64,000 nucleotides of DNA from Hydractinia symbiolongicarpus. Taxonomy: Eukaryota; Cnidaria; Hydrozoa; Anthoathecata; Hydractiniidae. The position numbers and the translations under genes were made by a program. The notes under the pieces were generated by a model, which saw only the letters and a list, made by a program, of their open reading frames with translations, had not been told where the DNA came from and did no database searches. Shown in pieces: positions 1-64,000 of this stretch; positions within the stretch are counted from its first letter, which is position 1; each line of letters starts with the position of its first letter. The stretch covers positions 17,980,001 through 18,044,000 of the forward strand of contig NC_079876.1 of the NCBI RefSeq assembly GCF_029227915.1. The letters are read 5' to 3'.

Positions 1-574
1 ATGAAGTCTTTTGCCTCCTCCTCCTCTCCTCTCTTCTCCTAGCTAGCTTTCTCTTTTCTCTTTCAATATGGTTAGCAATAATATTATAAGTTTTAATTTC
101 TAATGCTTAGCTAGCCAGATATGTTTTGCAATTTGTATGCTTCCTTTTGTGTTTGTTTGCTTCCTAATGTGTTTTGGTAGCTATAGCTAGCTACACATAA
201 AAAACGTTTGTGTCCTGTGTGTGATATATATTGTACAAATTTATAGAACTTTTTGAATGTTTACATTTTCCACGATAGGCCCTGCTGGCTCTAACAACTG
301 CGTGGCAGGCTGAAAGATGTGGGAGCTTGCTAGCTGAGCGGAAAGGTCTTTTTCAGTCCATTTCTTTCTACTACAGAAACATTGTGTTGAGGCTTTAAGC
401 CAGTGTAGATGGATACCTTCTGATTGACATATATTCATATAAAGTCGTACCGATACCTTCATGCGAAGAAACAGACTACCTTATGTGTGTAGATAAATAG
501 ATAGATGTGCATATTTTACATGGCTAGCCTCACAAATATCGAGGGATATACCCTGTCTATTATTTCCAGCAGGG
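1..574. other. Non-coding stretch with pyrimidine-rich start
   Basis: No convincing coding signal. Positions 13-60 are a CT-rich tract (repeated CTCCT units), followed by several CTAGCT/TAGCTAG motifs and AT-rich sequence. A 73-codon open frame on the minus strand (241-462) has no recognisable motif and is probably chance. Confidence 0.5.
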
Positions 575-840
575 GCTATGGCTTAGATGGAGAGTCCTAG
601 AGTATTTAATGCTCATTTTGAGCTACGCAGACCCAATTAGGGCCCGCGCTCTACTAGACAACTCCCGGCAACATCCAACGGCCCACACAGTGTGCCATCT
701 TCCCAATTTCCCTCACATGGCTTGGGTTAACCTGGGGCTATGGTAACATTCACTCGCCCATGTTGAATCGCCGTCAAGAGGAATCGAACCCCGGTCTCCC
801 GCACAGAGTACGAGAGCTATAACCACTCATCTACGGTGCC
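575..840 (-). repeat. tRNA-derived SINE
   Basis: Read on the minus strand from 840, the sequence opens with a tRNA-like head. It has an A-box-like TAGATGAGTGG and, about 40 nt later, a perfect RNA polymerase III B box GGTTCGATTCC. A roughly 190-nt body that is GC-richer than its surroundings follows, ending near 575-600. An internal pol III promoter followed by an unrelated body is the standard SINE layout. No acceptor-stem partner is visible, so this is not a tRNA gene. The body family is not identified and the 3' end is uncertain by about 25 nt. Confidence 0.75.
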
Positions 841-854
841 ATAATTAATGTTAA

Positions 855-1362
855 TTAATGCGGGATAAGTTCTTGCGGGATTAATTTTTGTTTGCTTAAT
901 TTTTGTGAATTTGGCTCCTTTTTCGCAAAGTTGAGTCCCGCAAAAAAGATTTTGGGAAGTCGTCTATTCGCAAAAATAAATCCCGCAAAAATATATGTGA
1001 ACTGGCATTCACAAAAATAAGTATCGCAAAATGGCATTTTTTTATACATTAATTAACTTTAATAACATTTTTGAAATTCTAGATGATTTGTGAGATTTGG
1101 AATTATTAAAATACAGTGCAAAAATCAAATGTTACCCTTTGATCGTTGTTTAGCATACTCTTGAAACCTCCGATTCGAAAAAAAATTATTGCATTTCTTT
1201 TATATATATATATATATATATACATGTTATAAACATTCGCAAAATCAAATCCCGCAATTTCCTTGCTGAGAGCCCAATTCATAAAAATAAATCCCGTAAA
1301 ACTTATTTTTTTTTGGACGTTCAATCGCAAAAATTAATATCGCAAAAATTTGTTCCGCATTA
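855..1362. repeat. MITE-like element with imperfect terminal inverted repeats
   Basis: The left end TTAATGCGGGATAAG (855 on) and the reverse complement of the right end, TTAATGCGGAACAAA, align for about 36 nt. Both continue through a TTTTGCGGGATTAATTTTTG-like stretch. The interior repeats the same GCAAAAATAAATCCCGCAAA words in both orientations and includes a (TA)n run at 1200-1221. There is no coding capacity. This is typical of a non-autonomous inverted-repeat element. The target duplication is not resolvable because the flanks are AT-rich. Confidence 0.6.
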
Positions 1363-1802
1363 ATTTATAATTTATACGCTTTAAGGTAAAAAGGACCTCG
1401 CCTACCTAGTGCCTGGATCTTTTTGCCTGCCACGCGAAAGGGCGGCATCGATATTTTCGAAAATCGAGCAATGTGATTGGTTAGAACTTACGTCATAATA
1501 TTCCACGGTATTGCCCGCTACCATAGCAACAGTGTTTATAGTTTAAATACGGTAGCATTAAATGTAAATAAACACGGAAAAAAGTAAACAAAACGTGAAA
1601 CAGAAGTGAAACTTACCTTTATCTTTTAGTTTGTAGCTACGATAAAATCCTGTAATGTTTACACGATATTCGATTTAAAAAAATATATTTTTAGTTCGAA
1701 TGTACGTTCCATGGGAATAGTGTCTATAAAGACATAGTTTCTACATCCTGCTTATAATGTTATATTTTTTGTTGTAAAATGCAGTAACCGGATAATAATC
1801 CA
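1363..1802. other. Non-coding segment with CCAAT- and CRE-like words
   Basis: No coding signal. Around 1470-1500 there is GTGATTGGTTAG (an inverted CCAAT) close to TTACGTCATAAT (CRE-like) in a GC-richer patch. This could be promoter-like, but no transcript start can be tied to it. Confidence 0.3.
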
Positions 1803-1932
1803 TATAATAACTGTTTATTTCGGGCAATATCTTAGAATATTGACCCCTGTCACGTATTGCCCTCGCAAGCTCTGGAAATACTTTGACGTTGGTCAATATT
1901 CTCCAGTATTGCCCTCATAAACAGTTATTATA
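1803..1932. repeat. Short palindromic MITE (hairpin element)
   Basis: The left arm TATAATAACTGTTTAT (1803) continues as GGGCAATAT..AGAATATTGACC. The right arm is its inverse, GGTCAATATTCT..ATTGCCC..ATAAACAGTTATTATA, ending at 1932. Each arm is about 43 nt with a few mismatches, around a central spacer of about 45 nt. The 130-bp unit would fold into one long hairpin, consistent with a small foldback or MITE insertion. Confidence 0.7.
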
Positions 1933-2744
1933 GGGTTAATATTTCCAATACATTAAACAGCACCATTTTAATTTTTAAGTGGATAGAAATATAACCTAAT
2001 ATATATATACTTAACCGTTTACTTTTCATCTTCTTGAATTTTAAATATTTTTTGCAATTTAAGTTATTTTTGCGATTGACCAACTTTTGTGGATTTTTTT
2101 TGCAGTTTGCTCTAAAATGTGTAGTTTAAGGAAAGGCATTTTTTAAAAAAGGACAAACTTTCGCAATCTTTTATTTTGCATTTTACGTTAATTCCAGCTC
2201 TTTTTTAATTTTCCCTGTAAATTTAATACAAATTCACTTTAGACAAAGGATATAAGCAAAAATAGGTTATATACTATAATTCCTGCACAATATCTAAACT
2301 GAACTAATTCACAAAAGGAAATTTGTGCAAGTTTTGTAAAGTTTCACAATTAGGTGAAAATTTGTTACGTAAACAGGCCATTTATATATATACATGTTTC
2401 ACTTTGATCGAGTTGTTGATTCTATTTTGTATTTGAACAAATTATTTGTGGAGGAAATTTTTGTGGAACTTATTTTTGCATATAAGTGGTCTCAAAATTC
2501 TTTATTTTAGCGGATGACTACATTTTCCCATGAAATTTGAAGAATTAATTTTGCCTAAGCTTTCAGAAATAGGTATTTTCAAATAAGCAACAAATAACTC
2601 AATGGGAAGTTTTAATTTCTATTCTCATATCCACTTCTTTTCTACACCTAGCCCTCCTTACCCATCATTAAACAAATACAACTATCATTATCATGTTAGG
2701 TTTTATTGTTTATTTACTAAACGAAGTGTGATTTTATTGTTCAT
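1933..2744. other. AT-rich non-coding stretch
   Basis: No open frame of interest and no clear repeat. Words such as TTTTTGCAATTT and TTTTTGCGATT resemble the interior of the 855-1362 element and may be an older relative. Confidence 0.4.
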
Positions 2745-3020
2745 TTACTGAAAGAAGTGTGTTTGGACAGCTGCTGATTTATCATGCAGAACAGGTGCAA
2801 GCCCTGTCACTTCTGTGGGCAATAAATTCCATACATTTACTATTTTTCTTACAGTTATAATCTCATCTATTTTTTCAAACCGTTTAGATATTAATCTCCG
2901 AAGGTGAGAGTAAAATCTTAAAATATGGGTCCTATTATCCCGTGGACTATATCTAAGTACATATACTTGTTTGAAGCCCTTAACCTGATCTTGGCTATTT
3001 GCTTGAAATAAAAAAAACAC
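2745..3020 (-). pseudogene. Non-LTR retrotransposon RT C-terminal tail fragment
   Basis: A 91-codon minus-strand frame contains the usual carboxy-terminal signature of CR1/L2/RTE-type reverse transcriptase ORFs. Basic 'YSPRDNRTHILRFYSHLRR' is followed by an aromatic RFEK segment and 'VRKIVNVWNLLPTEV' (the family pattern is R-x-V-x-x-W-N-x-LP-x-x-V). The catalytic RT region is absent, so this is a truncated relic. The assignment rests on this one motif. Confidence 0.55.
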
Positions 3021-3223
3021 AAATGTTATTGTGTTGCTATGGTTCCGGCGTCAATAATGAAAAAAAGGACGATACAAAGTAGCATCCAACCAATTAGGTT
3101 TGGAAATGACAATTGCGCAGTCCCCTAATTTTCTTACGGGCCAATTGCGCCCATTCTCCAATTTTACCGCCAAAATCGAATCGAAAGCGCGCGACAAAAT
3201 TTTTGAAGAGAAATTGGTACAAT

Positions 3224-6200
3224 ATGGCATCATCTATTCTCGATCCATTAACTTGTGGTTTTATAAAAATTGGAGTATATCAAATTTTGACGGAGAGGCA
3301 TGGTCTCAAGAAGTGCGATGGTGAAACAAAAAAGGTTTTTACGGGACGGGTGTTGAAACATCAATTTAACAAGTTACTTGAAGTTCATTCTGATTTAAGA
3401 AGTATAAATTATGATACATTTAGAAGGTAAAAATCATATATTTAAAAAAATTTATATCCATCTTTTCATAAATCAAAAGTGGGGATGACTATTTTCCCAG
3501 GCTGTTGAATATCGTTTTTTTTCTTTCTAAGGTGCTTCCCTAAAATTATTGACAACATCCGTGCATTAGCAAAGACAGACCACCAATCAAAAAATAAACT
3601 CGTTGAATGTTTCGGGAATGAAAAATGGAAGAGATTGTCGACAGACAAGAAGATAATACACCAGTTTGAAAATTGTCCTGGATGCCAAAACAATGCGATA
3701 TGGAAAGAGAACTTGGGTTTGTTTCCCGTACGCAAACTTAGCTTGAAAAAAAAAGCTGACATAGCAGGATTGTACAAAGAAAGAAATTTGAAGGTACGTT
3801 AATTAAAAATACCAGATGACCTCCTGTATTCCACTGATCTTTAATAACAAACTCGTTCCCAGCTTTATGTCTATTTTCATTCGGCATAATCAAAATGAGA
3901 AAAAGAGAAGTTGCGTTCATAATAATCAATAAAGCCGGAAATCAGAGTTACAAGTTACGACCAGAAGTCCGAAAGTAAAAATATACGTTTGGTGTTCATT
4001 TTGGAAACGCATGTAAAAAATCACGGGACATCTTTCATTCTTATAAAATTGTTCTATGAAATGGCTAAGTTGTATCAATTAATCTTAAAAATATTTTTAG
4101 GCGCAGACCAAGGCAACTCTTCAAAAATTAGACGATGAATTCAAAGCAAATCATAATCTTTCCTTCACGTCACACTTTAAGACAATGGTGATAAAGAATG
4201 AGAAGAAAGAGAAGAACGAGCTGGTCAATGCTGTAAAACTTGACAATGAAAATCAGTGGAGCGAAACAGTAGTAGAAAGGTATGTATGGAGGCAGAGGTA
4301 CTAAAATGAACAAACCAAATTTTCATATACAAAAATTGTCACTATCTTTGTCACCACGGTTGCAAGATTATTTATTATTTTACATTCGCGATGATTATTC
4401 GAGATTAAGCGTGTTTTCGTCTTGTAATCTCTCCTAAAAAAGATAGAATCATATTAAATCATCATATTATTCATTTTTTAGAACATTTGGTGTACCCGTT
4501 TCTTTACGTAACCGAAACAAATTGCGACTGCGAGCTGGTTTTGAGAGTAAGCAGAATGCAATACGAAGAACTTCAGACGAGTTAGAAAAAATAAGAGCTG
4601 TAAGTGCAACAGCTGCAATTCAATCACCAAATGATAACTTACACTTATACTAAAATCCATGTTATTTAATGATCACAGCTTGTCATCTGTTTTGAACATA
4701 TTTCTAGGGTATGAAAAGACCACATTCACATACTGGTGATCTCCAGCAGTACACATGGGAGCAACAAGATTGTATAACTGAAATTAACAAATATCCAGAT
4801 GAATTTAAAATAAATTTCACTGATTTGGCAAGACGGTACAATTTGAAAAGCAAAAATGGTATGTTAAGAACATTTTAGTGTTCTTTTAAAAAAACGTGTA
4901 CTTAGGCTTAAATGATTATATATTTTTCAGGTATTACACCTGCCAATGCTGGGCAGATAATGAAAGAACTGCTGACGTTATGTGGTTGCAACATTAACAG
5001 ATTCCGCTGCTGTGTTACTGCTAATGATATTAATGATAGTTTCACAAGAATTAGAAGGAAAAAACGAAGGTATATCTACTTACTAATTGTTTTCTTTTTA
5101 ACCAAACCTCGTCCCAACTTTGCTAATATTTATGTACAACATTCTCTTCAGGTTGAACGTTCCAAACTTCAAAGATCTGTCGATACCCGTAGAAGTTACG
5201 AATCAACAAGTAACTGAAAAATTAAAAGAAAAAATTGCCAGTGGAGATTACAACTTAGGTCACCTCATTGTGCCTCAAAAGTTTGAAAAAGTTGTACTAC
5301 GAAACAATAAAGTTGTTGAAGAAACTGTAGAAATCTTGGGTAGAAAAATGGAACTGTCAGATATCGGACGTGACATGCTAAGAAAGCATAGGCAATATAT
5401 GAGGCTTCACACTGATGAACAATTGTACGGAATGGAAATAGAAGAACTAATTAATTTTCTAAAAAGTGTAAATGAGTTTGATAAGCTGGTCAGTCATGAA
5501 GACATTATTAAAAAGGTTCAGGAGATAGAAAGAACAAGGCACTTGATGTGTTGGCATGATGGTTCATCTCTTGCCAGTCATAGTCACCTTCTAATGTTAG
5601 TTTCATGCATGTATGACCCAGCAGTGTTTTATACAGATGAGGAATACATGAAAAAGACTAACAAAAAGGTCAACATTCAAGCTACAGTAGAGAAGCCAGA
5701 GTTTTACCTGTTAGCTAGATGTCCTTCTAATGACCAGCAGCTGCTATACAGTAGTGATCGACTGGAAGATATTTTGAAGATAACATCATCAGTTGAAAAA
5801 GAATTCAACATCACTGATGTTATGAGAATTTTCAAGGGTGATAGTCCAGCTGCAGCTTTTGAAGCAGGGCAACAAAAGGGCGGAAATTTTTACTGTCACT
5901 CTTGTGGAATTCATGCTGATTGTGCAAGCAGTATGGTCCATTCATACAACTTGGATCATTTATCACTGCATGATAGAATGGCTCAGGTGAAGATGACAAT
6001 ACGTGCCACCGATGCACTCCATGATGGCAAGGTGAAAGTTTTCCAGAACTTAAAAAAAGATCAACTAATTCATGAGCTTCACCAAAGAAAAATAAAATTC
6101 TCGTGCTCCACAACACTTAAAGAGCTACAATCCCTTTTACTTGAAAGTGTCCATGGTATACAACGATTACCAGCATTAATGTTTGAGAACATTAACAATA

Positions 6201-6523
6201 CACTGGAGGAAGTGAACCTTGGAAAATACGAAGTATTAAACAATGAACCATTACACGACATATCCAATTACATAGAAAACATATACAATGAACTTCCACA
6301 CCACATTGACAAAAAGCAAGAGCTAATTAAAATTATTGATAGTTCGTTCAACAACAAAGAGGCTAAAAATTCTAGTGACTATAAAAGAAGCTTATTGATA
6401 GCCACAAATTGGGCTATAAAAAATTTGGAAGATACTTTTGCTGTGAAAATGTTGACAACTCTATGTGAAATACAGGAAATTTTATACTTCCTGATAAAGA
6501 ACGAAGCACTCCAGTCATATTGA
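3224..6523 (+). CDS. Seven-exon gene of an uncharacterised large family with a SAP-like motif
   Basis: I join seven exons: 3224-3426, 3532-3793, 4101-4279, 4482-4599, 4708-4858, 4931-5069 and 5152-6523. Every junction has GT-AG borders and keeps phase, giving about 807 residues before a stop. Visible features: N-terminal CPGC; a lysine/arginine-rich middle; 'MCWHDGSSLASHSHLLMLVS'; 'GNFYCHSCGIHADC' (possible metal site); a SAP-like helix-turn 'KKDQLIHELHQRKIKFS'; and 'EPLHDISNYIENIYNELPHH'. I associate this domain order with a large lineage-expanded family in cnidarian-like genomes; its function is unknown. The acidic/histidine motifs could suit an RNase H-fold transposase, but that is conjecture. 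The start at 3224 is the first ATG that joins the spliced frame without upstream low-complexity sequence. Homologous C-terminal sequence continues after the stop (next entry), so this copy looks damaged. Confidence 0.8.
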
Positions 6524-6813
6524 GATTGATTAATGCAACACATATTCACTCAATGCTGACTAAAATCTATATAAAGGGTAGCTTGAAGTCATTGACATCA
6601 CGGAAATTCTTCGGTGTTTACTACCACTCCTTAATGCGTCATTCCTGTACTTAATTACGATTGATCTCTGGGCGTACAGCTAATACTGAGAAGGAGGAAA
6701 CCATGTTCAATCCATTGAAAACCTTCACTAAGTTAACATCTAACAATCATGGTGATAACATTATAGCCAATGCGATAATTCGATTGCAAGCAAGAATTGA
6801 CAGAAAACTATAA
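6517..6813 (+). pseudogene. Frameshifted C-terminal continuation of the 3.2-kb gene
   Basis: In the frame one base back from the upstream stop (TGA 6521-6523), coding continues: 'ILRLINATHIHSMLTK', 'SLTSRKFFGVYYHSLMRHSC', an in-frame TAA at 6652-6654, then 'LRLISGRTANTEKE' and 'NNHGDNIIANAIIRLQARI', ending at TAA 6811-6813. These segments match my recollection of the family's C-terminal region and lie in order with no intron signals. One frameshift near 6517-6520 and one nonsense codon therefore separate them from the main ORF. Either this copy is a recent pseudogene or the assembly has errors here. Confidence 0.65.
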
Positions 6814-7018
6814 ATTGTGTGTGGCAGAAGTTGAAGTCAAAGTGAAAATTGCAGAAAGAACCAAAATGGAAGAATTAAAAGATCTAGAAATTACCGCTTT
6901 GCAAGATACCAAACACAGTGTAAAATTAGTCCCGGAAAAAGACGAAGAGACAAAAAAATACAAAGAAACAATAAAGGTCTTACGTTATTGTAAAGCTTTA
7001 AAAAAAGAACTTTTTTGA
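6797..7018 (+). other. Short lysine/glutamate-rich open frame
   Basis: A 73-codon frame overlaps the end of the previous entry in another frame. It is rich in E, K and V and could form a coiled coil ('KMEELKDLEITALQDTK'). It may be a further frameshifted piece of the same gene or chance. There is no motif. Confidence 0.2.
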
Positions 7019-8176
7019 TTTTACAATAAGGTTAAAGTCAAATTTGAACTGAAAGTGTTGTAAACAGAAGTTTTTATATTATAAAGTATACTTTAATAAT
7101 AGTTTAAGGTTAATGTTAATAGTTTTTAGTAAAACATTAACATTTGAAAATATAGGGAAAATGTTTTCGATAAACTTTAGTGATTTGGAAAAGTTGAGAA
7201 GTATTACAGATTTTGTAATTTAATTGATTTCACGTTGGCAAACTTGTTTAACGACTGAAATTTATATTTTGTTTTGCGATCACATGCTCCCATACATAAA
7301 CAACAGTTAAATTAAGGAAGAAAATGAGAAAAAACTTTTGTTAAAAAGGCTGTATTATAAACTTTTAAGCTAGTTAAATGTGAATGTAGTTCAGATTAGT
7401 TTAAGTTTCTACAGTTATTAGTTATTTTATACAGTTATGGTTATCATATACGATTATCGTTATATAAATATTTAAAATATTTTCTAAATTTAATTTAGTT
7501 CCTAAATGTATTTATGGATATTTTGACTAAAGAAGTATCTCAATTTGATATATATATATATACATAAAAACACATTGCTATGTGGCTTACAGAGTTAGTC
7601 AATATATAATTTTTTAGTGTACGAAAGGCAAAAATTTTATAATTTTTTTAACATTAGCTACCTTTGGTAAGCAGTTTTAGTTAGTATAGCTAGAGATTTT
7701 GGTTTTGGTAGAGTATGATTTAGAAAAAACAAGAAAAAACAAGAATATTTTTGTGAAAAGAGTTCGAATAACAACATAAAAATTCTTAGATAAACTCTTC
7801 TATTTTTAACCATACTTGGTGGGGCAGGAGTGGAGTATAGCTAGCTAAAGCGGCTAGAAATCTCCAAAAGTTTATTATATTATGAATATAATTTTGTTCC
7901 TGACAATATAGCACCGTATTGGAGTGAAAAAAAACTTACACTTGTTAGCCTTCTTTCTTCTAACAATTCTTTCTCCAACCAAACTTGACACAAATCAGGA
8001 CAAGTAAAGAACCCAAATGAAATCAGTGTAATAATGGTGGCGTGCCACGCTACTTTGTAATTAATTAAATCTGCGGACCAGATAGCGCGTTAGAATATTA
8101 CTCGCCAAAACCGTAAATAAAATTAAGCGAGTTAAAATAACGAGGAGCCGCAAGAACGCGCCTTAACGTCGACGAG
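7019..8176. other. AT-rich intergenic sequence
   Basis: No coding or RNA gene seen. There is a (TA)n run at about 7548-7562 and scattered poly-T/A tracts. Confidence 0.5.
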
Positions 8177-8639
8177 TAAGTCTTGAAAAAGTCTGGATCC
8201 GCCCCTGATTTTGTACCACTATAAACTACTACAGCCACACACACCATCCGAAAACACAACAAACACGATAATTTCTTTTTTTCTTTGAGTAGTCCAAGTA
8301 ACAAACAAAGAATCGTAATCATATAGTAACCATCATTTATTAAACCATCTTTACAATTCGAAAGTATTTCCTTGATATCTATTCTTGCCTCTGCCAAGCG
8401 CTCTGTCTGACTGTAACTGTATGCAGTTATTTTGATTTGAAAATATGTTCTCCTTCGCGTGTACTGTTTACTTATTATTCCGCGCTGATCTGCAGTTTTA
8501 ATTTTTTTTATGCGACGCAGAGTCAATGGCGAATTCTTCATGTAAACTGACACAAGTTTGCCGACTATGATTTGAAGGTCCGCATTCTTAAATTGTGTAT
8601 TTTGATGGCCCGATTTGCCCGCCGTGTCGACGCAAATAA

Positions 8640-8844
8640 AAAGCAAACCGTATTACCGAGTGATAGAATTTGACAGAGCAAGAAAAGATGACTAACTCGC
8701 AAGACTACTTCCTCAAATTACAGGAACGGCTTTAAAGGAAGCATACCGTTCTATGCTGCACGATATTTTGAAGCCACTTCAGGAGCAACAGATTAAAAAG
8801 CTGTTCTTAGAACAAGTAGTGATTGGTTTAGAAATGAAAAAGGT
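8640..8844 (+). pseudogene. Exon-like frame with nonsense codon (copy 1)
   Basis: Counterpart of the open frame at 22790-23068. The translation runs 'KPYYRVIEFDRARKDD', then a TAA at 8693-8695 where copy 2 has AAA (Lys), then 'LARLLPQITGTALKEAYRSM' onward to 'EQVVIGLEMKK' before a possible GT donor. Family not recognised. Confidence 0.35.
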
Positions 8845-9043
8845 TTCAGCTATATTGAGCTTTTTATTGGTGTGGAAAATAAGGTTAATCTAAAGCAAGC
8901 ATCTAAATCGAGATATCTATGACGAAAAAAAATCGCGTAGGCCATGATTATGGAATTCTGAATCAAAATATCCTTATTTTTGCATGCTGTATAATTTTTA
9001 CATCAATTGATTCAAAATCGCTGTTTTATCTTATCATCATGAT

Positions 9044-9247
9044 ATTTTGCAAATTTTTAACATAGACACAAGCAAGAAGCATCATCTAATGAGAGGCAAA
9101 CAGGCCACTGTAAATGTGAAAATCAAGGATACTTTAGATGAATACCGTTTACTGTTCAGTTTAAATGTTAAAAGTGTTTGCAAAACTTGTGAGAACGGGG
9201 TGGCGCCTGGCAAAGCGGGCATGATGTTTCAAATACTGGTAGTGGTG
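9044..9247 (+). other. Possible exon, unrecognised
   Basis: An open frame between a plausible acceptor (ACATAG, near 9066) and a plausible donor (GTGAGT, 9246). It encodes 'KHHLMRGKQATVNVKIKDTL' and 'CKTCENGVAPGKAG', with a CxxC pair. The same frame is intact in copy 2 (23222-23557). No family recognised. Confidence 0.3.
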
Positions 9248-9943
9248 AGTATACGTTTATGGTTGCACTATATTCGTCCCTTTAACACATATATTTTTAA
9301 GGATACAATCATTTTCTTCATAGTCTTAAAAAGTATTAAGTCTCAGAAATATATGTCTCAGTTATTTGTGCCTACAGGGTGAGCTTGACAAGTCTTGTTT
9401 TTTAATACGTTGTTGCAACATCAAATACACGTCTGCAAACTATATTGCTTCTTCGGTATTTTTTTATTCCCAGCTCATATTTTAAAATTCTTTAGCATGT
9501 GACAGTTTGACTTTCATATCTAACGTACCTGTTGACAAACGTGTGTGTTTTGAAAAGCGGCTTCGCTAAAACCATTTACTAGAAGAATGTGTTATATTAC
9601 AAAATTAAATGAAGAATTGTTCTAAGTTTTACAATGACAAAATACCAATGTTAACTGTCAAATTGGACCATACCAGTAAGACCTACATTTTTTGTAAACT
9701 GTTCTTACCCAGTGTTTTTATCAGGAGCCGTAGGTAGTACTGTTGACATACAGCCTTATGAAAATTACATCACAGAAGAATATTCTTCAAATGTTCTACC
9801 TTAGTTATATTGTATTTGCACATGATGAATAATCTCGCCAAAACAAATTTTTTTGTTGGGTGCATATTGTAATTAATATATTCCATGCAAAAACTTTGCG
9901 ACTGAGGTAATGTAAATAAGTAATCATTAAGACAAGACAAAAT

Positions 9944-10045
9944 AGAAAAATAATTTACAAAGAGGTGGCTAGGCACTGCAATGATGAACTCAACCTGTTA
10001 TTTCATTGGAAATAAGCTAGAGGTTGTACTCCTGCAGAGAAAATG
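9944..10045 (-). mobile_element. Subfamily-B retroelement 3' end (in repeat copy 1)
   Basis: On the minus strand this matches the 3' terminus seen at 58140-58235: a CTCTAGAGG-type stem, CTTATTTCC, AACAGGTTGAGTTCATCATTGC, the terminal hairpin region (here a degenerate version of GGTGGC/GCCACC), then CTCTTTGTAAATTATTTTTC. Only about 100 nt remain, so it is a severely 5'-truncated insertion. The copy at 24119-24220 is the same insertion within repeat copy 2. Confidence 0.7.
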
Positions 10046-10139
10046 CTGTTTATCAAATTTCTTGACAATTTCTCGCCGTTGGATTGATGGATAATTTCAA
10101 TAATTTTTTTTTCGGTTTTGCTGTAGCGTAAATCGTCTA

Positions 10140-10531
10140 AATGGAAGCTAATGCTTGTGCAACTTAGTATTTGGTTTTATTGCAATCAAATGAAAAAAGC
10201 AAATTTCCAGTCAATTGATTCTACGGGATATTTACTAAGCAATTTTCTGGATATTGATTCTAGGGAAATTAGCTATTCGGTGAAAGAAGCAGGTGGGGAT
10301 GATATAAGGGTTTGGACGAGCCTAAGAGCTAGGAAAAACATTAATCAAGATGATGTAGATGTCACCAGAGATTTCAATGTTAATTGCGGTGAGGAATTGG
10401 TAATGCGTTACAAATTTGATGATTGTCATACAATCATCCGTAATGATTGTCAAAATGTGTTGGGGGTGTTGGGGGCGAATTCAGCCACCTCTAACGTTTT
10501 TTTTAATAACTCCTTATTGCTGATGAAAAAG
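10140..10531 (+). other. Open frame of unknown origin at the end of repeat copy 1
   Basis: Encodes 'STGYLLSNFLDIDSREISYS', 'GGDDIRVWTSLRARKNI' and 'YKFDDCHTIIRNDCQNVLGV'. The same frame is open in copy 2 (24326-24706). It looks coding (long and conserved between the two copies), but I recognise no family. In this copy it runs on in frame into BEL/Pao-derived sequence. Confidence 0.3.
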
Positions 10532-10920
10532 CAAGCAGCCTCGGACTCCGAAAAGAAGGAAGAAGCAACATTTCTGTATTCACATTCGGGTCAAGCAAAC
10601 CAAAAAATATTGATGCTCCAATTGTAACATTATTACTGAAGTCAAAGGAAGGAAATTCATTCAAAATCAAAGCAAACGCAGTACCAACAATCAGTGGAAA
10701 CATTCACAGAGTACCAATACCGTTGAAGCACCAATTTGAAATTCAAAGGAAGTTCAAACTTGCAGACACTCTACCAAAACGAGTTGAATCAGCGTCGATT
10801 GGACTACTGATTGGAGGAAATTATTATCACGACATCATATCTGCTGACAAAGTGAAGATTCAAGAAGGACTTTATGTTGTCAAATCAAATTTGGATGGAC
10901 TGTTTCAGGAAAGACCCTAA
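10532..10920 (+). pseudogene. BEL/Pao pol: C-terminal part of the protease region
   Basis: Encodes the stretch after the BEL/Pao aspartic protease, ending with the hallmark 'IGLLIGGNYYHDII' and 'GLYVVKSNLDGLF' (family pattern LIG-x-DYY-x-D..G-x-x-V-x-SKLG-x-x-x-x-G). The catalytic aspartate motif is not visible. A frameshift lies near 10590-10620 and a stop at 10918-10920. Confidence 0.7.
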
Positions 10921-11056
10921 AAGTAGATACGAACAGCAAAGAAAATTCGATGTTTATTATGTCTTATTCACAAGGTAAATTCTTCCCACAACACATCAAA
11001 CAACAAAGGTAGATGATTCGTTAGCAGTATTACCTGACATTGCAGACCTTTGGAAA

Positions 11057-11926
11057 TTGGAAACTATTGGAATAAACTCACTTGAAAATAAGAATTCCGA
11101 CGATGAAGAAGTTATGAATCATTTTAAAAACACTGTAAAGAGAGACGGAGAAAGATACGAAGTGGCGTGGCCATGGAGAAAGGAAAACATTGCACTACCA
11201 GAAAATTATGAACTATGTATTGGAAGATTGAAATCGTTATATAAGAGATTATCAGAGAACCCCGAGCTACTACGAAAATACGACGCCATCATTAAAGACC
11301 AGTTGCAAAAAGGAATGATCGAGACACTAGAGGACAATAGCGAAAGAGGAGAGAGGATACACTACATACCGCATCATGCAGTCATCACACCTGAGAAGAA
11401 TACAACGAAAGTTCGAATCGTTTATGATGCTTCAGCAAAGACAAAGAAATCAAACTTAAGCTTAAACGAATGTCTACATCGCGGGCCTGTCATCCTAGAA
11501 GACCTTTGTGGATTGCTGATACGATTCCGTACGAAGAAGATTGGATTAGTTGCAGACATAGAGAAAGCGTTTTTACAAGTTTTTTTACAACCTAAAGAGA
11601 GAGACGTAACGAGATTCGTTTGGTTTAAAGACATCAACACACCTTCACCGGACAACCTACAAACCTTCAGATTTTCAAGAGTTCCTTTTGGTATCATCTC
11701 AAGCCCTTTTCTACTTGGAACAACGATAAAACATGACTTGGAAGAAACATCAGATGCAGAAGTAACAGAAGAAGAAGTATCAGAAGTATCAAACATCAGC
11801 AAAGACATGTATGTAGACAATCTAGTGACTGGAACTAACAGCAATGAAGATGCAATCAATTTATATGAAAACTCTAAAGAAAGTTTCAAAGCAATTGGAA
11901 TGAACAACGCTTTTTCCCGAAAATGA
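11057..11926 (+). pseudogene. BEL/Pao pol: reverse transcriptase domain
   Basis: A 289-codon frame. Visible motifs: 'HHAVITPEKNTTKVRIVYDA', 'LVADIEKAFLQVFLQP', 'FRFSRVPFGIISSPFLL' and 'MYVDNLVTG'. The last is the catalytic box, with YVDN in place of the usual YVDD, so the second aspartate is missing. Upstream sequence to about 10970 is homologous but frameshifted. The frame ends after 'FKAIGMNN', where a frameshift into the next piece occurs. Confidence 0.85.
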
Positions 11927-11942
11927 TCGACTAGAAGGAACA

Positions 11943-12299
11943 ATGATCAAAGTGCTTGGACTTCAGTGGAATACAGAGAATGATCAATTGATGATATCGA
12001 CTGAAAAATTCAAGAACCTATCACCAGCAACAACAAAACGACAAGTCCTTACAACGATTGCGTCACTGTTTGGCTCGCTCGGATATCTTTCACCATCAAC
12101 AATAAAGATGCGACTTTTCCTACAGAAACTTTGGGATCAAGATAAAAATTGGGATGATGAGTTAGAGAAAAACGACATCGACGAATGGAACCGTATAAAG
12201 TCCGATCTAAAAGAATTGTCCGAGATCAAAATCCAAAGATGGATTGGAGGTAAAGATAAAAAACTGATGTGCTTCTGTGATGCGTCAAAGGATGCCTAG
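11943..12299 (+). pseudogene. BEL/Pao pol: RT thumb and RNase H start
   Basis: Encodes 'VLGLQWNTENDQL', 'LTTIASLFGSLGYLSP', 'LWDQDKNWDDEL' and 'LMCFCDASKDA' followed by a stop. The CDASK motif is the first strand of the BEL/Pao RNase H domain. Immediately after it the sequence jumps to the pre-integrase region, so most of RNase H is deleted. Confidence 0.8.
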
Positions 12300-13070
12300 A
12301 AGGCAATACAAAATCCACTGAATCCAAAAACCGATCAAGATGGTATTGTTAGATGTTATGGAAGATTCAAGCATACTATGTTACCAGAAGATACAATAAC
12401 CCCAATACTGTTACCGAGAAGAGAAGCATTCGTTCATCTCCTGATTACGTCATACCACCTCAAGCTATTTCATGCAGGAGTCAATCATACACTTGCTCAC
12501 CTGAGAAATAGATTTTGGATATCAAAAGGCCGTGCCGAACTCAAGTTTATCCTAAGAAGATGTAAAGTTTGCCGCAAGTACCAAGGAGGACCTTTCAAGA
12601 TGCCACCGATGACACCATGGCCGAAAAATAAAGTAACCCGATCATTACCTTTCGAAAATACCGGATTAGATTATTTTGGACCACTTTTTATCAAGCAGTA
12701 TCACGCTAAAGAGAAGAAGAAAGTATGGGTATGTTTATTCACGTGCGTCGCTGTGAGGGCCATCCATTTGGAAATGGTGGACGATCTTTCTGCAGAAGAA
12801 CTTATACAAGCGCTTAGAAGATTCATCGCCAGACGTGGAACACCTAAAGAGATCATTCTAGACAACGCCTCTCAATTCAAACTAGCCAAGTCAACCGCAG
12901 ATATCGTATGGGAGAAGGTTATTCAAGATCCAACAGTACAATCCTACGTCGCTGAACAAAAAATCAAGTGGAATTTTATTGTAGAATTATCACCGTGGAT
13001 GGGAGGATTTTACGAGCGATTGGTCGGAAGCTGTAAAATGGCATTGAGAAAGTCAATAGGAAAGAAATGA
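12300..13070 (+). pseudogene. BEL/Pao pol: integrase
   Basis: The zinc-binding HHCC motif is visible ('LKLFHAGVNHTLAHLRNRFW' to 'RRCKVCRKYQGG'). The catalytic core follows, with D in 'TGLDYFGPLF', D in 'ILDNASQFKLA' and E in 'GGFYERLVGSCKMALRK', so all three catalytic acids are present. The upstream piece 'DGIVRCYGRFKHTMLPEDT' (12330-12390) is the connector. A frameshift at the end separates it from the next piece. Confidence 0.85.
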
Positions 13071-13747
13071 TACAATTACAAACATTTCTAACTGAAACCG
13101 AAGCTGTACTCAATTCGAGACCGTTAGTATACATCGGAGAAGAATTAAACGATGGGACAACAATTACACCTGCACACTTCTTATCGCCCAACACGAAAAC
13201 AGGAACTCCTCAGTTAGGAACAGAAGAGGAGATCGTAGATCCTGACTACCAAGAAAATATTACATCGAAAGATATACTTTTGAAAACATGGAAGAAAGGA
13301 CAGAACATTCTTGAATCCTTCTGGAAAACATGGAGAAACGACTATTTATTGAACTTACGAGAAAGATCACAGATCAACCTGAAGGCTCGACGAATCAAAT
13401 CATACGACGAACCAAACGTTGGAAGTGTAGTACAGATCAAAAAAGATTTACCAAGAGGATCATGGAAGATTGCAAAGATCACAGAGCTGATTCCGAATAG
13501 TGACGGAAAGATCAGAGCCGCAAGAATATTATTACCGAATAAAAACATTATCACTCAACCTTCAAACTTACTGTACCCCCTCGAATGCAACAACGAAGAG
13601 ACAGAAACGAAAAACGAAACAGTCGAGACATCTAATGAAACGAACAATAAGAATCTAGAAGAAATCAATACATTTAAACGTACCCCAAGAATAGCAGCAA
13701 TACAGGCTAGAGACAGAATTTTCGGACAGTATTTAACGGATGATTAG
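13067..13747 (+). pseudogene. BEL/Pao pol: DUF5641-like C-terminal region
   Basis: Encodes 'FLTETEAVLNSRPLVYIGEE', 'TPAHFLSPN', 'FWKTWRNDYLLNLRER' and 'VVQIKKDLPRGSWKIAKITE', the standard region after the BEL/Pao integrase, ending at TAG 13745-13747. The frame is intact but offset from the integrase frame. Confidence 0.8.
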
Positions 13748-13769
13748 GACATTCACTCTTTGGTGGGAA

Positions 13770-14113
13770 TGTCGTGAACGTTCTAGATTCACGAATATTT
13801 AACAAGACGTGTGACTTTTTCACGCAATAATTTTCTCGAACAATCGAACATAGTTCTTTCTTTTGTTATGATATATTGTATTTATGCTAAATAATGCTAA
13901 GTCATCATGACTTGTTTATATGAGATAAGCAAAATTTCTTGACGATTCAGCAATTTCGAAGCAGTATAAATAGGAGCTGAATTTGCTTGTAAACAGAATG
14001 AAATTTAACGGAGTATAGAATTGAAGTTGTAACAAAGAAGAATTTAAGTAGAAGAAGCATACGAAACGAAAATTATCAAGTGAATTTATTCCACCGCATC
14101 ACTAGTTCTAACC
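13770..14113 (+). repeat. BEL/Pao 3' LTR
   Basis: Begins TGTCGTGAACG just after a purine-rich tract (13762-13769) and contains a TATA box, TATAAATA, at 13965-13972. The 3' border is only approximate (TG...CA near 14100-14113) because no second LTR exists in the window for comparison. Confidence 0.6.
13965..13972 (+). promoter_or_regulatory. TATA box in LTR
   Basis: TATAAATA in a position suitable for a U3 promoter, about 195 nt into the LTR. Confidence 0.5.
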
Positions 14114-14347
14114 ATAAACGATGTCGACTAGGGATCTTTAGTAGGAACCGGCTAAAACCCCGCAGAGAAACAGTCCAGTCTCATTAGTTTTTCTAGGGAG
14201 CTGGCGCGAGTCTAGGGAGTTAAGTCAAAGGAGCTCTTGGTTTGGAGCGGAAAACGATCCTTTCTGGGAATAGATTCTCCGGCGACAACGACTGTCGCAA
14301 GTTTAAGCCACCTGGTGGTGTGACCTTGTGGCTAATCTATGCGCGGA
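14114..14347. other. GC-richer non-coding segment
   Basis: No coding frame. The segment is clearly less AT-rich than its neighbours (for example GCGAGTCTAGGGAGTTAAG and TCTCCGGCGACAACGACTG). It could be a further repeat; identity unknown. Confidence 0.3.
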
Positions 14348-14377
14348 CATTTATTTATATAAGAATATAAATAAATG
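14348..14377. repeat. Perfect 13-bp inverted repeat
   Basis: CATTTATTTATAT (14348-14360), a 4-nt loop AAGA, then ATATAAATAAATG (14365-14377). It lies directly before the CR1/L2-like RT fragment. Confidence 0.7.
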
Positions 14378-14960
14378 GGTATAGCTCAACGTACAAATTT
14401 GTCGGTGATTGTGTCCCTTAAGGTTCTGTGCTTGGTCCTCTTTTATGATTATGAGATAACAAAACAGCAAGCTGTAGTGATTCGACTTGTCTAATGACTC
14501 TATTTTAAATGGTAGAGGTTAAACCCTCTAAAGATCTTCATGCAAAGCAAGTCCTTATCTACATAAATGATCAACATCATGCTATGAAGTACCTTCTTGT
14601 CCATCACTTTGTCGATGACACTAATCTGACATGCTTCAACAAGACGTTAAAGTCACTTTCCAAGAGAATCAACATTTATCTCAAGCTCTTGATGTAATGG
14701 CTCAATGCCAACAAAATTTCCTTAAATGCAAGTAAAACTGAATATACCTTGTTTAGGCACGAACTTAAACAAGTAAAATATGACTTTAGGATCAAAATGA
14801 ACGGCAAAGGAATCCTCTTCTTAGTGACGCTATTAATTATCTTGGCATTTTCTTGGACTCTAACACGATTTGGAAATCTCACATCAGTGCTGCTGCAAAA
14901 AAAACTCAAAAGGACAAATGGAGCACTCTCCTTGTCCTCAGATTGCGTCCTTCCACTTTA
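14378..14960 (+). pseudogene. CR1/L2-like reverse transcriptase fragment, interrupted
   Basis: Before the interruption the frame reads 'GDCVP', a stop, then 'GSVLGPLL' (14407-14442), the VPQGSVLGPLLF box. After it come 'LIYINDQHHAMKYLLVHHFV' with the catalytic box FVDD, and 'WLNANKISLNASKTEYTLF'. Further on, 'AINYLGIFLDSN' and 'WKSHISAAAKK' appear in shifted frames. The roughly 106-nt insert at 14445-14550 is a foreign retroelement 3' end. Several nonsense codons and frameshifts mark a relic. Confidence 0.8.
14445..14550 (-). mobile_element. Subfamily-A retroelement 3' end nested in an RT gene
   Basis: On the minus strand it reads CTTGCTTTGCA..AGATCTTTAGAGGGTTTAACCTCTAC, then GTCATTAGAC, then the hairpin ACAGC-TT-GCTGT (14464-14475), TTTTGTTATCTCATAATCA. 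This matches the last ~105 nt of the copy ending at about 58990. It splits the RT motif between 'GPLL' and 'LIYIND', giving clean 5' and 3' insertion borders. Confidence 0.85.
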
Positions 14961-15234
14961 AAGGAGTGGTCCCACAAAAAATCAAAAATAAATAAATAAT
15001 TTTATCTTATTTTATCGGAAATTTCTCTTATTCGGGCCTTTTTTACAATCCTGTTTAAAAAGCCGTGGCGTCAAATTTGGCGAATGATTTTGTGTTAAGA
15101 CAATTCAGCAAATGGAATGATATTCTAGAGAATCCAAGATTGTAATTTCATAATTAGAAATATTTATTTTATTTTATTTTCTATATTTATAATCACATAT
15201 TATATGTTATATACTTTTGTGTTTATTCTTTCGA

Positions 15235-16004
15235 TTAAGGGACATAGACACCACCCTCTTCAGGAAAAACTTGTCTTATTTTCCACAAAACACGCGACGG
15301 TATAACTCGGCGATTGCCTTTTCCAAGACCTTAGAAAACGAACTAAATAAATTGCTTGTAAGCAGCAAACCGAAAAGATTTGTTTGTAGGCGTGTCTTGC
15401 AGAAACTTCCCTCTTGTCTCATGTAAGCATATTAAAACGAGACAAAGTTGCTTGAAATCCTCATTCTTAGTTATACATTTTATCCCTAAAAAGACAACGG
15501 ATATTTGTACGATACATATCATTATTACTTCGTATTTTAACAATACTTTTTATGTAGCTTAATCATATTTAAAAAAAATATGTTTAAGCACACATACCTT
15601 GAAATTGTTTGTCTGTTAATGCATCTACTTCCGTGCAACAAAGACATTCAATCTCCCTAGTTTCAGTCTTGCAGTTATCGCACTTGCACCATTCGTTTCT
15701 CCCAACACGAAAACTTTCCCAATGTTTTACTAAAAATATCGTTTCTCTCTCGGTTACAATGTTTTTATTATCATCTTATTTAGTGGTCTCGGATTAAAAA
15801 AAGTTGCAGCCCTGTGCCTGTAAAAAGCTCATCAAAGGTTTCCATCTCATTATCACCGTCCTCATCTTCTCCAAAATTGTTTTCTTCTTCAATAATATCA
15901 TAATCTAATTCTTCTTCGCTGTGTCTGTGTTCATATATGTGATCTGAATATTGAGTTTTTCTTTCTCTCTCTATCTCTCTCTCACTCGAAACTAACATCG
16001 CCAA
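15235..16004 (-). pseudogene. P2X7-type intracellular (ballast) domain gene, broken
   Basis: Minus strand. A 5' exon from ATG 16004 encodes an acidic leader ('YDIIEEENNFGEDEDGD'). Exon 2 (about 15737-15598) encodes 'GRNEWCKCDNCKTETREIEC' followed by LCCTEV, the C-x-C..C..C-x-CC zinc pattern of the P2X7 receptor C-terminal domain. Exon 3 (15485-15235), after a clean AG acceptor, encodes 'CITKNEDFKQLCL', 'NKSFRFAAYKQFI', two in-frame stops (15343-15345 and 15331-15333) and 'GLGKGNRRVIPSRVLWKIRQ' to 'FPEEGGVY'. Order and spacing match the family, in which a Trp usually occupies the first stop position. Proteins with this domain but no channel are common in invertebrates. The exon 1 donor is unresolved. 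Confidence 0.8.
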
Positions 16005-16488
16005 TTATGACGTCACAGCAAAAGGTTTATAATAAAAAGACTATCTTTACGCATTGATTAAAAGAACAATATACAATTTTTCGAAAAAAGAATAAAAACT
16101 TTATACTAATTGAATAGCGGAGAATCCATACGCCATCATTCGACAAGTTTTGGTCGGGAAGTAGCTACCAAAAGAGACAGAAAAGTAGTATTGACTGAAG
16201 TTCGTATCAGCTTCACAGATATCGAGCACTCGATAATAGTAGTGATGGTTCTGCTGCATTCCTAAAAAAGAAAGCTGGCAACTGCAAAGTTGAAATAATT
16301 TCGTCGAGTGAATATCCATCCGAAATTATTTTCAACGCAAAAAGCAACAGACTCACTTTCAAAAGCCGATATCAAGTCACCAACAAATATGGAAACACTA
16401 CGTCAGTGTGAATGATATATTTATTAATTTTGACGTTTTGTTTTTTATAAATATACGTTTTATCAAACTGTCCAAGCCTTATAACAGT

Positions 16489-18643
16489 ATGCCACCTAAA
16501 AAGAAATGTTTAGTCGGAGAGTTGTCAAAGAATAGAAAAACCTTATCTAAATTAGAGTGTACTATATTTGAATAAAATGAGCAAATAAAAGCCTTAGAAC
16601 AACGATTGAGGAGAAAGAGAACTATGTAGCTAGTTTGAACAGTGAAATCAATAATTTAGATAAGAGTTCCATAAAGCCAAAAAATGTCATTGAAATTACT
16701 ACAAATATCGCGAAACGTAGGTTGAAGAACCCCACCGTACCAAATTTGAATTTGAAAGCAAAATAAATACATCGTAAGGAAACATTACACCTATGTAGCA
16801 GAATTCATGCAGCTACAAAATTGAATTTGGGACCAGCTGTCGATGGTATGCTTGATACTATTACTTCAAAGTTCAAGACAGATATCGTTGTCGAAAAGTT
16901 AATGAGTTCAAAAACATCCGTCGTAAAAGCTTTAAAGAAGAAAAATGAAACGCAATTTTTTGAAACCTATTGCAAATCTAGGGAAAATATGCTGCAGTAA
17001 TTAAATGTGTATTATAGTCACAATGTCATGGAAAAACAAAAATATTTCAATCTCAGAAAGTGTAATGAAACAGATGGTTTGCCTAACTTTGTACCTTATA
17101 AAGATTTGGCTAAACTTATACGTGAAATTGACATTGGTGATGTTACTGAAATAGGTTCAGTATTTCCAACGGCTTGCATCATTTTACCTAAGTGTGAATC
17201 AACTTCGCATAGATAAGCTAAAAGAGTTTCACAATTTCAAGAATAAGTGCAATGATTCGAAGTTATTCTTGGTTGCAATTGGTGGTGTGAAGCTCCAGTT
17301 AGTGGAACTACGTTTTTGGTATCTCTTTTGAATGTAGGGAGGAGAATAGCCAGCAGCTCTGAGAACTTTCTTTATTTGGTGCTAATGTGAAAGAAAACGG
17401 TATGGTAACTCGTCGGTATATTTCCCACTAATTGTGTGAGTTAAAACAGTTGGAAGCTGAAGTTTTTACTTTAACTGTGAATGATAGGGAATATTCAGTT
17501 GAATTCAAAGTACAGTCCTTACCGAATGATATGAAGATGTTAGCTTTTTTAGCAGGCGAATTATCTAATGCTGCGTTTTATTTCTCCACTTTTGCTTATG
17601 CCAATCAAGCTAACTCTGATGATATCAAAAAATTCAACAGGGATGGTACAGGTGATTGGAAACCATATGATTATAAGAAACGTTTGACTGATGTGAAAGC
17701 CGTCTTGAGGAAAAATTCAGAGTTGAAAAAGAAAAATGTGAAAGTGGCAACATCACGAAATAACCTAACAACGTATATATCAAAAACCTTGCTAAGTCGA
17801 CAAGAAGAGAAGCCATTGCTTGAACATTATATTGACACCGCTCGTGCTGAACCATTGCACATGAAATATAATGTCACAAAAGAAATGCTCATGAAGATTC
17901 CCACGGTTGTATTGTCACAAGCGAAAATTCCTAATATGAAGTTTTTTGCAGAAATACCAGATAACAATTTATTTGTTATATCCATTGGTCATGTAAGAAC
18001 AAAAATGAATTGTAATGACTTGGCCAAAAAGTTATTCACGTGGTTCAATGAAAACAGGGAAGGCAAACAGCAAAAAGTATTCGGCTTCGGATTTCGTGGC
18101 AAGGAAAGTTACTGCAATGCTGAAATGCAGAGTAGACAATCCATCATTTTCGCGCTTAGTTCAAGTTTTTTATCAATCAATTCAATTGCGACAGTTGGTT
18201 AGTTTTTCTGTTCGTATAGAAAACATCGCTGGTTCAATGTATGATGATACAATTACACCAAGCTTTTTCACATTTTCTATAATTGCACAACATCATTGAA
18301 ATGAATACATTGAGACCATACATATGGGACTTGGTATCAATACTATGAAAGGACGCGAACAAAAACACCAAAAAATATCTCACTATGCACGAAACAGCAC
18401 AGTACAAGAGCGGTGGCCGTATATATTCACCTATTCATGTATATACATGAATTCATCCAGTTGGTTTATTTGAGAGAAAATAGATTTGACACACATAGAT
18501 ATAGAAAAAGAAATCGGCAGTATGTTCCAAATGCAAGCAATGATAACTGTAAATGCTCCTTAAAATTGGAGGAGGGGTACTGTATTAATTGCAATAGCTG
18601 TGAGATGAATCGTATTGAAGCAGTTATAAATAAACATGTGTAG
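16489..18643 (+). pseudogene. Fossil of a large uncharacterised protein with C-terminal cysteines
   Basis: Starts with 'MPPKKKCLVGELSKNRKTLS' and is then broken by many stops and frameshifts. Readable blocks: 'KYFNLRKCNETDGLPNFVPY' and 'LIREIDIGDVTEIGSVF' (17030-17175); a 256-codon frame at 17432-18202 with 'DMKMLAFLAGELSNAAFYFS' and 'RAEPLHMKYN'; 'MGLGINTMKGREQKHQKISH' (about 18322); 'FIQLVYLREN' and a C-x-C..C-x2-C-x2-C tail ending at 18643. The block order resembles a repetitive family I know from cnidarian-type genomes; its function is unknown. No introns are evident. Confidence 0.65.
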
Positions 18644-19430
18644 ATTTATGCTTAGGTGATATACTAGCATTTCAATTGTTAAAACTTTTGTGAGATGAAC
18701 GTTCGCAAAAAAAATAAGATTCGCTGAAGTGTGTACAATTGAAGTAACTTAAGAGATTTAATTTTCGCGAGATACTGTTTAGGAGAGAAAAATTAATTTT
18801 GACAAAAACTTGCGAAAATTAGTATATGTCTATGTGCCACATTATATTCAACTGTATGGTATCATCATACATTGTCCTTTTTTACATTAGTTATACGTTA
18901 GAACTCTAACGTGTTGTTAGTATTTTATTTTTAAGAAGAAATAGTCAGTTTTTTAGTTACGGTATTCATTTTTAACGATTGTAAAACCTCTCTCAATTAG
19001 CGTGTCATAAGGCAGTGGAGAAGTGATCAACAGAAACAAGAAAACACTACCTCAATCTCGATATAGTTTCTCTTTAGTACCTAGTGACATGCTAATTGAT
19101 TCCGGGAGTATATCATTTTTACTTTAGCTAAACTAAAGTTATGTATAAATTTCTTGTGAAGAGACTTTTGACTCGAATATTTTTTATTTCTCACACATTT
19201 TGCTAGGATGACATTTATGGCATGTCGTTAGAGCTTTTTACATATCATTTTGCTAGGATGACATTCATGGCATGTCGTTAGAGCTTTTTACATATATACG
19301 TTCGTTTTCAAAGACTGTTGTTCGTTTTCAAAGAAAGTCTGTTGCGGATAAAACCTGCGAAACTAATTTTTCTCTTTTCTTGACGTATACAAACTTTCTT
19401 TCTGGAAAGACTTTTTTCTTTTGTATATAT
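18644..19430. other. Non-coding, repeat-derived
   Basis: Between 18700 and 18830 are words such as TTAATTTTCGCGAGA and GCGAAAATTAG, related in style to 855-1362 and 59740-59850. A 50-bp tandem duplication lies at 19197-19296. No genes seen. Confidence 0.45.
19197..19296. repeat. 50-bp tandem duplication
   Basis: Two adjacent copies (19197-19246, 19247-19296) of a unit starting ATTTTGCTAGGATGACAT, differing at one position (TTTATGG versus TTCATGG). Confidence 0.85.
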
Positions 19431-19605
19431 TTATGTTTGATTATGAGATAACAAAACAGCAAGCTGTAGAGATTCGACTATGCAAAGCAAGATCTTCCTT
19501 TTACAAGGATGGTCTGTACAACCAAGTTAATTGAAAAAGCAACCCTCTGGACAATACAAATATTGCAACAACAAAACAAAAAAACAACAACAACATATAA
19601 CTAGG
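19431..19605 (-). mobile_element. Subfamily-A retroelement 3' end
   Basis: Minus-strand match to about 58790-58990. It carries GTTGCAATATTTGTATTGTC, GGTTGTACAGACCATCC, AAGATCTTGCTTTGCAT, then the hairpin ACAGC-TT-GCTGT (19456-19467) and TTTTGTTATCTCATAATCA. The TAGAGG/CCTCTA stem segment is deleted relative to 58910-58950. No coding part remains. Confidence 0.8.
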
Positions 19606-20261
19606 TTAAATTTTGTTTATATATTTTTATATGTTTTAGGGGTTAGCTGCTTATATTTTTTTAAATCCTTACCTCAGCAAGTGACCATCCATCAATAAAT
19701 TTTCATTGTTAATTAAGCCATGAAATAAATTTATCCCAAATTTTCAGGTGAGGATCCAGGGTTGGTCAGATAAGTCGCGGGACTAAGTGTAAATTTGACG
19801 AAAAATGTTAGCCAAACGAAGATGTCGACGATCCAGGTGTTGCAAACGGAGGGCGTTAAAAAATCAGATTGTAATTTATTTACGGTGAAAAACCATGGTC
19901 CACAACCCTCTCCAATTCGCCTATAGCGATGTTGACGTCTAAGTTGTGACGTCGCTACCATATAGACTGAGAGGGTTGCAAATTATAGCTTACAGATTTT
20001 GACTGATTCATTTTGACTAATCAGTCACTCAGTCAGTCAAAAATCAAATAGCTATGGCCCGCAACCCTCCCCATCTCACCTAAGGGGCAGGGACGTCAAA
20101 ATCGTGACGTAATTTTCACACTCTATGCGTAGTCCAACAATATGTGGCCCGCAGCCGGCGAAGGAAATTTAGGTTCCGTACTGCGTGGTTACTGATAACC
20201 TGTTAGGCTATAGTTTTAACTCCCATCCGTCAGGATTAGTCAAAGACTCACGCCTTTTGGG
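19606..20261. other. Non-coding with paired CRE-like words
   Basis: Two related blocks, each with CCACAACCCTC or CCGCAACCCTC followed by TGACGTC and GTGACGT (about 19900-19960 and 20058-20115), separated by GACTGATT/AATCAGTC inverted words. This looks like a repeat or a regulatory palindrome cluster; nothing more can be said. Confidence 0.35.
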
Positions 20262-20510
20262 TTGGATTCTTCCCGTACTATCATGGCTACAGCAGATATG
20301 TTAGCGCGGGTGCTTACTGATTTACAGTGTGATAATATTGAATCTATTCGTAAAATGCAAAAAGAACTTTTAGAAAGTGTTCATTCTCGAGCATTTTTGT
20401 TGTCTGGGGATATTTACCCCTGGCTGGTAAAAGTCTTCATCGGAATTCAGGCCCAGATATATACCTTCCATCTGAGGCGAGGTGTGAAGATAAAGGAATT
20501 ATTGCTTTAA
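20262..20510 (+). other. Short open frame, unrecognised
   Basis: From the ATG at 20283 it encodes 'MATADMLARVLTDLQCDNIE' and 'KMQKELLESVHSRAFLLSGD'. The composition is protein-like, but the frame shifts around 20440 ('GPDIYLPSEARCEDKG' in another frame) and no homology is recognised. Possibly a decayed exon. Confidence 0.25.
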
Positions 20511-20661
20511 GGTGGGAAGTATGTTTTTTACTCTCCAACACACCTTGCATTTATTTAAAGGTTTTCAGTACATCCGCTACGAAAAGCTAGTTGGGGAGAG
20601 CTTTATACAACAGACTATTAAAACCAAATACAAAAAGATTTAATTAGCTATAGCTAGGGCT

Positions 20662-21015
20662 AATACACCTTTACGATAATTCGGAAAAAATAACGCTTAT
20701 TTTGCGATCAGAGGAGGTAAACATCACACTTTTATAAGAGTTTATTAAGGAGAAAACACGTTTTTTCGTGATAACATTTCTTGCCGCCTTTTGTTTTTAA
20801 TGAAAAGTACACATAAGTTGCATCTTATTATTATTAACGTTTCCTGAAAATTTGAAAGAAATTGATACGACGGAAGTTAAAAAACTGGAGAAAACACGCT
20901 TTCGTCTCTAACAAACTCTTATAAAAACACGATTTTTACCTCCTTTTTCCGATATTGTAAAACGATGGAGAGCCGTAGGAACGCATGTACAATTGAATTA
21001 TCGTAAAGGTGTATT
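20662..21015. repeat. MITE with 21-bp perfect terminal inverted repeats
   Basis: The left end begins AATACACCTTTACGATAATT (20662) and the right end is its exact reverse complement, finishing AAGGTGTATT at 21015. The 354-bp interior contains further inverted pieces (TATAAGAGTTT and AAACTCTTATA; GGAGAAAACACG in direct duplicate). There is no coding capacity. The target duplication is not clear. Confidence 0.85.
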
Positions 21016-22348
21016 GTTTTTGTAATATGAGCTGTGAACAGAATTTTTAGCATTGCGGAGGAATTCTTTCTCAATTAATATTTGTGTTGTTATTAGAAGC
21101 AAGAACTTGACATCTGGATAAGTAAGGTTGGCGATGAAAATAAACAACTCTTCGAATGGCTATTAGGAAACAAGGTTTGTTGAGTAAAAGGTCGTGGTAA
21201 AATATATTATTTTTAGATCCAATCCATCAGGAGACTGTCTATACAGCTCAGCATCGTTGGTATTGGCATAGGTGATAATTCTCTTGTTGATGTTTTGAGA
21301 GTCTTGACATCTATAGAACTTTTCTTGCATCCTTCCTTTTATTCTAATTATCCTTGTTTTCAATTTGCTTTTAAAAACCAAAAGGCAAATAATTTATATC
21401 TGAGAAAAGTTTATTCAGATTTTCCCTTTCCTATATTGTTTGTGATATGACTCTTTCTCCTGAGGAGGCAGTTAAAGCAGAAGCAATCAACAACTGTAAC
21501 CCCAAGACATGGTTTCCTTTTCTACCAATACTTGCCTTGTCAACAGTAATAAAGAGAAAAATTAACACATTTAACCCACAATTCGGCTTGTTATAGTATG
21601 TTACAACTTTCTTTACACAGTATTGCCACACCCATCTATTTTACCTGATGAAGATCAGTTAAAAATTTTATTTTGTTATGAAGATATTGTTAAGTCTGGT
21701 GTAGACTTCAAGCCAAATCATTATGTTCCCCTTTTTCCAGGTTGCAACTTTCTTAACTGAAAGTTGCATTTTCCTATTTCAGCATGCAAAAAGCAGTAAA
21801 AAGCCCTTCTTAATTCTTCTTTTAAAGTTCAAACAAAACTTAAGTTTAGCCCTATGAATAAACAAATATATCTGAACAAATACATGGGTTGAGGTGTGTT
21901 TGTATCATATCACATGTATGTATATTTCATCTTCATTATCCTGACCTTTCCATATTCTTATTGTTTTTGATATTATTGTGTTTCATTTTGCTGTCCATGG
22001 CTGGTGTGATCATTTGATTCACCTAGTCATGCTGATGAAGCCTGATATTGGCAGAAACAGCAATAATAAACAGCAATAATAAATAATGTAATATATTCAC
22101 AATTGTCTTACTTTATTGTAGTTAATCCCTGTTAATTTTAGTGGTTTTATCTATCTAAAATCAGACGTGTAAGACGGAGATTTGATTCTAATAAAAGATG
22201 TTCTTAGGAGATTTTCTAATAGCTTAGCGTTTCTTTTGGTCAATTTTATTAATAACTAAATAAATCCGAAGACAATTTTCGCCGATTTTTGTACCCGCAA
22301 AGCTTAAAATTTAGCCCCCAGCTGCTAAATTCAAGACTCAGTCTTGAC
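21016..22348. other. Mostly non-coding with possible decayed coding words
   Basis: Around 21450-21740 the plus strand can be read as 'MTLSPEEAVKAEAINNCNPK' and, after stops, 'LPDEDQLKILFCYEDIVKSG'. These suggest a degraded coding remnant of unknown family. Near 22025 is CTGATGAAGCC..GGCAGAAAC, a hammerhead-like word considered under rejected observations. The rest is AT-rich. Confidence 0.35.
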
Positions 22349-22789
22349 TAAGTCTTGAAAAAGTCTGGATCCGCCCCTGATTTTGTACCATTATAAACTA
22401 CTACAGCCACACACACCATCCGAAAACACAACAAACACGATAATTTCTTCTTTTTTTCTTTGAGTAGTGCAAGTAACAAACAAAGAATCGTTATCATATA
22501 GTAACCATCATTTATTAAACCATCTTTACAATTCGAAAGTATTTCTTTGATATCTATTCTTGCCTCTGCCAAGAGCTCTGTCTGACTGTAACTGTATGCA
22601 GCCATTTTGATTTGAAAATATGTTCTCCTTCGCGTGTACTGTTTACTTATTATTCCGCGCTGATCTGCAATTTTAATTTTTTTTATGCGACGCAGAGTCA
22701 ATGGCGAATTCTTCATGTAAACTGACACAAGTTTGCCGACTATGAGTTGAAGGTCCGCATTCTTAAATTGTGTATTTTGATGGCCTGAT

Positions 22790-23008
22790 TTGCCCGCCGT
22801 GACGACGCAAATAAAAAGCAAACCGTATTACCAAGTGATAGAATTTGACAGAGCAAGAAAAGATGACAAACTCGCAAGACTACTTCCTCAAATTACAGGA
22901 ACGGCTTTAAAGGAAGCATACCGTTCTATGCTGCACGATATTTTGAAGCCACTTCAGGAGCAACAGATTAAAAAGCTGTTCTTAGAACAAGTAGTGATTG
23001 GTTTAGAA
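22790..23008 (+). CDS. Putative exon of an unrecognised gene (intact copy)
   Basis: An open frame with 'KPYYQVIEFDRARKDDKLAR', 'LLPQITGTALKEAYRSMLHD' and 'EQQIKKLFLEQVVIGLEMKK' before a possible GT donor at about 23019. It looks like a helical protein segment. It is intact here but interrupted in the copy at 8640-8844, which suggests this is the reference version. No family assigned. Confidence 0.35.
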
Positions 23009-23221
23009 ATGAAAAAGGTTTCAGCTATATTGAGCTTTTTATTGGTGTGGAAAATAAGGTTAATCTAAAGCAAGCATCTAAATCGAGATATCTATGACGA
23101 AAAAAAATCGCGTAGGCCATGATTATGGAATTCTGAATCAAAATATCCTTATTTTTGCATGCTGTATAATTTTTACATCAATTGATTCAAAATCGCTGTT
23201 TTATCTTATCATCATGATATT

Positions 23222-23557
23222 TTGCAAATTTTTAACATAGACACAAGCAAGAAGCATCATCTAATGAGAGGCAAACAGGCCACTGTAAATGTGAAAATCA
23301 AGGATACTTTAGATGAATACCGTTTACTGTTCAGTTTAAATGTTAAAAGTGTTTGCAAAACTTGTGAGAACGGGGTGGCGCCTGGCAAAGCGGGCATGAT
23401 GTTTCAAATACTGTTAGTGGTGAGTATACGTTTATGGTTGCACTATATTCGTCCCTTTAACACATATATTTTTAAGGATACAATCATTTTCTTCATAGTC
23501 TTAAAAAGTATTAAGTCTCAGAAATATATGTCTCAGTTATTTGTGCCTACAGGGTGA
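23222..23557 (+). other. Possible exon with CxxC, copy 2
   Basis: Same frame as 9044-9247, open for 111 codons. The likely exon is only the part up to the GTGAGT donor (about 23421); beyond it the translation is intron-like (F/I/Y-rich). Confidence 0.3.
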
Positions 23558-24118
23558 GCTTGACAAGTCTTGTTTTTTAATACGTTGTTGCAACATCAAA
23601 TACACGTCTGCAAACTATATTGCTTCTTCGGTATTTTTTTATTCCCAGCTCATATTTTAAAATTCTTTAGCATGTGACAGTTTGACTTTCATATCTAACG
23701 TACCTGTTGACAAACGTGTGTGTTTTGAAAAGCGGCTTCGCTAAAACCATTTACTAGAAGAATGTGTTATATTACAAAATTAAATGAAGAATTGTTCTAA
23801 GTTTTACAATGACAAAATACCAATGTTAACTGTCAAATTGGACCATACCAGTAAGACCTACATTTTTTGTAAACTGTTCTTACCCAGTGTTTTTATCAGG
23901 AGCCGTAGGTAGTACTGTTGACATACAGCCTTATGAAAATTACATCACAGAAGAATATTCTTCAAATGTTCTACCTTAGTTATATTGTATTTGCACATGA
24001 TGAATAATCTCGCCAAAACAAATTTTTTTGTTGGGTGCATATTGTAATTAATATATTCCATGCAAAAACTTTGCGACTGAGGTAATGTAAATAAGTAATC
24101 ATTAAGACAAGACAAAAT

Positions 24119-24220
24119 AGAAAAATAATTTACAAAGAGGTGGCTAGGCACTGCAATGATGAACTCAACCTGTTATTTCATTGGAAATAAGCTAGAGGTT
24201 GTACTCCTGCAGAGAAAATG
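24119..24220 (-). mobile_element. Subfamily-B retroelement 3' end (in repeat copy 2)
   Basis: Duplicate of 9944-10045 carried within the 2.35-kb repeat, so the insertion preceded the duplication. Confidence 0.7.
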
Positions 24221-24325
24221 CTGTTTATCAAATTTCTTGACAATTTCTCGCCGTTGGATTGATGGATAATTTCAATAATTTTTTTTTCGGTTTAGCTGTA
24301 GCGTAAATCGTCTAAATGGAAGCTA

Positions 24326-24706
24326 ATGCTTGTGCAACTTAGTATTTGGTTTTATTGCAATCAAATGAAAAAAGCAAATTTCCAGTCAATTGATTCTACG
24401 GGATATTTACTAAGCAATTTTCTGGATATTGATTCTAGGGAAATTAGCTATTCGGTGAAAGAAGCAGGTGGGGATGATATAAGGGTTTGGACGAGCCTAA
24501 GAGCTAGGAAAAACATTATTCAAGATGATGTAGATGTCACCAGAGATTTCAATGTTAATTGCGGTGAGGAATTGGTAATGCGTTACAAATTTGATGATTG
24601 TCATACAATCATCCGTAATGATTGTCAAAATGTGTTGGGGGTGTTGGGGGCGAATTCAGCCACCTCTGACGTTTTTTTTAATAACTCCTTATTGCTGATG
24701 AAAAAG
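24326..24706 (+). other. Open frame of unknown origin, copy 2
   Basis: Same frame as 10140-10531 with a few substitutions (Ile for Asn in 'ARKNII'). It runs on briefly into the adjacent retroelement tail to a stop at 24761-24763. No family recognised. Confidence 0.3.
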
Positions 24707-25196
24707 GTTTACAATACAGCAAGCTGCACTGAAGTATCTTGTCTACAGGGACGGTGGATGTAAATAAAATTGGGATTAGGCTCCCAGAAGAAGGTGCTTA
24801 ATACACTTTCTTGCTTATTACAAGCATGAGTACTGTCGAACTTGGACCTATAACTATTCACTGAGAAAATCTTAAAGAGAAAAAACAATCCTTCAATCAC
24901 AAACAATACGACACAAGACAGAGCTAACAACATAAACGGACTGGTTACAGAACAAACACAAATGGAAAAAATGTATATGTCAAAAATATATAATATAAAA
25001 AAGAATTATATAAAACCCTCCTGTGCGCCAGAACTTGTGACTCTGGCTGTAGCTTTCCACATGTGTTACAGGGCCCCAACACTCAGCCTTACACAGGAGG
25101 TTGTCATGACAGGACCAGCCTGTACATATTTTGACTAAGGACAGCAGGGTTGTCAAGCCTGAAGACCAAGTTAGTAAACTTTGGCACCTTACTGAA
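24707..25196 (-). mobile_element. Subfamily-A retroelement 3' UTR
   Basis: Reverse complement of about 56745-57234: it matches through the GTGCAGCTTGCTGTATTG terminus (24707-24727 region), the phrase around GCAAGAAAGTGTATTAAGCA, and the GTAAGGCTGAGTGTTGGGG block. The 3' end lies at 24707 and the 5' truncation at about 25196. No coding part. Confidence 0.85.
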
Positions 25197-26439
25197 TGTT
25201 ATATGGCTATGAAACTTACTCAGTTTCAATAATTATTTATTAGACAAATGCCAAATGTTTAGGTCCCATACCTTTCAGAAGCCTTGATATTGGCCATCAC
25301 TCGAAACTACCCCTACCTTTAATAACTCTTGTTAGGATTATCTTTAGAACTTGAAACACGCAACACAACTTTGTTTTATTAAGAGGAATTATTTTGTATA
25401 ATTCAGACACGTGATTAATCCGTTTTCCCGATTTTGTCAGAATTTACCCAAAAATCGGGCAATTTTTGGCACTTTTTTATGCGATCCACGTAAAAACCGG
25501 AAAATATGTTAAGTAACTTTTATTTAGCTTTCAGAAACTTCAAACAGAATGCAAAAAATCGGTCTGGAACAAAAAGTAATTAAACTTTAAGCAGATAGTG
25601 GCATTTTTAACAAATTTCAAGTTCTGATGACGTCACAGAAAATGTGCTGACGCAAGCAAAAATTGATTGCTCCCATTTCGTTCCTTTTATGACGTACTAT
25701 AAGTGTGCCAAGTTTGATTCAAATTGAACAACCCTATGAAAAGTTATAATCCGCGCTCGGTCATAGTATGTTCGAAAACCCCGGACCGAATAGGGTTAAA
25801 CGTGTTTCCAGCAAATTGAACGGTTCAAATGGTAGCAGACGTGTGATAATAGTGTTGTTAATCGGGTATCTAGAACGTGGTGTCAAATCACCAATGGATA
25901 TAGAGATATTGTTCCACAGAATTTTACCCGTATTTTGGGGTGCAATCAACATTGGCGATTATTAAGGTGTGGGGCTATCAGCCTTTTACATGTAGAAAAA
26001 GCGATTCGGAGCTATCCTCTTCCGTAGACGTCCATATTCTGGAAGAGACTAATGTTCAGATTAAAAGTAGTGGAGAAAACACGCTATTTGCTTATTTTCA
26101 AAACACGGACAATGGAGTTATTCATTGGTTTTACGTCCTCGCTATAAGAAAAAGGCTTTTTCTTTATTTTTGCCACGGAATTGTATAATGGTTATTGATA
26201 CCCATTGTCACGGAGAATATGGTCGCTCGATATATGTGCTTGAAGAATTATCGTCTTTTAAATTCTACGTCACACACTGTCGAAATAACATATTTGTGTA
26301 AATATGTATCCTTTTGTTAATGTTGTGGTTTTGTTTACTGAAGGTAGAAATTTCCACGAATCGCTAAATACAATAGCCTTATGTCAATACAGTAAATCAC
26401 TCTCCAGTTCAGCCTTAGACTCATAGTCTAGACGTTTTG
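25197..26439. other. Non-coding or unassigned
   Basis: Contains CRE-like words (GATGACGTCACAG, 25627; TTATGACGTAC, 25688). Overlapping open frames occur at 25768-26188 on both strands ('VFWGAINIGDY', 'SDSELSSSVDVHILEETNVQ'); they may be decayed coding sequence but match nothing I know. Confidence 0.35.
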
Positions 26440-27520
26440 CTCCACTAAAGAATGTGCTTCGTAAAAAACACAATTCTTCCTTTTTCCAAGGAATTAATTG
26501 TCATATACGAACAAAACTTTGGCAAACAAACAAAGAGCAGGACAGGATTTCTGTAAGACGTTCAAGGGTTTCGACCGATATTCCTGAACAAAGGTATCCA
26601 AATTGGATACCTTGGTTCAGGAACGCTGGGTTAGGCTGGGTCACCTCAAAAAAGGCCTGCGAACAGTCTTCAACAGAAACTAGACATTTCCTCCATCCGT
26701 TAAACTTTTCATCTGCCTTACTCAGTACAATCTCGTGGGACTGGTGTAAGAGGTGGAGTCGTCACTCTCCAAAGATAAGACCAGTGCAGTCAAACCCCCT
26801 TGCTGACATAATTTTTACTTTTTTTGTTTTTTTTTATTTCCTTTTTGACTGGGGTAATAAGTGGAGTCGTCACTATCCAAAGATAGGACCTGGTACAGTC
26901 AAACCCCCTTGCTGGCGTAATTTTTTTCTGTTTTTCGCTTTTAATTTGACTGGGGTAATGAGTGGAGTCGTCACTCTCCAAAGACAAGACCTAGTATGAT
27001 CAAACCCCCTTGATAACTTAATTTTTATTTGATTTTGTTTTATTTTTGACTGGGGTAATAAGTGGAGTCGTCACTCTCCAAAGACAAGACTGAGTGTAGT
27101 CAAGCCCCCTAGCTGACTCATTCTGGTTAAAATATTTTTACCTCAGCTCTTCTAAAAAGAAAACATATGACTCGTGACTCGTGACATGTACCCATATGAA
27201 GTGCCAGTCTTTACACACCTCTGTCATCAAGTGGAACGCCATCAACCACTATCAATCATTATGTTTATGTGTACACGACCCACATAACTTACACAATATC
27301 ATATTTTTATTAACATTTTCGTATTTTGTTTAATGACAAATCGAAAGAAATGTAGTGGTTTCGTCACTTTCAAAAGATAAGACCAGTACAGCCAAACACC
27401 CTTGCTGGCATTATTTTTTTTTTGTTTTTTTTTTGTTTAATTTTGACTGAGGTTATAAGTGGAGTCACTCTCCAAAGACAAGACTAAAAAAAGCAAATAA
27501 AATAGTTAAGCCCCGTTGTC
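26440..27520 (-). mobile_element. Subfamily-B retroelement 3' UTR with tandem structured units
   Basis: The minus strand carries at least four tandem modules (in 26738-27113) and a fifth and sixth, degenerate, at 27350-27480. Each reads AGCAAGGGGGTTTGA.., CTTGTCTTTGGAGAGTGACG, ACTCCACTTATTACCCCAGT, separated by A/T-rich spacers. Downstream, GAGGTGACCCAGC and GGTTTCGACC-type words match 57960-58020. The far 3' end (about 26400-26460) is degenerate. No coding part. Confidence 0.75.
26581..26623. repeat. 43-bp near-perfect palindrome
   Basis: The arms TTCCTGAACAAAGGTATCC.. and ..GGATACCTTGGTTCAGGAA are 21 nt each with one mismatch around a single central base. The position corresponds to the GGTTCAGGAATAT segment of subfamily-B 3' UTRs (54170, 58000), where only one arm exists, so the palindrome arose in this copy. 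Confidence 0.8.
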
Positions 27521-27639
27521 TAAATTTCCAGAGTGATTGATTACAGCCCTTAAGTTGTAGGGCTGGCGACAAGAGACTACATTGACAGGTATAGAAATGG
27601 TGCTTGGTTAAGATGAAACAGGAGAAGACCTTTGTTATA

Positions 27640-27760
27640 AGCAAAGAAAATAATTTACAAAGAGGTGGCAAGCCACCGCAATGATGAACTCAACCTGTTA
27701 GATCTTTGGAAATAAGCTAGAGGTCGCATTCCTCTAGGGAAATTGCCTCTAAAAGCACAA
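27640..27760 (-). mobile_element. Subfamily-B retroelement 3' terminus
   Basis: On the minus strand: GGGAGAATTGTGCTTTTAGA, a CTAGAGG/CCTCTAG stem, AACAGGTTGAGTTCATCATT, the perfect hairpin GGTGGC-TT-GCCACC (27664-27677), CTCTTTGTAAATTATTTTC. This is the best-preserved minus-strand B terminus. Two partial repeats of it follow in the 379-bp tandem array. Confidence 0.85.
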
Positions 27761-28485
27761 TTCTCCCTATCTCGAATTCTCGACACCTGCGATAGTTGCA
27801 GTTTGTTGGCTTTTGCAGTACTGACAGAAGTACAAGTAAACACCTAGCAATTCTTTGCTCTCAAAAAAATTATCTACCAATGATTGCAAAATCGACTTTA
27901 GGGGCAATCGAAGAGTGTTTGTTCAGAGGTGCTTATATTATTGCAAGTGTTGCAAGTAGTATAGATTTTTACAGGAGTGTGGAATAATGTAGCAAAGAAA
28001 GGAAACGCTAAAGACAACTCGGGTACGAGACATTCAAGAATCTTTAGGAAGCCACCGCAATGATGAACTCAACCTGTTAGGTCTTTGGAAATAAGCTAGA
28101 GGTCGCATTCCTCTAGGGAAATTGCCTCTAAAAGCACAATTCTCCCTATCTCGAATTCTCGACACCTGCGATAGTTGCAGTTTGTTGGCTTTTGCAGTAC
28201 TGACAGAAGTACAAGTAAACACCTAGCAATTCTTTGCTCTCAAAAAAATTATCTACCAATGATTGCAAAATCGACTTTAGGGGCAATCGAAGAGTGTTTG
28301 TTCAGAGGTGCTTATATTATTGCAAGTGTTGCAAGTAGTATAGATTTTTACAGGAGTGTGGAATAATGTAGCAAAGAAAGGAAACGCGTAAAGACAACTC
28401 GGGTACGAGACATTCAAGAATCTTTAGGAAGTCACCGCAATGATGAACTCAACCTGTTAGGTCTTTGGAAATAAGCTAAAGGTTG
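27672..28485. repeat. 379-bp tandem repeat, two full units and part of a third
   Basis: Units start with GCCACCGCAATGATGAACTC at 27672, 28051 and (as GTCACCG) 28431. The first two are almost identical; unit 2 has one extra base (CGCGTAAAG). Each unit carries the B-type 3' terminus plus about 290 nt of other sequence, with the same 63-codon plus-strand frame in both ('MQFVGFCSTDRSTSKHLAIL'), probably non-coding. The near identity implies a recent tandem duplication. Confidence 0.9.
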
Positions 28486-29989
28486 CATGGTGGGTAAACG
28501 GATTGAAATTGCTACCTCTTGCAGTAGAAATTTAATGCATTAAGGAATGGAGATGGATTTACCGGAACCATGGAGGAAGGTAATTAGCGAAGAATACTTA
28601 CAAAAGTTCTACCTATCGCCATATTATAATCATTTGCAGAGATGGCTCTTGCTACTGAGGTAACACATAAAAACAATGAAAAATGGAATGATTGAAGTAA
28701 CAAGTGTTGCCCAAATTAGCAAGCCGCTGTTGCTGTCTAATAATTCTTGTGCAAGCTAGTGCAGCTATTCGTTATGCATTGTGGGCTTAAAGTGTTTTTA
28801 AAGCTAGCGGTCGTACGTGCTTTATTTTGTGGTCTAGATGGTTGTTTTGAAATGACCGTTGTCGATCCGGTGGATAAAGGAAGGTGGAGTCGAGTGGACA
28901 GATGACGGTCACTCCACCAAAACGTCACCAGATGCAGAACTAAGTGAGATATCTTTTTTAAATTTTCAAAATTTGTGTTAGGACCTTCCATAATGGAGTG
29001 AAAGAGTTCAAGGGTCAAGGTGGTGGTAGGGGTCGAGGCAGAGGTAGAGAAAGAGGTCGCTGTATAAGACCATATTGTTTTTTTAATTTTGCTAATATTT
29101 AGGCATTTAGGGGTTGTTTACGTTAGAAATGTGCTGACTCAGCAAAAATTTGACTTCCCCCCTCCCGGATGTGCTTGCAGTAATTAGATTTAGATATATT
29201 TTATTTGTACTATAGTACTAATTGTTTATAATATAAATTGCAAAATCATATTCCTTTGAAAATGTAGATTAACATGAAACCTTTGCATTTTTAACACTCA
29301 TCCCTGGTAGAAACTGGATATCTTGGAAAAAGCAAATGCAAGGCAAGCAAGAAAGCGGATTATTGTCATATCCACAAAAATTTTAAAAGCAAGCATTATT
29401 TTAAATGAAAATAGATAATAAAAAATCAAACACCAAAGGAAATTAAAACAAACAAAAGCCTCTCGGCATTCAAACTGGGAGGTATCGGCTATTACGTCAA
29501 TTTTTTGAAAAATCGCCACGTGCTTGACAAAAAATATGCCAAAGTACATGTTTTTAGTAAAAGTAAACAAAATCAATCGGAAAAAGGAAAAATGCAAAAT
29601 TTATTTTACAAAATATATTTTGCACAAAAGCCTTTCTAGGGAAATTAATGCACTTCTGACAAAAAATAACAAGGCTAGTACCTAATAAACGACAACTAGA
29701 ATATATATCAGCTTTTCGTTACTTTCTGAAAAAATATGTTTATCAACTAAGCTACTAGAAATATCACTAATTTATAAATTTATATTTATAAATAAACCAA
29801 GCGAACAAGATATATCTTTGTGCCTTTTTCACGGTAATCTGCAAGAAACATGAAAAATAATAACATTTCAAAAAGTGAGCTAACGGCTGCAATCTAAAAA
29901 TAATAAACACAAGAAATTAGTTATGAATATGTAGGATCACAAAGGTTAGGTAAAATCAGGAGTTCGCCGAGAAAGGCCGGCTTAAGCAG
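28486..29989. other. Unassigned, mostly non-coding
   Basis: A short glycine/arginine-rich reading (GQGGGRGRGRGRERGR, about 29013-29060) could be an RGG-type exon end but has no support around it. The rest is AT-rich without clear frames. Confidence 0.4.
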
Positions 29990-30240
29990 TGTTGGGTCGC
30001 AACGGGCAGGGATTGTGGGTAGATGAGCGCCTTGCCTACCCTTGCGTACTTATTGCTTTTCCTTTTGCCTTAGCTTACCCTTCCCATGCCTTTTTGGTGC
30101 CTCCAATGCCTTGCCTTGCCTTGCCTACCCCTGCCCTGCTGATTCCTCTTCCTGTTACCTTGCATACTTTTGCCGTGCCCTTTCCTTGTCATGCTTAATG
30201 TCTTTGCCTTGCAACCTCTCCGCAACACTTTCTATACTGA
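29990..30240. repeat. TTGCC-rich low-complexity repeat, plus copy
   Basis: Degenerate (CCTTGCC)n-type minisatellite ending with TTGCAACCTCTCCGCAACAC, TTTCTATACTGATA. The reverse complement of the same sequence occurs at 33485-33740, so both belong to one dispersed repeat with a non-repetitive end. The overlapping open frames are low-complexity artefacts. Confidence 0.7.
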
Positions 30241-31514
30241 TACTTAATAATACATTTACACAAGACCTTAGTTATTAATATGGCAGAAGCTTTACATTTC
30301 TTTCTTGATGCGAATGAAATTGCGCTCTTTATCATTCATAAAATTTCCCAAGAGAAGATTATGAATAGTGCGGCAAAGCACAATGAAATACACAACCTGT
30401 ACGTTTTACGGTTAAATCATAGAGGTTTTGTTCTTCCAAAGTTACTGTCAACAAGACAGTTAAACTTTCCTTTGGCAGGATACACAATATCAGTAAAGAA
30501 TAAAAAAAATGCATTGCCTCACTTTTTCACAATTTGTCCTGCAGGTGCTTAATATAACATCAGATACACTTAATAGGTTAACCTTTAAAACTGTACAATT
30601 TGGAGAAATACTAGGTTTGGTCTGTTGCGTTTTTTTGTGTGCAATTTTGAGATTTTTTTGGAATTGGCATTTCAGTGCTCAGAATACAGAATTTTATTTT
30701 CCTATTTTAAATGATTTCAGTACTTAAATCGATTTTATACTTTATTTAGACAAATGGGCTGGAGAAAGAAAAGAAATGCGATAGAAATAGAAAAAGAAAG
30801 CAGGCTAGAAAAATCAGCAAAGGAAGGAAAAAAAAACAGCTAAAAATCAAAAACTTGCATTTTCCTTACCAAGGAATTTTTTACGTTTAAGTGACCTTTG
30901 TACATAATTTTTAACCTGAAGATGTGATAGCAGTAGTTATGACAACCTTTGCATAAAACACTTACTAATCTGACTAATTAAAGTTTTAACTACTGACTAA
31001 GTGCTGGTGTCCGTTTTTCCCGTTTGGGAGCTCTGTGATATTTTTCCCCTAAACTCTGTTCATATTGTATTTATCAAGGGTCACATGTATAAAATAATAA
31101 AGTATTTTTATGAAACATGAAGTTCGCCGAAATAAATAACAATCAGCAACAAACTGTCTTTTTTTGCTTTGATGGCGTAAATGTTGTCCTGTACCGTTTA
31201 TCAGCACAGTATATTTCGCATTTTAACAAGAAACATTTAATTACAAGAAATGGTAAATAATTGGTCCTAAAGTATGATTTTGGAAGCTATGTTATCCAGG
31301 GAAGTGTAAGATGACTGCTGTCATGTATGCAGCGAAAGAAAACCTGTCATCAAATACAATTACTGTTATAAAACTCTTTGTCCTACTTATGTGACGATAT
31401 TGTTTACTTTACATTCCATTACTTGATAGATGTTCATTTTCTGAAGATTATGCCAAAAAATTGTTACCGTGAGAACCAGCTAATGAAAATCATGAAATGG
31501 AGATGTCAAGAAAA
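30241..31514. other. Unassigned AT-rich sequence
   Basis: An open frame 30280-30552 ('MAEALHFFLDANEIALFIIH') has no recognisable domain. No repeats of note. Confidence 0.35.
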
Positions 31515-31580
31515 GAAAATAATATACAAAGAGGTGGCTAGCTATGGCAATGATGAATTCAACCTGTTAGGTATTATATA
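31515..31580 (-). mobile_element. Subfamily-B 3'-terminal fragment
   Basis: TACAAAGAGGTGGCTAGCTA and CAATGATGAATTCAACCTGT match the B terminus (reverse complement) with a decayed hairpin. About 60 nt remain. Confidence 0.55.
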
Positions 31581-31664
31581 TATATCCAATAATAAATAAC
31601 AATCAACATAAAAATATGTAATATCAACAATATCTTTTTGGTTTGTAGGTATCAACCCCTGGTA

Positions 31665-32671
31665 ATTTTAAATGTGATGACTGTGAAAACTGTAAAAAGA
31701 CTGTAAAAACAAAGGAGGACTCACCCGCCCTGGCACTTGGAAACATTCAAATTTCTATAAAAAGGTTACCACTGAACAGCAGCATATCCCAATCAAAATA
31801 GACAGCACAAAAGTGATTTGGTTGTGGAATCTCGATAATATTTATCAAAGGACATGCTACAATGAATCCAGAAGAATAAGTATTGAGTGTTACAGATTTT
31901 TGTTAACACAAGCACTTTACACAGATGTACGAAAGATCTACGGTGATTTGAGTGAAGCAGGTAATGCTGAGAAATTTTGATCCAGTTTTTTCAGTAAAAT
32001 ACCTAGTAATCTTGATATCTACTTTCCTGACTTGGGGAAACCAAATAGCACTCTTTTAGCAACATAGTTAGCTGACAAATTGCTCACATACTTTAAAAGA
32101 TCTTCTGACACTGTGGCAACTAAACCAAAAAATATAACAAATGATGAAATTGGAGGATGAGGATTAGATGGATGATATGTAGCTGGGCATGTCTTAAGAA
32201 AATTTTTGAAGAAAGCAAAAATAGCCCTAATTTCAAATCCCATGAAAACCAAACTGTTATAAAAATATTGGAGAACACTATTGCTAAAAACACTACTGAT
32301 CAAGAGTTGATTCAAGCACAAAGTCGGGGTGGACTTGCGGCTGTTAAATTGGAGAGCCAGAAAATATTTATGGAAGCCGAACTTACTTTTTGAAACCATA
32401 CCAATGTTGCCCATTTATGAGAAATGGATATTAACAGAATGACTTTACAATTGTTGAAAAAAACAGAAGTTGTTAGCTTTTATGATGGTATTCTTGCAGG
32501 ATGTGGTACTGACATTGATAGTAACATTAGTCAAAATCTTTTTGAGAAACGGTTAAACTTTACTTTCGTGTATGTGCATTTTCGTTAGCTAAAGATATCA
32601 CTACGAAACACAAAATCCAACTGCGACAAAAAAGTAAAGGTGGACTTCGAAAAGGTATAAAAAAACTATAA
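31665..32671 (+). pseudogene. Fossil transposase-like gene
   Basis: One long plus-strand frame can be followed with scattered stops and two frame changes: 'CDDCENCKK'; 'STKVIWLWNLDNIYQRTCYN'; 'RKIYGDLSEAGNAEKF' then a stop; 'FPDLGKPNSTLLAT' then a stop; 'YVAGHVLRKF'; 'ILENTIAKNTTDQELIQAQS'; 'GGLAAVKLESQKIFMEAELT'; 'LLKKTEVVSFYDGILAGCGT'; ending 'QLRQKSKGGLRKGIKKL' at 32671. YVAGHVL resembles the AGY-type motif near the end of P-element/THAP9-like and other DDE transposases, but the family is not settled. An exon acceptor (TTTGTAG) precedes 31649. Confidence 0.5.
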
Positions 32672-32841
32672 AATTATTATAAAATTATGTATATATATGC
32701 AGATAGACAATGTTCATATTTATACATGTGATAAAGCAATATTCATAACATTACTGTTAATTTTATTAGTAATATTCAATAATACTTTGAAACTATTTTA
32801 CGTAACGGCTCATCAGAAACTTTACTCCCCAACACTGTAAG

Positions 32842-32927
32842 AAAAGACAATAATTTACAAAGAGGTGGCCACCGACCCCAATGATGAACTCAACCGGTTA
32901 GGTCTTTGGAAATAAGCTAAAAGAAAT
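32842..32927 (-). mobile_element. Subfamily-B 3'-terminal fragment
   Basis: AATAATTTACAAAGAGGTGG, CCAATGATGAACTCAACCGG and TTAGGTCTTTGGAAATAAGC match the B terminus in reverse complement; the hairpin is degenerate (GGTGGCC..). Confidence 0.65.
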
Positions 32928-33170
32928 GAAACAAAAGGATATAATCGTAAAAAAAATAAATCTATAGAATGTTCCAAAACATAGTCACAAGAAAAAGAAT
33001 AGTCTGGAGACTCGTGCCAACGCGCTCTACTCCCGGCAAATAACGCGGGTTCCTACATTTTCTAGTACCCAGACTACTTTTAGGGGCACCAAAATTTAAA
33101 AAACAAGCGGGAAACCTTAGCGAAGCTTATATTTTTTTAAAGTAATTTTTCATTTATGCTGTAATTTGCT

Positions 33171-33420
33171 ATGCCTGGTGCTAATTGTTCGATTTTTGGT
33201 TGCTCTACTTCGAGAAGAACTACTGGCATCTCAATATTTTGTATTCCACAAGGAAATGATGAGTACAACACATCTTGCAGACAGAAACTTATTGCTGTGA
33301 TTACGAAGGATCGTGTTGTTGATAATAAGTTGAGGACACAGATTGAAAAACGTAATTTACATGTATGCGAAAAACACTTTTAACAGAGTCAGCTTATACA
33401 ACGTAGGTGCTATTTTATGT
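33171..33420 (+). pseudogene. THAP-type zinc finger exon with an early stop
   Basis: Starts 'MPGANCSIFGCSTSRRTTG' and ends 'LHVCEKHF', giving the C2CH pattern (C-x4-C ... C-x2-H) with the N-terminal MP typical of THAP domains. A TAA at 33381-33383 follows HF, and the frame then continues 'QSQLIQR' to a GT donor at about 33410. The stop therefore appears to interrupt a normal first exon. THAP domains bind DNA and are common in P-element-derived and host regulatory proteins. No downstream exon is found before the next repeat. Confidence 0.75.
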
Positions 33421-33484
33421 ACTTTTAGCTATGTAAACATTGGAAACACTATTAATAAAGCTCTCTCTTATACCTGTTGTTTAT

Positions 33485-33740
33485 TTAGATGAAATCAATA
33501 TAGAAAGTTTTGCGGAGAGGTTGCCAAGGCAAAGGCATTAAGCACGGCAAGGAAAGGGCACGGAAAAGGCAGGCAAGGAAACAGGAAGAGGAATCAGCAA
33601 AGCAGGGGTAGGCAAGGCATCGGAGGCACAGGCAAGAGCATAGTAGGCAGGCACCAGAAAAGGCATAGGAAGAGTAGGCAAAGGAACGGTCAGCACTGGC
33701 AAGGCCAGGGAACGGCAATGCAGGGTCGGGTATCTTAATA
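33485..33740. repeat. TTGCC-rich repeat, inverted copy
   Basis: Reverse complement of 29990-30240 (GGCAAGG words; the end GTTTTGCGGAGAGGTTGCC corresponds). The two copies form a 3.3-kb-spaced inverted pair. Confidence 0.7.
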
Positions 33741-34282
33741 GAAATTACCCACAACTCAAAGATTATGTATACTCATTATCTCTAGGATTTGTATCATATT
33801 AGGCCAGGAGTATAGAACATATTGAGGTGCAAATATTTCAAATTCAATAGTTCATCAAAAAGGTCTCAAATTTATATCAGGTCAATATACAGTGAAGCAT
33901 GATAGTAGAATTATGTGCCAATACAAGCATTTAAACAATCGGTCATAACGCCGAAAAAACTATCATTTTTTGATAAATCTGAGATTAAAAATTAACTTGG
34001 TTCCAATGACAACAACATTAAAAAGTCAAGAATTAGAAATAATCAGAGAAGTCCACGAGAAAGGCAAAAAAAATTTATTAAAAAACGCCTTTTTAACTTT
34101 TTACTATAAAGTGATAGATCTATTACAAAAAACAAAGCATTTTTGGTCTCTATAAATGAAAGTGATAAATGTATGCAACTCTCCCCTCTACGACTTAAAG
34201 ATTACCTATTATATTCAATATAGCTAATATCCTATACTTATGAAAACCTGGTTGTTGTAGGTGCAAGATAATGTTTTTCCTA
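33741..34282. other. AT-rich non-coding
   Basis: No gene or repeat recognised; the 61-codon frame at 33970-34155 is lysine-rich and probably chance. Confidence 0.4.
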
Positions 34283-34350
34283 GCCCTGTCCAGGATTTGA
34301 ACCTGGATCTCTCATTTGCATGAGTGCTATAGCCATTAGACCAACAGGGC
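34283..34350 (-). tRNA. tRNA-like sequence, probably a pseudogene
   Basis: On the minus strand, 68 nt with a perfect 7-bp acceptor stem (GCCCTGT/ACAGGGC), a perfect T arm (CCAGG-TTCAAAT-CCTGG), an A box TGGTCTAATGG and a B box GGTTCAAATCC. The anticodon arm is too short: CTCAT-GCAA-ATGAG gives a 4-nt loop and no 5+7+5 arm, so an anticodon cannot be assigned. It is either a slightly deleted tRNA gene or a SINE head without its body. Confidence 0.6.
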
Positions 34351-34390
34351 ATAAATATATATATAAAACCTTACAGGTGAATATTATATA

Positions 34391-34738
34391 CATCATCATC
34401 ATCATCATTCTCGGCTTAACGTCCGTTTTCCGTGGTAGCATGGGTAGGACGGGGTATATTAATGACCCTCTTCCAATCTGATCTAGACTGTGTTAGATCT
34501 AAACTCAACTTCCTCTGTATCAAGTCTGTCCTTATAACCTCCTGCCAAGTCTTTCTTGGCCTGCCTCTGGGCTTTGCCCCAGGAACTATCAAGTCTCTAC
34601 ACTTTCTTACCCAATTATCCTCCTCCATTCTTTCCAAGTGCCCCAGCCAATTCAATCTTCTTATCTGGATAACATCTTTAATTCTACGGAGACTTAGCCT
34701 GATTCTTAGCTCAGGCTGGCGTTACACATCCACCTAAC
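34391..34738 (-). pseudogene. RTE-like non-LTR retrotransposon 3' end
   Basis: Minus-strand frame: 'MNWLGHLERMEEDNWVRKC', 'GAKPRGRPRKTWQEVIRTDL' and 'LDLTQSRSDWKRVI', the usual carboxy terminus of endonuclease/RT ORFs (W-x-GH-x-x-RM, GRP..TW). Coding continues upstream to about 34738 in the other frames. The stop (34416) is followed by about 7 nt and then an (ATG)n tail at 34391-34409, the short tandem tail expected at the 3' end of RTE-type elements. 5'-truncated. Confidence 0.8.
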
Positions 34739-35300
34739 CATTCTCATATCATTCCTTTCTAAACGGTCAAGATATACAATTCGGAATTCACAGCACACAG
34801 CCTAGTTAATTAACCTTTTGAGAAATGCTGGTTATGCCAAAAGTAACTGTGTCACCTGGCGTAAAATGCTTGGTGAAACAGTTAATACAAATTGTAAACT
34901 GTACCACACATTCAGGTGGAGCGCCTTAGTACAGGTGTGCAGTATATCGTAAATCGAGTGAAACACATAACTTTAAGCTGTTTCAGGTTTAATTATTTTT
35001 AGATTCAGAAAATATATTTCCTCCACCTTTAGCTGGAATAAAAACACAATTTACATATTGTGCCATGTCATAGCGAAAACAGTCAGCAAACCTTTTTTTT
35101 TCACAAAATGTTCCCGGTGAAACTTAAAATATATATGTACTTTAATCTGTGGTGCGTCATTAGTATAGGTAAACAAACCCTTTCAAAATACAGGTAATAG
35201 CTTGTCGTTAACACTAGGTTGAGTGATTAGTACAGATATACTGTGGCGCACACATACGTTTCGACATAATACCCCTTTCCGAAAAACTATCCTAACTTTA
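34739..35300. other. Left flank of module A, unassigned
   Basis: No genes. The left end of the DNA transposon module should lie here, but I could not pair an inverted repeat with the right side (39743-40140). The only shared word noted is AACACCCTCC (about 35322 and, inverted, 40130). Confidence 0.35.
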
Positions 35301-35360
35301 GTTCAAATAAACAGACAGTAAACACCCTCCTCGCAGTATATTTTCTTTCTTTTAGCCAAA

Positions 35361-35977
35361 ATGAAAGTGAAGGTGATTGAGAGCACTATCAAAGGTTATC
35401 ATGTACATCGAATACGACCACATCAAGACATAGATATGTTAGTGAAGCCAGTAGAGAACGAGTACGACAAGTATGCTATGGGTGTGTGGATGCCTAACTT
35501 GAGTGCCATTCCCGTTTCGTTACACGAATCGATAACAAGACCAGCAAAGAGGGGTTCTTCTACACAAAAAGTTAAGGACATAGCAGGCTCGCTCGTTGGA
35601 CAGCTGCCTGCGAATTTGGGGAAGGTGTTTCACGATTTGCTTCCCTATACGAAGAGCATTACATGGTAAGTATACACATCTGCTCCCTACATTTGTTCGT
35701 AGATATATGTGAACTTTTTGTTTTATTTCTTAGCAAATCAGTGGGTGATCCCATACCAAGCAAGAAGCCTCCACTGGATCAGAAATTTGAAAAGAGTGAA
35801 TGTGGTGGATATGATCGACGTGGTGGAGGTGTCATAATACCCAGTATCTACGTTTTAGATGTTGTGGAGGGGAAAACTGACTACGTTGTCAGGGAGCTTC
35901 ATAACTTTACCAAAAACTATGATGGGTGTACAGAGAGAGTTATTGTAGAAAACACAAGTGATTCTTGTCCATTTTGA
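35361..35977 (+). CDS. HIRAN-like domain protein, module A
   Basis: Two exons, 35361-35665 and 35734-35977, with a 68-nt GT-AG intron that keeps phase, give about 182 residues with no defects. The N-terminal half shows the HIRAN pattern: 'GYHVHRIRPHQDIDMLVKP', 'ENEYDKYAMGVW' (compare RE/KP-x-N-x-YD-x-x-A) and 'GSLVGQLPANLGKVF' (compare G-x-x-G-x-x-P). The C-terminal half has 'GGGVIIPSIYVLDV'. HIRAN domains are known from HLTF/SNF2 proteins, where they bind DNA ends, and as stand-alone proteins in mobile elements. A role in handling transposon or repair ends is inference. The homologue in module B is at 50569-51120. Confidence 0.75.
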
Positions 35978-36234
35978 ACTTATTTATCATATGTATTTAT
36001 GTACATTCATGTTATGTTCATTTTGAAAAGATGCAAATTATATACATTGAGTATGTCATGCTTTGATGCATGCTTAATAAATATATAATGCTTATAACAA
36101 CTCCATGTCTCTTTCATTCTATCGAATATATATTTTGGATTGTCATTACAGTAATTGTCCTCTGAACCTGTGTTCAAACTAGTGTATTCTATCTATTTGA
36201 AGTCATACCATACTCACATTTTAGAGCTAAAAAT

Positions 36235-36988
36235 ATGTCTGATGTAGAAGATATTGAGGTATATGATGAGAATGATAACAAAGTAAATTTAGAGGCTAAT
36301 AAAAAAAAGAAGTATGTCGCAGCTAAAAAAAAAGGTAAGGAAGACAAATTGGATTCTGTAACCAATTTATATTGTTTATTTAACATTTTCCTCTATGAAC
36401 TTTTAGGTACAAAGTATCTGGAGTCTGGAAAAGCACGTGCGAATGCCCGATATAATCACAGCAAAGGGTTTCAGCGGAAGATAAAGGAATTGAAGACAGT
36501 CACTGGTGACGATGTTTTGGTTGAAATACGCCATAATGTAACCCCTCCTGTTACACGCCGATGGTCAACGAACCAAGAAATGTTCAGTCGTTGCAATTCA
36601 AATTCATCAAGCACAACAATAACTTCACCATCTTCCGCTATTACTTCTCCCTGTTCAAGTGTTGCTAATATGGATCCTACATCAGCTCCGACCACAAGTA
36701 CTCCATCATCCAGAAGAAGAAAAAAAGAATGACCCGAAAAAAATTAACAGAGATGTATGCCAGAAATGCCTCACTATATATGGTAGTCGAACCGATAATG
36801 AGTATAACTCATTGTGGGTTAATTGTGCCAAACGTAAGTGTGACTACTGGGTTCATGCATACTGCATTGGTTTAGTCATTAATGAAAAAGACGAAGAAAA
36901 GTTTGACAGCACTGTGAAATATTACTGTCCACCACACAACCCGATGTCTTTACCAAGACCAAAATCTTTACTAAAAAAGAGATTATAA
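36235..36988 (+). CDS. MADS-like plus PHD-finger protein, module A (one frameshift)
   Basis: Exon 1 36235-36334 (acidic, then KKKK-rich), a 72-nt intron that is itself open in frame, then exon 2 from 36407. A segment 'KGFQRKIKELKTVTGDDVLV' resembles the SRF-type MADS helix and strand and aligns with the B protein. A Ser/Thr/Pro-rich linker follows. At 36715-36732 a run of seven A shifts the frame: one frame stops at 36732, the other continues with the PHD finger: CQKC, 'WVNCAKRKCDYWVHAYC' and 'YYCPPH' to 36988. The PHD ligands C-x2-C, C-x4-C, H-x2-C and C-x2-H are all present. The protein is probably a chromatin- or DNA-binding accessory factor. The MADS assignment is tentative. Confidence 0.7.
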
Positions 36989-37066
36989 ACCCTTAGAAAA
37001 CAACATAAACAGTTATAAAATTTTGTTGTATATTTTGTCTAGTTTTCATGCAAGATACATTTGTAT

Positions 37067-39742
37067 TTATTCACTGTCTTCATCCGAATCATACTGCACC
37101 AACAATCTTTGGTGTCTTATGTTTTGCAATGGTGTACCTGACGCAGCTTCTGTCCAGTATTCTTTCATCTTTTCTTTCACGGTTACTGTTATATCATCTA
37201 ACTCGAATGGTATTGGTTCAGAGAAAATATTTTTGATTACACCTTCTTCTTCTTTGTTGGTAAGCATATCGGATGATCTCAGAACTGCTCCCCATCTTAT
37301 TATTTCATTGTAAACATCTGCATCCTTATACTCGCTTTTATCACCCGTTTCCAAAATTTTTGATGCATTTTCAAGTACAGCATCGATTTTATCCAATCCT
37401 CTGGATATTTTCCTCCATGTGCCGTTTGAGACAACGCCCTTGGGTGCAACCATTTTGTGTTTTTTGATAGTGTTTTCGAGACAGAAATCTCCACCCTGGT
37501 AATTCAATTCAAGACTTGATCGGTTGTAGCAGCTATTCACTTCCATGAAATCTGTTATTTCTTGTGGATACAACGCTCTAAGATACAGATCTCTATATTC
37601 TACTTCGTGGTAGATTGGGTGATTGAACCCGTAAAAGAACGGTAAAAACTTCATTCGACCAGCATCAATCATATCCCAGTTATTTCTTCTAACGCCAGAT
37701 TTTTGAACATAAATAGCGAGTGCGAAATTGAATATTAGTTGATAAATAAGACGGAAGGTTTCGTTGTCGATACTGTTACACCATTCCAGAAATCGATTGG
37801 CATTGATCTCATTTCCACGATTCTCGATTACAAATAATGAAAACATTTCCATTGCTGTTCCTTCTAATAACACACGTAGAGTGTCATATGCCTTGTGGAG
37901 TATCCTTTGCTTTAACAAAATATTTGTACGCTTTGTCAGTGGAGAATCCCAGAACTTCTTTTCCAAGTGGTTCTAAAAGAATGTGATCTGCTACTTTGAA
38001 TAAACACTTGAGTTGATTCATATGTAAATGACCAAGACCAGTCACCACAGTTACCCAATCATAGCTCGGATTATCTTGTATTATTCTGCTCGTCAAACAA
38101 TACGGCGGTCCATCACAGCCCAGTACAGCCCATTTACGATCGTCGTCAATCAGTCGAGGTTTCATTTCATCCAGTATAGCTTTGCAGTTTGTGTAACTAT
38201 TTGGGTTTAACATGATTGGTTCACCTACTGTCACTTTCACATCATTTTTAATGACACTTGCTCCATAGCTTTTGGTTTTCGCAGTGGCAGCTTGATGCGA
38301 AGTGGGGTATACAGGATTTTCAGACGGTTTTTTAACAACCTGGCTTCCGCATTTGTCACATTTTCTTTTCAATGAGCTGTAGGTTTGGTCACAAAGGGGG
38401 GATGAACATTGTCTGGCATCACCTTTATTAATATCAATGATCTTTTGAACGTCGTCATTTTCATTCAACACAAGTTCCAAAATGTGTTCCACAAAGCGAG
38501 AGTGATAAATTTTAAAATATTGGTTACTTTTATTACGTATAGAATCCATCGCTTTTTGAACTTCAATGTCAGAGGGTTTGTTTTTATCACGCCAAAACCC
38601 AGGTTTCAATTCTTCCTTACTTTCGATATTACTATTTCGATATTTTGATGACGTATTTTCCCATATTGTCGAAAAAGGTAATCACGTCCCCAGAAGGACA
38701 CTGTATTGGATTCTCACCACGTTCATTTATCCATGTTTTATAGGTAGTGTAAGATGCACCAGGTGTTACCTTGCCATTCATGTTTGTTACAGTTTTGGAG
38801 CCGGAAGTAAAACTTTGTACTAAGTTTTGCATAAAACAATGAGGAAGCACAAGATTGAGATTTCTTAGGAAATATACCATTTTAATCGTTACAACTATAG
38901 CAAATAGGAAACTGTTTTTTGTTTGTTCCTCAAATTTGATGTTTGCAGCACCACAAATGAATGCAAGCAGTAAAGAATCTCGATTCTTTATGTAATCTTT
39001 TGAATCAATTGACGCAAGGTAATCAGGATTCTTATAGTTTCCTTGAAGTGTGTTTCCATCAGCGTAAATATTTTTTGCCACAAATTTCGAAGCAATAAGA
39101 TTTAGAAAAGTTCCAAGTTTAGCGCGATTTATCGAATTGATAGAAACTTCGTCGAGTTCATTTAGCACTGAGGTTGTATCGTCCATTAGTTTTTCCAATC
39201 TATGACATAAAAACATCAGGTTTTGTAACATGCTAACATACACAATGAATGCAAATAACGTGTAAATTTTGATACCTGGCAGCATTAATAGTCGTAGCAT
39301 TATCAGCTGCACCAGTTTCCATTTGGACACCCTGTATATTGTTATCATCCGTACTCAAATCTTCTTCCTCATCTGAACTTGAATGTTCTCTGTCGTAATA
39401 TCTATACAAAACAAATAGATGAAATAACAAATACCTTCAGTGTAAATTTATTTAATTGAAAAGTTTTCAACAAGAGAAAAAACTCCTGGCTAACCTGTTT
39501 TTGAAATGGTTATAACATGCTGTGCATAATGTATTTCCACGTTCTGGTAAATGCTTTTTTCTCATAGATCTAATGACCTTTTTCGAAAAGAATCTTCGTG
39601 ACGAAATACGCTTCACTTCGAAAATCTCGGAAAATGACCAATCATCGTGATTGATGCATCCACAAATAGCAGCAAACGTCCCACTTTCATCTCTTGTTCG
39701 GGTTGCCGCCACATTGCTCTTTCTGAGTTTTCTTTTAGGCAT
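37067..39742 (-). CDS. Large zinc-rich transposase-like protein, module A (two frameshifts)
   Basis: Exons 39742-39495, 39401-39276 and 39199-37067, with phase-correct GT-AG introns; about 830 residues if the frameshifts are ignored. N-terminus: 'CGCINHDDWSF' and 'LPERGNTLCTACYNHF', a probable C-x-C..H..C-x2-C zinc site. Then an acidic patch, a helical region, 'CSSPLCDQTYSSLKRKCDKC' (zinc ribbon), and a conserved core with 'GCDGPPYCLTSR', 'GLGHLHMNQLK', 'FFYGFNHPIYHEVEYRDL' and 'GGDFCLENTIKKHK'. The D in GCDGPP and the E/D in the last motif are candidate metal ligands. One-base frameshifts lie near 38645 (an A4 run) and 37903 (CC). The family is uncharacterised; the transposase role is inferred from its place inside a TIR-bounded element (B). 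Confidence 0.75.
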
Positions 39743-40739
39743 TATATTTTACTCTAAAAAACTGAAAGGAGTGCATACAGTGGTAATGAGACGTGCTTCA
39801 CATCGATCAATAATCTATTTATTTTTGTGATCATGGAACCAGAACACGAATTTTATAAAGAAACATTGTTGGCTATCAGTCAGAACATCGACTTTTCAAT
39901 AATAGTGTAGTTGCTCATTTGGTAAACAACAACATCCGTTCTTTGAGGGATCCCTCATTTGAGTGATAGCATATGCGACTAGCTAGGGATACCGCATTTG
40001 AGGGATCCCTCGAATACGGGTTGATCCTAACTGGCTTCGCACAGCGAAACATATAGAACGCAAAGATGCTGGAAAATGGTAGATATGCATTTGGGAAATA
40101 TCGAAAATTAGTGTGACGTTTCTGTTAGGGAGGGTGTTTTGAAGATAGAACGTCGAAATGACGTTTTTTTCGAAGAAAATCGATTTTTGACTCTTCCCTA
40201 ATAATTGAAAATTAATTACTTGGAATTCTTGCTACGCGTTAATAATTAAAATAAAATTAATTTCGTTTTATCGCAAAAATCAGGCTAAGCGTTAAATTAG
40301 AGTACGCGTTAAATTGGAGACAGCAACGGTATATACCCTTTATCATTTTTAGACGGAAATTAGCTTAGCTTTTACCAATGACGGTCGGCTTTGCTACACG
40401 AATTGTTTGATCGTAACTGACCATGTGTGTAGTGGTTTGTGCGCTGGGCACGGGATGGTCAGGACATTTATTGTCCACTTCATCCATTTGTTTTATGTGT
40501 TTACTCGATTTCATTTATTTTGATGTTTTTTATGTTATTTGTTGGCTCGGTTTGGTGGAGGAAGTAGGATGAGTCGTGTAATGATGTACCTCGTTGGTAA
40601 AGAGTGAAGGGCAGTGAAGAGGGATAAGGTGGAGAAGAAGAAGTAGAAATGTAGAAATGCAGGGATGGAGGCGGTGGTTTGGCTTTGTATAATTGCTAGA
40701 TTTTTCTCTTTGTTCCTTTTCAGAAATTCTTTGTTGCTA
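39743..40739. other. Right flank of module A and Jockey 3' region
   Basis: No gene. The palindrome GAGGGATCCCTC occurs twice (about 39948 and 40003) within 60 bp, each next to ATTTGAG. An AT-rich stretch at 40190-40320 has GCGTTAAATT words. From about 40600 on this may be the 3' UTR of the Jockey-like element. Confidence 0.4.
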
Positions 40740-40801
40740 TTTTCAGTTTCTCATTTTATTATTTTATTTTATTTTTTATGAATTTATTCCGAAAATTTTA
40801 T

Positions 40802-42163
40802 CTACGTACTATCGTTTATTAATTGAATGGGGGTTGGTATTCTGTCAAACGTGGGGTAATAGTTGACTTTGTTTATTAAGTAGTTTTTGATGCCTTTATT
40901 ATGTTCTTCCACGTTTTGGAGCCATTTTCTTGCAAGTGCAATAATTCTAATTTTTATAGTAGGGACATTTGCAATTTGAAGCAGCAGGCTATTTGGTCTA
41001 CGTGTGCTGAAGCCGTAAATGTAGCGAAGGTACTTTGTTTGTATTACTTCTATTTTTTTTAGGTTTGTTTCATTTAAAGTTATCATGGCAGTAGCACCAT
41101 ACTCCATTTTGCTTTTAACGTAGCAGTTGAAAAGATACTTCATTACGGGGACATTTGGACCGAAGGTGTTGTTTTTTAGTGTATACAGTATACTGGTTTT
41201 GTGTTTTATGGCTTTTATTGTATTGTTTATGTGTGCGTTGAAGTTGAAGTATTCGTCGAAGATGACGCCAAGAAATTTGGCTTTCGATTCTTTTTCTATA
41301 TTTTCATTTTTTATTTTCAAACTCATACATGCATTCTGTCTTTTTTTCCTAAAGTTTATTTGGGTTGACTTGGTAGTATTTAAACCCACTCTCCATATAT
41401 TGCACCATTCGTCTATTTTATCCAGTTGAGTCTGGAGTGTTTTTTTCATCTGGGATGTGTTTTTATGGGAAAACCAGATTGCAATGTCATCCGCAAATTG
41501 TGTTTGGATCACTTGGCTTGTTGGGATAGGGAGGTCATTAACAAATAATATATATAGGATAGGGCTCAAAGGGCTTCCTTGGGGAACTCCAAAGTTGGAA
41601 TGGAATGCTATTCCTTCTACCCCATCAACTACTACCCTGATCTCTCTATTTGTTAGGAAACTTTTTATCCAAAACAGAGTTTTCTTGTTGATATTCATTT
41701 TTTGAAGTTTCCATATGAGTCCGCTATGCCACACTCTATCAAAGGCTTTCTCTACATCCAAAAAGATGGCAGTGGAGGTTCTATTAAAACCTTGTGTTAC
41801 ATATTGACTAAGTCTGAATATGTGATCTTGAGTGGAATGATGTTTCCGGAACCCACTCTGATTTTCGTTCAGCAAATTGTTTGTTTCTGCCCATTCTTGA
41901 ATTTTTTTTGCCATAATTTTTTCTAATTTTCCTAAGTTACTTAGGAGGCTGATAGGTCTGTAGTTCTTTGCTAGCCTATGGTCTTTTCCCATCTTTGGAA
42001 TCATTGTCACTAATGCGGATTTCCATATTTTTGGATGATAACCTTGGCTGAGACAGCCATTAAAAATAGGAAGGAGGATTTCTGGGAGACTGTATTTAAG
42101 GGCTTTTATTAGTTTTGTTTCTGATTTTATCTGGGCCACTTGCTTTTTTAGGGTCAATGTCAT
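40802..42163 (-). pseudogene. Jockey-like ORF2: reverse transcriptase
   Basis: Motifs in order: 'YRPISLLSNLGKLEKIMAKK', 'NQSGFRKHHSTQDHIFRL', 'TAIFLDVEKAFDRVWH' (first catalytic D), 'GVPQGSPLSPILYILFVNDL', 'QTQFADDIAIW' (FADD), 'LNTTKSTQINF' and 'AKFLGVIFDEYFNFNAHI'. The C-terminal helical part ends at 40802. This portion is intact. Confidence 0.9.
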
Positions 42164-42747
42164 TTATGATGGTTACTATATCCTCGCGGGAAATATTTTC
42201 TTCACAGTTTGGGTAGTCAGAGGGATCAGATTTATCGATTTTCAGTTCATCTTCGATAACTTTTTTTACGTCCGCTCTGTATGTAGGTGAATCAAGCTTC
42301 TCGTTGCAGAGGGTGTCTTTTAGGAGGGAAGTAAAGATCTTACATTTTTCATCGTTTGTTTGGTATTTTTTGTTTTCATGTTTTAAAGTTGGTGTTGTTT
42401 TCTTTTTCTTTTTATTTGGATCGAAAAGGTTTTGCAATTTTTTAAAGGAGTTTTTGTCTGCAAAAGGGTTTATTGAGCAGCATAGTTTTTTCCAATTTTT
42501 ATTTTTTATTTTTGCTATGCTGTTTTTTATTTCCTTTTGCAGACGGTTGTAAGCATTTTTATCGTCTCTGTTTCGAGTTTTCATGTATTTTCTTCACATT
42601 TTTCTTTTTTCCTTTATTTTTTGTCGTATTTCTTGGGGTAAGGGGGTCGAGGAAACGTTTACATTCTTTGTTACGTTCTTGATATTGTCATCAATTCTTT
42701 GTTACGTTCTTGATATTGTCATCAATATTTTTTTTACAATTATTTTT
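42096..42747 (-). pseudogene. Jockey-like ORF2: linker and RT start, broken
   Basis: Continues the endonuclease frame, then meets the 31-bp tandem duplication (42664-42725), which shifts it, and a TGA at about 42597. It then runs from 42584 with 'RLQKEIKNSIAKIKNKNWKK' and 'INDIDPKKASGPDKI', the RT motif before the fingers. A one-base shift near 42130 passes coding to the next frame. Confidence 0.75.
42664..42725. repeat. 31-bp tandem duplication inside ORF2
   Basis: TTCTTTGTTACGTTCTTGAT plus 11 further bases, repeated exactly (42664-42694, 42695-42725). The length is not a multiple of three, so it frameshifts ORF2. Confidence 0.95.
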
Positions 42748-43599
42748 CTAATGTACGTGTTTATATCTCTTATTTAGAGATTTATTTATTTTTTCCCAGT
42801 CAACTTTGTGAAATAACTTTATTTCTTTGTATTGTTGTGTCTTTTTTCTTTTTGAACCTAGTTCAATGCTGATTGGTAAGTGATCAGAGCCGACGTCTTC
42901 GTTGACGCTAAAAGAATTTAGATGGCACAGTAAATCGTTTGAGATGATTGCTAGGTCGATTACATCACTCGCAAGGGTTTTGTCATCAGTATGTGTCGGA
43001 ACTTTGGAGTTGCAAACGAATAAATCGTGTTTTTCGATAAGTTGGAAAAGACGTTTTCCCTTGACATTTGTCTTTGAGCTACCGAATTCGCAATGCTTAC
43101 TGTTGAAGTCTCCTAGGATTATATGGGAGGGGTTTTCTTTGCATATGTTGTCAAAGTAATCAGCATTTATGTTTCCGGTAGGAGCATAAAAAGACGTCAC
43201 TTGTATCAGTTTATTTTGGAATGTTATTTTGATTGACGTTGACTCGTCTGAGGTTTGAGTATGTTTTAGAGTAACTATTTCGTGGACTATACCTTTTCTT
43301 ACTAATATGGCAACACCACCACCGGCTTTTCCCCTGTCTTTCCGCACTATATCATAGTTCTTTATCTTAATATTTTTATATGGTTGGAGTAGGGTTTCAT
43401 TGATGGCGAGAATGTCAATGTGATTTTCGTACTGGAAAGTCTCGATTTCTCCCTGTTTAGATAACAGTCCTCTCACATTTACGTGGGAAATTTTGAGGTG
43501 ATCATTCATTTGGATATTGAAAAGTTTGTTTGGTGGGTTGTGGTGTTTTGGTGGGTGTACGTGAAAGTTTTTTTGAAATGTCGGTGGGAGGGAGGTCAA
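42748..43599 (-). pseudogene. Jockey-like ORF2: endonuclease part
   Basis: APE-type endonuclease signatures: 'ISHVNVRGLLSKQGEIETF', 'IDILAINETLL', 'GGGVAILVRKGI', 'VTSFYAPTG', 'HIILGDFNSKHCEFGS', 'DVIDLAIIS' and 'VGSDHLPISIEL'. The catalytic E, D/N and the terminal SDH are present. The frame stops at TAG 42748-42750; homologous coding continues in frame beyond it. Confidence 0.85.
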
Positions 43600-44719
43600 G
43601 CTTATAGTAGCGGTTAATTACTTTAGTTACCGTTTCCAGGACCTCCAAAGCAGTATGTACACTTTTAGATCTCGTGATACTATCTGTTATAATAGCTGCC
43701 AGATCGAGTGGAGTTATACAGATGATATTTCTTTGTTCTTCTTGGGTTTTTTTTATAATTTTGATTTCTTCCACCACACTTTTTTCTTGTTTTTGTAGTT
43801 CCTCTGTTAATTTAATTTTTGTATTTTTTATTACGTCTGCGTAGGATTTTATTTTTTCGAATTCTTTTTTTGATTTTAACCTCCGCTGATATTCAGGGCA
43901 GCCCTTGTAAGCTGCGCTATGAGGGCCATTGCAGTTTGCACATTTTCTTTCGTCGTTTGTGCAGGTACCTTCGCAGTTTTCTGACGAACATCGGGCACAT
44001 CTGCTTTGTTTCTTACATAGTGACGTTAAATGGTCAAGCGCCTGGCACTTTGTGCACCTGCTAACAAGATTTTTATCGGGGTCAAACTTTCTGATTTGAT
44101 GTTCATGATCATCAATATTTATTTTGGCAATATTTAAAGTTTGGGATTTTGGGAATTGAAATAAAATAAGAGTAGTTTCATTTCCCTTTTTATTAATGAA
44201 TCTCTTGACATTTTGTGCAGCAATGCCAGCCTTGTCTAGTTCGTGCTTGACAAGGTCCAGATCTTTGGTCACTTCGTATTTATTAATGCAGAAAGTTGTA
44301 AAGTGCTTTTGCAGGGCATTATTTTCAATTTTTTGGAGGATATCTTTTCCTCCAAAAGCATCTTGAGGCCAAGGGGTGTTTAATATGGCATGGTCTCTTT
44401 CTGAAGAAAGAGTTAGAGATACTGTGTTTTCTGCTAGTATTTTATAAGACAGCATATTTAGAGCTGGCTTGCAGCGTTTAAGTTCCTTTATGAAATTTTC
44501 ATGTTTCTGGAAAGATTTGGGTATGTTGTATAGGAAGAATATATTGGTTTGATGTTTCTTAATAGGATGAGATGTATCCTCAAAACTGGTTTCTTTTCTT
44601 TTTGTTCCCTTAGGTAAGACCGTTTGAAAACCGTCTGAGTCTTCAGTTCTATTTATTTGAGCATATCGGCTATCAATAAATTTGAAGACATCGTCAGGTG
44701 AGGGTTCGTTTTGGTCCAT
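43502..44719 (-). CDS. Jockey-like ORF1 (gag-like, CCHC knuckles)
   Basis: 405 residues, intact. The N-terminus starts 'MDQNEPSPDDVFKFIDSRYA'. The central part is a probable RNA-binding region ('TNIFFLYNIPKSFQKHENFI'). Cysteine knuckles follow: 'CTKCQALDHLTSLC', 'CARCSSENCEGTC' and 'CANCNGPHSAAYKGC'; then a lysine/glutamate-rich coiled coil ('EFEKIKSYADVIKN'). Typical of Jockey/CR1-group ORF1 proteins, which package the element RNA. It overlaps the start of ORF2 by about 100 nt in another frame. Confidence 0.85.
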   Translation of the reverse strand: MDQNEPSPDDVFKFIDSRYAQINRTEDSDGFQTVLPKGTKRKETSFEDTSHPIKKHQTNIFFLYNIPKSFQKHENFIKELKRCKPALNMLSYKILAENTVSLTLSSERDHAILNTPWPQDAFGGKDILQKIENNALQKHFTTFCINKYEVTKDLDLVKHELDKAGIAAQNVKRFINKKGNETTLILFQFPKSQTLNIAKINIDDHEHQIRKFDPDKNLVSRCTKCQALDHLTSLCKKQSRCARCSSENCEGTCTNDERKCANCNGPHSAAYKGCPEYQRRLKSKKEFEKIKSYADVIKNTKIKLTEELQKQEKSVVEEIKIIKKTQEEQRNIICITPLDLAAIITDSITRSKSVHTALEVLETVTKVINRYYKLDLPPTDISKKLSRTPTKTPQPTKQTFQYPNE

Positions 44720-44904
44720 GTTTCTTTATTTTTAGGAAGGGAATGATATTTTGATCTCACAGATGTAGTGAAAGTTCCAGAAAAACACTGGATAACACAA
44801 GTTGTATGAAAGTTGTATGATAAGAAAAAGTTGTAGTTGTATGATGAGAAAGAAAAAAAAAAACTAGTTCCAGAAGATACAGGGGACTTTGGTTATAAGG
44901 GAAT

Positions 44905-45685
44905 CCATGACCCTAGCGGTTTTATTTACCCCAGCTGATTTATGTTGGTCAGTGCACCGTGAAACCGGAGTTTGCTCACTCCTCTCTTTGTATAGAGACA
45001 CTGTAAGAAGCACAGCAAGGGGGCTTGATATCATATCTTGTCTTTGGGCTTAACGATCCCACTTATAACCCCAGTCCAGTAGGGAGGCAGAGTTTGCTCA
45101 CTTTGCTTTCAGGATTGACAATCCTGCTGCCCTTAGTCATTTTAGAAGAAGCTTTGCAAGGGGGTTAGATTTTCTTATCTGGTCTTCGTGGTGTTACGCC
45201 CACGCATATTACCGCAGTTATGACAGGCTGGTACTGTCATTAGGCAGGTCCACAGCAACAATTATCTGTGTAAGGCTGAGTGTTGGAGTTCCATAACACA
45301 TGTGGAAAGCTACAGCCAGGGTCACAAGTCCTGGCGCGCAGATAGTTGTTTGCTTCTTAAACACATTCTCTAAAGAATAATTTTAAATTTATCCATTTAA
45401 GGATGTTCACGTTATGATAAGTTTTATTTATCTCATTTGTACCTATTTAATTCATTTTGAATTGCTTTAATATTTATTGTTTAGTGTTGTGTTCTGTCGC
45501 TGTTGTATTTTTCTGCCTTTTACGGTCAATGTTTTTAGGAAATCCTTGCAAAAAGGGGGATTGTGCTTTTTTGAAAAATCTCTAGAGGGTTGCAACCTCT
45601 AACTATAGTAGAACCAGTTGTCATTAGACAAGAAATATCATTACAGCTAGCTGTTTTGTCACCTCATTATCAATTCAATAACACA
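44905..45685 (+). mobile_element. REL-UCH retroelement, array copy I (3' UTR only, subfamily A)
   Basis: Begins TCCATGACCCTAGCGG and is nearly identical to 52954-53724. It holds two AGCAAGGGGG-type stem-loop modules, the GTAAGGCTGAGTGTTGG block, a TAGAGG/CCTCTA stem (about 45585-45600), the terminal hairpin ACAGC-TA-GCTGT (45643-45654) and the end TTGTCACCTCATTATCAATT. No coding part. Confidence 0.85.
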
Positions 45686-46166
45686 AAGATTTTAAAGATT
45701 TTTTTTTTTTCGTTGTTAAGCAGCAACAGCAGCACACGAATAACGACTGATAAGTTCTGGGTGCACACAAGGTTTTTGATGATGTATTTCCGCTTGTGGT
45801 GTCAGCTCGCCTAACAGTTCGTCGAAACAGTCTTCTTTTTCTTTAACGTATTCAACAAAGTGAACGTTTCTCGGAGGAGAACCTTCTCTGAGCAAGTTAG
45901 AAAAAAGTAACTGACCATCTTCCAATGCACTTTTGACGGAGTGTGGGAATGACTCGCTTATAGCTCACAACAAGGAGGACTACTTCTACTGAAAGAATAC
46001 CGTGTCATCAGTTTTTTTTAAAATCCCAAGCTCTATTTTGATAATTTTTTTTGTCCACTGAGATGGACATTAGGCACTCAAAACAAATGAAAAGGTATTC
46101 GTTATGATGATTTTTTTTGAAAAGACAACAAATATTGTTGTGTACAAAATACTTAATAAAAAAACA
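45686..46166. other. Unassigned
   Basis: A 69-codon minus-strand frame (45925-45716: 'FSNLLREGSPPRNVHFVEYV') is not recognised. The rest is T/A-rich. Confidence 0.35.
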
Positions 46167-46624
46167 CTACTGGTACACACCATGATACTCCCTAAAACAT
46201 CTATTGATGGCCAAACACAAGTAAATATGACATTTTGAGCACTGATACTTCGTCTTCTTTCTACAACCTTTGTTCTGACACCTTTGAGAATTCTGTATAT
46301 CGATCATAACAGGTCCGTGGTCGTATTTGTCATGTTTTATAACAGAAAGAAAATCGTTTGCTCTCATTAAACGATACGCTTGTTCCAGCTCGTCTTTCTC
46401 CTAATTCATTTGGATCTGTTGAGCACTGCTTTTGATCATGGAGAAGCAAATCTTTGCAAGAAATTTCCCAAGGGTTGCATGGTCACCAATCTGCCCGTAA
46501 GCTAACCAAGAGGTCACAGCAGCCAGGCTAAACATGTGGAAAGCAATACAGTTTTGCCACTTCCTGCATCGAAACAGGTACGGTAAAGGGACAAGAGCAT
46601 CTCTGCTTTGTCCACCCCACCCAT
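46167..46624 (-). pseudogene. piggyBac-type transposase, C-terminal part
   Basis: From the right (46624) down: the segment after MGGVD, then 'RKWQNCIAFHMFSLAAVTSW' and LAY (family: KW..F-x-H-x-x-x-x-A-x-x-NSW-x-x-Y), a nonsense TAG at about 46401-46403, and 'QAYRLMRANDFL'. It ends with the C-terminal zinc cluster: 'CQNKGCRKKTKYQCSKC', 'YLCLAINRCFREYH'. The gene is split by module B; its other half is at 51501-51800. Confidence 0.85.
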
Positions 46625-46700
46625 CAGTCAGGGATAACCGCAAATTAGGCTATGATAGTCTAATTAGTCTACGATAGCCTATTTAGGCGATTTATCTCTC
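46625..46700. repeat. Left TIR and sub-terminal repeats of module B
   Basis: A perfect terminal repeat of about 29 bp starts CAGTCAGGGATAACC. It is followed by GATAGTCTAATTAGTC, GATAGCCTATTTAGGCG and CCTAATTAGGCTATC, direct and inverted copies of one 12-15-nt word. Confidence 0.9.
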
Positions 46701-46977
46701 CTAATTAGGCTATCAACATGGTTTTTGCTGCCTATCGCTGTTCGGTTACATAGTCGCAATGATTTTATTAGCTAAAAACATTCTATAGAACCTCCTTTTG
46801 GTGGTCCAAATATATTTTTCTTTATTATTTGCGCTGTCAGAAGATATAGCGTTTAGTTTGTTTTGATTAAGAACGCATGCGCTGTTACGGCTTCTTTGTT
46901 TTACGGCCACGGTTGCTTCTGGAAAATAGCTTAATTTGTCTATTTTCAAATTTTTGAATTTCACGGCCCTTTTCAAT

Positions 46978-49659
46978 ATGGCTGCGCCAAAGGTCGGCTG
47001 CAAGTGTAGTGATCATGATGTTTGGATTACTCTTTCTTAAGATGAAAGTAAATCAGTTTGTCATATTGAAAGATCCAAAGTGAAGCAAACAGTTGTTAAT
47101 TACTTGAAATCACACAATTATTTATCCGAAAGATCAAGCTATCTTTGTAAAGCATGCATTAATATGGCAGAATACCTTATGAAACCAAAACCTGAAGATG
47201 TTGAAACTAAAGGACAAAGAGAGCATGGGTTGTCATGTGATAGCTTGGAGACTTTAATTGACGCATTTATAGCATATTTGTCAAAATCCAAAGTTTTAAC
47301 TAACCATGTACCAGATTCAAAATGGTCACAGTTATTTTTTTATCTTGGGAAAAGAGTTCTTTCGTATAAAATACAGAAAGATGGAGAATATTTAAGTACA
47401 AAATACAAAGATGCATCTTATTTGCAAACACTAAATCCAATGGAATTTATACTTCAGAGAGAAAATATTCTAGTTTCGTTTGTGGAAGGAATTTCAGGTC
47501 GGTACATTAAAAATGAACATAATTCTGGTATAATTTTCTATTTGGCTACCCTGATCGAAAACATATACTATTTGGTAAATTTAAATTAGATATTTCCACA
47601 TTCATTTGTTTCAAATCTGGTAGAGTCGTGTATTTCTGGATCTAAAATAGTAACAACTATTAATGTAAGATTTATCCAGCTGGCAGTTATTCTTCATATT
47701 TAAATTGGCTAAAGGAAATTGGTAGAAATAAGTTGGAATGTCCAAGTGGAGACATAGAAACCTACATTGACAATATTGGAAAATACATAATTCGCAACTA
47801 CCGTATTTCGAAGACGAAATCAGCTTTGGCTGATATTATCACATCAACGCTGCATATAAGTTTAATGGGCAATATTCAAACCATCGAATCGTTAAAACCA
47901 TGCTACTGGAGTACCGAAAAAAACACTTGGGGAAATCCAAGGAAAAATGGATGAAATCCTTCAAGGTTCACGCAAAGTTTTCAGAAAAGTTCGTTTCAAC
48001 TACATTAGCCAAATGATTGAACAGTACAAAAATGAAACAAATGAAATCACTAAAAGAATTTTTTTTTTACTTGTTATAATACAGTATTCATCAGTGTATT
48101 TTTCTGATTTTCATTTATATTTATTAGGATTGTGGGAAGGCATATGAGAATTGCAAGCGTGTTTGTGATGCGTGTGGGTCAGCAGTTAAGAAAGTCAATG
48201 AGGAACAACAGAAATCTTGTCAAACAACTTCAGTTGGTAACAAGTATTTAAATCTTGGTCAAAAAAGTGCTTGTAATAAACCATCAATTCAAGTTGGAGA
48301 GCCAATATTATTAAACCCCAACAGTTATGACAACAATAAATCAATTCTTGGTCAACTTAAAGAAAACCTTGCTGTATCTAAAAGTAGATTCTGGACATAC
48401 GTTGGATGTGATGGACCACCTTATGTACTTGCTAGCAGGCTTATTGATGATAACAAAGAAGATTATGATTGGATTACTTTACTTCCTGGCTTGGGACATT
48501 TAAATATGAATCAGGTATACAAATACATTTTTATGCAAAAAGGGACTGAACTAAAACAAACAAATAAAAAAAAAATGTGTAACATAACAATCTTTCAATA
48601 TAAAATACTTTCTGTTTTAAAAAATATTTACAGTATACTTCATGAATAATAAATATAAAAAAGCAATGTTTAAAAATGTACTCAAACTTATGCTGTTTAT
48701 TGTAATAATAAATAAAATATATTTACATGTTAGGTGAAAGGTTTCTTTAAGATATTGGACCAAATATGTTTGGAACCACTTGGCCGTGATGTGTTAAATT
48801 TTAACTCTCCAAAAGCGTATACCTACTTTAAAGATTGTAAAGATAATCACAAGGCATGGGAAGCCTTTGCATGGTACAATGTTAGAACTTATAAACAAAT
48901 ATGCAGAAGAAGAAAAGGGCAACATTAGTGCCATGGGTTTTATGGAATGGCAACACAAAGTTAGTTGCCCAACACTCAAGCTTATTTTACAGTTGATTAC
49001 TACATTTGGTTTGGGCATTTATACACAAAGAGTTGGTGACCGCAATAATGATATCAGCATAAGTGATGCAGGTAGATACGCTTTTGCAGATTGGTTTTTC
49101 GGTTTTAATCATCCGTTTTATCGTGAAATTGAGTACCGTGATTTGCTTAATAAAGCTATTTACCCTCCTAAAGTGCGAAAACATTTTCAATAAACGAATG
49201 TCATGGCGGAAATCAAGGTGGAGATTTTCTAATGGACCAAAAAATCAAACGTCAAAAAATGATGGCTCCTAAAGGAAATGTTGATAAGGCTACTTGGCAA
49301 CGTATATCAAATGTGTTGATACTTTTGACAAAATTTATGACAATGTTTCTAACTTGCTAAGCCTAAAGGATGACCCAAGATCTAGAAACATACTTTTAAG
49401 TGAAGAAATTACTGAATGGAGAGCATTTTTACGACATTCCAAGTTTTTAGATAAAACAGATAGCAGTCAAATATTTAACATCTTTGTTGAACCGATGAGT
49501 GATAGCCTTATCAATTTATTAGAAAGATTGCGAGAAAAACGATTGGAATATTGGCGGCAACATCAAAACGGCTTAAAGCTTTCAAAAATTAATTATGAAC
49601 TTTTACAGACCTATGCAGAAAAGGACGTTGATGAATATAGTGATGATGAACTATTATAA
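46978..49659 (+). pseudogene. Large transposase-like gene, module B (decayed)
   Basis: Homologue of the module A gene throughout. It opens 'MAAPKVGCKCSDHDVWITLS', then a TAA (47038-47040), 'YLCKACINMAEYLM', and 'SGRYIKNEHNSGIIFYL' to a TAG at 47587-47589. Beyond this lie 'LECPSGDIETYIDNIGKYII' and an exon 48128-48514 with a zinc pattern (CGKAYENCKRVCDACGS), 'GCDGPPYVLASR' and 'GLGHLNMNQ'. An exon from 48734 ('GFFKILDQICLEPLGRDVLN'), a frameshift near 48870, 'FFGFNHPFYREIEYRDL', another near 49190 ('GGDFLMDQKIKRQK', with D replacing the E of A) and an acidic end 'DVDEYSDDELL' complete it. At least two stops and four shifts make it non-functional. B has an intron after GHLNMNQ that A lacks. Confidence 0.8.
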
Positions 49660-49795
49660 ATATATATAACTATCCTAAAAAAATAATATATGCACACATT
49701 TATATAAAACGACTATACAAGCAACAAAATAATCTGATTATCGAACAAAATAAGTTAACAAAATAAAGTTTTTTAAAAAATTTTTTTGTAGAGTG

Positions 49796-50497
49796 TTAGT
49801 GTTTTAATTTTCTTCTAGCCGAAGTAACATGTCTTTTTATGTGTGTCGGACACCAAAAATTCCCCAAGTTTTTTACCCTTTTACAGGTAAAACCTAAGCA
49901 TAGAGCATGCACCCAATACTTGCACCCTCTTGCACTGCAACCAATCCAAGCTGAGTCTAAATCGTCCTCTGTGTCGTGCTTGGCTCGACATAATTGACAA
50001 GTGTTTTCGTCAATATCGATTGATGCTGTTTCAATTGGTGCAGAGGGTGTCAACGCATTGAGTGCAGCATCTAAATTTTGCAAGGTGTGTTGTGGAGTCG
50101 AGGGTTGTAATGACAACATGCTCTGGTCGGACAATGTTGTTACGTGACCCTGGAGAGCAGTCGAGGTCATTGGGCCATTGCAAGTGTCAGTATTTTTATT
50201 TAAGTACTGCTCAAGAAGCATACCTTGACATGTTCCAAAAACCTTTTTCTCTTTTGTAGTGCCATGCAGGAATTGAATAATGACATCATCTCCTGTGCAC
50301 AGTTTTAATAATGAAACACTATTTAAAATTCCATTTCTTCTTTTATAGCAACAGTCGCTTCTGGCAGCTGAATTTTTCATGAATTCCTTTCCTCGGCACC
50401 TTTTTTTAGTGGGACTGCTTCCAGGCTCACAAACTTTACTTTTGTTTTTATTTTTTAATTTAACAAGATTTAAGTTGTCATCAAAAATTTCAGCCAT
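49796..50497 (-). CDS. MADS-like plus PHD-finger protein, module B (intact)
   Basis: 233 residues in a single exon. Basic N-terminus ('KLKNKNKSKVCEPGSS'), then 'CYKRRNGILNSVSLLKLCTG' with DDVIIQF, which aligns with the A protein and resembles a MADS domain core (KRR-x-G-x-x..L-x-x-LC-x-x-x-V-x-x-x-x-F). A Ser/Thr/Pro/Gln linker follows. The C-terminal PHD finger has CQLC, 'WIGCSARGCKYWVHALC' and 'FWCPTH'. All eight zinc ligands are visible. The gene runs convergent to the transposase-like gene (137 bp apart) and shares the strand of the HIRAN gene. Probably a DNA/chromatin-binding accessory protein of the transposon; the function is inferred. Confidence 0.75.
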   Translation of the reverse strand: MAEIFDDNLNLVKLKNKNKSKVCEPGSSPTKKRCRGKEFMKNSAARSDCCYKRRNGILNSVSLLKLCTGDDVIIQFLHGTTKEKKVFGTCQGMLLEQYLNKNTDTCNGPMTSTALQGHVTTLSDQSMLSLQPSTPQHTLQNLDAALNALTPSAPIETASIDIDENTCQLCRAKHDTEDDLDSAWIGCSARGCKYWVHALCLGFTCKRVKNLGNFWCPTHIKRHVTSARRKLKH

Positions 50498-50568
50498 ATT
50501 TATTAGTTGTTTCTAATGTAAATAGCAAATATAATAAAACAATAGATATATATACACCAAAAAAAAAT

Positions 50569-51120
50569 TTACAATGTTGCCACATGTGTTTGTCCCTGTA
50601 AATCAGATATGACGTCTCGTATTGTATTTTGAGTGTCAGCTTCAAAACAGTACATACATTCTAGCTTAGGGCCACTTCCCAGTGTTGGGTGATCCCCATG
50701 CTGCATGCTACCTGTAAAAAAACATGTGCCCCTGCGAATTTGTCCAGAATCAAAACGACTTGCTAATATTCCCGCAACCACTCGAGGAACTCTTCCAACA
50801 GTTCGTCCAGCTATCCTTCTGACTGTATCCCCTGTGCGCTGCCTTACAACAATGTCTAAGATTTCTGGATTGAGTTCATGTATAGGAGGCACAAAAACTT
50901 TGATAGCATTTGTATCATATTCGTTAGAAGGCTCTCGTACTAGCATCATTGGCATTTCCATGCCAACAAGAGGCCTAACTTGAAAAAAGTGAAACCCGTT
51001 AACTACACAAAACGTTATGAAAAATGCTCCATTTTCTTCGCTATACCAATCTTGGCGAGTACGAAATTCGCAGTAGCTATCTACATACATCCTACTTTCA
51101 GCATTATTTAAGTTGGCCAT
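50569..51120 (-). CDS. HIRAN-like domain protein, module B (intact)
   Basis: 183 residues, single exon, ATG at 51120. N-terminal 'YCEFRTRQDWYSEENGAFF' precedes the HIRAN pattern 'NGFHFFQVRPLVGMEMPMML', 'LVREPSNEYDTNAIKV' and 'RTVGRVPRVVAGILASRF'. The C-terminus has 'GTCFFTGSMQHGD' and 'KLECMYCFEA'. Compared with the A homologue it has a longer N-terminus and no intron. The REP-x-N-x-YD-x-x-AI core is the most HIRAN-like part. It lies next to the right TIR, 380 bp away. Confidence 0.8.
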   Translation of the reverse strand: MANLNNAESRMYVDSYCEFRTRQDWYSEENGAFFITFCVVNGFHFFQVRPLVGMEMPMMLVREPSNEYDTNAIKVFVPPIHELNPEILDIVVRQRTGDTVRRIAGRTVGRVPRVVAGILASRFDSGQIRRGTCFFTGSMQHGDHPTLGSGPKLECMYCFEADTQNTIRDVISDLQGQTHVATL

Positions 51121-51189
51121 GTTTTAGCTTCGTTAAACAAATAAGAAAGTTGCGCTGGTACAGAAAACCTTATATTGGCGCGAAATAAC

Positions 51190-51500
51190 CTTCTGATAAG
51201 ATATCATAGCTTAATTAGTCTAGCATAGCCTAATTAGCAGATAGAAAGTCTTTTGGCCTATAATTTTTAGTTCCGCGAAGCAAATTACATGAAATTTTAC
51301 TTGACCAAAGACGACTTGACAGGCCACTGGATAGCCAAAAAAACATGGCGCAACTATACGTCGTTTCCGTTATATTTAACAAAGAAGATAGCAAATCCCC
51401 TAAATAGGAAATACTCGCCTAAATAGTCTATGAAAAATCTCCTAACTAAGCTACTAGCCTAATTTGGCGTGATAGCCTAATTTGCGGTTATCCCTGACTG
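51190..51500. repeat. Right TIR and sub-terminal repeats of module B
   Basis: Copies of CATAGCTTAATTAGTC, CATAGCCTAATTAGC, CCTAAATAGG, CGCCTAAATAGTC and TAGCCTAATTTGGCG precede the terminal repeat, which ends ..GCGGTTATCCCTGACTG at 51500. Confidence 0.9.
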
Positions 51501-51800
51501 CCCATGAGCTTGTTATAGATTGCAACAGACCTTGTGTGATCAAAATCGATTTTCCAGCCACAACCTTTTTTCCCCATTTCTTTTTCGGAGAAAATTGGAC
51601 ATCGCCTTGTCCAATGCCAATTAAGAGCTTGATGTCATTCGTTACATGCTCTAAAAGTGACCGTTTACTTTTATGCAATTCCAAAGATTCTTTTGTGTCT
51701 AACAGTGCACCTACTTTGAAAGCTGGCACTTGAAAAGGGGATAATGCAGTAAGAATAGAGGCAAAGGTGAAAGTATAGTCAGTCGTAGGAAGTCAGAATC
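51501..51800 (-). pseudogene. piggyBac-type transposase, central part
   Basis: Minus strand, frame ending at the module B insertion: 'PIFSEKEMGKKGCGWKIDFD' then 'HTRSVAIYNKL', which runs into MGGVD when one CCCAT is kept (family: YN-x-x-MGGVD-x-x-D). Upstream (51600-51730) homology becomes uncertain and is frameshifted. No catalytic DDD residues are identified in what remains. Confidence 0.75.
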
Positions 51801-52034
51801 AACAAATCTTTCAAGATTTCGATTTTAAAGCAGTGCTTTGCTTTTCGTAAATTGATGTCAATCACAGCTAAAGATATCAATAAGAAAGCCAACATGGGCC
51901 AAGCATTGCAGTTGCAAGTGCAGGGTCAATGGACGAGATAAGATAATTACATAAAAACGATTAGTTCATTCTTGCCATGCCCCCACACTTGCTTACCTTC
52001 TGCTTTGCTTCTACTTTCCCTTCCCTAGCAATTT
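51801..52034. other. Unassigned
   Basis: Short stretch between the piggyBac relic and array copy II; no feature seen. Confidence 0.4.
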
Positions 52035-53724
52035 AAAGGGCTGGAATGTTTGTAGTGAATCTGCTTGCTCGTATGTCCAGACAAGTATGTACAACAGCAC
52101 ATGTTTTTTTAGGTGCTTCCAAGGTTGCTCTATCACAAGGAAGGTTCACTTTCTGACACGAAGCTGTGGTTCCCAAGCATTTCTTATCTGAAGTTGTCCT
52201 GGAAACCAAAAAGGACCTTAAAATGTCATTTGTGAAAGCAGGTAGCTATTCCTCCGGTAAAAGATCAAAAGCAACTGGTCTATTCTACTATGCTAGAGAC
52301 TGGGTGATTTTAGCAGATTTGAATAAAGGATTTGTGTTTCCTGGCCATATTGCAATCCCATCCCTCAGGCCAGACAACTAAATACTCTAATTGTTTTAAG
52401 CGTGTCATCATTATTGAACAAACTTGTCCTTGCGTGAAAAACATGGGATCCTGCCATACCACCAAGGTTGAGGTAATGCATAGCAACGGGTGGTTTTCGC
52501 ATCGTGTTGCAGTAGAAGTGGGTTCTAGGGGCTACTCTTCAATGTGTCTAACATGCTGTTTAAAAAGTCTTGGTTTCGACAGCACATCTGCATTATTAAC
52601 AACCCGCAAGCTTGGCTACATAAGCATGAAAGCATTCTCTTGCATTTGAATTGCACAAGTTCACCACAGTGATCAAAAGATCTTACGCACTGCAGTCCGT
52701 TAACATTGCCACGACCAACGGATAGTATACTTTATCAAAATTTCTCGTCTGTTACCAAATCCAATTAAAGTCCATCTTCACCCATCTCTCCCAAAAACCC
52801 ACAGAAGACAATTTGGTTTGATAAACAAGGGGAACACACTATGCAAACTCCATTTTCCAAGCATTACCTGTTCTTTCCAGACTTTAATCTCAATTAACAT
52901 GAGAGTCCTCTTTGTCATCTCCTCCAGTAAAGTCTGTGGTCCTTAATATGTCTCCATGACCCTAGCGGTTTTATTTACCCCAGCTGATTTATGTTGGTCA
53001 GTGCACCGTGAAACCGGAGTTTGCTCACTCCTCTCTTTGTATAGAGACACTGTAAGAAGCACAGCAAGGGGGCTTGATATCATATCTTGTCTTTGGGCTT
53101 AACGATCCCACTTATTACCCCAGTCCAGTAGGGAGGCAGAGTTTGCTCACTTTGCTTTCAGGATTGACAATCCTGCTGCCCTTAGTCATTTTAGAAGAAG
53201 CTTTGCAAGGGGGTTAGATTTTCTTATCTGGTCTTCGTGATGTTACGCCCACGCATATTACCCCAGTTATGACAGGCTGGTACTGTCATTAGGCAGGTCC
53301 ACAGCAACAATTATCTGTGTAAGGCTGAGTGTTGGAGCTCCATAACACATGTGGAAAGCTACAGCCAGGGTCACAAGTCCTGGCGCACAGATAGTTGTTT
53401 GCTTCTTAAACACATTCTCTAAAGAATAATTTTAAATTTATCCGTTTAAGGATATTCACGTTATGATAAGTTTTATTTATCTCATTTGTACCTATTCAAT
53501 TCATTTTGAATTGCTTTAATATTTATTGTTTAGTGTTGTGTTCTGTCGCTGTTGTATTTTTCTGCCTTTTACGGTCAATGTTTTTAGGAAATCCATGCAA
53601 AAAGGGGGATTGTGCTTTTTTGAAAAATCTCTAGAGGGTTGCAACCTCTAACTATAGTAGAACCAGCTGTCATTAGACAAGAAATATCATTACAGCTAGC
53701 TGTTTTGTCACCTCATCATCAATT
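52035..53724 (+). mobile_element. REL-UCH retroelement, array copy II
   Basis: Contains the end of the ORF before the ubiquitin hydrolase: a decayed zinc knuckle ('QVCTTAHVFLGASKVALSQG'), the restriction-like endonuclease (next entry), then a non-coding gap and a complete subfamily-A 3' UTR (52954-53724) nearly identical to copy I. It ends with ACAGC-TA-GCTGT (53692-53703) and CACCTCATCATCAATT. The UCH part is missing (internal deletion between about 52800 and 52950). Confidence 0.8.
52100..52650 (+). pseudogene. Restriction-like endonuclease (R2-type) region, copy II
   Basis: Segments: 'GASKVALSQGRFTF', a stop, 'HEAVVPKHFLSEVVL', 'ARDWVILADLNKGFVFPGHI', 'AIPSLRPDN', a stop and shift, 'YSNCFKRVIIIEQTCPC', 'NGWFSHRVAVEVGSRGYSS', 'CCLKSLGFDSTSALL'. 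RPD..E corresponds to the PD-(D/E)xK-like pair of R2-clade endonucleases, which nick the target DNA. Two or more defects. Confidence 0.75.
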
Positions 53725-54597
53725 ACTAAATCGCTCTTGTTTACCAATTGATCCTTTCAATTTTCTTACGAGCGCTGCAAAACAGAATGCAAGCTCTTAA
53801 CAATAACGCGTTTTATCACAGTCACCAACAGGATGTGCTTGAGATTCTTCAGGCTGTTTTTGGCGAGCTTAACAGATCTTACTCTTAAACTTTGCAAGGG
53901 GGTTAGATTTTCTTACCTGGTCTTCGTGGTGTTACACCCACGCATATTACACCAGTTACGACAGGCTGGTACTGTCATTAGGCAGATCTACAGCAACAAT
54001 TATCTGTGTAAGGCTGAGTGTTGGAGCTCCATAACACATGTGGAAAGCTACAGCCAGGGTCACAAGTCCTGGCGCGCAGATAGTTGTTCGCTTTAACTTA
54101 AACACGTTCCGTTAATTTTGAATTTATCCGTTTAAGGAGAGGTGACTCAGCTAGACATTTTGGGTACATTGGTTCAGGAATATGAGTCGAAACCCTTGTA
54201 CTCTTTACAGAAGTCCTGTCCTACTCTCTCTGTCTGTTTGTTTGTTTAATTTTTGGGCCAACTACCTCCTTGGAAAAAGGAAGAAATGTGTTCCTTTATG
54301 TGAGCATATTCTTTAGAGGAGCAAAACCTCTAGAATTTAAATTTTAAGACTTAAGTTTATCATTGTGCGTGCACTTTGTAATTTTCATTCTTTTCTTCAC
54401 GTTATGATGAGTTTTATTTATCTCATTTTTACCTATTTAATTCATTTCGAATTGCCTTAATATTTATTGTTCTGTGTTGTGTTCTGTCGCTGTTGTATTT
54501 TTCTGCCTCTTTATGGTCAATGTTTAGAACCAGCTGTCATTAAACAAGAAATATCATTACAGCTAGCAGTTTTGTTACCTCATCATCAATTAATAAT
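53725..54597 (+). mobile_element. REL-UCH retroelement, array copy III
   Basis: Abuts the 3' end of copy II. It starts inside the UCH domain: 'LPIDPFNFLTSAAKQNASS', a frameshift, then 'NNNAFYHSHQQDVLEILQAV' and FGELNRSYS, then a stop. It jumps to the 3' UTR at 53885 (internal deletion). The 3' UTR is interrupted by a subfamily-B fragment (54139-54398). It ends ACAGC-TA-GCAGT (54559-54570, one pair broken) and TTACCTCATCATCAATT. Confidence 0.8.
54139..54398 (+). mobile_element. Subfamily-B-like 3' end nested in copy III
   Basis: The flanking A sequence (GTTTAAGGA | TTCACGTTATG) is continuous in copy II at about 53445-53465, so about 260 nt were inserted. The insert shows GAGGTGACTCAGCTAGACAT, TTTAGAGGAGCAAAACCTCT (stem) and the terminal hairpin GTGC-GT-GCAC (54365-54374) followed by TTTGTAATTTTC, the B-type ending with a different stem sequence. 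Confidence 0.8.
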
Positions 54598-54960
54598 CTT
54601 CTGTCTGTGATCACAACATCGTCATGCAACTCCTGTTGTTTCTCCACTTCGAACTTCTAGATGACAACAAGTGGTTCTGCCCTCCGTGTTCATCGCATGT
54701 AGAGGCCACAATTTAAACTCAAATGCCGACGCATATCACCCCAGTAACATCAGGCTGGTCCTGACCAAGGCTGGTCCTAAACATCAATCACCTGTGTAAG
54801 GCTGAGTGTTGGGATCCCATAATACGTGTAAAGCTACGGCCAGGTTCACAAGTCTGCTCTTATTTATAGTTTTGTATTTATAGTTTTATATTTATTTGTT
54901 TCTTTCTATCTCGTATAGCAATTTGTAACTGTCAGTAGGTGTTTGTGATGTAATGAGTTC
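54598..54960 (+). mobile_element. REL-UCH retroelement, array copy IV
   Basis: Begins at the end of copy III with a short UCH zinc-finger piece ('DDNKWFCPPCSSHVEATI', about 54660-54715). It then jumps into the 3' UTR (GCATATCACCCCAGTAAC, GTAAGGCTGAGTGTTGGG). The terminal part is lost. Confidence 0.7.
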
Positions 54961-55140
54961 GCTCTCAGCCAATGTATGACATATCATTTAACAACAAATA
55001 TTCGTTAGCTGCCACTATTAATCATTCGGGCACCCTAGGAGCAGGTCACTATTGGGCATTCATTAAAGATCGCAGCTGTGGCTCATGGTTAAGATGTGAC
55101 GATAAAGCAGTTGTTAGAGTTGCACCATCCGATATGTTCA
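54961..55140 (+). pseudogene. UCH His-box fragment, array copy V
   Basis: Encodes 'YDISFNNKYSLAATINHSGT', then GAGHYWAFIKD and 'WLRCDDKAVVRVAPSDM'. This contains the catalytic His (GHY) and the Asp of the DDKAV box of C19 peptidases. Coding is lost at about 55140, where REL-type sequence of the next copy starts. Confidence 0.8.
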
Positions 55141-55972
55141 GAATCAGTAAGGACCTGTTTTCGTCGCCTTGGCTTCCCTAACAAGCCTTTACGTTCCCTC
55201 TTAAAATCCCTAACTTTTACCTCCATGAGTGCTTCTTTGTACATCTTGATGTCTCGAAATTCTACCACTTGGGTTTAGCCTGAAAAGGCCGCAATCGTTC
55301 CTGAAGTTTCTTCTGGTATAAATATGGAATGTAAGAAATCAAAAACCCCTGAGAAATCTTCCGCAATTCACACAAAATCTTGTAAAATAAAAAACTCAAA
55401 AAACTTGCTACAAGGTCTTCCAAAACAACAGTCGCATTGCCATCTTACCCTGATTTTAGGAATAGCGGTCTAAAAAACTTGGCAAACACATGTTATGCAA
55501 ACTCAATCTTACAATGTTTTTATAACCTTCCAAAAGTTAAAGAAGCCATTTCTGTCAGCAAAACAACCTCAAAGTTAGGTGAAGCATTTGTAGGTGTTCT
55601 TCAAAGTTTGGCTGTTTCTAGAAGTCCAGTTGATCCCTCCCATTTTTTGCGTGCTATGAAACATCATATCTCAACTGCGAAGGGAAGTGCATTTAATATC
55701 TTTGCTCAGCACGACGTCCCCGAGGTTCTTGAATATCTTCTACCTGGTCTGTCATTAGACTTTCCATTTCTTGGAAGTCTTTTTAGTATTGGCATCAAGA
55801 CATCAACCACTTGCAATTCATGTCATATTACCAGCTCCTCAGAAGTTGTAGCACCATGCAACCAACTTTCTCTGCACCCTACGTTACAATCTTCCTTAGA
55901 TAATTTCTTTAAAAGCAAGGAGTTGTCAGACACCAATGCCTACTTCTACCATGTTTGCAACGCTCATCAAAC
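55141..55972 (+). mobile_element. REL-UCH retroelement, array copy VIa
   Basis: Starts within the end of the endonuclease region ('SVRTCFRRLGFPNKPLRSLL'), then the linker, then the N-terminal half of UCH (55437 on). It ends inside the UCH zinc-finger region ('AYFYHVCNAHQT'), where another truncated copy begins at 55973. No 3' UTR of its own. Confidence 0.75.
55437..55972 (+). pseudogene. C19 ubiquitin hydrolase N-terminal half, copy VIa
   Basis: The Cys box 'GLKNLANTCYANSILQCFYN' with the catalytic Cys intact; 'SPVDPSHFLRAMKHHI'; 'FNIFAQHDVPEVLEYLLPGL' (the Q-x-D-x-x-E box); 'CNSCHITSSSEV' (zinc site). The frame runs past 55972 into the next copy out of register and stops at 56049-56051. Confidence 0.8.
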
Positions 55973-57234
55973 GCCTGTGCACCTCGGTAAATGTCGAAAT
56001 GCAGGACATTTTAACACTGCCAATGACATCTACAATCCAATCTTGTGTTAGCAAATTTTTAGAACCGGAAATTCTAACTGATGGAAACAAGTGGTTTTGT
56101 CCGCAATGCTTTGCACATAGAGAGAGTACTAGAGAAACGCAAATCAGCAGGAGTAGTGAAATCTTATTCCTGCATCTTAAAAGGTTTTTAAAACATGGTG
56201 AACATCTGGTAAAAGACAACAGAGTTGTTGAATGTGTTTCTTTACGTGACTCTCTCCTGCAACTACCTCTCGTCAGTGATACGGACACAATGTTTAATCA
56301 GAACTACTCATTGTTAGCAACAATTAATCACTCCGGTACATTAACCGCAGGTCATTATTGGGCTTATGTTAAGGATCCTGCCACAAATTCTTGGTACCAC
56401 TGCAATGATAGAGCGGTTTGCAAATGCTCTCCACCTATTCTCAACAACAATTCATGTTATATTCTTTGTTACGTTCGCTGTTGATCCGCTTTTTCTTTCT
56501 TTCTTATACATTTATCATTACGTTTATAAAACCTGTACTTCCAGGGTCATGGGGGAGGAAAATGTAAATCCGAGCGGTTTTATATTACCCCAGCTAGTTC
56601 ATTCGAACCAGTTTGCCGTCAATACCCAGAGGGTAAAGAGTTCAGCTCACTCTTCTCTGGTAACTTAAAAGAAGCTTAGCAAGGGGGTTTGCTTTCAGCT
56701 TGTCTTTGGGTGTAACGACCCCACTTTTTACCCCAGTTCAGTAAGGTGCCCAAGTTTACTAACTTGGTCTTCAGGCTTGACAACCCTGCTGTCCTTAGTC
56801 AAAATATGTACAGGCTGGTCCTGTCATGACAACCTCCTGTGTAAGGCTGAGTGTTGGGGCCCTGTAACACATGTGGAAAGCTACAGCCAGAGTCACAAGT
56901 TCTGGCGCACAGGAGGGTTTTATATAATTCTTTTTTTATATTATATATTTTTGACATATACATTTTTTCCATTTGTGTTTGTTCTGTAACCAGTCCGTTT
57001 ATGTTGTTAGATCTGTCTTGTGTCGTATTGTTTGTGATTGAAGGATTGTTTTTTCTCTTTATGATTTTCTCAGTGAATAGTTATAGGTCCAAGTTGGACA
57101 GTACTCATGCTTGTAATAAGCAAGAAAGTGTATTCAGCACCTTCTTCTGGGAGCCTAATCCCAATTTTATTTACATCCACCGTCCCTGTAGACAAGATAC
57201 TTCAGTGCAGCTTGCTGTATTGTAAACCTTTTTC
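55973..57234 (+). mobile_element. REL-UCH retroelement, array copy VIb
   Basis: Homologous to 60134-61404 from the first base (GCCTGTGCACCTCGG) to the end (TGTAAACCTTTTTCA). It holds the C-terminal half of UCH to 56484 and a subfamily-A 3' UTR with stem-loop modules, ending in GCAGC-TT-GCTGT (57207-57218). Confidence 0.85.
55985..56484 (+). pseudogene. C19 ubiquitin hydrolase C-terminal half, copy VIb
   Basis: Reads 'NVEMQDILTLPMTS', 'WFCPQCFAHRESTRETQ' (zinc pair), 'EILFLHLKRFLKHGE', 'YSLLATINHSGTLTAGHYWA' (catalytic His) and 'WYHCNDRAVCKC' (catalytic Asp/Asn), stop at 56482-56484. Open, but the N-terminal half is missing because of 5' truncation. Confidence 0.85.
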
Positions 57235-58240
57235 ATCATGCTCTAGTTGAAAAAGAGGTAGTGTCGTGCGGTTCCCTTCTCATTTTACAGCTAAAATGTT
57301 TTGCCAGTGCCAACGGCCTTGTGTCAAAAATTGCCTCTCGTATTACTGCATACCCTGGTACCCTTTCCATTCCCTTTTACCATAGATGGAGAAGTGAAAT
57401 TTCGTAAAAATTTTCAATTAAGAGCTATTATCAACCATTGCTGAAACTTAAATAATGGTCACTACACAACCATAGCCTTGGACCAAATGGTACACAGGTG
57501 GATACATTGCAACGATAGAGCAGTAATTTTCTGTGATGACCGCCTTGTTAACAGTCACGAGTCATATATTTTCTTTTTAGAAGAGCTGAGATAAGAATAT
57601 TTTAACCGGAATGAGTCAGCAAGGGGGCTTGACTACACTCAGTCTTGTCTTTGGAGAGTGACGACTCCACTTATTACCCCAGTCAAAAATAAAACAAAAT
57701 CAAATAAAAATTAAGTTAGCAAGGGGGTTTGATCATACTAGGTCTTGTCTTTGGAGAGTGACGACTCCACTTATTACCCCAGTTAAAAAAAGTATTAGCA
57801 GGGGGGTTTAATCACACATGATCTTGTCTTTGGAGAGTAACGACTCCACTTATTACCTGAGTTAAAAACAAAGAATAGCACAGTTGAACAGAAAATGTTC
57901 AAAGTTTACTTTAGGAAGATATGGATGTCTAGTTTCTGCTGATGACCGTCCGCGGAACTCTTCGAGGTGACCCAGCTAGACATCCAGGGTACTTAGGTTC
58001 AGAAATATGGTTCGAAATCTACCTGCCCTTAGTTAAAGTTCTGTTCATCTTTTCAAATGTGTTGTGTCCTTTTATTTTTTTATATATTTTTAATTAATTC
58101 CTTGTAAAAAGGGAGAATTGTGCTTTTTGAGGCATGTTCTCTAGAGGAGTACAACCTCTAGCTTATTTCCAAAGACCTAACAGGTTGAATTCATCATTGC
58201 GGTGGCTTGCCACCTCTTTGTAAATTATTTTCTCTGTTTT
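57235..58240 (+). mobile_element. REL-UCH retroelement, array copy VII (subfamily B)
   Basis: Begins at the end of copy VIb with a decayed UCH remnant: 'LILQLKCFASANGLVSK', then 'VKFRKNFQLRAIINHC', 'NNGHYTTIALDQMVHRWIHC' and 'NDRAVIFCDDRL' in shifting frames to TGA at about 57590. The 3' UTR has three tandem stem-loop units (57618, 57716, 57796), a GAGGTGACCCAGCTAG block, a CTCTAGAGG..CCTCTAG stem (58140-58163), the terminal hairpin GGTGGC-TT-GCCACC (58201-58214) and CTCTTTGTAAATTATTTTC. Confidence 0.85.
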
Positions 58241-58990
58241 TTGTGAAAATGTAAAAATTGTCTGATTAACGTTCACATAAAAGGGGGAGGGTTATCTTTC
58301 CCTAGCGGTTTTGTATTACCCCGGCTGTTTCTGTCACAAGCAGTCTACCGTGAACCTAGAGTTTGCTCACTCTTCACTCTCTTATAGAGTAATCATAAGA
58401 AGCATAGCAAGGGGGTTCGACTATGTCTTGTCTTTGGGTGCGACGACCCCACTTTTTACCCCAGTCCAGTAGGGAGGCGAAGTTTGCTCACATGGTCTAC
58501 AGGGTTAACGATCCTGCTGTACCCATAGTTATTCTTGTAAGAAGCTCTGCAAGGGGGTGTGAAATTTCTCTTTCATGTCTTCGTGGTTTTACGCCCACGC
58601 ATATCACCCCAGTAACTTCAGGCTGGTCCTGACCAACGCTGGTCCTAAGCATCAATCACCTGTGTTGGGATCCCTTAACACGGGTAAAGCTACAGCCAGG
58701 TTCACAAGTCCTGGCGCATAGGTAGTAGTTTGCCTCCTTTTTATAGTTTTTATTTATTTGTATATATATATACGTTTTATGTCAATATATGTTGTTGTTG
58801 CTTTTTTCTTGTTGCAATATTTGTATTGTCCAGAGGGTTGTGTTTTCAATTAACTTGGTTGTACAAACCATCCTTGTAAAAGGGAGATCTTGCTTTGCAT
58901 AAAGATCTTTAGAGGGTTTAACCTCTACCACTTAAAATAAGAGTCATTAGACTAGTCGAATCACTACAGCTTGCTGTTTTGTTATCTTAT
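58241..58990 (+). mobile_element. REL-UCH retroelement, array copy VIII (3' UTR, subfamily A)
   Basis: Starts right after copy VII with AAAAGGGGGAGGGTTATC, CCTAGCGGTTTTG. It has two long modules (GTCTTTGGGTGCGACGACCC; GTCTTCGTGGTTTTACGCCC), the GTTGGGATCCCTTAACAC block, a TAGAGG/CCTCTA stem (about 58920) and the terminal hairpin ACAGC-TT-GCTGT (58966-58977), TTTTGTTATCTTATAATCA. Confidence 0.85.
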
Positions 58991-59849
58991 AATCAAATTT
59001 ATAGAGGGTCTTTAGTTCAATTGCCTTGATTCTGCAGACTATCCTTGTTTATTTACATCAACGTGTCAATGTTCCGTTTATGTTATGAAACATAGTAGCC
59101 ACCAATGTTTTTTGTTTGTTTGTTTTTTTCTCATTGATAACGTTTTTGTTCAAAGCCCAGGCTGGCTATTGTTAAATACAAAAAGTACACTAATTTTGGC
59201 TATTCTCAGCCTGATTTGTTCTTATTTTGTTCTGAACACAACCGGAGACTTTAGCCTCATTTCATATTCATAGAATTTGTGTCTCGATATATTGAATTAT
59301 ATGTTCTTTTTAGCCTTAAAATGGCGGAACTTCGAGAGAAAAATGTTTAAAAGACACACAGCTTTGAACATCCTCGCGCTTTAGAATTTTGAAACTAGGA
59401 AAAAACACAGCTAAGAATCTGATGTTCTTGTGTTTGAAAATTGAAATCCTCTTACGGTCCCAGAAAATTAAAAGATTTTGTGGTGTAATACCATAACTCA
59501 ATATAATTATACTTTACGAGAGTATCGTGTTCATCAAATTCGTAACGCAAAAAGAAAATTATAACAATAATCAGACTGACACTCCCCCGTAGTGTTGCAA
59601 CACGTCCATAACAATGAAAGTGAAACCTTATTGATTATAACATTGACCTTTTATGAAAGAAAGCTTTCTTTTACAGATGTCATTATTAGAGTAGAAAAAC
59701 GTACTTAAAAATCATATTTTATTTTTCCTCAACTCCGTACCTCTATGAAATTCGCGAAAATTAAATGTTGCGAAAATAAAAATCGCGAAATTGTCCCAAA
59801 ATTTTTATCGCGAAATTAGAAATTCGCGAAAATTTCTGACTATAAGGTA
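58991..59849. other. Unassigned gap in the retroelement array
   Basis: No genes. 59740-59850 has GCGAAAATTAAATGTTGCG, AAAATCGCGAAATTG and similar words, a repeat of the same style as 855-1362 and 18700-18830. The 61- and 62-codon frames are probably chance. Confidence 0.45.
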
Positions 59850-60644
59850 CCTTGTTCCTGCAGACTTGCTTGCCATGCCACCAAACCTGTTGTCGTTCTG
59901 TTCGCTTAACATGGCGAAGCTGAAGCAATCATTGTCACCTGTTGACCCTTCGAATTTTCTCTGGGACCTTGAACGTCAAATGCACTCTGATGGCAAAGTG
60001 GACTTCCAATTTAATACTCAGCAAGATGTAGCAGAGATTTTGTTTGTGGTTTTGGACGCCCTTAAGGGATTTTCCCCGATTGCTGCAGATAAAATCTCAA
60101 CTGAAATCTCAATGTCCATAAGCTGTAACACCTGCCTGTGCACCTCGGTAAATGTCGAAATGCAGGACATTTTAACACTGCCAATGACATCTAAAATCCA
60201 ATCTTGTATCAGCAAATTTTTAGAAACGGAAATTCTAACTGATGGAAACAAGTGGTTTTGTCCGCAATGCTTTGCACATAGAGAGAGTACTAGAAAAACG
60301 CAAATCAGCAGGAGTAGTGAAATCTTATTCCTGCATCTTAAAAGGTTTTTAAAACATGGTGAACATCTGGTAAAAGACAACAGAGTTGTTGAATGTGTTT
60401 CTTTACGTGACTCTCTCCTGCAACTACCTCTCGTCAGTGATACAACACAATGTTTAATCAGAACTACTCATTGTTAGCAACAATTAATCACTCCGGTACG
60501 TTAACCGCAGGTCATTATTGGGCTTATGTTAAGGATCCTGCCACAAATTCTTGGTACCACTGCAACCATAGAGCGGTTTGCAAATGCTCTCCACCTATTC
60601 TCAACAACAATTCATGTTGTATTCTTTGTTACGTTCGCTGTTGA
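59850..60644 (+). pseudogene. C19 ubiquitin hydrolase, copy IX (no Cys box)
   Basis: Reads 'LSPVDPSNFLWDLERQMHSD', 'FQFNTQQDVAEILFVVLDAL' and 'CNTCLCTSVNVEMQDILTLP' (here the zinc region is continuous, unlike copy VIa/VIb), 'WFCPQCFAHRESTRKTQ', 'ILFLHLKRFLKHGE'. A one-base shift follows near 60443 (TACAACAC versus TACGGACAC in VIb), then 'TINHSGTLTAGHYWAYVKD'. The catalytic Cys region is missing. Confidence 0.85.
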
Positions 60645-61404
60645 TCCGCTTTTTCTTTCTTTCTTATACATTTATCATTACGTTTATAAAACCTGTACTT
60701 CCAGGGTCATGGGGGAGGAAAATGTAAATCCGAGCGGTTTTATATTACCCCAGCTAGTTCATTCGAACCAGTTTGCCGTCAATACCCAGAGGGTAAAAAG
60801 TTCAGCTCACTCTTCTCTGGTAACTTAAAAGAAGCTTAGCAAGGGGGTTTGCTTTCAGCTTGTCTTTGGGTGTAACGACCCCACTTTTTACCCCAGTTCA
60901 GTAAGGTGCCCAAGTTTACTAACTTGGTCTTCAGGCTTGACAACCCTGCTGTCCTTAGTCAAAATATGTACAGGCTGATCCTGTCATGACAACCTCCTGT
61001 GTAAGGCTGAGTGTTGGGGCCCTGTAACACATGTGGAAAGCTACAGTCAGAGTCACAAGTTCTGCCGCACAGGAGGGTTTTATATAATTCTTTTTTTTTT
61101 TTTTTTTTTTTTTATATTTTATATTTTTGACATATACATTTTTTCCATTTGTGTTTGTTCTATAACCAGTCCGTTTATGTTGTTAGCTCTGTCTTGTGTC
61201 GTATTGTTTGTGATTGAAGGATTGTTTTTTCTTTTTAAGATTTTCGCAGTGAATAGTTATAGGTCCAAGTTGGACAGTACTCATGCTTGTAATAAGCAAG
61301 AAAGTGTATTCAGCACCTTCTTCTGGAAGCTTAATTCCAATTTTATTTACATCCACCGTCCCTGTAGACAAGATACTTCAGTGCAGCTTGCTGTATTGTA
61401 AACC
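59850..61404 (+). mobile_element. REL-UCH retroelement, array copy IX
   Basis: 5'-truncated within UCH, through the UCH C-terminus (frameshift near 60443) and a complete subfamily-A 3' UTR. The part from 60134 is nearly identical to copy VIb (a long T run at 61091-61112 is the main difference). It ends GCAGC-TT-GCTGT (61383-61394), TGTAAACCTTTTTCA. Confidence 0.85.
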
Positions 61405-61980
61405 TTTTTCAAGCTCCACCTATGATGTTCTTCCTTCTCCGAGTAATTTAAGGCGTTGGCGTATATGTACCGAATCCTTCTGTTTCTTGTGTGGAAAACA
61501 AGTCTGCACTACAGCTCACATTTTAGGGGCCTGCAAAACGGCTTTAACACAGGGTAGATTTACGTTTCGTCACGACTCTGTCTTGCGCGAACTTTCACAG
61601 TTGATCACCACGTTTTCCTAATCTATTTCCTCTCCTGTAAAGCACCTAAATAATGTAAAATTTGTTAAAGCAGGTAGTCACTCATCTAGCAAAAAATCAA
61701 AACCGGTAGGCCTTTTGCATCTTGCCACTGACTGGTTATTTCTTTCAGATTTAAATGGTGAACTCATTTTTCCTGGTCATATTGCCATAACATCGCTTAG
61801 ACCAGATCTTGTCCTGTATTCCAACAACAACAAACGTGTTATTTTAATTGAACTTACATGCCCTTGTGAGGAAAACATGGAAACTTGGCACTCCAAAAAG
61901 CTCTCTAAATACATCCCTTTGATAAATATCATCGAGCATAATGGATGGCACGTAAATCTGTTCGCGATCGAAGTGCACGT
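61405..61980 (+). pseudogene. CCHC knuckle and R2-type restriction-like endonuclease, copy X
   Basis: 'PSPSNLRRWRICTESFCFLC' leads into a C-x2-C-x8-H-x4-C knuckle (CFLC..TAHILGAC), then 'QGRFTFRHDSVLRELSQL' and a TAA at 61619-61621. The frame resumes 'VKFVKAGSHSSSKKSKPVGL', 'DWLFLSDLNGELIFPGHIAI', then RPD (about 61802) and, after exactly 14 residues, E in 'VILIELTCPCEEN'. R2-clade elements have this CCHC plus K/RPD-x12-14-D/E arrangement for target cleavage. A frameshift near 61974 passes coding into the UCH frame. No RT motifs remain upstream. Confidence 0.8.
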
Positions 61981-63177
61981 GGATATTGCTCTCGGTCAGT
62001 TGCAATTTGTTTAAAAAGATTGGGTTTCCCAAACAAAGAAGCTTTTCAAGCCGTCCGGAAATTAGGCGACATTTGTATGAAAGCATCCTTCTGCATTTGG
62101 CTAGCCAGGAACTCAATTTCGTGGAACCAAGGCAGCTGCAATCTTGTGCCAGGCTCAACATCTGTGCCTACCCCTCTATTGCCAAAGGTTACAAGCCCGC
62201 AGCAACAACAACAGCATCAACAACGAAAACCAACTGTGGATAAAAGTTACTCACACCCGGACCCAGAACCGCCTACCAACAGCACTCCAGCAAAACCAAC
62301 TCTTGCTGGTCTGATTAATAAAGGGAATACATGCTATGCTAATTCTATCCTGCAAGCATTATCTGTAACTCCTGCACTTTGGTCACAAAGTGCATCGGAG
62401 TCCTCTTTTGTTTCCCCCCTGGCCAAGTCCGTCTTGCTGACTATGTCTCTGTTGTCTAAATCCACCCCAGTTGTAGACCCTTCCGCCTTTCTCCGAGCGT
62501 TACAACGTAAGATGTCCAATGCTAGGAACAACCCATTCAGTATTAACACACAGCAGGATGTTCCTGAGATTCTACCTCATGTATTAAACGAGTTGACATG
62601 GCCATCAGTTATCGCTAACAATATTATTACCAACAAAGTAACTACAACAATATCTTGTAATTCATGCCTCTTGTCTTCCAGTAGGGAGGAAAGTATGTCC
62701 ATTCTGCCACTCCCTGTTTCAAACAACATAACAGGCTCCATTAAAGCTTTTTTGCAACCAGAATATATGTCTGGAAATGACAGATGGATGTGCCCACAGT
62801 GCTCTTCCCTTCAAGACAGTACCCGGGAAACTGTCTTCACCCAGTGTGGAGATATACTGATCATCCAACTGAAAAGGTTTAACTGTATCCAAGGAAGATC
62901 TGTGAAAAATAATAAATTTGTTTCTTGCCTCGCCCAAGGTCACGACACCCTAAAAGTTTATTCCCATCCTGCGGAGGATATATCATTCACAAACCAATAT
63001 AAATTAACCGCCACTATTAATCATTCAGGCACACTGGCGGCTGGTCACTACTGGGCTTTTATAAGAGATCAGGGTGTTAATACATGGTTAAAATGTGATG
63101 ATAGGGCAGTGATTAGTGTCAAGCCATCTGATCTAGATAACTCCACAGTGTATGTGTTAATTTTTGCCAAAATTTAA
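61957..63177 (+). CDS. REL C-terminus fused to a full C19 ubiquitin hydrolase, copy X
   Basis: One open frame of about 400 codons. The first part, 'SVAICLKRLGFPNKEAFQAV', 'MKASFCIWLARNSISW', is the end of the endonuclease region, as in copies II and VI. A Q/P/T-rich linker (62180-62300) follows. Then the C19 domain: Cys box 'GLINKGNTCYANSILQAL'; 'VVDPSAFLRALQRKMSNARN'; 'INTQQDVPEILPHVLNEL'; zinc pairs CNSC and 'WMCPQCSSLQDSTRET'; 'DILIIQLKRFNC'; His box 'YKLTATINHSGTLAAGHYWA'; 'WLKCDDRAVISVKPSDLD'. All catalytic residues (Cys, His, Asp) are present at normal spacing; the domain is about 300 residues, the short end of the family. Such a domain would remove ubiquitin from proteins. Its use by a retroelement, for example to stabilise its own protein, is inference. 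Confidence 0.9.
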   Translation, partial: SVRDRSARGYCSRSVAICLKRLGFPNKEAFQAVRKLGDICMKASFCIWLARNSISWNQGSCNLVPGSTSVPTPLLPKVTSPQQQQQHQQRKPTVDKSYSHPDPEPPTNSTPAKPTLAGLINKGNTCYANSILQALSVTPALWSQSASESSFVSPLAKSVLLTMSLLSKSTPVVDPSAFLRALQRKMSNARNNPFSINTQQDVPEILPHVLNELTWPSVIANNIITNKVTTTISCNSCLLSSSREESMSILPLPVSNNITGSIKAFLQPEYMSGNDRWMCPQCSSLQDSTRETVFTQCGDILIIQLKRFNCIQGRSVKNNKFVSCLAQGHDTLKVYSHPAEDISFTNQYKLTATINHSGTLAAGHYWAFIRDQGVNTWLKCDDRAVISVKPSDLDNSTVYVLIFAKI

Positions 63178-64000
63178 ATAGTGTGAATTCGCACTAAAAC
63201 AGGAGTACATTATATCAAAAGGGGGAGGGATCTCTTTTTCCTAGCGGTTTGAAATTACCCCTGTTGTGTGTTTTACATACAGTTTACCGTTATTCACGAG
63301 TTCGCTCACTCGCCGCTTTCCTAGAAAGCAATTATAAGAAGCTTAGCAAGGGGGCTTGGCAATTGCCTTGTCTTTGGGTGTAACGACCCCACTTATAACC
63401 CCAGTTCTGTAGGGAGGCTAAGTTGGCTCACTTAGTCTACAGGGTTAACGATCCTGCTATACCTGATGTTACGAAGAAGCTATATAAGGGGTTTTCATTT
63501 CTATCTTTCTTGTTTCCGTGACTTTACATCCACGTTCATTACTCCACTGTCTTCAGGCTGGTCCTGACTTACGGCTGGTCCGAAGCAAATGGCTGGTCCA
63601 AAGCGACAACTACCCGTGTAAGGCTGAGTGTTGGGATCCCGTAACACATGTGGAAAGCTACTGCCAGGTTCACAAGTCCTGGCGCTCGGGCGGTTGTCTA
63701 CTCATATTTATAGTTTTATATTTATTTATTTATTTTTATAGTAAATTCTTTGTTGTATTGTTGTCGTTATGTCTGTCTTTTGTTTTCATGTTGTCAGTTT
63801 TTGTGTACCGACCGTTAGTTGTACGTATTGTATTGTGTAGAGAGGGTTGTTTGGTTCAATTACCTTGAATCTACAGATTATCCTTGCAAAAAGGGAGATC
63901 TTGCATTGCGTTTTGATCTTTAGAGGGTGTAACCTCTACAATTTTAACTTCAAGGGTCGTTAGACCAGTTCCATCATCACAGCTTGCTGTCTTGTTATCT
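63178..64000 (+). other. Structured 3' UTR of copy X
   Basis: Modules: AGCAAGGGGGCTTGGC.. with inner stem-loop TGGG-TGTAACGAC-CCCA and outer GGGG/CCCC; CAGG-GTTAACGAT-CCTG (about 63440); CGTG-ACTTTACATC-CACG (about 63516); the GTAAGGCTGAGTGTTGGG block; a final TAGAGG-TGTA-CCTCTA-type stem; and the terminal hairpin. The same order occurs in copies I, II, VIb, VIII and IX. Confidence 0.8.

What the first reader, a model, noticed from the sequence alone, without database searches (positions are those of the whole stretch)
35300..51500. A three-gene HIRAN / MADS-like-PHD / transposase-like transposon module present twice in mirror orientation
Modules A (35.3-39.8 kb) and B (46.6-51.5 kb) share the same three genes in the same relative arrangement (two small accessory genes on one strand, convergent with one large zinc-rich gene), inverted with respect to each other. 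The protein pairs are clearly homologous but well diverged, so this is an old conserved gene set, not a local duplication. B has TIRs and a target duplication, so the set is a mobile unit. A DNA transposon carrying both a HIRAN protein and a PHD-finger protein is not something I can match to a named superfamily.
Basis: partly seen in the sequence, partly recalled or inferred. Interest (0 to 1): 0.95.

Follow-up and report, generated by a model that had tools for sequence, protein, structure and literature searches.

The report
Transposon carrying MADS-PHD and HIRAN genes
In a marine hydroid genome there is a diverse and recently active group of jumping DNA that carries, beside its own cutting enzyme, a small gene-regulator-like protein whose likely binding sites lie in some of the elements' own ends, and a small protein of a type that holds free DNA ends; we saw no such set in the papers searched.

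The parts
46620..46624 (.). Target site duplication CCCAT, left copy, of element B
46625..46653 (+). Left terminal inverted repeat of B, 29 bp perfect, CAGTCAGGGATAACCGC...
46678..46687 (.). CArG-type box CCTATTTAGG in the left subterminal region of B
46700..46709 (.). CArG-type box CCTAATTAGG in the left subterminal region of B
46978..49659 (+). Transposase gene remnant of B (stops and gaps): N-terminal zinc finger, zinc ribbon, GCDGPP, GLGH
49796..50497 (-). MADS-PHD protein of B, 233 aa, open
50569..51120 (-). HIRAN protein of B, 183 aa, open
51399..51408 (.). CArG-type box CCTAAATAGG in the right subterminal region of B
51458..51467 (.). CArG-type box CCTAATTTGG in the right subterminal region of B
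51472..51500 (-). Right terminal inverted repeat of B
51501..51505 (.). Target site duplication CCCAT, right copy
35326..40033 (-). Element A (truncated): homology to L015/L025 ends near 35326; one TIR at 40033
39994..40033 (-). Surviving terminal inverted repeat of A (CAGTTAGGATCAACCCG...)
37067..39742 (-). Transposase gene of A, three pieces in different frames plus an N-terminal zinc-finger exon
35361..35977 (+). HIRAN gene of A, two open pieces (35361-35669, 35663-35977) probably joined by an intron
36235..36988 (+). MADS-like (36235-36732) and PHD (36659-36988) pieces of A

Best explanation
A and B are decayed copies of a group of cut-and-paste DNA transposons. The large protein is a DDE transposase with an RNase H-like core: first Asp at the end of strand 1 in (F/Y)DNxGxY, a zinc ribbon inserted between the first and second Asp, second Asp in GCDGPP, a GxxHxxxN motif after strand 5, a helical insertion, and probably the last acid in GGDFxLE. 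It cuts at CAGT...ACTG ends and inserts with a 5-bp stagger. The convergent small protein has a MADS-like domain and a PHD finger. In the families whose MADS-like domain keeps its basic stretch it most likely binds CArG-type repeats just inside the ends, as transposition cofactor, repressor or both, while the PHD finger ties the complex to histone tails, a division of labour like RAG1/RAG2. The stand-alone HIRAN protein most likely binds 3'-OH DNA ends after cleavage and keeps host HLTF-type translocases and resection away from them. Shown: ends, target duplications, empty site, non-autonomous derivative, linkage, CArG clustering in some families; predicted: the fold. Inferred: catalytic triad, DNA binding, chromatin reading, end protection.
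Confidence: 0.8

Rival explanations
2. A relative by descent of Transib/RAG-like transposons: transposase with a convergent PHD partner, CA...TG termini, 5-bp TSD.
Against: P element and Hermes score higher; no Kelch match in the MADS-PHD proteins scanned and no RAG1 match in 41 transposase rows; ends are CAGT(C/T)AGG; the C(2)C...H(3-4)H signature that one search gives for this clade is not seen between second Asp and Glu.
Confidence: 0.07
3. The HIRAN and MADS-PHD genes are host genes that the transposon happened to capture in Hydractinia.
For: Three of five fetched HIRAN places without a transposase match still have a MADS-like gene beside them, as a host gene pair might; several of the ten such places have an open HIRAN frame in the matched stretch.
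Against: The genes recur beside transposase lineages mostly 29-48% identical to one another and within elements with perfect TSDs; one orphan place (L031) keeps a degenerate B-type TIR, 3 mismatches in 24.
Confidence: 0.08

Closest known systems
P-element transposase (P superfamily)
   Different: 5-bp rather than about 8-bp TSD; no THAP or P-element Pfam match; zinc ribbon between first and second Asp; accessory genes
hAT (Hermes)
   Different: No hAT dimerisation-domain match; C/DxxH altered to GxxH
Kolobok / KolobokP
   Same: Some lineages have a zinc finger after the first Asp; accessory proteins common (PMC9587614 passages)
   Different: TSDs here are varied 5-bp sequences, not TTAA; TIRs start CAGT, not RR; no accessory gene alike in the passages seen
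RAG-like transposons (RAG1L/RAG2L)
   Same: Transposase convergent with a PHD-bearing partner; 5-bp TSD
   Different: Partner carries a MADS-like domain, not Kelch; different ends; extra HIRAN gene; transposase closer to P/hAT
Pfam DUF6589 (PF20231)
   Same: Weak matches of three members, in order along the profile (E 5.6e-6 for P0004)
   Different: Below the curated cut-off (25.7 vs 27 bits); no function assigned to that family
Fungal transposons with TET/JBP genes (PMC12730594)
   Same: An accessory gene shared between transposon lineages
   Different: Different host kingdom, accessory genes and transposases

Membership tests
Cut-and-paste DDE DNA transposon | Terminal inverted repeats with fixed-length target site duplication | tested here: met
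   9 of 10 two-ended elements perfect 5-bp TSD
Cut-and-paste DDE DNA transposon | RNase H-like fold with DDE/D triad | tested here: inconclusive
   Predicted fold agrees but Foldseek has no significant match; triad assigned by topology and conservation only
P superfamily | About 8-bp TSD and P/THAP sequence families | tested here: not met
   TSD 5 bp; no such Pfam match; 8 bp
hAT superfamily | hAT dimerisation domain | tested here: not met
   No match in 41 members at E <= 0.1
hAT superfamily | 8-bp TSD (5 to 7 in sublineages) | tested here: inconclusive
   5 bp here; hAT5 exists
P/hAT/MuDR/Kolobok/Dada group | C/DxxH signature after the second Asp | tested here: not met
   GxxH instead: G 28 of 28, H 24 of 28; definition
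Kolobok | TTAA TSD (3-5 bp in KolobokP) | tested here: not met
   TSDs TCTCA, ATTTG, AATTA, CCCAT, GCCAT, ATAGC, ACAAT, TCTAT, CCAGA; definition
CMCT clade (CACTA, Transib and relatives) | 5'-CA..TG-3' ends and 2-5 bp TSD | tested here: met
   definition
CMCT clade (CACTA, Transib and relatives) | C(2)C and H(3-4)H between second D and E | tested here: not met
   In the 12-row alignment the invariant or nearly invariant cysteines lie before the second Asp, none after
RAG-like transposon | RAG2L partner with Kelch and PHD | tested here: not met
   PHD-like finger and MADS-like domain, no Kelch match in the proteins scanned
HIRAN domain | Pfam PF08797 above cut-off | tested here: met
   B 35.7, L014 35.8 bits, cut-off 24.7; L009 15.6 and A's first piece none, so met for the B type only
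MADS box | Pfam PF00319 above cut-off | tested here: not met
   Best 16.2 bits, cut-off 26; profile comparison positive
PHD finger | Pfam PF00628 above cut-off | tested here: not met
   17.1-23.0 bits in six proteins, cut-off 24; PDB hits of L014 are PHD-finger proteins
DUF6589 | Pfam PF20231 above cut-off | tested here: not met
   Best 25.7 bits, cut-off 27; 3 of 41 members at E <= 0.1

The most novel reading that the evidence does not exclude
A transposase superfamily not among those named, whose elements carry their own MADS-box transcription-factor-like protein that binds CArG boxes placed in the element's own ends, fused to a PHD chromatin reader (an independent invention of the RAG1-RAG2 layout), together with a stand-alone HIRAN end-binding protein that is swapped between element lineages.
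Probability: 0.35. Interest if true: 0.87.

Novelty: new variant of a known kind. Interest (0 to 1): 0.74.

Why it matters
If the reading holds, a transposase with a PHD-bearing convergent partner arose at least twice, which makes the question why V(D)J recombinase has a PHD subunit open to comparison. It would also be a case of a mobile element that owns both a MADS regulator and that regulator's binding sites, and of a stand-alone HIRAN used by a parasite, testable against the reported competition of an isolated HIRAN domain with HLTF at cleaved DNA. Through a weak match it suggests a function (DDE transposase) for a Pfam family of unknown function, DUF6589.

Tried and rejected
Led nowhere or rejected: search for TIRs of A by comparing its own flanks: best score 33, shuffled best 31; relatives showed why (one end lost). 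Viral contigs and prokaryote genome contigs, scanned with two peptide patterns each, and phage records by tblastn gave no relative at that sensitivity, so a viral or bacterial source is not supported. Foldseek alone found nothing significant. Phmmer of the MADS part of L009 against PDB sequences found nothing, of the B HIRAN protein nothing relevant, the A3 profile nothing relevant. hATx-6 of Hydra was considered because of short-TSD hAT lineages; it has 8-bp TSDs (PMC8721813 passages). A 151-aa joined flank protein of B had no Pfam match; the piggyBac reading rests on a recalled motif in another frame. Paper searches bearing on novelty: 0 papers with HIRAN, transposon, PHD finger, transposase; 0 with DUF6589; 4 on AcademH, not this; 1,209 papers, 20 listed; the word start matched surnames, uninformative; 0; 263, 15 listed; 2, neither relevant by title; 25 papers with 4 of 5 terms; 12 listings seen; by title and start of abstract none describes this set. 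Only the open library was searched; Repbase and Dfam could not be. A genome-wide count of the MADS-PHD gene, of TIR copies and of DUF6589 could not be made (search tool not answering).
Full report
Where it lies. The window is G000:C2:17980001-18044000 of a 480.9-Mb genome. A protein named as Hydractinia symbiolongicarpus by NCBI (P0013, 93% identical over a quarter of the B HIRAN protein) sits on a contig of 33,855,397 bases, exactly the length of contig C6 here, and the B HIRAN gene has a 96% copy on C6. The genome is therefore almost certainly that species.

The observation. Both modules contain a HIRAN gene, a MADS-like/PHD gene and a large zinc-rich gene in mirror order. B is a 4876-bp element, 46625-51500, with 29-bp perfect TIRs and the 5-bp duplication CCCAT. 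A is a truncated element: relatives L015 and L025 show that its surviving end is at 40033 and that homology stops near 35326. Both transposase genes are broken. A LINE with endonuclease and reverse transcriptase lies between the modules.

It is a mobile unit. The own-genome search with P0003 gave 50 rows that I grouped by hand into 21 loci, two of them A and B; the 19 others were fetched. In these 21 loci, 15 have a MADS and/or PHD match, 12 a HIRAN match, 11 both; a further HIRAN copy, with stops, lies just outside the stretch fetched for L017. Five loci show neither (L016, L019, L023, L026, L027; the last two are weak transposase matches). Ten elements have both ends. TSDs are perfect and 5 bp in nine (TCTCA, ATTTG, AATTA, CCCAT, GCCAT, ATAGC, ACAAT, TCTAT, CCAGA) and 4 of 5 in L012. 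Ends read CAGTCAGGG or CAGTTAGG, with one base changed in L022's left end and one in L012's right end. Locus L033 has a 514-bp derivative with B-type ends, TSD AATGT and two CArG boxes. L009-L012 are one family, 95.6-98.9% identical in DNA over their long shared stretches; in the protein alignment their pieces are 98, 90, 98 and 97% identical to L009. Transposition is thus recent. Open reading frames for the transposase (837 aa) and the MADS-PHD protein (328 aa) exist in this family.

Empty site of B. With the insert and one CCCAT left out, the flanks give a continuous 79-aa frame reading ...VAIYNKL | MGGVDKAEMLLSLYRT... on the minus strand, which resembles the YNxxMGGVD stretch of piggyBac transposases (recalled, no call). 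Two other frames are open across the junction too (127 and 76 aa), so openness alone proves little; the motif is the argument. A Pfam scan of a joined flank protein in another frame gave nothing.

The MADS-PHD protein. Pfam gives SRF-TF at E 0.0074 for the cut B domain, 0.12 for L009, 0.35 for L017, nothing for L014, L013 and A. A profile of six element proteins (five kept by hhalign's filter) against five typed MADS domains aligns 60 columns with score 27.2, P 3.9e-5 and probability 43%; 20 column shuffles reach 16.1 at most. PHD fingers score 17.1 to 23.0 bits against a cut-off of 24 in six proteins.

CArG boxes. B has four perfect CC(A/T)6GG boxes, two within 85 bp of the left end and two within 102 bp of the right end, none in the 4176 bp between; none of 200 dinucleotide shuffles of the ends has as many. 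L010, L011 and L012 have 7, 7 and 6 near-CArG boxes (one outer base changed) at the ends with 1, 0 and 0 inside (0 of 200 shuffles each) and no perfect box at the ends; their C(A/T)8G boxes (3, 3, 2) are reached by 8, 5 and 37 of 200 shuffles. L014 has one perfect box (15 of 200) and three with near boxes counted (0 of 200). L013, L022, L023, L015 and L025 have no perfect or near box at the ends. The families with boxes are those whose MADS-like domain keeps the YKRRxGIL stretch; L013 and A have lost it. That fits co-evolution of a DNA-binding protein with the ends of its element, but the repeats within an element are related to each other, the near-CArG pattern was chosen after seeing the repeats, and the number of independent families is small (two or three for, two against).

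HIRAN. B and L014 are clear HIRAN domains; the NxYD motif around the Asn pair whose mutation disrupts HLTF's HIRAN (N90A-N91A; the residue correspondence is my recall) is kept in 7 of 7 sequences looked at. In the transposase tree L009, L014 and B form a clade (100/99) apart from A, L018 and P0001; in the HIRAN tree L009 goes with A and two orphan loci against B, L014 and L031 (100/100; branches inside the groups unresolved). The L009-type HIRAN also sits on the other side of the transposase gene. HIRAN genes were thus probably replaced or exchanged between lineages; two ancestral copies with different losses would give the same picture. Of ten places with a HIRAN match and no transposase match, five were fetched; three of five have a MADS-like neighbour.

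How it probably works. Cut-and-paste by a DDE protein with a 5-bp stagger is well supported. MADS-PHD as an end-binding, chromatin-reading partner is a proposal with sequence support in some families (about 0.5). HIRAN as guard of 3' ends is a proposal by analogy: HLTF needs its HIRAN domain to remove Cas9 from cut DNA, and the isolated domain inhibits this (PMC11237066, abstract part and passages; HIRAN's role in fork binding, PMC4666394 abstract) (about 0.25).

Compared with what is known. RAG-like elements share the convergent PHD partner and 5-bp TSD (PMC7204232, abstract part and passages) but not the partner's other domain, the ends or the closest fold. The CMCT clade shares CA..TG ends and TSD length but not the C(2)C/H(3-4)H signature (PMC12730594 passages). 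Rehavkus has a PHD finger in its transposase and 9-bp TSDs (PMC6446971 passages). No paper found describes a transposon with HIRAN and PHD genes (judged from listings); Repbase could not be searched, so the lineage may already have a name there.

Noticed in passing
window 40802-44719 (-): LINE with reverse transcriptase (E 9.7e-37) and endonuclease (E 7.1e-21) lying between modules A and B
   Followed up: partly
window 46200-46624 and 51506-51730: PiggyBac-like transposase remnant into which B is inserted; frame continuous when the insert is left out (motif recalled)
   Followed up: partly
window 44904-44951 and 52953-53000: 48-bp identical direct repeat 8 kb apart; 53000 was the edge of the region searched, so it may be longer
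   Followed up: no
L033:2739-3252: 514-bp non-autonomous element with B-type ends, TSD AATGT and two CArG boxes, about 0.9 kb from an A/L009-type HIRAN match
   Followed up: partly
G000:C13:21818733-21878102: HIRAN matches in three spots within about 60 kb, perhaps a local amplification
   Followed up: no
Pfam PF20231: DUF6589, a family of unknown function, may be a DDE transposase domain, by its weak matches, in profile order, to this family
   Followed up: partly
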